Shown: one piece after another, positions 1 to 64,000 of the stretch
Layout of the letters: each line of letters starts with the position of its first letter
Numbering within the stretch: position 1 is the stretch's first letter
Source of the DNA: Ascidia mentula
Lineage: Eukaryota; Chordata; Ascidiacea; Phlebobranchia; Ascidiidae
Direction: 5' to 3'
Assembly: GCA_947561715.1 (NCBI GenBank)
Contig: OX387198.1
Span: 11,842,001-11,906,000, forward strand
Length of the DNA: 64,000 nt
The notes under the pieces: generated by a model
Told to the model about the DNA's origin: nothing
Database searches by the model: none
Seen by the model: the letters and a program-made list of their open reading frames with translations, nothing else
Translations under genes and position numbers: made by a program

Positions 1-1
1 C

Positions 2-2813
2 TATATCCCTAATGTAGTCGATACAACTGCAACCATTACTTATGCCCCTGTGACTGATTTACTGACGGCGGCGGCCCAATATATGAAGCCACGTGTCGAA
101 GGAATTCCCTCGAAATGTACATACGTACATGCACCAGTTGGATGGAAATGGTTCATGGGCTTTAACTTCGTGGTGATGTACGTTCTTCCCGTCATCGTAA
201 GTACACAATATAGTGTTGGAATGATTTGAGAAGAACTAAGTTAATGCATGGGTGTAAAGCTATTGAAAAAAGACAGCAGCCAAGTAATTTTCAAAAAAAA
301 GACACGAATATTTTGCCTTCGCAATAAATAGACTCAAACTTGGTATTAATGATGTTTAGCTGTGTCAGAAGGCTAGCTTTGTCCAGCATCTAGCAAGTCT
401 TTCAATGACGAATTTTCGTGTAGGTCATGGTTCTGTGTTACGGTTTAATCATCAACCGTCTCTCATGTTCAAAGTTCCGCACTAGTAGCACCGCGAGTGC
501 GACACAAACAAACGGCAAAAAGCGAAAGAACAGCACCAGATCGGACAAGGATCGTCGACGGGTGACCATCATGTGCGCCGCACTGGTGACCACTTTCGTG
601 CTTCTCTGGTTGCCTTTCCACGTCAACCATCTGGCGAAAATGGTTGGAATCAACGTGACCATACAGATGGCAAGTCATTCAAGCGTATAACAATTATTAA
701 ATTTTGACACTTTGGCGCCCATGTAAAGGTTATACCTAGAAGTGATTTAAAAAGTCATGTTTCATTTGCCAAAAACACCCCACATGCGATCATTGTACTG
801 CGGCATTGTAATTCCTAAACTAAACGAGCAGTTGGTTCCAGGTTTACATCTGCGAGAATCTTCCAGTTGCCGGGGCGCTGTTGGCTTATCTCAACTCCGC
901 TCTCAACCCATATCTGTACAGTTTCCTCGGCAGCAACTTCAAGCGGCGATGGGAGTAAGTATCGCAACCCCAGAAACAACGATTTGTTTTCATGTTACTG
1001 TTATGTGGTCGGGCACGAGCTAACGGCGGTGCAAGAGTGGGGATCTGATGTGAATGATTGCATCCGGAGCACGAGCGAATCAAAATGTGTAGCGAAAAAC
1101 TCTTGTGTGCGTGCTGCTGTCAGTGTTCATTTGAATTAATTCGTCAAACAAATTTGTTTTTGCTTTATTTTTTGCTAAGCTCGTTCACCAGAAAGTATGC
1201 CCCAGTTATTTTTGTAAAATTGGCTAAACCAAAACACGTAAATTTGCTTCAGATTGCTGCGAAAAACGCGTGGTATCCAACAGTTTATGTCCTTGGCTAG
1301 AAGACATTCTGACCATAGCGGCATAACAAAATCGAAGAGCGCTAGGCATCGTAACACTACCCAGGCGCCTCACTACTGGGCCACGGGCAGTATTAAGGCC
1401 CCGAACAGCGTGGTCGACAAGAACTTAATGACCATTCCTGCCACTACAGGTCCTAGCCGCATAGACGAAACCGACAAGTTTCGTTCTCATAACTTTTACG
1501 TTTACAATGTAGCAAGTTGTTTTTCTTACAAGGCATGAATTGTTTTTTGCTTGATGTGGCATGCCAAACGTGTTGGTTAGCATGAACGAAGACAGCATTA
1601 AATTCCGTTCGAGTTTTTCGTCCAACAAACACACGCACAAAGCTGCTACGTTAGAAAAATCTTTCTTGCAAAATAGCACGAACGGGCATTCAGCAAAGGC
1701 TGCAATTGAAGAAATGGCGTGCCATAACCAGTTTGTTTTTAATGCCAACAAACATTCAGAGAAACATAGTCACCCAACGTTGGTTGTTTTTTTGGGTCCT
1801 TTGCAAAATCACGCTAGCAAAATACGTCATGCTTGGCACTCGGAAGAACGCCAGCAAGAATACTTAGGCCAAGGCCTTTGTTTGTGCCACAGATACTATT
1901 TTTTTAACCATACCGTGCATGGAATGATGTTTAGGCATGCGGATATTTTAAACTTCGCTTTCTTATAGCTGGCTGGAGAATTGTTGACCAGTGGAAGATA
2001 TTTAAAACGTTATTTTAAATGTTTGCAGCCATGCAGCAGGCTCCATTCACAGAAGCGTTAAAAGGAAAACAAGTTCCATCTCCGGAGGTATCGGAGTCCG
2101 ATACACCAAGAAGTCCCACAAACCGGGCAGAGATGGAAGCACAAGCAACAACACTGCTACAGTGATGACAAAAATTTACAGGTAAATTACTGCCGCAGGT
2201 CTGTCGATATGGATCAAAAGAAACACTCTGAGAACCGAGTTGGCGTTGGCGTTTCGATGTGTTTTGCTCTTGCCCACACGCCCGGGTGGCTGACTGCGAT
2301 CCCACGGCAGACGGTGATATTCCATGAGGAGATTGCCTTAAACATGGGCGCCTGATTTGATAACCTTATGGTTTTATCGGTGCCCATGGCATTTTTTTCT
2401 TCAGTGTATCCGTTCAACTGCGCAGATATTTTTTTGTGTGCTAAATACTGGTTTAAAAATTTTATTTGAAAAAAAAGTTGAACTTGAACTTACTTAAATT
2501 TGTCCAGACACAAATATTAACAAAACATGCGATGTCAGCCCAGTGTTGATTTTACATACTACATACACAGATTGCGAAATTAGTAATTGTTGCTTTACAC
2601 AGCACTGAATAACAAAACTCTTTGTTTAGGGGCAAATCAGAAAAGGGTGGATCAATATCACAAACCAAGTCGTCACTCGATTCCACTCACGCCCTATCCG
2701 GAAACAGCGAAGTATTAAATCCAGTCAGCACTGTGCCAACAAACGAAATAGAAACGGCAGCAGGACTTCCTGCTTACAAGGAGGGCCAGAGTTTGGAATT
2801 ACTCCACCCTTAA
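2..2813 (+). CDS. Rhodopsin-family (class A) peptide-type GPCR, 3' part
   Basis: Partial gene; the 5' end lies left of the window. Proposed exons: 2-196, 424-669, 842-954, 1253-1477, 2029-2181 and 2630-2813; phases agree at every junction. The first exon gives extracellular loop 2 (with its Cys) and most of TM5. The second gives the rest of TM5, a basic loop 3 and TM6 with a WLPFHV motif. The third gives TM7 with NPYLY (the NPxxY motif) followed by the NFKRRW start of helix 8. This layout fits a plasma-membrane neuropeptide receptor of the somatostatin/galanin/allatostatin type, but the ligand cannot be assigned. The last three exons encode an unusually long Ser/Thr/Lys-rich tail of about 220 residues. 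Exon 1253-1477 is the least certain: it rests on an open phase-matched frame and a weak GTTTCG donor. The intron after 669 starts with GC rather than GT. Stop codon at 2811-2813. Confidence 0.8.
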
Positions 2814-2990
2814 ATCGGCCGGAAAAATGTAAACAACTTATTTTTAATATCTTTTCTCTTTTTGACTATTGCATTGTAAATTTCGCTTTACTGTGGTTTT
2901 GTGTAACGCGCTATACATTACTGTTTTCCAAGTTAAAGCCTTTTGCAAACATAGGCTACATATGTGTTTCTGTTAACAATTGCGTCTGTC

Positions 2991-4314
2991 CTGTACAGTG
3001 TGCCATTTGTCACATTGATTTTTTGCAATCATTTAAATCAATGTTGCTCTATGTTGCCCTTAACCGTAGAATGGATGTAAATAAACCAATCGAAAATATT
3101 GTTTAACTGCAGATCCTTCAAGGTTTATATTATAGCATTGAACAATTGTAATTTAAACAATGTTGTGGCCGAGAAAATGAAACGCGCATAAAAAATATTC
3201 TACTGAGACGGATTGCCACTATTGCTTGTGAATTCGCAGCTCAGAATAAATGTGGCAGTACACCTTGCTCGCCGCTACCGCAGGCCATTGGATGTAGACA
3301 TTTCACTGTGACAATATGTAACAATATTTTGCATGGACAAAATTTTGCAGGTAAGTAATAAGGCTGATTTAAAAACCGCGGAAAAACTTACACAACAAGG
3401 GAGTATTTAAATGTCAAGTAAAACGATGATTCAATATGAACAGCGCTTTGCAGCGATCTTCACAAAGCGTAAATCACAAAGTCTGTTATATTTATAGCAA
3501 AAAGCATGCAATGAATTTCGCTATTTTTAGCTGGCAAGATTGTTGAAATTCACACAAAAGCAATTGGCTGTCATACTAGCAGTTCTTTTCTTGCCCTGAT
3601 GCCGAAATATTGATCAAATGTTGAATAAAACACACGTTTTATTTTCGGAAAGAAACATGGATTTTACAACCACCGTTACTCAGACACTTTTGAAGATGAA
3701 AGGCCATCGCAAAATATTTATATTAACCCAATAGCCCATTTACATCCCCAACGCCCAACAATTACTCCATTAAAAATGTATTTACATTTGCCCCAGGCCT
3801 TTTCTGCAAAACAGCGAATGTCAAGTCACGCCAGTGGGCGTTTAGTATATGCTGCAAATGAGAAAGATTGAAATAACATAAAAGTCGTGGCATTCAATTA
3901 TTTCAATCTTTGTGATACAAATTAACGTTTGTTCGAAATTTAGAGATTTTCGTGGATGGCGTGCATTTCTTTGTATAACGCGTAACCTAAATGTTTTCGT
4001 GCATGTACCTGTATCATCGTTTTTTCCGATGATCTTGTACAGTATGTTAATTGTCACTTTTCGTCGCAATCATTTAAAACCAATGTTGACCCATACTGCC
4101 CTCAAGCGAAGAATGATTGTAAATAAACAAATCGTAACTTTGTAGATGTAGCAGTAGGCTGGCCTGTATAAGCTAAGCGTGTTTCTGATAACAACAGCTA
4201 CCATCTTGAATAACGCGCCGATTGTTTATTTGGTCTTGTTACAACCCGGCAAACTAATTAATGTTGACCCATACTGCCACCGGCCGCAAAATATAAGTAA
4301 ACGAACAAATCGTC
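2991..4314 (+). repeat. Three degenerate copies of the GPCR 3' UTR block
   Basis: Copy 1 is at 2991-3093, copy 2 at 4034-4136 and a shorter copy 3 at about 4256-4314. All keep the order: TGTACAGT-like start, GTCAC, GCAATCATTTAAA, CAATGTTG, then ATGTAAATAAAC or a derivative, ending near AATCG. Copies 2 and 3 have no intact coding exon upstream. They look like remnants of tandem duplications of the receptor locus. Sequence from 2814 to 5360 is otherwise 3' UTR and intergenic, with no further gene seen. Confidence 0.5.
3080..3085 (+). terminator. Poly(A) signal of the GPCR gene
   Basis: AATAAA lies about 270 bp after the GPCR stop codon. It sits inside a block that recurs, degenerate, at 4034-4136, where AATAAA is also kept. 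It is the best candidate for the 3' end of this gene. Confidence 0.45.
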
Positions 4315-4735
4315 AAATGCAGTTTGTCCAGAGGCGCACAGAGCTTTAAGCTACAGAAACGAAGAATGTAGTGGATTGCATGTGCAGAAATGTTTACAAA
4401 CGTCTGGGGTTAATTAAGATAAAGCAATAACATTCGTTAGTCACTAGTGCGTATTTGCACTGCGCAATTCAAACGCACAATGGAATTTATTTCTCCATAA
4501 AAGCATTTAATTAACAAAACTTTGCAAACACTCAACCTTTCGTAGGACTCACAAAAAACAAACGTTATTCACGTGCATATTCCAATTTACATTCGACTAT
4601 AGCGTTGTACTAATCAGGCCTACGTTGGAAAAGTGGTTGATTATTATTATTTCGAATTTCTTGTGTGTGATTTAGCCTTTCAAATTTCTTTCAAATTTTA
4701 TTGTAGAAATTTTCTTAAGTAGCAAATAAATGGAT

Positions 4736-4870
4736 TGCAATGTGGCAGTTCATACTTACGTGAAAGGGCCGATAGGATAGGATTACTTCATGGGCTTCAA
4801 CTTCCTCGTCATGTAGGATACGTTCTGCCAGACTACCGTATAAGTACACAGTTCGGTATTAAATGATGTT
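4736..4870 (+). pseudogene. Decayed duplicate of the GPCR loop2-TM5 exon
   Basis: The stretch parallels the exon at 2-196 and the start of its intron. It can be read as HTYVKGPIG, stop, DYFMGFNFLVM, stop, and is followed by a donor-like GTATAAGTACAC and further intron-like similarity (TATTAAATGATGTT). The intact exon reads TYVHAPVGW ... FMGFNFVVMY with GTAAGTACAC. In-frame stops make it non-functional. Similarity across the exon-intron border shows a DNA-level duplication, not a retrocopy. Confidence 0.65.
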
Positions 4871-5360
4871 AGAGGCAATACGTTGTAGTTTAAAGCTAAC
4901 ATACGAAAAATGGCTGAAAAGACGAACAACCAATGAGCCGACAGAAACTAAACGATAGACATTTGTTCAAAATACTAGTCAATGCGATTTCATCAACCGG
5001 ACTGGACTTATATAGCTGGGAAACATGCAAAAACTTGATTAGCTGGAAACGTGCTAAAACGTGATGATTGTAGACGTGTTGTAATTTGTTGTTGTCTACT
5101 ACAAAACCATGGTGTTTGTTGTTGCCGGTTTGGATAAAAAAAATTATTGTTAATTTAAAAATAGATTTATTGATACGCATGAGCAAATATGTGTTGTGTT
5201 GTGTACCTGCACTGCAGTAGTAATGCAGGTACGGTCTGAACAGACAGAACAAGTTAATATCTAATTTATGTCTGGTAACTAGTTTTGTTTTTGTTCTACA
5301 AATAGCATGTTAAATTCGGAATCGTAGCTGTAATCTGTTGCCTGTTGCAAACGGGTTGTC

Positions 5361-8300
5361 ATGGAATACTCAAGCACATCAAGTGCCAGCAATAGCGACG
5401 ATGATGTACACGAGAATACAACAACCAAGCCTAACACTGACACTACTATGAGTTACCTTAAACAATGGAAGTTTTATTTTGATGATGAAGAATCATCGAG
5501 TAAAAACAACCTCTTACAAAGGCTCAGGAGTAAAGCTTTCAAGGAAAGCCTGAGAAGTTGTCATTTCAGAAGCATTTGTTGGAGAGTATGTTTATATTTT
5601 TTTATGTTCCCATTAGCTTGTATATGGGCTGGCAAAGCTAACGATTTTGTAATTGTCTGTTCATTATTTTCAGGTGTTCTTGGGGTGCCTGCCACAGGAT
5701 TTGGACGATTGGCATGATGCTGCCTGTAGGTCTAGAGATACCTACACCAAAATCAAGTTAAAACACATTGAAAATGCAAAAGTAAATGATGACAGCTCTA
5801 ATATCGAAGTTGAAAACCCACTGTCACAAAATGTTGAAGTAAGGCAGAAATTTAAATTTTCCAGAAAATATTTTTTGACGATAATTTGTTGCTTTGAAGA
5901 GCTCATGGTCTCAATTTTTTCGAAACAATGAATTGAAGACACTTATAGAGCGGGATGTTTCCAGAACGTAAGATGAATTTAAAACAATATGTAAGATTAG
6001 TCATGGCCACAATGCAATAAACATGTAAAATTATGTAAAAGATGCTGAAACATATGTTTTCTGTAAAATCAAATTTCTTTACCTAATTTTCGCTAAAAAT
6101 TGCATATATTTGTAATTTGTTGGCCTGCACTTGAAACATTGCATTGTAATGAAAATGGTATAGTCAAATAGGATAATTAACAGACGTTTTTCAAAAACGT
6201 TGCATATTTCTGCATTAAATCTAGAGTTATTTCGTTTTGCTTTGTGCTGCTGTGATGCATTAGTGAGTTGCAACTATGTTGGCAGATATTTTAAGATTTT
6301 ACTTTCCAACTATTACCCCATTACTTGGGGTAATTATTGGACACATGTGGGGTAGTTGCTGGACAGTGTACTAAACTTGCCAAATCTATGCTGTTTCCGG
6401 TGAATTTCAAACAAGTTTACAACCTATTGTTCAATGACATGTGGTAATAAAGTGTCGACACTGACATATTCCATATTTTGTGGGTTTACTTAATATTTTT
6501 TTTAATGTCTGTTAATTTCTTGACACTGCTAATTTGTTGATGTCTATGCACCTCATAAATTCCTGCTATTCCGTAGTTTTATTGGTTTTTGTATCTATTT
6601 TCTAGGCATTCTTATTGAGGTTATTGCATTTACATACAGGAACGGGCAAAATGGAATAACACACTATTCTAGAACAGTTAATTTGAATCCAAAACACTGC
6701 ATCATGTTCTGTTTTTGCTGGTTGCATAATAATGTAATTAACTGTTTTCAAAAGAATGTATACTCTCTCAATTGTTACATGCCATTGAAGCCATGTTTCT
6801 GAAGAGAAAATAGGTGAAAAAATAATGTGATGAAATTTGAGACAAAGTTATAAAACTTGATTGTTTGATAAAAATTGGAATTTGACTTCGAATGGCTTAG
6901 GATTTAAATCATCCACATGTTTTATTATATACCACTCAAAACAGTTGGTACTTTGATATTAATACATGGTGTCAGTGTCCAATACTTACCCCAGAAGACA
7001 AAAATGTGCATGGGATAATTATTTTTCTAAGGTACTAGGTAGAGGTTTGGATTAACCTTCATTGAAAACTTAAGGGCTTGACCTGCCAGTGATTCTTAAG
7101 TGAAATTTTAAATCATTAAACACTGTAAAATTTTAATAAATTACTATATCCACTTAGTTTGAAAAAGTTCCGGAAATGAACCCCTTCTACAATTTTTTTT
7201 TGATCAATGTTTTACAGAAGAAACAACACATGGTATTTTTAACTATAAAAGGCTTACAGCTCACCACATGCACAAAATAAAGTTTTAGGGAGCCATAATT
7301 TTATTTCTATGGTGGCGTCCACTAATTACCCCATAACTTTAACTGTCCGATAATTACCCCAACTTACTTTTATATGCAATATGGAGCCAATAATATGAAT
7401 TGTGTATAAGCTGCAGACAGCAAAGGCCGTTTGGTCAGCAAAGCCGTCTTATGGTCACACCAGCTGCACTGATGAGACCTTTTAGGTCGAAACAGTGGCC
7501 ATCTGTCTGCAGCTTACTTTTATATGTTTGCTACTCCAACATTTGAAACAAAAAAGTTTAATTATGTAATAACAAAAACGTGCGTATCTCTAACTTACAA
7601 CAAATATGTAGGTGCCCAGAAATAGACTTTTATCACACGGACAAGGTGCACAACATGATGGCTAACATATTGTTTTGTTATGCTCGTGAACATGAGAAGT
7701 TGTCATATCGACAAGGAATGCATGAGCTACTTGCCCCTTTAATATTTGTTCTGCATTGTGACTTACAAGGTGCTGCTCATGCCAAAGATATGGGTACACT
7801 TCCGTAAGTTTTGCCATTTGATGTTTTGTTATTCTACACATCAATTTAACTATAAACACCGTGTTTTTAGGAAAATTGTGACTGATATGCTCAGTGAAGA
7901 TTATCTGGAGCACGATGCATAGTAAGTGACTGAAAAATGTGTGAAAAGTAATTTAAATAGTGTTGACCTATTTTTAAACAGTGTAAATAATTTGCTTTTG
8001 TAGTGTCATGTTCTCTAAGGTAATGGATGCCACAAACGGGTGGTATGCAGTTACTGAAATTCCACCCCAAACTGAGGAAATTGTTGATACAAAAGAGCAG
8101 TCACCTATTCCCACTGTTCCCTTTCAATCCAATGGGGTAAGGCTTTACTGGTATAATATATATCATTTGGTTTGCAAATAATACCTTGTTTACTCTGTTT
8201 CAGGACAACATACAAAGCCCCCCATTGGAAATTACGAATAAACTGAATCATATTCATGAAACCCTGGTGGCGAAGCATGATAGAGAACTGCACCACCACT

Positions 8301-10687
8301 TGACAAGACTACAAATCATTCCCCAAGTTTATGGCCTGTATGTTTGTTCTGATGCAGTGTAAATTAGAATCTGTGTACATTGTTACAGTGCATTGTCTTT
8401 TTCTGTGACCATGTACAACATTCCTACTAGTAGTCTATACCAAATTAAATTTACTGGAATTGGTGTTTGTTCCTGTGGTTCTTAACATAGAATATACCTT
8501 TTGTTTAGGAGATGGCTTCGTTTGCTATTCGGTCGTGAGTTTGTGTTGCAAGATCTACTTGTTTTGTGGGATGCTCTGTTTGCTGACAGCCCCACCCTTG
8601 ATCTTGTTGACTACATTTTTGTTGCCATGATGATCAATATTCGTGAACCATGTGAGGGTCTAATTTTTCATTGATAATTTCAATTTCACTTTTGTAAAAT
8701 AATCATTCTATTTAAACAATTTGAGTATTGGTAATTTTTAGGTGCTTTTGAAGAAAATACATCGCCACAGTGTTATATTTTTTTATATGTCATTCTTTTA
8801 ATGTGCATAGTGCACATATCCATTGATATTCTTTGCCATTTTTCTGCTGCCTATGCATAATGTAAATTGTGAATGCTTTAAATTGTTGAATATATATTAA
8901 TTTATTTAAATGTGAGATGTGTAGCATAGAATTTACTTTCTGTCTTGGGGTCTTTGGGTAGAAAATGGCGCATTAAGGTTCACATTACACTTTCAAGTGT
9001 AAAGTTAATTGAAAAAATTTTTTAAGTGTTGCTGGCTGATTACTGCAGTTGCATGCAACTGCTGATGAAATATCCACCAATAGAAGATATATATGACCTT
9101 GTCAATTTGGCCATATATTACAGAGACCCAAAGGTTTGTGATTGTGTTTTTTTCTGATTGCTTATTTACTTTACATGTTATTCACACAGACCCATCGACG
9201 CCCGACATACACAAAATTTCGTCAGCAATCGCAGTTAATGCAGAAGGTCAACCACAGCAAACCTGTGCAAAGAAAAAACCGCAACTCATTCTTTCAGTCT
9301 ATTAAAATAGACAACCCTTTTTCTAACCTAGGAAGGTATGTGTTGGCCCTTTTTTATGCAGTTTGTGTGTTACAAATGTTCTATAACGCTGAACTGTAAT
9401 ATATTTGCATAAATTATTCATTTTCTAATTCACCAGGGACTTTAAAAAGGCCTTGCAGTCACCGCCGCCCAGACCAAAACAAATGCCAAAAGCATCTGGT
9501 AAGTTTTAAAAAATATTTAAATTTTTTAAAAAAGATATTTAAAAATTTTGCACAACAAATCATTGGCAAAAATTTAACGGCTTGACAAAAAATCTTTAGT
9601 AAAAATTTTATTTTCAATATCTTTTCAACCAGTGAAAATGTGTTTTAGAAGAAGTTAATGTGCAATTTACAAGAAATCGAGTCATTTCAAAGTCAATGAG
9701 TAGAGCTGAAACACACAGGCCAAAGTTCAATGTTATGCAACCACTTCAAAACAATCCTGACTTGGTATGTTAATAATTTTTAATAGATTTAATAGTTCCA
9801 ATTAAACAGATTTCGCAAAAGCAGAAAGCAATATTTGAATTTTGACCCTGTATTGAAATATTGTTTGAATTTCCGCTTACTTGGTAGTCATAACTGTTTT
9901 CGAAAATTTCATCTTCTATGCTTCTTCAAACATTATGACATATTGTAATTACACATTTCACCACATACTCTGGCAACAGAAGTAATTCCAGATTTTGTTT
10001 TCCAATTTAAAGTTAAACTGTATTCATTGTGTTCACAAACTCAACTTTAAATAACCATCTATTTACACAACAAAGGAAAATGAGATACACACCTTGCGTC
10101 AGAGTATTGATGAGCTTCAGGAGAAATGCAGATTTTGTGCCGATAAATTGGATGCAAACATAAGGCTTCTTCAGCATGGAGTTGTTGGCAGAAGATCCCG
10201 AAGCAGTAGTGAAGTGGAAAGTGTAACAACTCCAACTATGCCAGATGTTGAGGAGTTGGCAGCATGTGACGAAGAAACTTGTGTTGCTGTTGCCAACTTA
10301 AAACAAGTAAGATCTCATTGACTACATATTTATCAATCTACAATTACATAGAAGGTTAAATGGTAGGTTAAAAAGGAATTATATATAATGTTAACTTCTT
10401 GATCAGTGGCTTTCTTATCTCAATTAATAACATTTTGGGTTAGACTCTTCGTTATCCAAAAACTTTGTATCGAGAATTCGAACTGTGTAAAATTTTATTG
10501 TGTTCCCTGTTTTGTGCAGATTCGTGACATTCTGAGAGGTAGTTTGAACATGGAAATGTCCCTTCCTGACTCGGCCGTTGAGTCCACCCTAGACTTGCTT
10601 CCTAAACCACCTGAAACTTTACCACATGCACAAAACTCTCCAAACAGTGAACAGTTAACCCCAACTTCTGGGGTTATCAACAGATAA
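5361..10687 (+). CDS. TBC1D5: TBC1 domain family member 5-like Rab GTPase-activating protein
   Basis: Complete model of 648 residues. Exons: 5361-5585, 5674-5838, 5900-5967, 7612-7803, 7871-7921, 8004-8136, 8204-8337, 8509-8651, 8742-8769, 9049-9133, 9190-9335, 9437-9498, 9649-9764, 10076-10306, 10520-10687. In vertebrates TBC1D5 binds retromer and inactivates Rab7 on endosomes. Both GAP fingers are present: the IxxDxxR motif (I146, D149, R152) and YRQG (185-188). Other family blocks are LRSCHFRSICWR, ENPLSQ, ILFCYAREHEKLSYRQGMHE, DYLEHDAY, RWLRLLFGREF, LLVLWDALFAD and DYIFVAMM. The C-terminal coiled region (ELQEKCRFCADKLD ... VANLKQIRDILRGSL) also matches the family. The 28-nt exon 8742-8769 is inferred because it alone restores phase between its neighbours. 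The start is the first Met of an acidic N terminus. A possible acceptor (CTACAAATAG) lies about 55 nt upstream. Confidence 0.93.
6323..7365. mobile_element. Candidate DNA-transposon remnant with long imperfect inverted repeats
   Basis: The left arm 6323-6368 begins ACTTGGGGTAATTATTGGAC. The reverse complement of 7314-7365 begins AAGTTGGGGTAATTATCGGAC. Both continue with a second GGGGTA-TT-TGGAC block, so the arms match over about 45 bp by eye. The interior has no transposase ORF. Superfamily and exact ends are not clear, and no target duplication was identified. Confidence 0.4.
7363..7526. repeat. 14 bp direct repeats flanking the ribozyme segment
   Basis: CTTACTTTTATATG occurs at 7363-7376 and again at 7513-7526, enclosing about 136 bp with the hammerhead. 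Inside, AAGCTGCAGACAG (7408-7420) is the exact reverse complement of 7503-7515, which covers the cleavage site. The segment therefore looks like a short insertion with a target duplication and an internal inverted repeat. Confidence 0.55.
7462..7514 (+). ncRNA. Type I hammerhead self-cleaving ribozyme motif
   Basis: All core elements are present in order. Stem I 5' strand AGCTGCA (7462-7468) is followed by CTGATGA (7469-7475). Stem II is GACCT/AGGTC with a TTT loop (7476-7488). Then come GAAA (489-492 of the same kilobase), stem III CAG/CTG with a 7-nt loop (7493-7505), and TC giving a GUC cleavage triplet ending at 7507. Stem I 3' strand TGCAGCT (7508-7514) is the perfect complement of the first strand. 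A short stem III with an open stem I is the arrangement described for ribozymes of Penelope-like retroelements. The motif lies in TBC1D5 intron 3, sense strand. Cleavage activity is not shown by sequence alone. Confidence 0.85.
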
Positions 10688-11116
10688 AAAATCTTCACAT
10701 GTTCTAAATTTTTAACGTCATGTCACATAAAGAACAAGTTGTTCTGTAGGTCATGAACCTGGCAACATCTTTGGTGTGAATTCCAGTTTTATGTGTTACC
10801 ATCAGCATGGCATCTACTGATTTTCATTACCACACACTAAGACATGGTTTTTCGTAAAATGTACAGTATGTGTGTTTGAAAATAGGTGCTATCCCAATAA
10901 TTTCCAATGCATTTCTCAAATCAGATGGATTTGCAGATAAATAGTGCCATATCTTTCTTGTGTTCAGCACTTGCATGTGAACATTTCGCCTATGTCTTGT
11001 TGAAAGTGGCCAAACTGGTAACCACCCATTTTCAACATTATTTCTATACTACAAGCAGTATTTTCCCCACCTCCCACATACTTATTAACATTCAATATGC
11101 TTGCAATACTTTGTGC

Positions 11117-11122
11117 AATAAA
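11117..11122 (+). terminator. Poly(A) signal of TBC1D5
   Basis: AATAAA on the + strand, 430 bp after the TBC1D5 stop at 10687. The interval 10688-11362 holds only the 3' UTRs of TBC1D5 and of the convergent JmjC gene; no other gene was seen. Confidence 0.5.
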
Positions 11123-11149
11123 CTTAACAGTGTACAAGTTTTTCACATT

Positions 11150-11155
11150 TTTATT
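11150..11155 (-). terminator. Poly(A) signal of the JmjC gene
   Basis: TTTATT on the + strand reads AATAAA on the minus strand, 208 bp beyond the JmjC stop. It lies beyond the + strand signal of the opposing TBC1D5 gene, so the two transcripts would overlap tail to tail by a few tens of bases. Confidence 0.45.
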
Positions 11156-11362
11156 TTCTTTCATAATCTCATGTGGCAGTACAGTGTTAAGAAACATTAG
11201 GTGGATAAAACAACTTATTGCACAAATCTTTAGTGAGTTTATAAAAAATCCTGTGAAAACAATTCTTGGCATGTATCGTAAACAGTAGAAAGCCTTTTCA
11301 ACATTATCATCGTACACATGCCTTCAAAAAAACAACACAAATATATGGTCAAGTTTTCAATT

Positions 11363-13483
11363 CTACAGTTCATCTCTAGTGTCCGGTGGTTCCATGTCCA
11401 TAAATTCCCCTTCAGTACCACTACCAATGTATGGGACCAAGCTCTCTGGTGGAGTGTCATAAATTTCTTTGACAGTCAAAACACCATTGTGGTCAGAGTC
11501 CATCATATCAAACAATTCACCAAAGTTCTACGATATACACAATGGTTGCTACAAATAAATGCAACTTTGAGTTACCAAGAAACAATGGTTTGCTCACCAC
11601 ATTTGCCTCGGGTTGACCTGGAATGTCAAGTGTCTGTGCGCTACGTTTGACAAATTCCTCTCGCAAAACTGAGTTTGCTCCCTTGTCAAATGTCTCAAAT
11701 AACATTGGCCTTAAAGTTAACATTATTTATGCCGTGGATAAAATGCTATTTGCAATTAACCAAAGATAATTGAATATACCTAGCTTGCTCAACAGGATGA
11801 GCGATTTTGTAATTGAAAAGAGCATCGAACTGTGGCAATTCCTTTTCTTCTTTTACACATTCATCACGCTTGGGCAAATCATACATCCGACTCCACCAAA
11901 TGTTAATAGCCAAGTTACGGGACAAAGATGAGTTCACATGATGATACCAGCTGCACAAAACAACATTCTTTGGTTGTAAGATGAATTTTTCACAGGATTT
12001 GGTTCATGCATACTTGAGGGGTATGTACAGACAGTCACCAGCTTCCATTTTTCCAAGATGCCATTCAACTTCACCCAGTGTTGGATATTTGTACATATCA
12101 ACCTTCTCCACATCAACACTGCTGTATCCCCCATCCATGACATCAATTGGAACTAAATCAGCAAATTTCTGCGAAGAATTCAAACTACATGTACAGCAAC
12201 ATTTCTCGACCACCGGTCCACATAAATTTTTTTGCCCCCCCCCCAATATATATTCTTTTGTTAGTAAATTGATTTCTTCTCAAACGAGATGGATACTTTT
12301 GCCAAATAAAATATTACCTTTTATTAATTTACATTTCAGTGTTATATTCATTACATTTTAGTCTAATTTATATCCACTGTCAAAGTATATTAAAACCAAC
12401 CTTGTCAACCATGTATAACTCCTTTGAACCATCATATAAGCAGTTGATATTTTCAAAATAGTCATTGTGAAGTACTGACTTCGTACCTCCTGATGAAAAC
12501 CACATCACTGCCGTGCTGAGATAATCTGTGTATCCCCCGCACAGCAAGCATTTGGGAAGAAAAACCTCCTCTGTAATTAGAACATGTATATATATTAGTA
12601 CAAAAGAGCTATAATAATCATTGAACAAAGCACATATATGATATGGGTGAACCCGAAGGTAGCACCATCAGATACCAAGCAGTTGTTTGGCCATAGTGCG
12701 CTCCACATTGGTATGTCTCCGTTGTTAGGTACCCAGTTGGATGCCCAACGGATCGACATTAACCAAAGGTACCACAAAGTGGGAATCTGTGTGCCTGCTA
12801 GTGTAAAAGCTAGCCTGGTGTCAGTTGAAAGCAGCACTGATGACAGGATGGAACAGAGTGTACACCTGTCTGCAGCTCTCAAATATATGCAGTAGGTATA
12901 GCAAATAAAACAAATGTAATATTGTAACAATCGCATTTACTGGTCATTGGGTTGGGTGGCAGGACATCTTGCACCAGGTAAATATCAGAATTGGCATAAA
13001 CACTCAAAAACTTTCTGTAGCTCATGGACTGAACTCCTAAACTTCGATTTTCTTTTTTTCCTTCTTCCGCTTGAATCATCCACTTTCCATATGTCTTTCT
13101 GTAAGTGCAACCGCTTTAATAATACCAACTAATTATAAGACAATCACCCAAACTTGTTATAATTCACTTCATTGCAACAAACACACCACAATATAAAACT
13201 AGCAGGTGAATGAAATAATTATTTATTCTTACTTCAGATATTCATCATTTTTCCAGTTGTAGAAGCTTGGAAATTGTTTTGCGGCGCCCTTGAAAATCAC
13301 AGGTTTGCTTGCTTTAACATAATTGTCGAAAAAATCAGTGGGATTAGGAAATGAACTCAATTCTTCAAGTGGTAGAGGTGCAGTATGTGAACCAATTGGA
13401 AGCATGTGGCCAGGTGGGTCATCACACAAAACCACATGGCACAAGCCCAGAATACTAATCAGGTGTACAAGGAACGAAGACAT
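11363..13483 (-). CDS. Secretory-pathway JmjC oxygenase with EF-hands and RDEL
   Basis: Complete 393-residue model. Exons in transcript order: 13483-13233, 13098-12941, 12570-12401, 12168-12014, 11950-11780, 11709-11598, 11527-11363. Residues 1-20 form a signal peptide (MSSFLVHLISILGLCHVVLC). A cupin-like JmjC domain spans roughly 30-270. The Fe(II) ligands H171 and D173 are in LHNDYF, and the distal His is in NWYHHVN (H248 or H249), as in 2-oxoglutarate hydroxylases. A degenerate EF loop (DKGANSVLREEF, 310-321) is followed by a canonical one (DSDHNGVLTVKE, 349-360). The protein ends TRDEL, an ER-retrieval signal. It should be an ER-luminal protein hydroxylase whose activity could respond to calcium; the substrate is unknown. 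Closest remembered families are JMJD7/JMJD8-like. The start is chosen because a splice acceptor lies 4 nt upstream and a signal peptide follows. Confidence 0.88.
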
Positions 13484-13498
13484 TTTTCTGCACACAAA
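13484..13498 (-). promoter_or_regulatory. Splice acceptor 4 nt upstream of the JmjC start codon
   Basis: On the minus strand TTTATTTGTGTGCAG is followed by AAAA and then ATG. No upstream exon is apparent in the 285 bp before the next gene. In organisms with spliced-leader trans-splicing this arrangement marks a leader acceptor; a conventional 5' UTR intron is the alternative. Confidence 0.45.
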
Positions 13499-13768
13499 TA
13501 AACTTTGCGTAAGTACCACCTAATTTAAGACATAGTCACTTCTTTTATTTTACAGGCAATTTACAGTGAAACGTCTTGAAAGCAATCACAATTACTTAGT
13601 CTACTTATCTATGTATTTAAACAACAACCAAGAAACAAGTTTATACTCAACAAAACCGTTATCTTAAAATATTCTCCAGGAACACGAGACTGCGAAAAGA
13701 AAAAATAATAAATAACACAATATTAGCATGGTTGACTCAAATAACTATTGTTGCACGAACCAGCAAAT

Positions 13769-14389
13769 TTAGAACAGTCCAGCTGTGCTTCCCCAAACGC
13801 TTGAACACGCACGTTTCAAATGGCCTTCATCCAATTCCACATCTGGTAGCAGAAAGGAAACACGTGCTTCCTCAAATTTCCCGCCAAGTAAGGAGATAAT
13901 ACAGGACGAGCTTTGCAGTACATGTCCGTTTATAATCTTGTTTAAGTTGCAAAATATTTTGTAGCACATGCTTGTTTAATGTATTATGGTTGTGGAAATA
14001 ATTTTAACCATAGTCTGTATGAGACGAAACAAACGCTCACTAATTCTGTCAGACTAGCCTGCCAATCACACTACCATCTTCTTGCGTACTTCAATTGGAG
14101 AAAACAAGTTATCACAGAGTGTAATGTTTATTGTTATTAAGTCGATAGGGGGCGTTGGGTTCGCATACAGGATAGGCAACAAGCTCAAAACAGCACAAAA
14201 AGTGCGATAGCATTGGTGGACTTTTCCCTGTTCTTTTTTAAAATTTCTGTACAAGGGCTTAGTTAACTGCTGTATGTATCTGTTTTCAAGTGACTTGTAT
14301 GAGCCCCATGGACACAAATTCCCCAACCAGGTTGTGAGGATTTCGACGTGACGCGAAACTCTGGGAATTAGCGATGTTTTACTTGACAT
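13769..14389 (-). CDS. CENP-M-like kinetochore protein
   Basis: Two-exon model of 160 residues: 14389-14075 and 13936-13769, joined in phase 0. Human CENP-M (about 180 residues) is a GTPase-like subunit of the CENP-H/I/K/M group in the constitutive centromere network. Similarity by eye: IQQL; LPIL before PPIDLITINITL (human has LPLP before PRIDLIVFVVNL); INGHVLQSSSCIISLLGG against a VDASFFLGKVCFLATGAG-like block; and FLLPDVELDEG against LLYCDLEVEG. No large gap is needed between these blocks. The N-terminal 40 residues do not match, so the start could be wrong; an upstream in-frame Met is at 14458. The stop lies about 285 bp before the JmjC start on the same strand. The call depends on remembered sequence and needs a profile search. 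Confidence 0.45.
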
Positions 14390-15039
14390 GAGTTTTGAAA
14401 GCCGCAAGAAAAATAAATAGCGGAACCTATTGTGTTGTGGGCATGGGTGACGCTGCAATGCGGCGGCCGCGGCGAAAAAATGAAACGCGCGAAATAATAA
14501 AGGGTTAAGGTTGTGTTAAGCGCAATGCTCGCGCCGTATTGATAAGGTACGCAAAAATTGACGCACGTATAACAAAATGCAACCGCGTAAAGAAAAAATA
14601 TCGGCCATCGGTCTGCTTGTTGGGACGGCAGTTTTCATTGAACAAGAAAATGATCAAAACAGGCATGCCGCATTTTTACCATTTAATGAACAATGTATGG
14701 ATAATTAGACAAAATACACATTGATGAAAAATAGTCTTGGCATCCACGCACAAGCCGAGGGTAACAATATATAATTCGACAACGTATATTTTAAAAACGC
14801 GCACGATAAAACAACAATAATATTACATCGAAAACAGGCGAAAAAACAGAAATAGCAAAGCATACAAAATCAAAAAACGTAATTATGTCACCAACCGGTG
14901 AGATCACCACGACTTTGTCTTTATGACGAAAAAGCAGCAATATGTTTTAAAAAACACGCGCAGGATCTGTATCCCATTGCGGCCGCATTGTCCCCGTTTT
15001 GGTTGGGGTTTAGAGGTGTTGGGTGAAAGGGGCGGAAAA
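14390..15039. other. Intergenic, CENP-M-like to kindlin
   Basis: About 650 bp between two minus-strand genes. It includes a short GC-rich patch (GCGGCGGCCGCGGCG, 14460-14474) just upstream of the CENP-M-like gene, possibly its promoter. The rest should hold the kindlin 3' UTR. No gene was seen. Confidence 0.5.
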
Positions 15040-18000
15040 TCAGCCGTTCCACCCACCAGTGAGTTTAAAGAACTTCTCGTCATCCAGGGTCTCGTCGGCG
15101 TCACGTGTTCGCATGGATAGGAAAATGTAACCTCCGATGAGCTCGTGTACAAGCTTGGGGCTGAGGACGTATGTTCAAGTTAAGTTTTATTTTACTTACG
15201 CTATCTTTTGAAAGAATATATACCGACTGGGGTTATACCTATTTTAAAACCTACAAACTCCGTTGCAATGGAAAAAATCCCAATAAAACATCGAAGTTTA
15301 TGTTTGCCGAAAAATTTTTTGCTGATATAAATTATAACAGAGTGTAGAAAAATCTACTGAATAAACGGCGGTTCTCAAATTTATCAATAAGTTAACTTTA
15401 TCCAGTGTTGGGATTCAAATTTTTCGTCAGCCGGTTCTATCACAAAAGTCATATTTTTCAGCGGGTTCTGTTACAAAATCTATTGACAGTAACCAGTAAT
15501 GCTAACCGGTTCGCTGATCTCATAAAATTTCGTGAGACGGTTCTGTAGAACTGGTGCAAACCGGGCGAATCCCACCACTGGCTTTATCTTATCTGTTAAT
15601 GTTATTTTTTTTAATAGTAAACCCCAAAACCGTTTTCTGAGACGGTATCTGAGGATTTTACCTGAATCTGGTGCAGGCGAACATCACGTTCTGAGCTTCC
15701 TCAAGTTCAACGATCACTTGATTCGTATCCCAGTTCACACTCCACGCCTGTAACACATATACACTTGCAAGGAGCTGGTTTTTGGACGGGCACAACCCAT
15801 TCTACTTCATGAAATTTTTTCACGGCCGGTACAGTCTACAAATTCGACAAGGTTCTAATCCCCGGCGGTTTACAAAACTTCCCATGTTTAAGGGGAGCTT
15901 TCTTGTGATTGTGCGTGCAACATATCAACAAATTGACGCGAGCACTGTTTGAAAGAGATACAAATCAGGGTATTTCCCCGATGTAAAACTCAGCAGCAGT
16001 CACCTTCATCGCGTTGTATCTCCACGTCTTGATGGCTTCCCCAGTAGTTGGTTCCATTCGTATCAAGCGGTTGTAAGCTACCCCGACCAGTTCCTATAAA
16101 GTAGACGCGTTATTTAATCATGTGTGTGAGCAATGTTTAAAAAAAATCGGTATTGCTGCTTTGTTAAAACGGTCCTTCCGTCTTCACAAGGCTTTTTTAG
16201 AAAGTATCGAGTAAATGCGAATAACAACGACGTTAAACATAGTTATTTTAAAGGGCCGGGAATTACAATGTAGTTACTCCATACTGTTGACACTTACCTT
16301 ACAAGAGGAAGTTTATTTTATACTTACAAGCTTACACGCATTGATATATGCATATATATATATATTATATATCAATTAGCAACCTTGTAAAACAAACGAC
16401 GTGAGATTTATTACAGAACTTGCTGAAAATATCTTTGTTGGCCATAAAGCTATCAGGAGATTTTGACAATATAAACATTCACATATCTGATGGAGTGTGG
16501 AGTATACTGACCTCTTTCCTTGCCCCTCTGAACTTCACGTAGAAGTGAGTGAGACCAAACTCGGGCAAGGCTTGCCACGCCTTGATGTAAGCCAGCTTGG
16601 CGTTAATAAGGTTGTACGTACTGTAGTTTGTCACCGACTCCTGGATCTTACGGACCGCCACCTGCAATAAGAACGGAGTATATACAATATTTGTGCAAAT
16701 AGCGAGGCAAAGGGGTGGTGGTAGGAAACATGCGTCACTACAGCGTTCCAAACCGCCAGACTGTATGTAAACCGTGACCTTAAAAGCCTGCTTCAAGACA
16801 TGTCCCTTGATGCGTTCCGTAAACAACGTGCATTTGGCGCAGAATATTTGCAAAAACAAGGCTAGGTAAAGCAGTCATTTAGCCGAAGACTATAGTTGAC
16901 AATTCTTATTGAACCTGCCTTACCTTGTTTCCAAGTTTGCGAAGGTGCCTCCTTGCCACGTAATACTGGGGTTCGATATTGGTGGCCAGATTTCCGGAAG
17001 CCGAATCTCCGCCTAAACAAGTGGGGTTTTACATATCGTCGTGCAATTGCAACATTAAAACGGCAAGAAGTTATTGTATACACGGTTCGTTGAAAATGGT
17101 TAAAATGAACGACTAGAAACCGAAAACGTATTGTGACGCTTTTGGAACTAATTATGAAATAATTTGGCAAGGCGGTTTTTCACCAACCTTCGTATGCTCA
17201 TTGGGGTGTTACAGTTTAACTCAATCGCCATAGAAATATTTCTAACGGCACCTATTTCGAAAAACTCCCAGTGTATACGTGACCACGTGAACGTATAACG
17301 CTTTCAAATCCACGCATAAAAACGGTTGTGAGTAAAACGTTTGCAGACATCAACAAACACTGTATATAAAATTAATACGATGCACTTATTCGACCCCGGT
17401 GTAAAAATTTGTTTGTGACGTCATCAATCGGCAAATGCTTAATTTTGTTCGATTTTAACAAAAAGTTACAAGGCATGTATATCATTATTGCACTCATTAG
17501 ATACACGGAAAACTATCATATTGAACAACCCAAATCCACCTGCTCCGTTGCCAGCTCCGCTCCTCTGCAGCTTCAGGAGGGTTCTGAAGTTTTGAACTTC
17601 CGTCTCGTAGCTCGCGTCCGCCATCGTGTGGCCTTTGGCGGCCAACTTGCACGCGGCTATCCACTGGCAGTAGATCACTTCCTGGAATTCACAAACGCAC
17701 GGTTAGGCGAGCGGGAAGTGAAGGTGCTGTCAGTGGGGGTTGTACAAGGAAATTAAACTCTCTGCTTTTCTGCAAGTTTTCTTCAATTTGTCATTTATGG
17801 ATTACCAGTGTTTACTGTAGTGAGTCCTATTCCCAACGACGCGGAAATTCTATGCGTATTTGTTAAGATTGTACACTTGTTATTTTGCACCTTTTTATAT
17901 TGTAAATACTTGCTACAGAGTTGGCTTATCACAAATAAATCACAAAACTAGTTGGGTGGTATGGGCATAAAATACGTTGAACAATGTTTAAGCCTATCTG

Positions 18001-21000
18001 GTCATACATTGTGTACAAAAAGTTACTATTTCAACTCACCGTGTCACATCTCAACCAGAGTTCAGTCATTCCTTCAGCACTGGCAATGAAGAGTTTGATG
18101 ATATATTTATCTTCACTGATGTTCACGTCTGGCACCACCTCTGCTCCCTTTAACTTTATCTGTGCAAATGTGGAAGTTTGGTGTTATTGTTCAGGCAAAG
18201 ATGTTACAATATGTGCAAGGTAGTTTTTATGTTTGGCATCATGTTTTTTGCACTGTTCACAAATATTCTGAAATTTATTGTGAGATATTTTTAAAACAAA
18301 AGCACTTTTCTGTTTTTTTATGTATGGGCCCAGGTCAATTAGTAGAAACATCTGTAGGCCCCCATAATCTATGATGTTTATGACAAATTGCAGATCCCCT
18401 GTTAAGAACCTTTTTAACATATTGTGACAAAAAAGGAGTTTGGTAAACAAGTCTTGCATGAACATTTCACAGAGTTAGAGGCAGCGTAACCGTTTTAGAG
18501 GTTAATAACTCTACATGTTATGTACCGTGGTGGGAGAACTGAGGGCAGCTGCATCCTCTTTTGTCTTAAAGTAGGAAATGTTTGTGTCTTTGAAAATGAA
18601 GTAATATTTCTTATAGCCCTTCAGTGTGAATTTCTTTGGTCTGCAAAATAAAATAAAATTTGATTTCTGTTCCCTTGAGACAAGTATATTGCACTGTACT
18701 GACAGACAACACACAGCAGGCAGTTTATAAATTTTTGCTGTGTAAACCAGCTGCACAGAAATTGTAATCCATCACAAGGGCAATATTCAAAACAGGAAGT
18801 GCAAGTTAGGTTTCAGTGATCGTGGGTGTCAGTGCATAATGTAGTGTCTGGCCATAGAATGCCATAGCATATGTTGGTATGCGTAAAAGAACACTTGTAT
18901 TAAATTACGAAACTTTTTTGGGGTATTAAGTACTTTGGCGAAATACTTTGTTTTCAGTTAAAATTAATTCCAGGTAGCATCTCTTTACCCTAATGGCTTC
19001 CAAAAAAAATTAAAGCTACTCAATTAGCACAAAAACAATCCATAAATAACTAAAAGGTAGTAAAAAAGATTTATGAGGTATAAACTTACTTGAATAACTT
19101 GAGGTAGTGAGCAAGCTCTGGAACTGTGGTGATGTCGCTCTGCAATGAAATTTTTGCATAGTTTTTGACAAACAATCATTTACACATGGTAATAGGTACC
19201 ATGAGAACACAAATAACAAACAACCGCTATCAGATGAAGTTTTACCAAAAGAGACCCAATTGGGTAGCAACACATTACACCCAAAACCAAGATTAAACAA
19301 ATTTAATTAAGATTGTGCTTGCTGGCGTGACAGCTCATAAATAATTTAACATTGTATGCATAGGAAGCAAGACTTAATGCCCTGGTTCGCATGTGGCAAC
19401 ACAAAACTATGTGCAAGTAGTTCAAGCCATTCAACAGCATTAATGCTCCGCTTACAACCCTTTGCACCAAAACTCTAAACAAAAAGCCAATACAAATATA
19501 CTTTCCATACATAAACATGTTTTGTTTTCGATTCTTTTTAAGAAACAAAGAAGGTTTAGTTTCCAGATAATTTTTAGTTTCTGTTTGTAGAAATTTGTGG
19601 CTTTGTAATACTCATTAATAGTGACTGTATTGCTTATCCAAGCACTTGGGCAGCACTGCTAATGGCACCAAAGTTCAACAATCAGGAAACCACATTGCCA
19701 CAATCAATCATGGTCCAATAGTCCACCTAATTACACATGTGCTGACACTACTACCTAAAACGGTGAGATGCACATGAGACTAAGCTAAGCTAAACAACAT
19801 GGAAAAGACTCGCGAAGCATTTTGGAATGTTACAGTTTTCTATTAGATCACGAAAATTGCGTGTGTATACATTGTTTCTTTCTCATTAAATTGTTTTTCA
19901 TTTGTTTGGCCATATCTCATTGTGGGTCGCACAATAAAACTTGCATTAAAAGTGGGTGGCGAACTGAAAAAGGTTGGGAAGCACTGCTTTAGGATGCAAT
20001 GGAGAGTCATTTTTACCTTGTTTGCAATGCTGGTTGATCCAAGCGTTCCTTCTAAATCTTGCAGAGCTTGGTCGATATCTCTGTTGTCATTCTGCTCCAT
20101 TTCTTCATCTGTGTTTTCTGACAGCTTAGTGATGTGGTACTGAAAACAGACTTTCCAGTTATTAACTGGGCAGTGTGGTTATACTGTTACATTGTGGACA
20201 ATAAATATTTTACAAGGTTACAAAAGTTTATCGTTAGCTTGTGAGTGCCAATGATTTCTTTGCATATTTAATAATATAAATCCAACAAAAAAGCTTTCCA
20301 GTTCAACTGAATGGGTAAACATATAATCAATTGATGGATTGCCTTTAGACAGCGGCCAGTGTTTAAGTGGAATATGGAAACAAATATATTTTAAGTTATG
20401 TTTGGAAAATAACAAACTTGTAGGGATGCAAACATGATCATTTCCTCCTCAGTGCAGTCCAGATCTTCGCACAATAAACTCCACTTTGATTGTTCATAAA
20501 GCTGGTTGATTCGGATTCCATCGTACTATGGCAAAAAGTCAATAATAAACATCAGCGAAACAACCAGATCTTTGTGTTCTGAATCTTATACAATGAAGAC
20601 AACAACTAGTATCATGTATGTATGTCAACATTCATTGACAGCATCCCAAGCACCCAAAAAAAGTGCTGGTGGTTGCAACTATTTATATTGATTTATTTGC
20701 GGACTTTGTGTGCAAAAGATTGTATAACTGAAATAATGCAGTCTATTAGAATGTGGTTTAGATAAAATAAGCGCTTTGGTCCATAGAAGCAGGATCTGAA
20801 CAATATGCAAAACGGGTCAGTAAGACCTTGCAATTTGGCAAGGAGCAGTGCAAGATTTTTTGCAGCGGCAGTACATTGTTATCAACCTACACCAGCAAAA
20901 ATATTACAAAGTGTTCAAACACTACTTGTCACACACGTCCGGGCCGAGCTAAAGAGGAAAATTCATGCGAAAAGATGCGTCGCAATAGAACTGAAAGCGC

Positions 21001-24000
21001 TTAGCAGGGTTCGCGGCTTCCGCTTAGGCGGTATGTGTTCAAAACGTAAGCGTGGCGTCATCTCTACCTAGGCGCGCTAAGCATTGGTGCGTGATCATAG
21101 CGAGCGTGCAACCATGCGTGACACCGCGGGATAAAGGACCGGTTTGTGAGTACGATCTTCAAGGAAAACTAGTAATTGCGGCTTACGAAGCGGAAATACT
21201 CTGTAAAACTGATTTGTTTATTTCGATTCAGCACTACACCACACAGCCATCAACTATGCGCAAGCTCGTACTTTTTTTGGAGGGAAACACTAGTATTTTC
21301 CAAAACCAATTGAAAGTAAGTGTTGAAAAACTACAAAAGTGGTTTGCGGTGTCCAAATATCAGAATTTTTTATGTAGCAATATCAAAATCGAGACCAGTA
21401 CCACTGGTCTGACCCGAGTATGATTGACAGCTGGCAACAAGCGACACTCGACTGCAATCCCGTAATACAGGCGACGGCTATTGTAACCAAAACCTGGGTA
21501 AGCGATCACTTTTGAGCATCAAACGCACATGAAAAGCCCAGTTGAAAGAGGGTTGAATTAGACACGCGTGTAACTACGATTCGTGTGATTAGCAGTCAAT
21601 ACAGAGACCACCTGTTAAAGCCGTCAAGGTCCACAACCTATTTTGGAGGGCTTGTTTTACAACCAGGAATTGACCTTTGACTGTGACAAGTTTGGAGATT
21701 GGAATATACTACAGTTAAAAGATAAGCAAATCAGGGCCCTTTTTGGAAACAGTGGATGCACATACAACTGCTTGTTGCAGATTTAATGTACATCAACATC
21801 AAGGAAAATAATGAACAAAATTTATAGCTTTTCCTTCGGTTTAAAGATAATGGAAAATATAAAATATGATGAAACCAAAAACACACTGAAAGGGCTCAAG
21901 TGTAAAGTTCACAAGTCGGCTTGCTCACAAGTTGGCAATGTATGTTAAGAAAGGTATTCAAACGTCCGAATGCATGAGAAGGAAAAGTCGTGTGCCGGAA
22001 ACTTTGCTTAGCATACAACCGAGCTGTCATGGAATGGAAGCGTGCGTGCCCATTTAGTGACGCTGTTTCCTATGCTTGCTCGAGCCAGCACTGGCGTACT
22101 AAAGCCGAGTTCCAGGGAAACACGAACAAACGACAAAACAAACCGCATATTCCAGTGAATTTCATTCAAACTCGAATTTTCCTTCTTCGTTTTTACAGCT
22201 GAATTTCTTAACTTCACGTCCATTAACGCGCGGGTTCTGAGTATGGAGGAACACTAAACAAAGCCTTTTTGACAGCGCAACCAGTGATGACTTCATACAG
22301 GCAAATAAGGAATATACATCAAGTCAAAAAGGAGACGCAATGTCGTCACTTGCGACAGGAGCCTGAACAACATGCGTATATTAGGATGTGCGCAATCGGG
22401 TCTAAAGAAAACGCAAACCCCTGGAGAAAACATCAAAGTATGGAGAGATTTTGCGGTTCAACGTAGACCAACAATTTTGGCTGCGGTTTTTGGCGAGTTT
22501 GGTTTTACGTCATTCCGAAACCTCACTTGAACACCGCGGATCGCAGAGGGATGCAAAGCGACGCTCGGCTCGGCGATACAAATGCTAAAACACTCCGTTT
22601 AAAAGTTTTGATTGATCTAATTTTCTAGTGGTTTCACTGAATCGCATGTAGTGGTTGAAGCGTTAACGATCGAAACAGTTCAACGTCACCCAAGGCCGAA
22701 GCTTAATTAGTCTTAAAAGAGGAAATCGTGCCGCTTACAGTGACCAACAGGTGACGTATCTACAGAAATGGTGATGACATAATCGTTTTTCCAGCTAGGA
22801 GTAGTTCGATTTAAGCGGGCTCAACGAGCTTACCGCGAATACGGCGGAGACGGAATTCGCAAATTGCCACTTTCATTCTTTTCCCGCTAAAACCCTGGTG
22901 AGTGAAAGGTGCAATTACTTGCCCGCCACACCAGAGTCGGTGTTCAGGCGTTAAACCTATTTGATCCAACAAGTGAATATCAGAATCATGCGGCAACAAA
23001 TACGATTGAAACTAAGTTCCCCACTTTCTTTGACACTGAATTTTGTAAACTCCGCGTTAGCCGTGAACAAATATATAAGACAATGCATAAAAACTAGAAA
23101 ACAAATCCGAAAACAACCGCTGTAATTCCAATTTTGGTCATTAAATCAACGATAAAACGTGTGTTTTAAACTACACTGTGGTGCAACGCAACGGAAAGGC
23201 CAAATATTACGCACAGTTTGGGTGTGGGTGGTTGCATGACTTGCGGCAGAGAACAAACAAGAATCTGCAGCGGAACGGGCGAATCGGAGCGTGACAAACA
23301 GGTCAAGTGGAACGGGCTTTTGTGGCTACATCCGGTCCAGCTTACGCCGAAAATAAAGCAGCAAGCTCTCCGACGAGCAACTTTACAATACCTGGAAGCG
23401 CGTGTGCACGGTTCCGAGATGTAGCTGCTGATAAGATACAGAGCAAGGCCGGTATCGGCCAATTTCGAACACCGCAAACGCTGCTTTTTCCTCCAGGCTA
23501 TATTTGTACGCTTCTGCGCGCTGGAATTTCGAAGGCTCTGGCAATGATGATAAGTGCCCTCCAATTGTTTTGTTTAGTTTGTGCGCTCGTCGAAATCGCA
23601 ACAAAAGCCGGTTAAAAGGGTAGTAAAATTTCGTTAAACCAATGCATCAAAGCCTGGCCTTTCCGAGCATATCAGCGCACAGACATGTGTTTGGATGTTG
23701 CAACACAATTGCAGCAGCATCATACACACGTCACTGTGACATCACGCCGGGAAGACCCCTTGCCGAGAAGCAAGGGTACCCAGCCAGGGTTCGCTTTTTG
23801 GACAATGGCATCCCGACAAACATAGGTCAATAATGCCAGCGTGGTTTAAAATTACGCGGCTCATTCGCTTTTTGTGGTTGCCGAGCACTTGTACAAACTG
23901 ACTTAACTGAGCGCTTTCGTGTTTGGAATGTTGAACTCCCGTTGTGAGCCGGGTGAATTTTGTATATGGCTCGATGTTTACAATTCTGAACGCTTTGGGA

Positions 24001-27000
24001 TTGCGACGAGTCTTCTGGTCCACTTTCCGTCTTTGATAAAGTCAAATAAATCTGTTGCCATATCGGTTTTGGCTTAAAGAAATTATGACTTTTCCTCGCA
24101 TTTGGAAATGCTCTACTTTGTGCTGGCATTTCGACCAATTTTTTCACATAGTTCGTTTGAAACTTTGTCACCAAACAAAACACAATGCAACGCGTGTACA
24201 TTTTTCATCCATGCGTACAAGTTTCACCTTCAAGAACATCGAAGGTCAACCTTGTCACCAAAAAGCCACTCGCCAAACATTTAAACCCAAAAAACTACAC
24301 CATAAAATAGAGACATTTTGACGCCGAAAAACTCGACAAGCTGGCGTCCACCCCAAGAGCAATACCATCTTTCCCACGAGAATAACAACCTTCCTTTGCG
24401 GCAGGAAAGAGTTTCCACAACACGATGTATCGGCGGCACACGTTCGAAGGCTCTGCTGGGAACAATTGTAGGGGTAATTTGGGGCTAATGGTGGATTTGG
24501 TTACGCCATTCGGGCTAATTTATCTCAGACTGGGTAACTAATTGTCTCAGTTTGGGGTTTGATTCGGAGACAAACGTAACACGACACGATTGTACCGCAA
24601 GCTTGGATAGCTTTTAAATAATTTCCGTAACATTCGAAATGTTAAGATTCGTGCCTAAGCATACGCTACGAGTAGATAAAAAGACGGAAAGCATTTTACA
24701 TGAACAGACAGCAGAATGTACATAACATCTGCCGCTTTGTGCCACAAGACCACAAGACACAACAAAGGCAAGATCTTAAGTCGCGCGAAGCCTAATAACA
24801 GCATCCCGTTAATCCAGTAAACCAATTAGCAGAGCAAACAGCGCAGCATGGACGAGATGCCGCGTTTCTTGTCCAGACTGGAAGTGACGTGTTGCTGTAA
24901 AGGATTTCCAACAGAATCTTCGCGTTTCCTTGTCGAAGATACATGCAGGAAACAAGTCAATGTGAGTGTGACGTCATTGCTTTGTGTAGTGTCTTGTGTG
25001 TGTGTGTGTGTGTACTGATCTTTGTGACAGTTTTTGGATGGAAACACCTGACAAAAACAACTTCTGAAAAACGACCTTTAAACTTTCAATACAACTGGTC
25101 CTTTCCCAGGTTCGGATGCAAGAAATGTTCAATACCCAGTGTTCAAGAAGAAAAAACCAGCATGAATTCACGAAAACAACATCTTTAATGTTCACGAAAT
25201 GCCACACCCAGCATAAACTGCCCTCCCCCCCACATCGCCCACGCTAATTCTCCAAATCTTTGATTGCAGAGAACTTTAATGCAGCACGTTGGCGCTCTCT
25301 GCGTGATAGGGCGACGCTGCCGGCCCTAAAGCCAAGAGCTGCACGAGTTCGGGTTCTTAAGCATTTTGGTTGATGATTTCTGGAAACAAATACCACAGCT
25401 CGTTTCCTATGTACGTTGTAATTGCTTCATGCAAGACGTACGTGACGTCACTGGTTCATGATCAATTCGGCCACTTTGATCAAATGAAGGCTCAATCAGA
25501 CGCGAGCTAATGCTCTCATTCTCATAGAGCGGGCTGACGTTCTATCATATTGAGGAGAGCCATGGCTTTGAATATGTTATTGCATAGAAATGTACATACA
25601 CTGTGTGATGCGTAAAGAATACATAACAATTACGATCTTCCCAAGTGCATCTACTACAGAAAAGCGCAAACTACTCCACACATCGTGAGAATTTCATCAA
25701 ATGGCAGCCCGACAGAGCGTACGCAGAATGTTTCACAACATTTCGGAAAATCTGCCCGGGTCCGGCAATAACTGACAACCACGATTCTGTTTTTAAATTC
25801 CTGGGAGGCGGGAAGAAACCATCTGCCAGAGAGAGAAGAACAACAGCAAAGTTCTTTGCGGGCGCACAAATATGCGGTGTGTTTTCCTTACCAGGGCATA
25901 AAACCCATGTTTGTTGAAGGATTGACCGTACACAAGCTGCTGTGGGTACTGCTTTGCGCGCTGAAGGGTCAGTGCTTATAACAACTGCAAACCCCTTTAT
26001 ATGTAGAGTGGATGTCAATGACCAAAGATATGAATTTGTCCCAATTTTAGTTTTACTTACACAAGAATATTAGCAAGCATTGACGAAGCTAGACGTTATA
26101 AATATCAAGTGTGAAGCTTGAATCTTATGCAATATTTTGCAACGTGTGTGACAAGGGCGTTCTTGCTGTTTAACCGCGCCCACCCTCTACCGTGACGTTT
26201 CCAGTTACAGGGCAGCATTAAACCGTGCAAATATGTGAAGCACGCGTTGAAATAGCGGAGCTCAACTAAGCGGTGACGTGGACCGGCTCCCCCAACAGGA
26301 GAAACGTCGAGTCTGCCCTGCGCCCGACCCAATCAACAAACTTCTCACCGCTTTAAGGTTTGCGCACAATCAGCTTGTTGGTTAATACTTTGAAATGCTT
26401 TGGTGGGCGTACAAAGCTGTTGTGAGTCATCTGTTGTGTGTGACAAATGCAATTGTACGCTATGTCATAGGTGATGCCTACGCTAGTGTAAATAGTCTGA
26501 ATGAAAAGGATCTACTATTGTTGTGGGTTTACATAAGCAGGGAGGGAAACATGTTGACCACCTTTGGCAAATAAATTTACATGAAGAAAAGACTGTGTCC
26601 ATGACAAGTAAATGTAAACAAGCATAGTAAAAGAATTTATCTTGTGCCTCAAGGTGTGGTGGGGCCACTTGAAACAACAATTCTCGCCAGACATATCGAA
26701 CAAAAGTATTGGTTTTGTGACACTGGAGTTTGGACTTTTTGTTTTACTCAGCAATTTAATATTTCAACAAATCAATAACTCCCAACTGTGCAGCTTTCAA
26801 ACAACAGACATCAGCATATGACTTAATCTACTTTATCATTCCCAAATTGCCAATACAAAACATTCCCACGGGCTGGACACACACAAGTCTTTGTTTGCTA
26901 CACCATAATGTGGTTTTGGCTTTACCCACAACAGTCATGGGAATACAGTTTCGCTTCCTGCTTGCCACTGGCCTTATTTTCTAATCTTAGTCTTCCTCTC

Positions 27001-30000
27001 GAGCAGAACATTTGTTCCAATAAGTCCTACCTTTGGATTTAAGTCGAAGAATGAATAGAACTTGAATCGGAGAGATATTGTGTCGTGTTCTTTCACACCT
27101 TGCTCCATCAAACATCTGGAACTGTCAAGCCATCTGAAATTCAGGCAGAATTTCAATACAGGTATAGGTATGATGGGAAACAGGTCCAAAAAATGAAAAC
27201 TATTAATGATATACAAGCACAAATGAACACATTTCAACAATACGACATGTCAAATGTTGACCACTGGAGATAATTCTAAAAAATAGTTAACTTTTCATCG
27301 TTCCAGTGTAAGATATAGATAAGTCTACACCTGGTTTGAAACAGGAAGTAAACCGCGGGGAAATGTAAACAGTACTCACCCTGTGTTATAACGTGCTTTG
27401 TCCAGCAAGTTCTTTGGCCTAAACAGGTTGGTGAGGGCAATCGGAGAGGGCTTGCCTGAGTTTGTCAGCAGTTTAGGGTCAACATATGCACTGTCAAGGA
27501 ACTCCAAGCTATGTGAAGTCATCGGGCTTCCCTTCATGTTTTTGGGTGTCAGGGTGTTGTACATTGGTGATCCTGCATATTGAAAACAATTTGATAAGAT
27601 TGGCTTGATGCTTTGTGTCTTCTGCATTGTAAGCAGTGCACTTTGCAACACACGCAATTGTACTATGCAGTCCTATTGAAAGAATGCAAATGATAAGCTT
27701 GATGACAAATCACAATGAAAACTTGAAAAATAAATTGCCACATGAATGTTTTGTGCATTCTGCAGCAAATCCTGGGCTTATAATTCTTGGGACACATTGC
27801 CTGCTTAATTGTGGTATAAAAATTTGTGTTAATCAAGCTATTAAAATGATCACATGTAAACATTGTTTGCACACCAATTTGGACACACAAGTTTAGCCTA
27901 TCAGTAGAAAAACAGCATGTCTATATAATACAACATGTATTATCACTTTTACATGCAACCAGTAAAACAATTAATACTTCTTTAATGAACAGCTGAATAG
28001 ATGTATGGAGCATTTTGAATTTATGAAGCAAATTCAGTTTAGCTATATATGTATGGAATTATTCGTCACAGTCTGCATTTTTAGCATTTTGTCACACAAT
28101 CAATGCTACAGCACAAATAACTTTCAAAATACTACACTTCACAACAACTTACACAAAGTAAAATATGATGGATTGAATGCCATCACAAACAAAGCGGTGT
28201 GAAGCATTTCAGCAATTTTCAGCAATTTTCACCACTGGCTTTAAAATTAGTAATACATAGAAAAAACACACATATCTAGAAGCACTACAACACACAAGCC
28301 AACCGATCTCACCTCCACGAAGTTTGGCAATAGATGGATGAAGAGCTTGCTCAAATTTAAAACAGCAAGAGGTTTTGCACAACAATTTGTATATATATAC
28401 ACATTATATATTTATACATTTAATAATTATGGAACAGCACAAAAATACAAAACAAATTGTCCCACACTGCAAACTATTAGATGACTAAAACTTTTAGGTA
28501 TATATATATGTGTATATATATTATATATATCTTCTTTTACAGTTAATTCATGTTTTAAAATAACTAGTTGAAATATTTTTTTTTACCACAAAAAAACTGG
28601 GTAAGTAGGAACTTTACATAAATTTTACTTTTGTCATAGTACTGTTATTTTATAACATACCGGGGGTGTATGGAGATGTTGGTGTCATACCAGGTGTTAA
28701 CACATTAGGTGTGAGCAAGCCGTCTTCTTGTGTGCCATTTGCATTTTGCTTTTTGGTTGGAGTGTTGTTCTTCTCAGCTTTGCCTTGTTTTGGGGGTACA
28801 AGAATGGACAACTCCTCTGGGTGCCTAATATCTGTAAGCCAAAATGAATACATACATATAGGCGAAATAACTCCAAGCCCTTTTTTTTGCATTTTTGTGG
28901 TGAGATTAAGGTTTGCAATGAAATGATACTGCAATGTTTAGAATAAACAAAAAATTGACCAATATCCATATTACGACACTAGTGTGTAGTACGTTACACC
29001 ACCACCGGTAAGTTTTAAAAAAGGCTTACCAAAAAACTTGCAAATGTCAATTACTGTGTGGAGGACCTTTGCTGCAAAGTTGACCTGTACATTGGCGTAC
29101 TGCAAGTCAGGAAGCTGAACTTTGACAATCTGTGTGCAAGAATCTATATTAGGAACCAGGGCACTGTTGATTGACTTTCCTTGCCTTATATGAGACTGAA
29201 ATGTTTAATTATCTCTCACTCATTGGACAATTTATCTTATCTACATGTTATTACAAGCACAAACTTCAGTACATCTCTCTTGTAAGACAATGGTTACTAT
29301 TTATGCAACAAATAGTGTAAATATTGTATCACAATATAAATAAAATTGTTATCAGAAATTAATTGTAAAACTCCATGATCAGAATATTATTAAAAAATAG
29401 GTCAAATATTATTTTAACTTAAGTTGCAACCAAGTTACACAAATTTTTGTATCTACCTTGTGTTTTGGTGTGTATTCAAGTTGGGCATCAGCTTGAACTT
29501 CGTACTTGCCGAGAACTTGACCCATTTTGTCAAGCCATTTACAAGCCTTTGGCCACCAAAGCTCATAGTCAGACCAACTTTTTTGTACATCTACAAAACA
29601 CACATAAATGTATAAATTATCAAAATCTGTAAGTGGGGAAACAGGTCGAATTTTTTTAACTGTACAGGACCATTACTCAAAAGGGGCTTTGTAAAACCGT
29701 GTTTACTTAAGAGGTATGTCTGTTTGCAGCCAACGTAATGATAGAACATTTTTGCCAGGACTTGTAGACATAGCCGTAGCCTGCTATTTGCGGTCAGTAC
29801 GAAGTAAATACCTTCATCAGCAAACAAACGCTTTAGGCTATTTTGTGGTTTAGCCAAAGCCCATGTGAGACAATTATCTACAATCCTGTGGCATTCACTC
29901 AACACCTCTATCATGGCAATACTTACTAAAAATCAAGATCCTAACTGTTGATTGTATATAAACTAGCATTTGTAGACATAAATGGACTCACCATATTTGC

Positions 30001-30196
30001 TCTTCAGTGAATCAACAAGCTTGGCAATAACTCCACCAATGTGCAATTCCGTAGTCACAAGCACAGGTATATCCACACTTGTAAGAGTTTCACCATTTTC
30101 TTTTTTAATTTGCATGTCAGTAACTTTAATTTTCAGCTCCCATGATCCATCTGCATACCTCCCATCAGCCATTCGCACTCCACTTAAAGCAGACAT
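15040..30196 (-). CDS. FERMT: Kindlin (fermitin family integrin co-activator)
   Basis: Complete model of 710 residues in 18 exons: 30196-29992, 29590-29457, 29129-29030, 28831-28661, 28345-28313, 27572-27380, 27133-27031, 20525-20418, 20139-20017, 19139-19090, 18640-18526, 18159-18040, 17681-17540, 17012-16924, 16661-16512, 16093-16004, 15747-15662, 15160-15040. Kindlins bind integrin beta tails and activate integrins at adhesions. The split FERM layout is intact: F0 ([19 protein letters not shown]), F1 (DIRHPEEL), F2 ([29 protein letters not shown]) interrupted by a PH domain from about residue 407 ([12 protein letters not shown]), and F3 ([27 protein letters not shown]). Length fits vertebrate kindlins (about 680). 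The F3 integrin-contact QW pair reads AW (643-644). The 33-nt exon 28345-28313 is the least sure. The intron between 27031 and 20525 is 6.5 kb. Confidence 0.95.
15403..15580. mobile_element. hAT-type MITE in the last kindlin intron
   Basis: A 178 bp element. The left end is CAGTGTTGGGATTC and the reverse-complemented right end is CAGTGGTGGGATTCG. Flanks are ACTTTATC (15395-15402) and GCTTTATC (15581-15588), an 8 bp target duplication with one mismatch, typical of hAT insertion. It has no coding capacity. Confidence 0.75.
16345..16376. repeat. AT dinucleotide-rich palindromic tract
   Basis: A run of alternating TA around 16345-16376 in a kindlin intron, able to fold on itself. Similar TA-rich tracts occur near 28390-28420 and 28500-28535. 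Confidence 0.6.
19900..19986. mobile_element. Solo terminus of a hAT-like element
   Basis: The + strand ends GGTTGGGAAGCACTG at 19986; the reverse complement CAGTGCTTCCCAACC is a familiar hAT end. The opposite terminus was not found, so the left boundary is approximate. Confidence 0.4.
20526..27030 (-). other. Large kindlin intron (6.5 kb)
   Basis: This intron lies between the exons encoding the end of the F2 N-terminal part (DLNPK) and [12 protein letters not shown]. It is far longer than any other intron here and richer in CpG than the flanking exons at 27-30 kb. Open frames up to about 130 codons occur on both strands (for example minus 23166-23564 and 23827-24201). None resembles a known protein or has convincing splice context. 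It could hold regulatory elements or an unrecognised non-coding gene. Confidence 0.55.
24990..25012. repeat. TG microsatellite
   Basis: An uninterrupted GT/TG dinucleotide run within the large kindlin intron. Confidence 0.8.
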
Positions 30197-31769
30197 CTTG
30201 ACTGGCCTCTTTCACCAGAGTTTTGACTATAAAAGTTTGATGGCACGTTTCGAATGAAAAACTGATATAGAAGAAATTCAGGCTGATGTTTTCTTTGCAA
30301 AGAGACACAACACTGAACAGCAACAGGTTCACACAACAAAGGTTTGTGATCAACAGCAAGGCTAGAACATCTACACAAACGACACTGCAAGAAGCATTTT
30401 ATTCAACATTATTAATTTTTATCATAACATATTTCGCACGTGCAAAAAAATGCTACTGTAAATAAAAAAAAATTGGAGAGTCTTTTCCACAATACAGTGA
30501 ACACACCGCAGTTCACATATTAATAAACAGTAATGAGCATCCTCAACCCCAAGCGTGTACACTACAAATGTCCGCCTAAACTGTAACTTAATCTATATGT
30601 ACAGCCTCACGTTTGCAACATGATAGTTTGAGACAATGTCATATCTATGTCCAACTACTGACTTGCGGTCGCAAAAAACAAGAAACCAGCCTTCTCACTC
30701 CACGCCTCATCACTTACAAACTAAATGAAGGGCGCCTTGGTTCAGAACAACTCTATTTTCCAGCGCGAAGCTCTTTACTGCCAAATATGGTTCACCAGCT
30801 GTCATCCCGCAGCTCACTGACGCCAAGTATCCATAGATTAGGGAAAATCCGTTACGTTTGTCCCAAATCACAAGCTGCTGGCATATCTTTTTGCCAATGC
30901 GTTTATTGAAATTGGTTGTTGTGTATGGATTTCTTTTAACACATAGTATTAAAAAATGTACAGGATATAACCAACCCAACTCTTTGTTGTGTTTATCGCC
31001 ATTAACTGGAAAACGAATTTAAGTTGCCCGGAATTTACCATCTTACAAATCTAAACGTTCGTTGACGCCCACTTCCTAAAAATACAGTTTCGATGGGTGT
31101 ATCGAAATCGGTGGTTTCCACCTTGGGTCGCATAACGTCCCGCAGTGCTTCGTTTTATAGATTTAATAGGCCTTTCTGATGCGCAACAAGTGCGGCGAAA
31201 CTTTTTAAATAGGCCGCGCACCCCTAAAAATTACTGACCTAAACACGTAATTACACAGGCGTAAACCCCCGAAAATCGAAACCCTGCAATTTCTGAAAAA
31301 TTTTCAAAATATTATCGTCAACTTTATTTCTTGTGAGTGGCCTTTTGCGCTGTCCTGACGCATAATCCAGAGCTACTTTCGAAAAGGAGAGGGCCTGTAA
31401 GATAGCGGTGGCCAACCAAACTGCGCACTGCACGATTAGGCTACAAGCGATGCACCATACCCCGAAATTCCAAAGAAAAAAACCTGCCTGCTCCTGAAAA
31501 AATAGTAATCGTAACAGATTTTCAGATAAAATTACCAGAAAATAAGTCACCTATGAAATGAGTACATAGCCTACTTCAAGAAATTACGAGGGTGAAAAAA
31601 TTGGCATGGATGAAAGGTTGGCGGCTCCTGATGGCCTATATAATTCACGCAGCAAAAGGTACTCACATTGGAAGCAACAAAATGTATTAAGCAACGCCAC
31701 AAAGAAACTCAATTTTTTAGGAAACAAGAAAAAGCAGCGCCCCAAAAAGACAAAAAGGTTACGAAACTT
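30197..31769. other. Intergenic, kindlin 5' side and INTS1 3' side
   Basis: About 1.6 kb between two minus-strand genes. A TTTATT at 31323-31328 is a minus-strand AATAAA about 440 bp after the INTS1 stop. An acceptor-like CTTTTATAG ends about 26 nt upstream of the kindlin start codon. Open frames on the + strand here (for example 31606-31902) run antisense to INTS1 and resemble nothing known. Confidence 0.5.
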
Positions 31770-34700
31770 TCATGGGGAAACCCCGCGCATATCATTCTCG
31801 TTGAAACCACTCATAAGCCAAAAGCAGCGCGCTAGCACATCGCTGACGTCACTAAAGTCTTTCTTTTCGGCTCTGACATCACCGGACACGGGTTCCGGGT
31901 AGGCCAGGGCGGCGCCACAGTGCGCACCGGCGTCGAAAGCGGCGCCCAGCAAAAGAACGGCGTTGTCACGACATAGAATTGCCATCTCGGGGAGGTATTG
32001 AATGAGGTCTCGGGCCACTGTTGCAGAATCGTCAAGCAGGCTTCGACAAAGGCTGTCTTTCCTCGCGTTCTGCGAAAACCCGACAACGTCGTTTTCGGGC
32101 TAGAAGTTCAAAACACATATTAGCCATAGTTTAGCACAGAAGCAATGACAAACCAATGTAGACATATTTAAATTTATAACACTAAAATGTTTTTATTTAA
32201 AACGGTTTGGAAAAGAGCTTGGCCATGGACAGTAGCTAAATTTTTGGACAGTAACCAAACTATAAAAGCATGTCGCTTATTTCGAACGTTTGCCGAGTAT
32301 TTGAAAATCCATGCCTCGCGTTTCTTTCTTGAAACGTATGTGACACTATGGCACATTCCTATAGCGTACGGATGTTGTCGAGATGTATTGAAATACATGT
32401 TTAGAATCTTGGAAACGTATTTTACATCCTAATTTTTTTGCGCCCGCATACAAAAGGTGAGTAATCAGTTGCAACAATATGAAAACAACCAAAGCAACTT
32501 ACTGAGACTGCCTCTCTTAAGCACGAAAGGAATCGAGGGAAGATGTATTTTGACGCAGAGGTTGGATCTGCGCGAGCATGCCGCACAGCAGCGCCGATAG
32601 CGGATCTCCGTACATTGCTGTCACCACTCTCGCTGAAGAGTCGGATTAAATGAGAGAGGAACGGAGTCAAATCGTCCACCCGGCGTTTCGACGACTCATC
32701 GAAGTCAGCCAGAGCCTAATAATGGAGACATTCCAATAAACACCGAGAGGGTTGCGCATATCTTATGAATCGCTTCCCCATTGAAGAAATTATCGTACAG
32801 ATGTGTCCTTTTGTGAAACAACAATACTTTCCCTATTCAATTTAAACATACAGGCCGGCACGTCATTGAGCTGTAACTTGTTAAATTTTACGGATGGCGT
32901 TGCTGTTTATTGCTTAGTCTAGCCTGATTGTGGCCAATGTTACCATGCTGACGACCATAACGAAGCACAATATATAAACACAACACACATTAAGAAAACA
33001 TGCAAGACACAACAGTAAGACCTTTGATCAGGGGGGCCCAAGCAGCCATTACCCACCAAGTCGTTGTTGCAAAAAAAAACTCTCGTTGAAACCCACAAAA
33101 AACTTGCCTCTCCAAACAATATTTGGCTATAAAAGTCACTTGTAACACTTATTACCAGCACTCACCTGCAAAATGTTCTGCAGATCCTGACCACAGCCAA
33201 GCAAGTCTAAATACACTGAGGTGGGTTGAGAGTTTGCCGACGAGTTCGTTAGAGCGATTACAGGTGGTCGGATAGCACCAGATACCAGTATAGAGGTATC
33301 GGAAGATCCGGACCACGAGGCTCCTACTACCGACTGCATGGTTGTTACGAGAGACACCACATTCTCGTGGTCGTGGTACGTTCGGATCAACGTCTGTGCG
33401 TGGAAAAGATTTTGTAAGGGTCGATTTGTGATCATTGTATGGCAGTCGGGAGTGCAAACAAATAATCTTAAACTTAAGTTAAACAACAATAAACAATGGC
33501 AACAATCAAATATATATTACTGTTTGCCGTTTTATCCTTAAAAATTCAATCAAGTCAATTTCAAGTCAAATCATGTCAAAATGATGCACAAAATTTGGTT
33601 ATTTTTCACGAATTAAAAATGCGATTCATGCGAAAAATTGTTTTATGGTTTTTAAAAAATTCTTTAAACATCAAAAACGGTTACATGGAAAACAGTACCT
33701 GAAATGTTATAGGATGTTTTGAGAGGATGGCAGTGGCACGTGGCGTGCAGTGAGTCAGATAGTCATGTGTCAGTAAAAGGGTGGCACTAAGAACAGGCAA
33801 CATCTGGCGACGGGCTCGATGGCAATAATTCTTTATCATCTGGCAAATAAAACCAAAAAGCTATCAGGGAAAAGTATGTTTAATTAATGGAACAAATAAA
33901 TCGAATCCTAAGCACTGGTATTTTATATTAATCGAGATTTCCCAACCGGGGTCTCGTTGCCACGTGGTTCACGAATCCAAACGAGTTAAGGAACCCAGGC
34001 ATAAATGTTATTAATTACGATATTTGTATAACCAGTGTTATAACGATTCCATTCTTATTTGTGGAAATGAGTTCAAAATCTTTTAGTTTCACACTAGGCC
34101 ATCCCACCTGCCAAAAAGTCTCCATAATGCCGGAAAGCGCCACCTCGTGTATAGGTTGGAAGAGATACGGCGACAGTTGTTTCAGCAAGGTGGCGGTGTT
34201 GAGCATGAGGGGAAGGTGGTGGTTAAGTTTAAATTGCGAGAAATCATGACGCGTTCGTCCTCGTAACATGGATGCGATCAGCTCCAACTGCAAGAAGTTT
34301 TAATGGAAAATATGACACAAAAGCTAGATTTTGTAGGAGTCAACGTAATAAACAGTACAGCAACTTCTTTTTCACGAACGCATGTACAAACATATAACAA
34401 TGTTAATGCAGATGCTAAATTTTCTTAACATTATCGCTACTCAAACGTATTTGCGTACCTTCCTGAGAAGAAGAAACGGTCGGGCGCTGGCAACCTTGCA
34501 TAGTAGAAGGTTGGAGTCGCAAGCTGCGTCTAAGCTCGTCATGATCATGCTTGTGTTCACCTGGAAACGTACACGTGGCCTTTATTAACTGGATCGCGGT
34601 CTATGCGGTTACGGAAAATTTTGTTTCGTGATTATTTAAAGACAGCTAAAATTTTTTTAAGAACGTAGGTATTGTTTTTAGCAAACAGATTTTTGCATTG

Positions 34701-37700
34701 GTATTTGAAACACTTTGATTGAGTCCTTAGTGAACTTAAAATTTTGTGGGAGGAACAGAAGGTTTACCTGTGAAGTAAGCTTGGAGTTGGATTTCACGTA
34801 GCCCAGTCGATTTAGGAGCGAACACAAGAGGGCGTCAGTGCGACAGTTGGATCCAACCTTGACTCTCGTCACCGCATCGGCAAAATCTAACAGTTCTGGC
34901 TGGCTGAGTGCATGATGTCCTGTGGGGAAAACAAAATGGTTTGCTGTTGCCTGAGCTATTTACTTATCCTCTCCACAAGAAACGGATAATTGATCATTTC
35001 ACATTGAAACCACTGTTCAAAAATTGTTCGTTCGTAGATAGAGCTGCCAGATTTTCCAATACCAACATTGACCGATGAGTTTATAAGCTCTCGTTTGGAA
35101 GAGCACCGACACGGAGTGCTCAGGGTCGGGAGTTCAAACCTCGCCGCGAGACAGTATTTCGCCACTAATTCACCAGTAAAAGCGACTTAAGCTGCAATGC
35201 CATCATTACAACTTTGTTTTTATGGCCATTGAAACGGAACTAACACGAAAATAGAAACATGAATACAACACACGTTTACCCTTTAATACGTTAGGTCGGT
35301 GTAGCGCCGAACAAGCCGGGTGGTTTGGAAGGAATATGTAAATTTGCGCTAGGATGCGCCACCAGATGTCGCTGCACGGGGACGGGGTCGACAGTTTGTC
35401 GCGAATAAACTTGACAACAGTCGCTGTGTGCGCTCGACCCGCTGTTTCTTGGGCAAATTTGCTGAAATTTAAATTTGTGCGTTTGAATCGACATTCACAA
35501 TGGCCATAAACCACGTTTTTACCTGAAATAAACGCTGAAGAGTTCGTGGTACGAGAAGGCATCTGAAGCGGGGTCAACGACCTTCTGTGCTGCCGTCGCC
35601 GCCACGATGTACGATAGTAACCGGGAGAATTGACCCGGGGTTAAATCCAACACAGGTTCACTCACCGTCGTGCTCTTGTTTTCACGTCCTTGCCAAATCT
35701 GAATTAAAATTGGAACACGATGCAGTGATTTTCTAGCAACTGTATAATAACGGCAACCAATCCTTTCAGATTGAAATGCCAGTTTACAAATTATGTGAAA
35801 ATGTTGATGACTTCGCTGCAATTTGGTGTTCGGTTGTGACTTGTACATTAAGCAGTGTGGGTACATGAAGTCGTATATTACTTGACGTGTATTGAATAAT
35901 CACCTCGCGAGGTAAACTTGGCAAACGCACCAGTGGCTGCCAATCCCTACATTACATATCAGGCAATTGCAATGGCACGCGGCAAGAATGGCGACTTTCT
36001 GATTCTTGAGTTTCGTTCTGCTTTTAAACCAATAGAATCAATTCGATTTTAATTTTGCTCGAACCGTTCCAATTACATAACTTTTGTGAAATTTAATCTT
36101 TGCGACATAGACTTCCGCGGACGTTTTGTTAATTGTGTCTAACTTATACTTCAAAGTGGATTTGACATTTACCATTCAGTTACAATCAGTATACAGTATA
36201 ATGTAGTTAATATTTGTGAACTGATGTTGCGCGTAGTTGACATTAATCAGAGGCTTGTTGCTTTATTGAAATATAGTTAAATATGAATACCTTCGGCGCT
36301 TGAATCACCACCCAGAGGAAATCAAGAGCAGTTTTGGAATTGACGCAGGAAGTTTGGCTGTTCAATAAAGACAAACTTTAATTATTTTAAATTTTGAAGT
36401 AACAGTTATGCACTATCTTACCTTTGCTTTTCTTCAGTGGGATCCGGCGTCTCATCGCTTAGCAACCACTGTATGGAACTATGGATGGTCGACCAATTGC
36501 AATGCTGAACCAGCAGGGAGAGCAAGTAAGCTTGATCGAATACAGAGGAAGCCGCCTGTTAGGAGGATGAGATGAGTTTTATCAAAACCGCGAAGAATTA
36601 TGGTGGGAAATTTAGGAAATACACGATTTAAATATGATTTCAGGATTTTTTTACAATGTTTTTTTGTATAGTTTCGGGTTTAATGTCAACATGCATTTAT
36701 TTTTTTGATCAGTACCATGCCTGGAAAGCAGATGTAATGAATCAGATATTTGCAGAAGTTACACCACAAAAGGCAAATAATGCTCGAGCTTTTGGGGTAT
36801 TAACACAGTAAAGGAGTGTGGGACACAGAATTAAGGGGTTTGGTCAGGAAACTTACACTACTGGCGTCGTTCTTTTCAAAGAGCAGCTTTCGTTGTAACT
36901 TTGGACAATGCGCCAGAAGCTCGGGATCGAGTAGTTGCAACCAATCTACCAACAAACCTGAAACAAAAGGAATGAAAATGAACGCACGGATTTTAAGGTG
37001 AAACTCACTGTTCACAATGGTTTTAAACAAAGGGTTATCTCTAGGCGAGAGGTGCACTACATAGACCATGCCATTGGTTTGAAACATTTATGTCACACCG
37101 GCTGATTTTGACCTGGAATGTTAGAAATATTTTCTAGGCCTTTGTAGGCTACAAACAGTAACGTATAGAAGAAACGAGAGTAATATGCAATACTTCATAC
37201 CCCACAGTTAAGCTTAATCTAGCACTAAGCACACCGAACTTCAATGAACATGATTGAAGTAAAAATTGTTGAAACAGCCTCAACATGACAAAGGTTTTTC
37301 TAAAAAAAAATCTTATGGAAAAAATCTGGTTGTAATCCCAGCCACCTGGAAAGAATCTACAAAATGTGCATCAAACATTCTGCTGGTTTGTGGCGACAAA
37401 AACATTGGAGACGTGTGCATGCGAATCACCCACCTGATGTCCCCACGCTTGTGAAAAACAGGTCGTCCGAGATTAACTTTCCGCGACCGATGAGAGTGTG
37501 TCGATGACTTATTTCCTCCAAGAGAATTTGAGCGACCAAAGCCACCTATCACATACCACCGCAATCACTCAAGAAATGTAATAGCAAAAGTTTAGGTGAT
37601 TTTACATTACAACAACAAATACAAAATGATAGGCTCGGTTTTCGACTAAAAAAGGTGTTGTTTTGGGTGGAATTGAATGTGGTTATCTATATCGCGTGTT

Positions 37701-40700
37701 TTATTGCCAATCTAACAAAAACAACTTTGCGAATTTCAACAGTTTGTTGAATACTTTTGATTTAATTTCTTCGTCGTCATCCAAGAACACCATTTGCTCG
37801 CGCAGAAACTCCTCCAGTCTTGACCAATCAGATTGGCGCAAGTTGCTTCCGCCCTCTGACGTCGACGAGAGCCGTCGCGGCCGAATGCCTTTGCTCGACG
37901 ACTCGTGACGGGACTGCCAACCGGATGCCATGGCAACGAGCGGCCTGGCCTTGTGCTTCGCCTCATCCGACAAACGATTTCCGTGTTCGTATATTGAGTT
38001 CATGATCTACGAAAAGATGCAACAGAAATAGGCAACGGAGTTTGAATGCAAATCCACCTACAACTGGTAATGGAATTTGACAATTTAGTTAACTTACCAG
38101 TTTCACAGAACTAGATAAACATACACAACAATTTGTAACCACGCCGAATACCTGGGCGAATTTATCTTTGACCGAGCTTTGTTTCTGCTTGAGCGAGCAG
38201 AGGTCATGGTCGAGTGCGCGTATAAGCGAGCAGCATCGAGACGGAGATTTGAATAAAGCAGAAAGAAAATCTGCAGACGAATTTATGTAAGTTTATTAAT
38301 TTTAGCTGACACGGAAGTTGCTGCCAATTTAACTTGGCTGTGAATTACCAAGGGAATTTGATAGGAACATTCGAATTGTACTGAGTAATAAAACATTAAA
38401 CAGTAGAAAAATATGCTATTTGAGATCATTGAACAGTCAACTCGTCACTAATTTGCGTTGAAACATACAACCTGTCTTATTTTCTTACGCTATTTTCGAC
38501 TCAGTGACTTGTCAATCTTAAGTTTATTTTGAGTCAGCACTCACCTGTGTTGATCAGCTGATAAAGGCCGTTTACACATAAATGTGACGTCACGTGTTTA
38601 GCTGAGGTTACTTTGGGTCGGTTTATCGACTGCAGCAAGGCCATCCATTCCTCGTAACTCGATTCTGTAAAAAACATTGTACTTAAAATGTGCTAACAAA
38701 CGGTGTCCTGTAACATTGGTTCGCAAAAGAAACTGGGGCCACGAAGATTTTCAATGGGACAGGATAGGAATAGATTGAACTATTATATAAAAATAAGGTT
38801 TCTTCAGCCTTTGGCTTATTTCACCTAATGGACCATTTTACAAGCGCGGGGTTCGATCAGGTAAACGATCAGTATCGGAGAAGCAGTTTTATTCATAACA
38901 AACCCCGCGCTTGTAAAATGCCCTGCAGTTTACCAGAAAAACTGATCATCATTAATTTTGAAGTGACGCCCATCCTGGTTGTGGGCCACAAGCCGTTGTT
39001 ATATGGGCTACGTATAAATAAGTTTGGGAACCACCATCCAACAACATAAATAATTTAAAGCGAAATGCAACCACGATTTCTTACAGCTTTACGTTTGGCA
39101 CGTATTGCTGAAACCTAGCGATTTTGAATGATGTTTCAACGTTAGTCAGGAATAATCAACACAATTCACCTTTCGTCGAAAACAGGGTCACAAGTCGTTC
39201 CTTCATGGTTGAAACATTTGTTGGAGGCGATTTTCGTTTCAGTTCCGCGTCATCTTCAGTCAAATCTATTTCCATCACTGGTGTAGCTGAACATTGGGAA
39301 GCGATCTGAGTAATTGGGACAGGATTAATTGAATGTATTTTGTCAGTTTATCGGTCTTTCGTACAGGAGTTTTTTAATTTTTTTTGGAATCAACCTGTGG
39401 CAGTTACGGCAGGGTCACCAAATTTCATCCGGCCGGCCCAGTTTGACTCAAAACAGTTATTTTGCTCCACCGTCAGATAAATCTTATGGGTTTCTGTTCT
39501 TACTACACTTTAAGGCACTTTTCTGCTTTTTTTGAGACAGAAATTATGAAGTATTGCTTTTAAATGTACGGCACAAGGATACCATTTTGGTAAAATTTAC
39601 ATTGTCCAACATTGTTATCCAGACCCCGATCGTCACTATAGCCAATACAAGTGATGTTCCCAGTTCTAAATTATCCGGCCCGGCCGGATCCGGATAGTTA
39701 TTAATCAGATCCGGCCGGATAATTTGGATCCGGCAGTTTGTTAACACTGATTCGTGTATTATGGCAAAAATGCTATGTTAAGGTTAGCCTGTCATGAGTG
39801 GAACAAATAAACGTGGGTATTTATTAATATGGTATAACACGTCACGAAAAACCTTAATAACAAATAACAGAAAAATCTTACGTCGGCGAGTATAACAGAC
39901 TGGGTCCCCAAAACGAGTAATTTGCGAAATGTTTGTCCGTTTTTAGGACAAAAATGCTTTCCCAACTATCCGGTTAAATTAAGTGTATTATCCGGCCGGG
40001 TCCGGGTATTGAAAATTGGTCAATATCCGGCCGGGTCCGGGTACCCGGATCCGGCGCAACACATCACTAGCCAATACTCGTGCTTAAAACGTAAACAATG
40101 AACATAAATAAGTTGGATATTGCTGAAAAACGACCGGCACGATTTCTCTGAACGAGTTAGATAATGAAAAATATTTATGTTACTAGGAAAAATTAGATTA
40201 TTCAGATCACCCGGAAGAGGTCATTTCCCAACAAATTTCCGATCGTAACAAACTAATAAATAAAAAATTTCCCACCTTGATGACAGAAGGTCTGCCGGTG
40301 GACGTAGAATCGTCGCTTCGGGATTTCAGCAGTGCTTTAAAACTTGCGCCTGCTTTGCAGCCTCTCATTCCTTGTACTTCGATGAGTCGAGCCATGTAAC
40401 TCGCGTTACTGCTTGTCGCGTTTAGAATCACTTCGGCGTTCGTCTCGCATTGCGAGTCCAGTATCTGATAAAGTGTCAAATAAAAACTCAAACAAAAACG
40501 CGTAAATCATCTCAGTTTTTTCGAGAATACAACAGCGGCAGAAAAAAGTGGATACTTTTTGGAAAGTAGAAAAAAAGTGTTCTGAAAATTAATATTCCTA
40601 TATTTGAGCACTGTTTTTTTTTAATTTTAAACTTGACGAACGAGCAATGTTTTGCTAAAAATATGAATGACGTCAGTAGAGTGACGAGAAACAGCCGTAC

Positions 40701-43700
40701 AAATTATTTGTGTATTTTTGCAAACCTGCAAGAGTAAATCCATAGAACCGATGGGAATACCAAAGGACTGAATGAAAAGTATGAGTTGTTCAACTTCAAG
40801 GTCACGAACAGCCGCAAACGCAAGTCTGCGAGTCGAAGGTGTGACCTCTGACCCGAGCATCCGCAGTCTCAGCCAATCAGGGAGCAGCAAGGCTTCCTCT
40901 TGGGTGTCCATTAGATAGGCCTGCGTAAGATGAGCGAAATACAGGTAGTTTTTCATTGGTTACTGACATTGAACTGATCAAAGAGAGCACAATGTTGCAT
41001 GAGGCATCAGCAGAATGTGGCATTTTTTGGAAATTTACTAACGGATTTAAACAAGATACAGGTGTCTGGATATCAACCCTTAAATTGAAGTGAGAGCTAC
41101 TTGGTAAAACGTATCTTGTCGTGCATACTTTTGCACATATAATGCTAAAATATATTTCGACACCCAAAAAACGCAATTATTTTCACCTGTGGTATGACGT
41201 AACCTTCCTCACTAAACCAATATCCCATCAGCTGATGGTAGATGACGTCAGCTTGCTCCTGGTGTGGAGACTCTTCGCTCATCCGAAGTGAGGGTGGCCC
41301 GAACCCCAGGAGAATGATGCTTGCTTGAGGGACTAAGATGTGAAGTGTCGCCGCTCCATAGTTGTTCGGCCATTTAACGTAAATCTGTGTGATACAGGGG
41401 TATTTGAATGGTCAAGCAACGCGGCCTTACACGTTGATGAGCAAGTCTGATTTAAGATTTTTTATTTATATGAAAAATAAGTTTGTTACGAAAGTGACTG
41501 ATATATAGCTTAAACACAATGCAACTTTGCTGTGAAACATTTTTTAACAGTCTTCGTCATCGTGATTGACACAACCTTATATGCAGTGAGACACGAATGG
41601 TCCTATTTATATGATTCCATTTACGCAGGAATGGACAGCTTGGAGGTTTCAGTTGCCAAAAACAAACGGCGCATTGTTTCCATCGGCGAAACGACATTAC
41701 GGGCATTTTGGGCAATAAAAAACTAAAAACCTCGTCCTGCGAATCGCTCCAAGGGATCCGGTCGACTGCTTCTGCATCTGCGCTGATCCTCCTAGCATCG
41801 TGTTCATGTGCAAGTCGGATATGCGTCACAAAGATCTCCAACAGTGATGTCACAAAACTCTGCCCGGTGGTTGCAGGTGAGCCGGCGATGAAGGAAGACG
41901 TCGGCACCATGGCCGCCTGGACGATGATGCGCCTGAACCACATTCATTTTTCGTTAAGTGGGAAAGAAGAAAAGTCCACATGTGTATACCTGTCTATCAA
42001 AAGGTGAGAAGCCATACGAGCAGCCCCGGTTGAAAGTTCAAACAACTGCTCTCGGTCGCCCCTTCCGGCCAACTGGAGGTCGTTAGCCAAAAAAGTGACG
42101 TAGGCAGCAACCGCGTGTGGCTCGGCGGAGACCAGGACGGCGTTACGAATGGCCTCGACGGTAGCGAGTCGAAGCATGGTTGCATATTGAGGAAGCTGCA
42201 AGAGGTCGTGCAGCAACCATCTGGAATGCGAATAAATAACCAATGAATTTTCTGAAACATGTGTGATAGATGGATATCAGTTGCGAAAAACTGTCCATCA
42301 TTTTTTAAGTAAATTATTAAAACACAATTTTTACAACTTAGTCCGTTTTTTTTGGGCGATTAATTATCGTCTTGATCGTAACATCATATAAAGCACTACT
42401 CATCAAATAAAAAGTTGCAGATTTTTCAACAGATAAACAAAAAGGTGTTGTTACACACCATTGCCTGTTTGTTTTGGAAAGAGACTGAGGTCAAATTACT
42501 CAATATGAAAATAAATTTGGTTATATTTTAATATTTTACTTGTAGTCAGGGCTGCCCTTGTTGCTGTCAACTTCCATCGGTTGGTCTTCCGTGATATTAG
42601 TAAGAATCATTGCAAGCGCCATCCGCGATTTTTCTCTGGTCACAATTTGTGGGGAGTAGAGGCGTTTCAGAAAGTACTGAATGACCTGTGATACAATAAT
42701 AGGTGTAAATAACACAGTATGTGGAATAGCACACAACATGAAGCCGTGATATGCCATGGTGTCTTGGGGTGAAAGTTGGGCACACAAAATGAGAAATTAT
42801 GGAATGTTTTTTTTCTGATAAGTTATGTTAACATACTTGTACAGATTCTTCGTAGTTGTCTTGTAGCAGAAGCTGACGGAGTTGTGAAATAAGTTCCTCG
42901 GTGTGAATACCTCCACTGGATAACTACACAATGGCCATTTTTAGTGAAAGCAAAGCAAGTAAATGGGTAGTAATTACACAGACAACATTACTTTTTTTGA
43001 TACAAGACGGCAGATGCGAACAAGGAGTTTTTACCTTTTCCATCTCACTGTCTTGCACAAGGAGAAATTCGCAGAGACACTGAACAGGTAGGAGACCCAC
43101 ATCCCCTTTTGCAGAAGCAACAAGATCAGGCAACCAAGTCATGGACTGGTTGTCACCATGCCTACACAAAAGGTAACAAAGGGTTTTATATAAAAGTAGT
43201 TGCAAGCTCATTTAGTCTATTGTTTAACTGCAATCATTGTAATATCTACAAAAAAAAACACCTTTTTCTAACAAAAGTCTGATAAATGTTCAGGAATCAT
43301 TTATGAAGTATTTCAAAGTCTGCTTGCCTGTTGATGATATCCAGTAGAAAGTCTGGTTGCCTGGAGCGGCACAACAAAACACCAAGTTGTAGTCGATATG
43401 ATAAGGAACTAACTTGTTCCAAAATACGATCTGGGGGTCTTCTTGGGTGACCTTGTGGATCCATTGCAATAAGCTGGGACAGAAGTAAGCTGCTTTCCTC
43501 CGTTATCACTTGTCTTGTGGTCACAGCCGCAAGGTGTGATTCAAATTCCAGAATCTCAGCCTTTTCCAACTTTTAAAAAACAAATTGTTGGTCATTTCTT
43601 ATTCAAACTTATTTTGGATTTTGGATATTTTGGATAAATTATTTTGGATAGGAAAAAGGGAAGGTCACACTATTTGCCATGGAAATAAAATTCATCTAAG

Positions 43701-46700
43701 ACCTAAAGTAAGTTTGTGATGCCCCAACAAACACTGTTTTAAAATTCATTTAAAGCACTAATACATTGCAACACACCATTTGGGAACCTCTGTTTCAACA
43801 AAACAAAAAAACAGTGTTAGTATCACACGAAGTGGTGAAAAAATATGTTCTGCAAACAGTGTTAGTTGTTGTTCTATTTACCATTGACATCTGATGTTCT
43901 TTTCCAACCATTTGATTTCTAAGATCATCATCAACCACAGTAACTGGTGGATACGTGAAGCGGTTGACAATCGACATTTCCATTAGAACTGAAAGTAAAA
44001 AGAAATTGATTTTCCTATTATACCATTGACAAAAGTCAATAATACAGGAATTATGTCTGATAAAAATGCAATAAATACATGATAAGTTGCTTCAATATGC
44101 CAACCATGACAGAAGTGCAACAGAGCGATTATTAATGACACATATAAGATTTTATGTTTCAATGTTGTTTAAAACTATTGCTATTCATATCAGCTAGTAC
44201 AGACAGCTACTACACACAAAACAGTTGCCATGCAAAGTAATTGGCATTGAAACTGATTTGCAGAAAGGCACATTGCATTTAAAAGATTGCTATACTTCAA
44301 TATACTTAGTAATATGGCAAATTACTGATATTTTGACATTTTTGACTTGTGCAAGAATGGAACCCACTCACCTTTCAGCATCGGATAGGTTGTCCAGGCC
44401 TGTTGTCCAATAGTACCTGGATTGAGGCATATTATAATCAGAAGACTCTGTAGTGCAGTCCAGTATAGCTGGGATATTGCAAGTGAAGGAGGTATATAAT
44501 CTGATGGCAGTTTGATATTGCCTGGGTGATGATACTGGCACAATGCCAAGATGGTGTCTGTCACATCTACTCGTTCAACTGCAAGAGGATTGAATGATTG
44601 CTGAGCCAGGACAGCAGAACGTCTGTGGATAAAATTGGAGTTTATAACCAAACAAATGCAGACACATTATCAAACACATGAGGCTACTTATTGAGCATTA
44701 GCTTTCAAAGACAGAAAAATACTTTCTGACCACCTCTAAAAACTGAAAAGAAAAGATATATTCCTGAGTCCAACAATGTGGCTATGGGCCAGTGGTTCTC
44801 AAACTGCTTAACTTGGTTCCTTTATATTTGTAATCAGCAGACATAATTTTAAAATCTGTTTAGTTTTTAGATGGAGCAATATTGAAACAACACCAAACAT
44901 AAACTTTTATTTCAGTTTAACACCATTGTGTTGCAGTTTAAATCATGATGGACAATGTCAGTGTTTCATACCCTTACAGAACTTTAAATTCTGTAAAATC
45001 ATTAGAAATCCCATATTATACAGAAAAAAGTATTCTACCTGACAAGTTGACCAATGAGGTCCAAAGCTTCCGCTGGGGCAAGTGGATGATCGGGGGAAAG
45101 ACCAATCGCTGCCAACCTCAAGAGGGAGCCCTCAAGCATTGCAGAATCATGACAGGTCTTGATTAGAAATGGCCGGTCGACCTCAGGGGGCCAGTTGTCA
45201 CGGGTGTGATAGAAATCAACTGGCTTTAAGAACAGCAGCTGAGCCAAAAATATTTCAAATATTAAAACATATAATATGCCAGAGGAACTTGTAAATTTTT
45301 CAAATCGCAAGTTTGAAAATTGAGGTTAGAATGTTAAAAACTGCTGTCAAATTTAGTTTGCAACATTGCCACAAAATAATAATACAATTTTTAAAAAAAG
45401 CTGAAGTTTTTATCACTGCAATAATAAAATTTAAAATTCACTGGAACACAAGTAGCACCTTCTGAAGCAACTGAATAAAATCAGATGATGGCATTCGACC
45501 GTTCAACCTGGGAATTACTATCATGTGCATCCACCAGAGGGCGTCATGCTGGATTTCAGCATGAAGCAGTTTAATCTGGTTGTATGTCTCATCCACATTA
45601 GCGATGGCACTATCTGACTTTCTCTACAAGATACTTGCTTTAAACACATATCACTAATTTACCATTCAATGAAATTTGTTTATTCGTCCCATACCTTTCC
45701 ATTGATGATCAACAAGACTTCCTTTGCTTCAGGTGTGATGCTTAGTAGCATGGTAAGACATATCAGGTCGACAGTTGATAAAATGAAACGGTCTGTAGCG
45801 TACACGTCAAACAGTCAATGAATATTTTACTACATGAATTTTATTCTACAGTTAACTAATAAATTTGTGTCACAAACAAAACATCTTACGCAATCGTAGC
45901 AAAATTTATTGTTTAAGAGACAAAATTTTACAAAGTTATAAGTTATATTCCTAAAACTAGCAAACATTCTGAAATTTACATGGCATTATACTACATGTCT
46001 ACTCTCTTGTTTGCAATCAGTATCAACTTAACATTTTTCTTTTTTTACATCAAATAACATATTCAACATGACACCTTTGTGTTGCTGATCCAGGGCGTTA
46101 TACTTTTCCATGTCAGGTTCCTGCATTAAACCAATTGCAAGAGCATTAAAGCGTATCTCATGTTTAATTGCTCTAACAATCTCCCTCAACAATGCTCTCA
46201 CAGCCCTCAGGTAATCCTCCTGCTGGAGCAGCAGATCCTGAGAAACAGAGGCTGCAATAAGAAAACAATTTGTGAGATGTTGCTTGTTTAGGTGTTAAAT
46301 TGACACAACAATATTATATAGTTAGTACCCAGTGTTCTTGCCCCTATTTCCGGGTAGTTTTGTAACGTTGAGACAACAACAGCCATGTTGCCAGGATGGC
46401 GTGCATTTGAAAGTTCATTGTACAGAACATAACTGAACATGGTTTTCAGGTTGTTTGGATGTGCGTCAATGAGCTCCTGCAAATTGGCACTTCACTTAAA
46501 TTGAAAAGTTTAATAAGGCCTTAAGGTGTATGTGTCAAATGCTCCACAAGTGACAAAACTTAAAACCATTACAGAGAGAATTATTTCATTACGTAAATAG
46601 AAAAGAAATAATAAATTTAACAATCAGATTTCATTCCACCTTCAGGCATATCAGGTAGAAATTCAACAAGGGCTTTGATTTCAATCTCATTTTGGTCAAG

Positions 46701-48735
46701 TTCCCTATAGTGTCAACGTCTTCTTGTGAATGGGAATTACAATTTACACAAATAGCCATTAGTAGATCCTGCAAAAACAAAGACATGCATATTTGTTTAT
46801 ATTAAGCCTTGCTTGTTTCGAGTCCGTTGCATGTATAACATCCATTTTGCACGCCTTAATGAAGATTTAAATAACACTTACCTGTGCTGGTTTGACCAGT
46901 TTATGGCTTTGCAACCACATTTCTAGCTTTTGACTGGCAAGACTGCGTATTTCCTGCAGGCCACAGGCAGACGCAAGAGATTTAATAAGGTTTCTTCCAG
47001 ACATGCCAGATGCAACACCACTGGGGCCAGATACACCACCGACAGGATTGATATCAGGTATTCGCCTTGAAAGACGCTCTTTCAGGATGTCAATGGTAAA
47101 ATTTTGAATCTCTGCACTATTTTGAAACCTGCAAACAACAATACAAATTCAGGTTAATTTCCCGGATAAGAAATCTACAGGTATCATTTTTTGTAGGTAA
47201 GCAAATTTGGAATGTTAGTTTTTGTGATAAATATGCACCAATTAAACTTTACAGACAGATTTAACACAAGAATTGAATTCACAGCATGATTTTAGGCACC
47301 TTGTGATTGAGGCCTCTTTGGAACTTAGATCAGTCATCAAAACATCACCTTCACTTTCTATGAAAGTGTGCACCTTTGTGCCAAATGCAGTGAGCAGGTT
47401 TTTCACAAAAGCTTGGCATTCAGGATGGTCAACCCACACACGATCCGCCAATGAGTCATCCAAAAACACTAAATTTTATCAAAGTAGCATAAAATGTAAA
47501 TTCTATTTCTTTAGAAGGTTGGCAGCTTTTTACCCTTCACAAGAATGTCTGGCCAGTCTTCCGAAAGTTCCAAAACTGCATTTAGGATGTTGCAACTAAG
47601 TATCGCAAGCATGTAGACTCCTGGGGTAACATATATATGTATACACACAAAACCATATTATGAGACATGAGTTGTTCAGAAATAGAATTTGATACCTTTT
47701 GACTTAATTGGATCAGGAGTCATGTCTTTTTTTAACAAGTTGGCAAGATGTTCTATTACCGGTTCTGTTTTAAACATATCTGGCCTTTCTTTAGCCAAGT
47801 AGAACATGGAAAGGATAGTGGTCATGTCTGGCTTGTTCCTATTGAGCCTTAAGGTTTGAATAGCTCCACACAGCAGACCCTGTATGTAATTATAGTATTT
47901 TGTACTGCTGTTCTGCCCGTTATCATACAACACATAGGTAAAACTCAATATACCTCTACTTGGTCTGAGTCTACATCAACATGCTTAAGGACTTGGTCCA
48001 CTAGTTCTGCAGGTGGGCAGTCAATACAAGGTGCAGTTGGCTCTGGAATCGTAGGTGACATCCTGCTGGAATCCACTGTTGAAACCATGCGACCCATGGG
48101 TGCCATTGCATAATGATGTGGCATGTTAAATGTGCCTGAAGGTTTGAGTTTCTTGCCAGATGGAACACCTGAGAAACAATTTCAAGTGGATTAATTAAAT
48201 GATATATTACTCTACTCCATACCAGGGGTCTCAAACTCAAATTTGGGCCAAGTGAAAACTAAGGTACATAATACGTTATCATAACAATCACAATAGCAAA
48301 TCCCTTGTGACATGTCATGCTCTTAGCTGGGCACTAGACACCAAATGACTTACGTTTGTTTTACTGTACACATTAATTGATATTTCAAAATGCCTTGCAG
48401 GGCATGTGTTTGAGGCCCATGCTCTACAAGACAAACAGCCCCTGGAAATGAAGTTTTGAAAACTGATTTCATAATTAAATCACTTGAAATGCTTCTTTAT
48501 AGGCTACATAACCATGTTAACATTTGCACATGCTAATGTGGTACCAATTTTTGCCATAGAGCACAAAAGAATCCAACAGATTCATACCATCGCCACCTCC
48601 CAGTCTGTGGGGTTCTTTGTTTTTAGTTCCGAGGGCAAAAAAGTTTTGATCAGCCAGTGCAAAGGACTGATTAGGTCTTACTGATGAGGACGTCCTGGCT
48701 ATTCTTTTCCCTCCTCCACGCTTCATTGTACTCAT
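31770..48735 (-). CDS. INTS1: Integrator complex subunit 1
   Basis: Complete 40-exon model, 2,228 residues (human about 2,190). INTS1 is the large helical scaffold of Integrator, which cleaves snRNA 3' ends and nascent transcripts in the nucleus. Exons: 48735-48588, 48168-47954, 47879-47696, 47620-47534, 47468-47300, 47128-46882, 46768-46640, 46476-46329, 46251-46075, 45792-45695, 45623-45459, 45238-45039, 44622-44372, 43988-43882, 43569-43328, 43161-43035, 42923-42837, 42685-42540, 42220-41990, 41932-41731, 41384-41187, 40920-40726, 40464-40276, 39305-39170, 38664-38545, 38270-38152, 38006-37755, 37545-37434, 36957-36857, 36555-36422, 36357-36291, 35698-35523, 35461-35280, 34919-34768, 34560-34459, 34287-34108, 33839-33699, 33393-33166, 32715-32503, 32099-31770. 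Matching blocks include LGTKNK, DWPDILVK, VWVDHPECQAFV, QKLEMWLQ, ALCQYHHPGNIKLP, DPQGHPRRPP, LGVLLCRSRQPDFLL, LPVQCLCEFLL, WSDSQDE, EEALLLPDWLRLRM, FIQSFGIPIGSM, GLLVDWLQLLDPELL, IWQGR and LPEMAILCRDNAVLLL. The intron after 43328 has a GC donor. Confidence 0.95.
35085..35152 (+). repeat. tRNA-derived SINE head or tRNA pseudogene
   Basis: A D-arm/box A-like AGCTCTCGTTTGGAAGAGCA is followed 31 nt later by a box B-like GGGAGTTCAAACCTCGC. The D stem GCTC/GAGC pairs, but the acceptor and T stems are broken and the anticodon arm is not normal. It is not a functional tRNA. It sits in an INTS1 intron, antisense to that gene. Confidence 0.45.
38834..38920. repeat. Perfect 20 bp inverted repeat
   Basis: CATTTTACAAGCGCGGGGTT (38834-38853) is exactly mirrored by its reverse complement at 38901-38920, with a 47 bp spacer. 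It lies in an INTS1 intron. It could be a small MITE or a stable hairpin; no clear target duplication was found. Confidence 0.75.
39649..40069. mobile_element. hAT-type non-autonomous element in an INTS1 intron
   Basis: A 421 bp element flanked by the 8 bp direct repeat GCCAATAC (39641-39648 and 40070-40077). Ends are AAGTGATGTTCC and, reverse-complemented on the right, TAGTGATGTGTTG. The interior contains clustered GC-rich palindromic units built on CCGGATCC and CCGGCCGG, at about 39675-39735 and 39970-40055. No transposase ORF. Confidence 0.7.
44790..44840. mobile_element. Solo hAT-like terminus
   Basis: CAGTGGTTCTCAAACTG at 44790-44806 matches a widespread hAT terminal sequence. No partner end was found, so the extent is a guess. 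Confidence 0.4.
48223..48421. mobile_element. Decayed hAT-like MITE in INTS1 intron 1
   Basis: The left end is CAGGGGTCTCAAACTC and the right side carries GTTTGAGGCCCATG, the mirrored form. Flanking octamers CTCCATAC and CTCTACAA agree only partly, so the insertion is old or the ends are slightly off. Confidence 0.5.
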
Positions 48736-51576
48736 GATTGCAGATATGTTACACGGACTTGATCATGAAACACTTTATTTTCAAGATAATAGCTTTATAT
48801 TTACACTCTACATTTACATGAATTGTGGTTGAAGCTGCATTTGGAATAAAAAGAAATAATTAAATTATAACAGTGTGTTGTGTTGTACACAAGTGTGTAT
48901 AACAGTGAACCGAACAACCCCTGTTAAACACAAGAGGGCCAGCACTGACTTCAGGAGCCAGTTGCACAGCATACACAACCAGCAGGGAGCATGTTGCACA
49001 GGCAACATTGCAAACGTAATACAGTGGGGGGTATGTGCATTGACCCTGTCAAGCGCAGGTACTATGAAAACACCCACTTAATTAAATTTTAATATTGAAT
49101 GTACTTAGGGCACTGTGTAATTAACACATTTGTTTCCCTTTTGCTGTTATTTTTATTTGACAAGCCCTTTGCCGTGTACCTCAGCTGTTCTACGTACGCG
49201 TCTCTACCGCAGAAAACAACATTTTGTTGAAAAAATGCTTGAATGAATTTACGAAAACTACCAATAAAAACCTTCACTGTTCGTCCCACTTTTGAAAGCT
49301 ATACCGAACATTATCTCCCCCTCAAGTATTACGTTGTTCATCACCATAACATCGCCAATATGACTGCAGTTTTCCTTGTTTGCGTTTCTGTTTATTCTGG
49401 CGTGTTTATCTTTCTTATTTTTTTATCAACACTACTGTTGAATACACAAGTGAACTTTACTGCCGAAGGTCGGTTGTCATGTAAAACTCAGAGAGCGTTG
49501 TATGCACTTGTATCCCAACGCGAAGTTCATCACCAACAACCGCAACCTCTGTGGAGGATCCTTGGCTGTCATGTGTCCTCTGATCTTTGACTATCCTCGG
49601 GCGCCGATATCACTCGATTTGGATCCAAGGAAACGCTGTATGGAACGAGGCGTTATCGTTTTGCGTTGGCAAACATGGCCACGTCTTATCCAGTTTGTAG
49701 CAATATAATCCCCATTCAGTGGGACTGACTGCAGACGGAATGATTAAAAAATGTTGGTTTAATTAGTACCCATGTATGCAACTTATTTCTCTTCGGATTA
49801 CTGTTCACCCAAGTAGTAGTTTTTTTACCAGAATACAAATGATTGGACTTTCCTAATAGATTTGGATTAGCCTATTATGCTTGTAAAAATATATTCACCC
49901 CACTTTTAAAATTAAAAATCCGCGGGTTTCAAACCCGTCTATTACCAGCATAGAATATGTCAATATCTATAATAGTATTTAGGTCAAATCTGATAAAAAG
50001 GAAAGCATATCATGTTTCGTTTTTGTAAAGGGGGCCTGTTGCGGGCGAGATAGAAATTTATTACCAGAAGAAAAGCAAGAAAATGAAATGGCTGACAAGA
50101 ATCAACAAAAAGGCGCCGCAGTAATACAATAACGTCGCTTTATCGTATAGAAAACAGGCAAAAATCCAATCAACACAAAGGTGTGCCATAAAGAAAACCT
50201 TTCCGTCGTCACCGCCAATGCGCACATTGAAATACATAGTTTGGTACCAACCACACACAAACTGCCTTTTCTAAGGTACGTTTTTTTGCGAGAAATGTCT
50301 TTAAAAATGGAAGGGAATAAATAGAACCAAAAGAGCGCCAAAACACAGAATTCATTTTCATGTGTACAATAAGGGTGGACACTAAGTCCACAGCAACTAA
50401 CAGATAAATACGAAAAATTAAAAAAATGACGACAAAACTGCCAGTCGAACACAAATGTCACTTCCGCGTAGCGAACACTGAACTGATTTTTCCAAGTAAA
50501 AGATCGCGGTTTTTCGGCGTTAAATTATGATTGGGAATCGCATCAATTGCTTCGGTTACGCCCAAAGGTACCAAACTGCAGTGGAAGTTTCTGGAACGCG
50601 GTACATTCGTTTAATCCTTCGTCCTTAGCCTCAACATGGCACACATGTTTGTATATCACACCAGTAACATGGCACCAATCCCATTAACAAGGGGTGCTTA
50701 TCTTGTTCAACAGATTTCCTAATTTCCGCAATCGTGTGCGCAAAAGTTACAAAATCCCCCCGTTAGAATAATTAAGCTTATCGTCGCCATAAGGTGCAGG
50801 CATTTGCCGCGCACGTAGTTCACTTGAGGTCGGTGTGGAGTTGGATTGTTGACCGAAAGCTCGGGCATACAATTCGGCGTTGACCGGAGGAAAGATCCCA
50901 GCACCGCGCAAGTAGTCGGCAAAAATCGGTAATCGGAACGATGGCAGGGACGAGTCTAAGTACAGGTTTATCGGGCGTGAGTATACACGAAAAAATGTTG
51001 CCTTTGCAGCATTGACACCACTACGGCCACGTAAGTTGGTTATACACAGTAAGTAATGGTAAAATGTAGCAAAAATTAAATAGTACTTCGTTTTATGTGT
51101 ACTTTAATACTATGGCATGCAAATATAAAAAACACCACCATGCAAAAATAAATATAAACATGCAACATTTCCAGCCTTTCCTTGAAAGATAACAAACATT
51201 TTATACAACATGATATAATATCTTGACGAAACTTGCACTAACCTTAGTCTGACACTGACCTCACCTTTGTATTGTAAGATGTGCTAAACCTGTTTTGCTC
51301 ACTGTACAAACCTTTTCTTCAAAACTTCTATTCTGCAAATATTAGGAGTGGTCTTGCAAGAACTGTAAATTAAAACCTTTAAACCATGCTACATGGTAAC
51401 GCTCCAAACTACTGTACTGCAACATAAAAACACTAAAATTCTCAACAAGTTCAGCCTGCATAATAGAATCCTGCATTTAAATAATGGAAACAAGACTACT
51501 GATTTCATTAGTCCTGGATCTACCACTGAACTTGGAGGTTGGGGGTGTGCTAAACTTCAGAAAACATCATTTCATG
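48736..51576. other. Intergenic, INTS1 to PIAS; no confident gene
   Basis: A 2.8 kb stretch between two minus-strand genes. It should contain the INTS1 promoter and PIAS 3' UTR. A short palindrome CGGGTTTCAAACCCG is at about 49924-49938. One weak coding candidate is listed separately; other open frames (for example minus 50102-50461) resemble nothing known. Confidence 0.5.
49360..49590 (+). CDS. Possible small single-pass membrane protein
   Basis: A 76-codon frame starting MTAVFLVCVSVYSGVF. It has a strongly hydrophobic segment (about residues 3-27) followed by an N-glycosylation sequon (NFT) and a basic tail. It could be the N terminus of a type II membrane protein or a chance open frame. 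It is divergent from INTS1. No family is recognised and no splice donor is obvious. Confidence 0.15.
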   Translation: MTAVFLVCVSVYSGVFIFLIFLSTLLLNTQVNFTAEGRLSCKTQRALYALVSQREVHHQQPQPLWRILGCHVSSDL

Positions 51577-54500
51577 TCACATTACAGCATTCATCACACA
51601 AAGCCATGCAGTTAATTTTTTGTCTTGCGTTGCGGCAGTTTCATTGGCAAACCCATGCAACCTACCGAGGGGATAAGGGAAACCCAAATATTCACTCTGG
51701 CTTGCAAACATGGAAAGAGGTGGAGTATTGTACCCGTTTTGGGGCAGGTTTAGATCCATGGGTGGGTACCCAGGAGGGGTGGCACTAATTAAAGGTGATG
51801 GGGCATGAGTGGGAGGGGTGTTGATCATACCATTGTGTAAGTACGTCGGCGAGGAATGAGATATTACTGGTGGGCGATGGGTGCCTGGGATGGCATTAGT
51901 ATCAGGGGAAGGGTCTCGGGGAGGTACTAAGGGTGACGCAGGGTGCCAGGCGGGGCTAGCAGGTACATATAAGGGTGAGTGATTTGGACGGGGTGAGTTT
52001 GAATAGGGGTTATGGGGTGAACTCCGATGGTAAGTCTCAAAGGATGGTGAATGGGAATTTGCAAGTTTTCGTATCACATTGGGTGAGTGGTTTCGTTGAG
52101 GATTGGGGGAGCGCGCATAGGGGGGTGTGGTGTGGGATATGGAAGGGTGGCCTCGCAGGGGGAGGTTTCTCCGACTGGGAACTTCCAGCAGCCTGGAGTT
52201 GTTTGAAGGGCTTCCAAGGTCAATGGGTCTGTGTGCACAAGAAAAAAAGTGCTGACAAACGCGTGTGAAAAGGTAACAACAAAAACACACACAGTACTGA
52301 AGACTGTGCTCTGTGCAATTCAAATGGGTTTTTTGGTTGTATGTTCGGCCTGCATACAGTTGTTTGTGTGTAGACCATATTCTGTGCTCATATACTAAAA
52401 CAGTGGGGGGTTAGGACAACCCATGCACAGAACAGCAGCACAACTTCCGAGTAAACCTTAAGTTGGTTCTAGTGTTGGTTGGGGCGCAGTGAGAGAGCAC
52501 GCATGTTTGTGTCACATGACCGCCACTTCATCTGTTGTGCTTCAACCATTTGTTCTCTGTGTCATTGCCATGGCATTACACGTACATCAATTGGTTTACA
52601 AACTAATACATAGCCACATTTTGTCATACAAGGGTAATTACACAGAATTCTGAGAAAGACATTATTAGTCATACTTCACAAATATATCCAAAAATAAGGC
52701 AACTATAATGCCTTGCATTTGTGATGCAAAAACAATGAATTTTATGCAAACTAATCATCAGGGGCAATTGAGCCCAGTTAAATAATGACTATTGAAACAC
52801 ACTTTAAAGTACTAGTCGAAATGCTGGAAATAAATGGCAAGTCCGTTTTTTGTGAAGATCAAAACAAGTTCTAACTTAACTTTTTTACAATCAGTCAAAA
52901 CCATGATACATCACGAAAAAAAATCAACAAGTCACAAAATAACCCAAAAACAATGCAAACAAACTTACGATGAGGAAACAGACATGGCCGCATCATCAGA
53001 AATTTGCAGTGGAGATCGAGAGGGCAACTTAACAGGAGATAAAGGCTCATCATCACTTGAATCACAAGTGAGATCAATAACCTCAGGCTCCACTTTCTTC
53101 TTTTCTTCCATTCTTGAAATCTTAGATCCAGTGTGGCTTAAATCTGCGAGGAGTAAATGTATTACAATGCAGCTGTTTTAATTTAGTATAGAAATAAACT
53201 GTTAGTATCAAAATGTTATAATCCTGGTTTTACTCTTGCAATGGTGAAAAAGTACATTTTTCTCTAATTTTTTTTGCTAGGGAAACAACGCTAGTGGAAA
53301 AGAGTAATAACCACGTAGATTTTTCACAACTAACTTGCAATGGTGAAATGTACATTTTTCTCACTTCATAGCGAAGTAAGTGACAAAGTCATCTTGTATA
53401 GGGTTAAGGCTGTAAATAAAAACCTCACTTCTAGAAGAATAAACCTCCAACCTTTCAGCTTTACAAGTTTCCTTTTTTCTGCAGACTTGCCTTGCTGTTT
53501 GGGTTTTACTGCCTCGCGCCCTTTGGCAACTCTTGGTGGGCTAACTTCAGTGCTAAGATCAATTACAACCTTTATGGGAAGTGCTTGTGCAGCCTTTACT
53601 AAAAGAGAAACACCTTTTTATTGAAACAGAAAACTAACTCTATTCTGTCTGTGTGCCAATAAACTTCACATGTGTCGTAACATTTAAACTCAGCCTGCAA
53701 TAGGAAATGGGGTCCAAAAAACAACTAGTTTAACCATATTCCTAACCAACCTTTGTGCTACTTTTATCAAAAAGTTATGATTATTACATAAGTGTGTGTT
53801 CTGGATATGGAGAATGGTTTAAGGTAGTTATGAATCGTTATGCACAGAGGGCCACATGTGTGGTACATGTAAGGGTTGTGATCCACAACGTGTGGATACA
53901 TATTAGGGGTGAGTGAATTTCAATGGTAACATACAAAGACACAGAAAAGAAGCTTTTGTGTCAAAGCAAATTATGACACCATTGTAATGAATGTTAGGCA
54001 ACTAACAATCACAAATATATGTTAGGAAGTCTCACCGATTGGTTTCATAGGTGTTCCTATGACCAAGGTTTCAGTTTTCTTATGGCTTGTGTGCCAACTG
54101 CCATCCTGTTTGAACGTAATCTCTTCAGAATTGCAACTTTCAAGAATTTTGGTGAACATTTCATCCACCACAAGGCTTTTAAATGGTGCTGGTTTATCAC
54201 ACACTGGACACTTCCAAGTTGGTTTTCTAATTAAGTTATAATTGTCATTAGGTTGGTTAAAAATTTTTTATATGCTTTTCTACTAGGTTTTTCCATGCTT
54301 TTATGGCAGGAATTTTGCCAGAGGCTATTAGTTTTGAAAAAAAGATTGTTAATTTTTTGCAAAATGTCCTGTATATGAATGACATAACTTTTTGCAGTAA
54401 AAATGTACGATTTACCCAAATATGAAAACATTAACAAAATCTAGCTGATTTTGTCAGCCTAATATCAAAACCACATCAGGAAAAAAGACATACTTTTCAT

Positions 54501-57500
54501 TCATTTTGAGAAACAGAAGGGCATCGAAACATTGAAGGTGGTTGCAAGTTTGAGGTCGAATGGGAAGACTCATTCTCATTTTACCAAGCTGTACAAAAAC
54601 TTTATGTGAGGATTGTGAGAGCAATTAAGATAAAGTACACAGTTCAGAAGCATCAAAAGCTTGACTGGAACTAGTCTATTTACTGTATATATGTAATCCC
54701 CATAGTTGAACATCTCTACAAAAAAATCAATAGTTATCGAGGAATAAAAACAAAATAAAATCACGTGTTACAAATGACCTTTAGCAACAAATTTTTTCGC
54801 ATGCTCACTTTAAAACAGCGGAAAAACAGTGGAGGTTAAATACTTACAGGGCAAAGTAAGGAAACTTCTAAACTTGTTGTAGAAATGTCAGAATCGCTAT
54901 CGACAGCTAACTTTCGCTGGATAATTGAGCGAGACTGGCTAGCTGGAATAATTGCTCGCTTTTTTAGTTTTGTGTGGAGGTCCTCAGCTGTTACTTGTCG
55001 AACGATGTTAATTACTGCCACATAATTCTAAACAACACACAAGAGTGTCAATGCAATAGCATAGTGAGAATTTGTGTTAAAGCTTAAAAAAATGCCAGAA
55101 TCGACTACTGGTTTTACATAAAGTGTGGTCTAACAGTTACAAGTTGTTGTAAGTAACAATGGATAATGTTAGTAGGACAAAAATAATTGTATTCAAGACT
55201 TTGTTAGCATTAAATATTTTTTCGTTTTAATGGACAGTCATGATTTCCCAAATGCAGATATACAGTATTTGTACATGGTCATAACCAACATTTAGTTGAA
55301 CAGCATTTGGTAGTTTGGATCATACACCACCCACCTTGCCAGAATCGGCAGACCACCGAATGTCGAGAACGTTGGAATGGTAGCTCGATCCATAGCACAA
55401 GGTGGTAATATTGATTGGACGGTTGGGTCGCTTTGGATCCACCCCAGCCTTGGTTGGTGGCACGAAAGGTGGCAAATTCGCCGCAATCGAGTTGACCTTA
55501 ACAAATATGTTTTTCTACTTAAAGCAAAAGCTTTCCAGAAAAATACATATATGTCCCTGACAAACTTTTGATATAAATGGCTCATAGAAAACAACAAAAT
55601 AGAATTCCTGCAAACTGCACTTTTAACATTTTTTTGTGTGTACACTTTTTCACTTATTAATGATTTCACAGTCTATTTATGTGTTGTATAACAATTACTA
55701 ATGGTATTAAATATTACTTTTTACCAGCATATCATTCCCGTATGAATGTGAACAAAGTTATAGGAAACTTGATTTAAAACTGTGATAATAAAATGTCCAT
55801 ACTGATGGTAACACAACAAATCAAATAAAATACCTTAATGTTAAGATTTTGAGGAAGCTGGTCTGGCTGCTCTGTACTTGTATCCAACACACAAATACTG
55901 AGAATAACAAAGAATATTGTGTTACTTATGTGCAGTTAAATCATATTTGTGTTTGGCAATTATTAAGGTTTGCATTCAAACACATTGTCAAGTAAGTTTT
56001 GAAGTTAAAGTTGCCCCTAGTTTTAAAACACATTCTTCACACCCAAAACATCATATCAAAAGTCTATCATCAACTTATACTATTACAAACAATGATGGCT
56101 TCAAATCAGGGGGAATGGTGGTCTGCACAATGCCATGTTTACCAACTTTTAGATACAAGTTTAAAAACCACACAGTTCTAAATAAACAGGGGATTATTTC
56201 GCAACAGTGGCACTTCCTTACCGGAATTGAACCTGCAATGCTGAGTGTTTGGTCAAGTATCTTTTTGCATCATGCATTGGTCGATTTCCATTGAGCTCAT
56301 GGACTTGTTGCGATGTAAAATGAAAAATAAATCGTTCTTCTTTGATGAGACGTCCGTTGTACCCAACTGCAAACAGGAGTTTGTTTACATTTCACATGAC
56401 AGCGCACAATAAACATATTTGCATTCTGTGACAGACAAATGACTTTTTTCAAGAGGCAATAATAATGAAAAGTTTTATGTCAAAGATTGTCAATTGCTTT
56501 TTCTTGAGCACTTATTGTTTTTATGGTTTCAATTAACGAAAATATAACAACTTACAAGATTGTTTTATTTTACATTCATTGACAAAATTATATTCATCAC
56601 AATTAAGCACGTAACATGGTGTCTGGCCATTTTGTTAATTGGAAGCCCTGCTATTTTTAGAACCAAAGCAGTTCACTTGTTGCCAACTCTAAGCAAACAA
56701 AATCCTTACACAAAGGTGAAGGTTTGAGGACATCAGAAACAAATTCATAAAAGGGCAAAGGAGAGAACTTCACATTCACACATTTGTCTTCTTCTTTGGG
56801 ATGCTCAGAGTTGTTGTTATTGTGAGAAATATCCCTAAAGAAAAAGGTTTGTCTCTGATATCACATATCATATAAAATAGTGCTATACTAGCAAGGTAGC
56901 AAGGATTCAAAAGTATGCACTAATCTTAGATGTCTTTGATAGAATATAGTTAGGAATGCCTTGTTTTTGGACTGCTGAATGATTTTTTGACACTGGTTTG
57001 AACTAGTGCTCTGCGACCAGTGAATCATTTCTATGTATGCACTATACAACCATTTAGGTATTGAACCAATTTTACATTGTCGCAGATGGGCAACTAACTA
57101 ACCCAAACTCTAGAAACGCTGTAACTGATCATTACAGAAATTTTAACTTTATAAACCTGTTGGGGTTGATGTGCTTTGGGATACGTTGTATTAACAAAGT
57201 AAAAAAGGTCTGCTGAGCACAGTTTTAGTCAACAAGTCAATGAATTCATGCACACAATATAAAAAGGTATAAAGTTTACCTTTGGTGACCATTATCCCTG
57301 TTCATTTCCTGGTTTCTTGAAAGAGAGTGAGGAAACCGCTTTCCATATAAATCAACAATCTTTGACCGGATCTACAAAAGAACTTTAAGTACAGCTGCCA
57401 GAACACACATGAATAAACTTCATATTTTAACAGACGTCAGTATTAAGGTTGTGAAAAACATAACTAAGCATTTAGACCAGGGGTGGGGAACCTTTTTAGT

Positions 57501-59106
57501 ATTGCGGGCCACATAAAATGAGAAATAACACAGGCGGGCCACTGAAAATTTCGAAATTTTATTTACAGATAAAAAATGCAATGCATTGCATTCTTTCACG
57601 AATTCTCCATCTGCATGTGGTTTCAGCTTCTTCGCTATCAGTTCAGTAACTTCATAACTCGTTCTGACAATATCTTCATCCTGTTTGCAGCACCTTGACA
57701 AAGTGCTTTGCTGCGCTTGTAACTCTCTTTTAAGGACACTAATCTTATTCTGCCTCGCCTGCCCTGTTAGCTGTTTCAGACTACCATGGCAGGAGTCATA
57801 ATGACGCTCTAAACTTGTTTTCTTCTTTGCTGCTACAGATTTACCACAAACAATGCACACAGGTTTGCCACTTACTTCAACAAAGAAGTACGAGTTTGTC
57901 GAATCTTTCTGGAACATTCTGCCTTCATCACCAATCTTTCTTTTCTTTCCAGAAGCCATTACACAACTTAAAATTTTGTACACATTGTCGCGGGCCACAT
58001 GGGCCGCAGGTTCCCACCCCTGATTTAGACACTCGCCATTGGCGGATTGGTTTCCTGTCACCACCCAGTCACCACACCCCCCAGACTCAATTATTTATTC
58101 TAGATCCGCCATGGCCAATTGTAAACTTCTAATAAAACAAAAACTTTTAAGTGGGTTTATACATAGGTGTGCTGTTCGTGTAATTTAGAGGATAAAAAAT
58201 GCAAATCCAAGACAAGTGTTAGTGCATAAGTGGTGGGTGTGCAATACAAAAAAGTTTTTTAGATGGAACTAACAATGTTTCAGCTCAATGGCTAAAACTT
58301 TTTTACATCGAAAAATTTTATGATGCTATATTGCATATGCATCACTAGAACTGTGACAGCATAATATGCACTTAATCGCTCTAGTCTTTAAGGTATGACC
58401 TTGTTGAATCATAATACAACACAAGTAACATGAAATAAAGCTACACAATTCATGAGTCACAAGTGGTCTTTTGTTACAACCTCTACCAAACAATTTTAAC
58501 AGTGATGAAATGTGCATGAGCCTTATTTTCTAACCGAGCTGTTGGTGCCACTAGATCTGATAAGTTGAAGTGCACGAGACATTAGTTCGTGTTTTCTGCC
58601 GCTTTTGTTTCTGCCCGCGTGTCCAAGGAGAACTTGCAGCTCGGAAACTCGAAAACACATCACCATGTTCTAAAACAAAAGGTACCACAATCAACCCCAG
58701 TGAGAACGGAAAATTGATGGAAAACAAACAAAAAAATCCAACATGCCATGCTTTGGTGCAAATACACAAAACACTTTATAACATGGAATATAATAAATCA
58801 TGCTGTGTGTTTGAACAAAATATTGCATTGGTTATTATGCCAAAGCATGGTAAAGCTGGAGTTGTGTGTAAGTATTTTTACATTATGCATATGTATTGTA
58901 GGTTTTAGGGATACTATCCTAAGGAAAGACTTTGATTTTAAAAAGAATTGATTTATATCCATATCAATGCCAAATATTCAGCAACATCCAAAGCAAATAT
59001 TTCGGTAAAAAAACAAAACAAAATAATTAGGTGTGTGTATGAAAACCTTTTTGTTTGTAACGCTTACCTTCATTTCAGAATCAATGTCCACCTGAGTGGA
59101 CGTCAT
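51577..59106 (-). CDS. PIAS: PIAS family SUMO E3 ligase
   Basis: Complete model of 732 residues in 13 exons: 59106-59068, 58669-58535, 57371-57280, 56832-56711, 56366-56222, 55897-55834, 55496-55335, 55027-54848, 54588-54494, 54226-54036, 53598-53452, 53143-52969, 52228-51577. PIAS proteins transfer SUMO from UBC9 to nuclear substrates. Domains in order: SAP DNA-binding motif (about 15-55, [21 protein letters not shown] with one break), PINIT domain with PINI at 226-229, SP-RING with C328, H330, C333, C351 and C354 (TCNHLQCFD ... WKCPVC), and SUMO-interacting motifs VVIDLS (419-424) and VIDLT (479-483) followed by an acidic Ser/Asp stretch. A Pro/Ser-rich tail of about 215 residues ends the protein. 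The tail is longer than in human PIAS1 (651). Phases agree at all junctions. Exon 3's neighbour intron hosts a hAT element. Confidence 0.95.
57478..58022 (-). mobile_element. hAT-type element with BED zinc-finger ORF, internally deleted
   Basis: A 545 bp element in PIAS intron 2. Perfect 8 bp target duplication ATTTAGAC (57470-57477 and 58023-58030). Terminal repeats CAGGGGTGGGGAACC (left) and CAGGGGTGGGAACC (right, reverse-complemented), followed on both sides by GCGGGCCACAT or its GCGGCCCATGTGG variant. The minus strand keeps an open frame starting [16 protein letters not shown] near 57960. It contains a BED-like zinc finger (CIVC ... HYDSCH) and the start of a transposase-like domain. The catalytic part of the transposase is missing, so the element is non-autonomous. 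Short length and intact termini suggest fairly recent insertion. Confidence 0.88.
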
Positions 59107-60857
59107 CTTGTTGGAATTCAGCTTGTAACTTTATTTTCACAGTGTTTTTAAGAACAGTTTTTGGGTGCTGTGATTCATAAGTTGTTGCACAATTTGGGCA
59201 AATGAAAAAACTATAAAAAGTCACCAATAAAAGGGTAGTTTTATCAAAAATGGGTTCAAATATGATACAACACTTGGAATTTAAGAACAAGTATGAATTA
59301 GACTATAGTACTTGCTGTTGCACTGTTTTCAGTAGACTGCTTGCCAACACCAAGCAGGATTAAGCTCATGAAAGTTCGGGAAAACAGAGTTGCATAACAG
59401 TCATTCTGTTCAGTGCACCAGCAAGTACTAAACAGTGCACCAGCAAGTAATATAGTTATAGACCAGAGACTAACACAACACATTGAAGGTATTGAATTAT
59501 GGATTAGTGATTTAATTCCAGTTTTAGGATGTGCCTATGGGGTTTTTAATGTTGCTGACAAAAGTTTGTTAAAGAACTTGTTGGCACAGGCCAACTACAA
59601 TATAACTATAAAGTTTGGGACAATAATTACATTTAAGTAAAAAAAATTGCCCCCTAAACAAAATACACATTACTTTCGTATATACTTCTGCTTTGCATTA
59701 AATACTGTTAAGTTTTATTTTTGCACATTTTTGAAAATGAAGGTCTCAAACAATTTGGCAAAGCCCAAATGTTAAAATTTGGCATTTTTAACTACATATG
59801 TCAAATTTCTGGAGTGGTAGTCATCTAATTTTCATTAATATAATTTGCCATTTAGCATGTCTAGGTCTACTATTTTGTGTATGTCTAATTTTAATGGAAA
59901 ACTAGTTTCTACGCAGATTACCAAAAAAAATCCGAAAATGCATTTTTGGTTATTATGCCTTTGTTTCCAATGAAAGAAGCCCCAAAACCACCAAAAGTCA
60001 ATGTGCACAGTTTACATTAGACATGCACTGAACATGAGGTTCGTTAAAGTGTTGTTATTCATAAATTTCTAACATGCATGCTGGACCTACTGACTTCCTG
60101 GCCAAACGCACGATATCGTTGACGTTGTACCATGAAATCAGCAGTACCTCGAGAAAATAAGCTATTTGTACTACAAAATACTGCCACACCACAGAATACA
60201 TGTACAGTCGTTACTGCATCCATTAAAATACGTAGATTAATAATGAATAAAGCCATATCCTTAAATCTATGTGAACACTATGACCAAAAAAAAAAGACAA
60301 GCAGAACCAACAAAGTAAAACATCCAGACCAAATTTGTCATAATTTTTCCTGTTAGCTGCGACCATTTTCGATTTTTACGCATCACGATACTGCAAGTGT
60401 CTGCAAATTTAATTTAAATCATACAAACAATTTTTCTTAAAACTGTTGTTATTTAATAAATCAGCAAAATTTTATTAGTTTATTTTATGTCAAAAAAGAA
60501 CCTCATATTTAGAGAAAATGTTTTATCTTTCATTTGTGCTGTTTCTCGTTCGTTGTAACTTTAATCTCTTCAAAACTAATTTATTTGCCTTGGAGTTTAA
60601 TTGAGAGTATACAGCGTGTTATTTACTTCGCTTTTTGACGACAAAATTATTTTTTTTTATTACTGATCGGCTGCTAATGAACGTTTGTGGTAAACTATGG
60701 TTTACTTTGACGATTGTTTCGAAAGGTCGCGTTGTTAGCGACCGGCGGATTGTTGCGGTTTTTACGTTTGAAATATATCACTTTCAAACTCATCAAGCCG
60801 TTTTTATGACATGAAAACACAATTGTATCTCAAGATGAATGGTTCATAAAGGATAAG
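59107..60857. other. Intergenic between divergent PIAS and AGBL5
   Basis: A 1.75 kb spacer between two genes transcribed away from each other, so it should contain both promoters. It holds the short repeat cluster at 59309-59449. No other gene was seen; small open frames at + 59413-59640 and - 60059-60256 resemble nothing known. Confidence 0.5.
59309..59449. repeat. 17 bp repeat, two direct copies and one inverted
   Basis: CAGTGCACCAGCAAGTA occurs at 59411-59427 and 59433-59449. The sequence at 59309-59325 is its reverse complement with one mismatch. Together they could form a hairpin of about 120 nt or mark a small foldback element. Confidence 0.65.
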
Positions 60858-63800
60858 ATGGAAATTCGTTGCGGTGGTTTGCTGTTTACATCCAAATTTG
60901 ACTCCGGAAATTTGGCCCAAGTGGAAAAAGTCGAGCATTCCGACAGCGACAGTGATAGCGGTGGGCCAAGCAACACTTTATACGGATGCACGCTTACTCC
61001 TGACTATGAATTCAATGTTTGGACGAAACCCGATGCTGCGGGAACGCCGTACGAAAATGGAAACCGTTCTTGGTTTTATTTTGGAATTCGCGGATACTCC
61101 TCCAACAAACTAATAAAGTTAAACATTGTTAATCTAAATCGACAGGTACGTTTTTTAACTTGAAAATAACTGTGCTAACCACTTTATCAGTGCACTGGTT
61201 GACTTTTTGCTGACCTGATATGTTTATTTTCTTACCAAAACCACTGCACAAATGTGTATTATCATGTAGTCAGCAGCCACCTAGAAATAGTAAATGTCAG
61301 CCCCAGTTGCTTAGGCCTGCAACAAAGGTTATTGAGTCACTAAACTCACATTTTCCCAATTGACCATCACTGTTATAATAGTGAAAAATGGTTGTTGTTC
61401 ACAGGGCAAGCTGTATAGCCAAGGCATGAGCCCCCTAGTAAGGACTGTGCCTTCAAAACCCAAGTGGGACAGGATAAGAGACCGGTCTTCTCACCAGATG
61501 GTTGACGGTCAGTTCACTCTTTCATTTACCCACCGCTTTACAGAGGGTCGGGGTGGCACAACCTACTTTGCGTTTTGCTTTCCTTGGTCTTACGCAGAAT
61601 GTCAAGACGCTCTTCAGGTAATTTAAGACCCCCACATACCTTTTTTTGCCAAATTTACATTAAAGTAAGACAATAAACTAGCTTTAGTTTTGTTTCATAG
61701 TGTTTAACAACTGCTTAGTTAATACTATTTGTGGTCAAATTGTGCATGTTACATCATAAATACTTGTTGTCCCCACAAACAAAATTTAATGATTGTGTAT
61801 GTGTTCCAGAATAGTAAAAGCTTATGACACCTGATTAAAAACACTGTGATAATCAAATCAAGATCATATATTTTGTTGTGTGAAGCTTCTGGACAACAAA
61901 TACAAGGATTGCGTCCATCTTCAGCCTGGCGAGGCTAAAGACAATGATATCTATTACCACCGGGAGTTGGTTTGTCATTCAATAGATCGACGCAGAGTGG
62001 ATTTAATTACCATCACTTCTTGTGAAAATATGACCTGGCAAAGAGAACCAAGATTGGAAAAACTTTTTGGTGATAAGTTTGTTCCTCGTGCCCACAGGTA
62101 ATGCACGACCTGCATAGGCGCCTAGTTTTCATTTTTCCAGGGGGGGCGCCTATGTTATGACGTCATAATTTGTTACTATGATGTCATCAAGGATCGAAAA
62201 ACTGTGTTTGAATTACAATGCATGAGGCGTATTAGCCAAAAGGGCGGCGTTAACAATAAACACACGAGATCGGTCTACGACACAACCAATAAGTACCAGG
62301 TGGCATATCATACTGCGAGACTGACGTTGCAATAACCGATGTCAGTTACGCAAGCGAAACTAGGTCAACATATTTTGTGTGCGTCGCGTAAGAAACACAT
62401 TGTTTTTAGGTGTTTTTTCTTCGAACGTTACAAATGCGACGAGTTACATGGTGCGGACAGACGCGCGTAATAGCCGCTCGCTTTTTTTTTTGGAAAAACC
62501 TGGGGGGGCGCCGCCCCCCCTGCCCCCCCGGACTAGGCGCCTATGACGACCTGCATATATTACATTTTTATTTTATTTTGTCATGTTTTATTTAATATTT
62601 TAGGTTTTACAACAAAAGGATTTACTTTGTAAGTAGTCGAGTACACCCTGGGGAAACCCCAGCAAGTTTTGTGTTTAATGGTTTTCTCAAGTTCATTCTT
62701 CGTGAAAATGACCCTCGTGCCCAGGAACTGAGGAAAAGGTATATATTTGTATATATATTAAATGTGATCCTAGATCAGTGCTGTTCAACCTTTATGGTGC
62801 CATGAGACTTTTTAAGTAGTTCAGCAAATATAATGCAGAACCCTTATTTTTAAAAAATTTGCAAAAACTTATCACACATAAAGAAAAACATAAATTTTTG
62901 TTAGTGTAATGCAGCAGTATGTAATGTTGTTAATGTCATTATTTAATGACTTGACTGGAACCCTTAAAGTTCAAGGGATCTCTGCAAAAACATTTAAATA
63001 TAAATTTTCTGTTTTTAATGTAGATTTGTTTTCAAGTTGATTCCGATGTTAAACCCTGATGGAGTGTCACGTGGGCATTACCGAACTGATCAACGTGGTG
63101 TGAACCTAAATCGCGTCTACTTGAACCCCGACCCAGAATATCATTCTCCAGTATTTGCTGCACGTTCGCTTATTTTATTTTACCACCACTTCTATCAGCT
63201 ACCTGAAGAACTGGACACTACAAAAAGCATCGCTAATGGTAAATTGACCCAACAACGTAGAAACAACATGACCCCGGAAGAAAAAAGTGAGGCTGAAACA
63301 AAAAGTTCACCTGTAGATTGTGAAGGAGTCGTCGACCATCCGTCACATGATCTAAGGGTGATTATTTGTTTGTGATACTTTTGTGTTGGTTGTTTGGTTG
63401 TCAGTCGTTGCATGTATGGGTGTACGAGTGTAATGCAATCCCCTGTGACCTGTGCGGAAGTGTAAAGTTTCCCTTTCTAACCCAATTATAACAAATCAAT
63501 CAATAAGTGCTGCTTGTGAACAGATAAAGGATCATGCAAAAACATTCTCAAACTGAAACAATCCTAATATTATGTTTTGGTAAAAATATAGTTAGTTTTA
63601 TATTTATATTCAAACGAATACTTTTGTCATAATTTGTTAGTTTGAAATTATAGTGGCATATTGCTTTCTGTTGCAATTGTTTGCCTGTCAATGTGCTAAG
63701 TGTGGCAGTCCTACAACAGCGCGACATGCACTCTATATTCCATAATTTAGTCATTTAGAATTATTCAGATTTTCATGCATGTTGTATCTTGGTGTGCAAC

Positions 63801-64000
63801 AGGATGTGAACCAATGCTTCTCATTTAAGATTCACGGCATAGCAAAGGACTTGATTAAACCACCAGAGGCAGTGTATGATCTCCCATACAAACCCTTTAC
63901 TGGTGACTACCTGGACATCAAACCAAACAGAAGTGGGGTTGCCTACTATGTTGACCTGCATGGTCATGCATCAAAACGTGGTTGCTTTATTTACGGCAAT
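60858..64000 (+). CDS. AGBL5: Cytosolic carboxypeptidase 5-like (AGBL5/CCP5), 5' part
   Basis: First six exons (460 residues) of a gene that runs off the right edge: 60858-61145, 61405-61617, 61886-62097, 62604-62738, 63024-63357, 63803-64000. CCP5 is an M14D zinc carboxypeptidase that removes branch-point glutamates from polyglutamylated tubulin. The N-terminal beta-sandwich domain starts [20 protein letters not shown] and includes PDYEFNVW and NGNRSWFYF. Catalytic-domain signatures are the zinc ligands in HPGE (H252, E255), the carboxylate-binding NLNR (310-313) and the third zinc ligand in [10 protein letters not shown] (H447). An insertion of about 80 residues, rich in Glu/Lys/Ser, separates NLNR from the third His, as in vertebrate CCP5. 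The distal catalytic Glu lies beyond the window. Confidence 0.95.
62113..62545. mobile_element. hAT-type MITE in AGBL5 intron 3
   Basis: A 433 bp element with perfect 13 bp terminal inverted repeats CATAGGCGCCTAG/CTAGGCGCCTATG and a perfect 8 bp target duplication ACGACCTG (62105-62112 and 62546-62553). Subterminal G/C runs (GGGGGGGCGCC) are repeated at both sides. No ORF of note. It begins only 15 bp after the exon 3 donor. Confidence 0.85.
62776..62990. mobile_element. Decayed hAT-like fragment in AGBL5 intron 4
   Basis: It starts CAGTGCTGTTCAACCTTTATGG, a common hAT end, and continues with degenerate GGAACCCTTAAAGTTCAAGGG near its right side. The right terminus and target duplication are not recognisable. 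Confidence 0.35.

What the first reader, a model, noticed from the sequence alone, without database searches (positions are those of the whole stretch)
7408..7526. Complete type I hammerhead ribozyme motif in a TBC1D5 intron
Every conserved core position is present (CTGATGA, GAAA, GUC triplet). All three stems pair, and stem I is a perfect 7 bp helix. The fold with short stem III matches the class known from Penelope-like retroelements. The cleavage site would also be hidden by a competing 13 bp inverted repeat at 7408-7420. The unit is bounded by 14 bp direct repeats, as if inserted. On the sense strand it could cut the TBC1D5 pre-mRNA intron or generate a small RNA.
Basis: partly seen in the sequence, partly recalled or inferred. 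Interest (0 to 1): 0.78.

Follow-up and report, generated by a model that had tools for sequence, protein, structure and literature searches.

The report
Ribozyme mini-retrotransposon with Penelope-type insertion marks
The hammerhead ribozyme in this intron is one worn copy of a small non-coding jumping element with hundreds of copies in this animal genome, and the way its copies sit in the DNA points to Penelope-type retrotransposon enzymes as the machinery that moves it.

Summary
The motif is real: a type I hammerhead (HHR), stem I 7462-7468/7508-7514, cleavage after C7507. It misses Rfam cut-offs, but a strict descriptor finds it once in the window and 0 times in 60 simulated windows.

It is not a solitary intron ribozyme. 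The insertion is 7377-7512 between perfect 14-bp target-site duplications (TSDs): a minus piece joined head-to-head to a plus piece of a ~285-bp repeat. The 45-nt HHR occurs 571 times exactly in the 196-Mb genome. Longer copies are [minus units][plus units] arrays: an animal non-LTR retrozyme.

New point: one outer end lies 5-20 nt and the other 40-49 nt past the cleavage site in 21 of 21 two-sided insertions with clear TSDs; 5 of 5 fetched later as a test agree. Nine of 9 Penelope-like elements (PLEs) measured in this genome also have 12-15-bp TSDs and one short, one long end, and an Anolis PLE starts reverse transcription at two such sites in vitro (PMC11167929). Retrozymes are thus most likely inserted by PLE enzymes primed from both broken DNA ends. 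The window copy is probably inert.

The parts
7363..7376 (.). left target-site duplication CTTACTTTTATATG
   Evidence: 14-bp exact match with 7513-7526
7377..7420 (-). minus-strand piece of the retrozyme unit; its outer (left) end is the long type, 40 nt past the cleavage site
   Evidence: BLAST to the tandem unit; end position
7421..7424 (.). four bases between the two pieces not assigned to either
   Evidence: gap between the two BLAST matches
7425..7512 (+). plus-strand piece of the retrozyme unit carrying the hammerhead; its outer (right) end is the short type, 5 nt past the cleavage site, with 4 further bases (CTTA) shared with the duplication
   Evidence: BLAST match 7425-7516, 95.7%; end position and microhomology
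7462..7514 (+). type I hammerhead ribozyme; predicted cleavage between 7507 and 7508
   Evidence: weak Rfam hammerhead matches
7407..7516 (.). span of the 14-bp inverted repeat (arms 7407-7420 and 7503-7516) made by the two opposite pieces; it competes with the hammerhead fold
   Evidence: folding
7513..7526 (.). right target-site duplication CTTACTTTTATATG
7619..7801 (+). exon of the host gene, TBC domain (context, not part of the element)
   Evidence: Pfam RabGAP-TBC E 8.8e-8

Best explanation
The feature is a short, probably inert insertion of an animal non-LTR retrozyme. Inferred life cycle: transcripts of tandem ~285-nt units cut themselves at the hammerheads, monomers are closed into circles, and a Penelope-like enzyme (reverse transcriptase plus GIY-YIG endonuclease) uses the RNA as template. 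A staggered break leaves 3' overhangs of about 12-14 nt. Each broken 3' end primes its own cDNA, one about 15 nt and the other about 44 nt past the ribozyme cleavage site. The two cDNAs grow towards each other, go part way or several times round the template, and are joined, usually by microhomology. The product is TSD - [minus units] - [plus units] - TSD. Shown here: the repeat family, tandem units, head-to-head order, TSDs, two-site ends, microhomology, and the same kind of signature in the PLEs of this genome. Inferred: that a PLE enzyme does it, the circular template, the 3' overhangs, and ribozyme activity.
For: 571 exact HHR copies. Tandem spacing 285-286 bp across six hammerheads in L056. 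17 of 20 fetched arrays are simple [minus][plus]. TSD of 9-14 bp in 25 of 29 insertions, 12-14 bp in 23 of 29. One short (5-20) and one long (40-49) outer end in 21 of 21 two-sided insertions with clear TSDs, and in 5 of 5 fetched later. Outer-end microhomology 1.72 nt against 0.58 with shuffled TSDs, 0 of 5000 shuffles as high. Inner junction overlap of 2 nt or more in 14 of 23, 15.8% expected. PLEs of the same genome: 9 of 9 measured have 12-15-bp TSDs and unequal ends downstream of a hammerhead; neighbouring GIY-YIG hits within 6 kb are 17 (-,+) and 0 (+,-); two intact frames have RVT_1 and GIY-YIG domains. An Anolis PLE cuts and extends both strands in vitro and starts at two adjacent internal RNA sites that match the genomic tail (PMC11167929).
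Against: The spacing of the two sites differs: about 29 nt in the retrozyme, 38-44 nt in 7 of 9 PLEs, with 65 in L081 and 27 in L085. No sequence kinship between the retrozyme and the four PLE loci compared beyond chance-level matches, so no particular PLE family is named. In vitro the Anolis PLE showed no difference in start site between top and bottom strands, started at sites not homologous to the cut DNA, and did not need hammerhead cleavage, unprocessed RNA being the main substrate; this tempers the one-site-per-end and circle readings. Eleven of 46 outer ends have no microhomology. A linear multimer could replace the circle as template. Ribozyme activity is untested, and Rfam scores are below cut-off.
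Confidence: 0.8

Rival explanations
1. A solitary functional intron ribozyme that cuts the TBC-gene pre-mRNA or releases a small RNA.
For: Intact core and stems in sense orientation to the gene.
Against: One of hundreds of dispersed copies, bounded by TSDs; the inverted repeat wins the local fold, -47.5 against -34.4 kcal/mol.
Confidence: 0.04
2. A retrozyme moved by a LINE-type enzyme with ordinary target-primed reverse transcription and twin priming.
For: TSDs of this length also occur with LINEs, and LINEs are named in print as possible movers of animal retrozymes (PMC11722881 passages).
Against: No A-rich or microsatellite tail at the ends printed; ends at two internal sites, one for each broken DNA end, as in PLEs (PMC11167929). 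No LINE of this genome was examined.
Confidence: 0.1
3. Retrozyme moved by PLE enzymes, but the head-to-head order arises by self-priming on an antisense template, as proposed for rotifer Penelope (PMC3846280 passages), not by priming from both broken DNA ends.
For: Proposed in print for Penelope; a head-to-head order fits.
Against: Self-priming predicts palindromes at the inner junction; the two inner ends are within 12 nt of each other on the unit in 3 of 22 cases, 1.9 expected. It does not predict microhomology at both outer ends.
Confidence: 0.08
4. A foldback or MITE-like DNA transposon that happens to carry a hammerhead.
For: Inverted repeats bounded by TSDs.
Against: Ends are not fixed, inner ends vary freely, units are in tandem, and some insertions are one-sided (L005, L009, L069, L072).
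Confidence: 0.02

Closest known systems
Animal non-LTR retrozymes (PMC7229834; parts 1-4 of 6 read)
   Same: Type I hammerhead, ~170-400-nt non-coding unit in tandem, no LTR, TSD longer than 4 bp, coexisting with PLEs.
   Different: Head-to-head arrays and two-site ends are not described in that text (the word 'inverted' occurs 0 times in it); the supplement was not seen. Circular RNA is shown there and not here.
Penelope-like elements with their tail (PMC3846280 passages; PMC11167929, parts 1-2 of 4)
   Same: Head-to-head halves, TSDs, one end with a 30-40-bp extension, reverse transcription starting at two internal sites downstream of a hammerhead.
   Different: PLEs encode the enzyme and, in this genome, have a hammerhead without stem III; the retrozyme codes for nothing and has a full hammerhead.
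Plant LTR retrozymes (described in PMC7229834 and PMC7761336 passages)
   Same: Non-autonomous, ribozyme-bounded non-coding unit.
   Different: Plant ones have type III hammerheads, LTRs, primer-binding site, polypurine tract and 4-bp TSDs.

Membership tests
Animal non-LTR retrozyme | Type I hammerhead with complete core | tested here: met
   Descriptor hit with stems 7/5/4; Rfam only below cut-off
Animal non-LTR retrozyme | Tandem monomers of about 170-400 bp | tested here: met
   285-286 bp in L056; arrays in L056-L075
Animal non-LTR retrozyme | No protein coding, low GC | tested here: met
   GC 47.2%, longest ORF 46 codons over three units; below the 50% of the paper's text, not below the 45% of its figure legend
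Animal non-LTR retrozyme | TSD longer than the 4 bp of plant retrozymes | tested here: met
   9-14 bp in 25 of 29
Animal non-LTR retrozyme | Tertiary contact between loops 1 and 2 | not tested
   No call addressed it
Animal non-LTR retrozyme | Self-cleavage and abundant linear and circular RNA | not testable with these tools
   Needs RNA; in a circular fold the hammerhead costs only 1.4 kcal/mol over the optimum
Penelope-like element (as a member) | Own ORF with reverse transcriptase and GIY-YIG domains | tested here: not met
   Longest ORF 46 codons
Penelope-like element (as a member) | Minimal hammerhead without stem III in the terminal repeat | tested here: not met
   This one has a 4-bp stem III; PLEs of the genome lack it
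Penelope-like insertion mechanism | Head-to-head halves with TSD, one end carrying a tail | tested here: met
   21 of 21 and 5 of 5; 9 of 9 PLEs measured
Penelope-like insertion mechanism | Initiation by a PLE protein at the two sites on retrozyme RNA | not testable with these tools
   Needs purified protein

The most novel reading that the evidence does not exclude
Retrozymes are parasites of PLE machinery, and each two-sided insertion records one complete reaction: a PLE enzyme, perhaps a dimer, engages one retrozyme circle, and each of the two broken DNA ends is extended from its own start site (about +15 and +44), never the same site twice, giving two rolling-circle cDNAs joined head to head. 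The short retrozyme insertions would then be a dense genomic record of how PLEs insert.
Probability: 0.6. Interest if true: 0.75.

Novelty: new member of a known kind. Interest (0 to 1): 0.6.

Why it matters
Which enzyme moves animal retrozymes is left open in the papers I saw: PMC7229834 calls PLEs a strong candidate, and a 2024 review still lists LINEs or PLEs (PMC11722881 passages). Here retrozyme insertions carry the two-site end signature that has been shown in vitro for a PLE, so the link becomes directly testable. The strict pairing of one short and one long end also bears on PLE mechanism: it suggests that the two DNA ends use the two RNA start sites in a coordinated way.

Tried and rejected
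Rfam on the window at gathering level: no match. Rfam on 13 PLE loci up to E 5: no match; descriptors requiring stem III also found none in the 15 GIY-YIG loci, but a pattern without stem III did find hammerheads in 10 of the 12 PLE loci scanned, all but L042 and L049. Conservation of the hammerhead: a first test on 35 loci (2 of 51 against 70 of 235 variable positions) was dropped because several loci had been chosen by a hammerhead match. Repeated on the 20 arrays chosen by a whole-unit query it gives 0 of 51 against 24 of 235 by insertion majority (p 0.011), but with all copies counted the hammerhead has proportionally more variable positions (25 of 51 against 65 of 235) though a lower mean rate (0.8% against 2.0%); selection on the ribozyme is only weakly supported. 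Organism: nine large contigs suggested the sea squirt Clavelina lepadiformis, but the chromosome lengths in PMC10884593 do not match (passages), and the ribosomal RNA search did not run; left open. Kinship of retrozyme and PLE sequence: chance-level only in the four loci compared. Rows dropped: L004 (complex) from all end counts; L002, L008, L010 and L073 lacked a clear TSD; one-sided L005, L009, L069 and L072 are not among the 21. L042, L049 and L076 were not measured for ends.

Full report
The observation. The hammerhead is present as described: stem I 7462-7468/7508-7514, CTGATGA 7469-7475, stem II 7476-7488, GAA 7489-7491, stem III 7492-7506, C7507. A strict descriptor finds this one site on both strands of the window and none in 60 simulated windows. 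No Rfam family reaches its gathering score; the two best weak matches are hammerheads.

It is a repeat. A 131-bp query gave 43 matches (1421 first-look candidates, 40 scored) and a 461-bp query gave 102 (2311 candidates, 40 scored); both counts are lower bounds. The 45-nt hammerhead occurs 571 times exactly and 0 times reversed. In L056 six hammerheads on one strand are spaced 285-286 bp apart. The unit is 47% GC with no ORF above 46 codons.

Layout. Of 20 fetched arrays, 17 are simple [minus units][plus units] meeting head to head; L069 and L072 are one-sided and L073 is rearranged. In the part of the list that was printed I count by eye 10 opposite-strand neighbours within 2 kb in the order (-,+) and none in the order (+,-). 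Of 29 insertions examined, window copy included, 25 have exact flanking repeats of 9-14 bp, 23 of them 12-14 bp. The window insertion is 7377-7512: a 44-nt minus piece, four unassigned bases (7421-7424) and a plus piece from 7425.

Two end sites. With TSDs removed, in 21 of 21 two-sided insertions one outer end lies 5-20 nt and the other 40-49 nt past the cleavage site. The window copy has 40 (left) and 5 (right, followed by four bases shared with the TSD). As a test I fetched five more (-,+) pairs from the list: by BLAST their short ends are at 13-17 and their long ends at 42-59, the 59 of L091 running on into its TSD; four have a clean 12-14-bp TSD, L087 only an ambiguous 9-bp one. L002 and L008 agree too (17/46 and 14/50) but have no clear TSD.

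Junctions. At 46 outer ends the TSD shares on average 1.72 nt with the next bases of the unit, against 0.58 when TSDs are shuffled among loci (0 of 5000 as high); 11 of 46 share none. Inner junctions overlap by 2 nt or more in 14 of 23 cases (15.8% expected, p about 1e-6), while 6 of 23 have no overlap. The two inner ends lie within 12 nt of each other in 3 of 22 cases (1.9 expected), so they are not snap-back palindromes in general.

PLEs of the same genome. There are 121 GIY-YIG matches (382 candidates, 150 scored). Two frames tested have RVT_1 and GIY-YIG domains. GIY-YIG neighbours within 6 kb are 17 (-,+), 5 (+,+), 1 (-,-) and 0 (+,-). Of 12 PLE loci scanned, 10 show a hammerhead without stem III. 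In the nine whose ends could be measured, 9 of 9 have TSDs of 12-15 bp and one short and one long end; the difference is 38-44 nt in seven, 65 in L081 and 27 in L085.

Literature. PMC11167929 (parts 1-2 of 4) reports that an Anolis PLE protein cuts and extends both strands and initiates at two adjacent internal sites that coincide with the genomic tail; it also reports no start-site difference between strands, no homology to the cut DNA, and no need for hammerhead cleavage. PMC3846280 (passages) describes head-to-head inverted ends, TSDs of 8-10 bp and the optional 31-bp tail, and proposes self-priming. PMC7229834 (parts 1-4 of 6) defines animal retrozymes and names PLEs as a strong candidate mover. 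In eight searches of the open library on this subject I saw no listed title or abstract that joins retrozymes to the two-site signature; two key PLE hammerhead papers (2014, 2017) are not held, so priority is not established.

Mechanism. A staggered break with 3' overhangs of about 12-14 nt, each 3' end priming on retrozyme RNA at its own site, accounts for the order of the halves, the outer position of the RNA 3' side, the TSDs, the tandem units, the variable inner ends and the two sites. The enzyme, the overhangs and the circular template are inferred. A linear multimer could also serve as template.

The window copy. Its hammerhead is intact, but over 7377-7526 the free fold is -47.5 kcal/mol against -34.4 with the hammerhead imposed, while for 7421-7526 alone the difference is 1.4. 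It has one hammerhead only. I expect no function in the host gene, a TBC-domain gene whose identity as TBC1D5 was not settled.

Noticed in passing
L076 (G000:C67:6139300-6147600): Two complete PLE frames of 892 codons and part of a third in perfect tandem (2870-bp period, 100% identical), next to inverted copies: a very young or recently homogenised PLE array.
   Followed up: partly
L051, L080, L086 downstream of the PLE hammerhead: By eye, three PLE families could form a hairpin downstream of the hammerhead with the short end inside its loop and the long end 3' of it; a possible binding site for the reverse transcriptase (sequences printed; not tested).
   Followed up: no
L042, L049 (G000:C67): A further PLE family with long inverted repeats in which the pattern for a hammerhead without stem III found nothing.
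   Followed up: no
window 7317-7361: Two 17-nt copies of a GTCC..TAATTACCCCA repeat 28 nt apart, just left of the insertion.
   Followed up: no
window 57420-58064 (-): ORF of 214 codons with a Spin-doc type zinc finger (Pfam zf-C2H2_12, E 1.3e-7).
   Followed up: no
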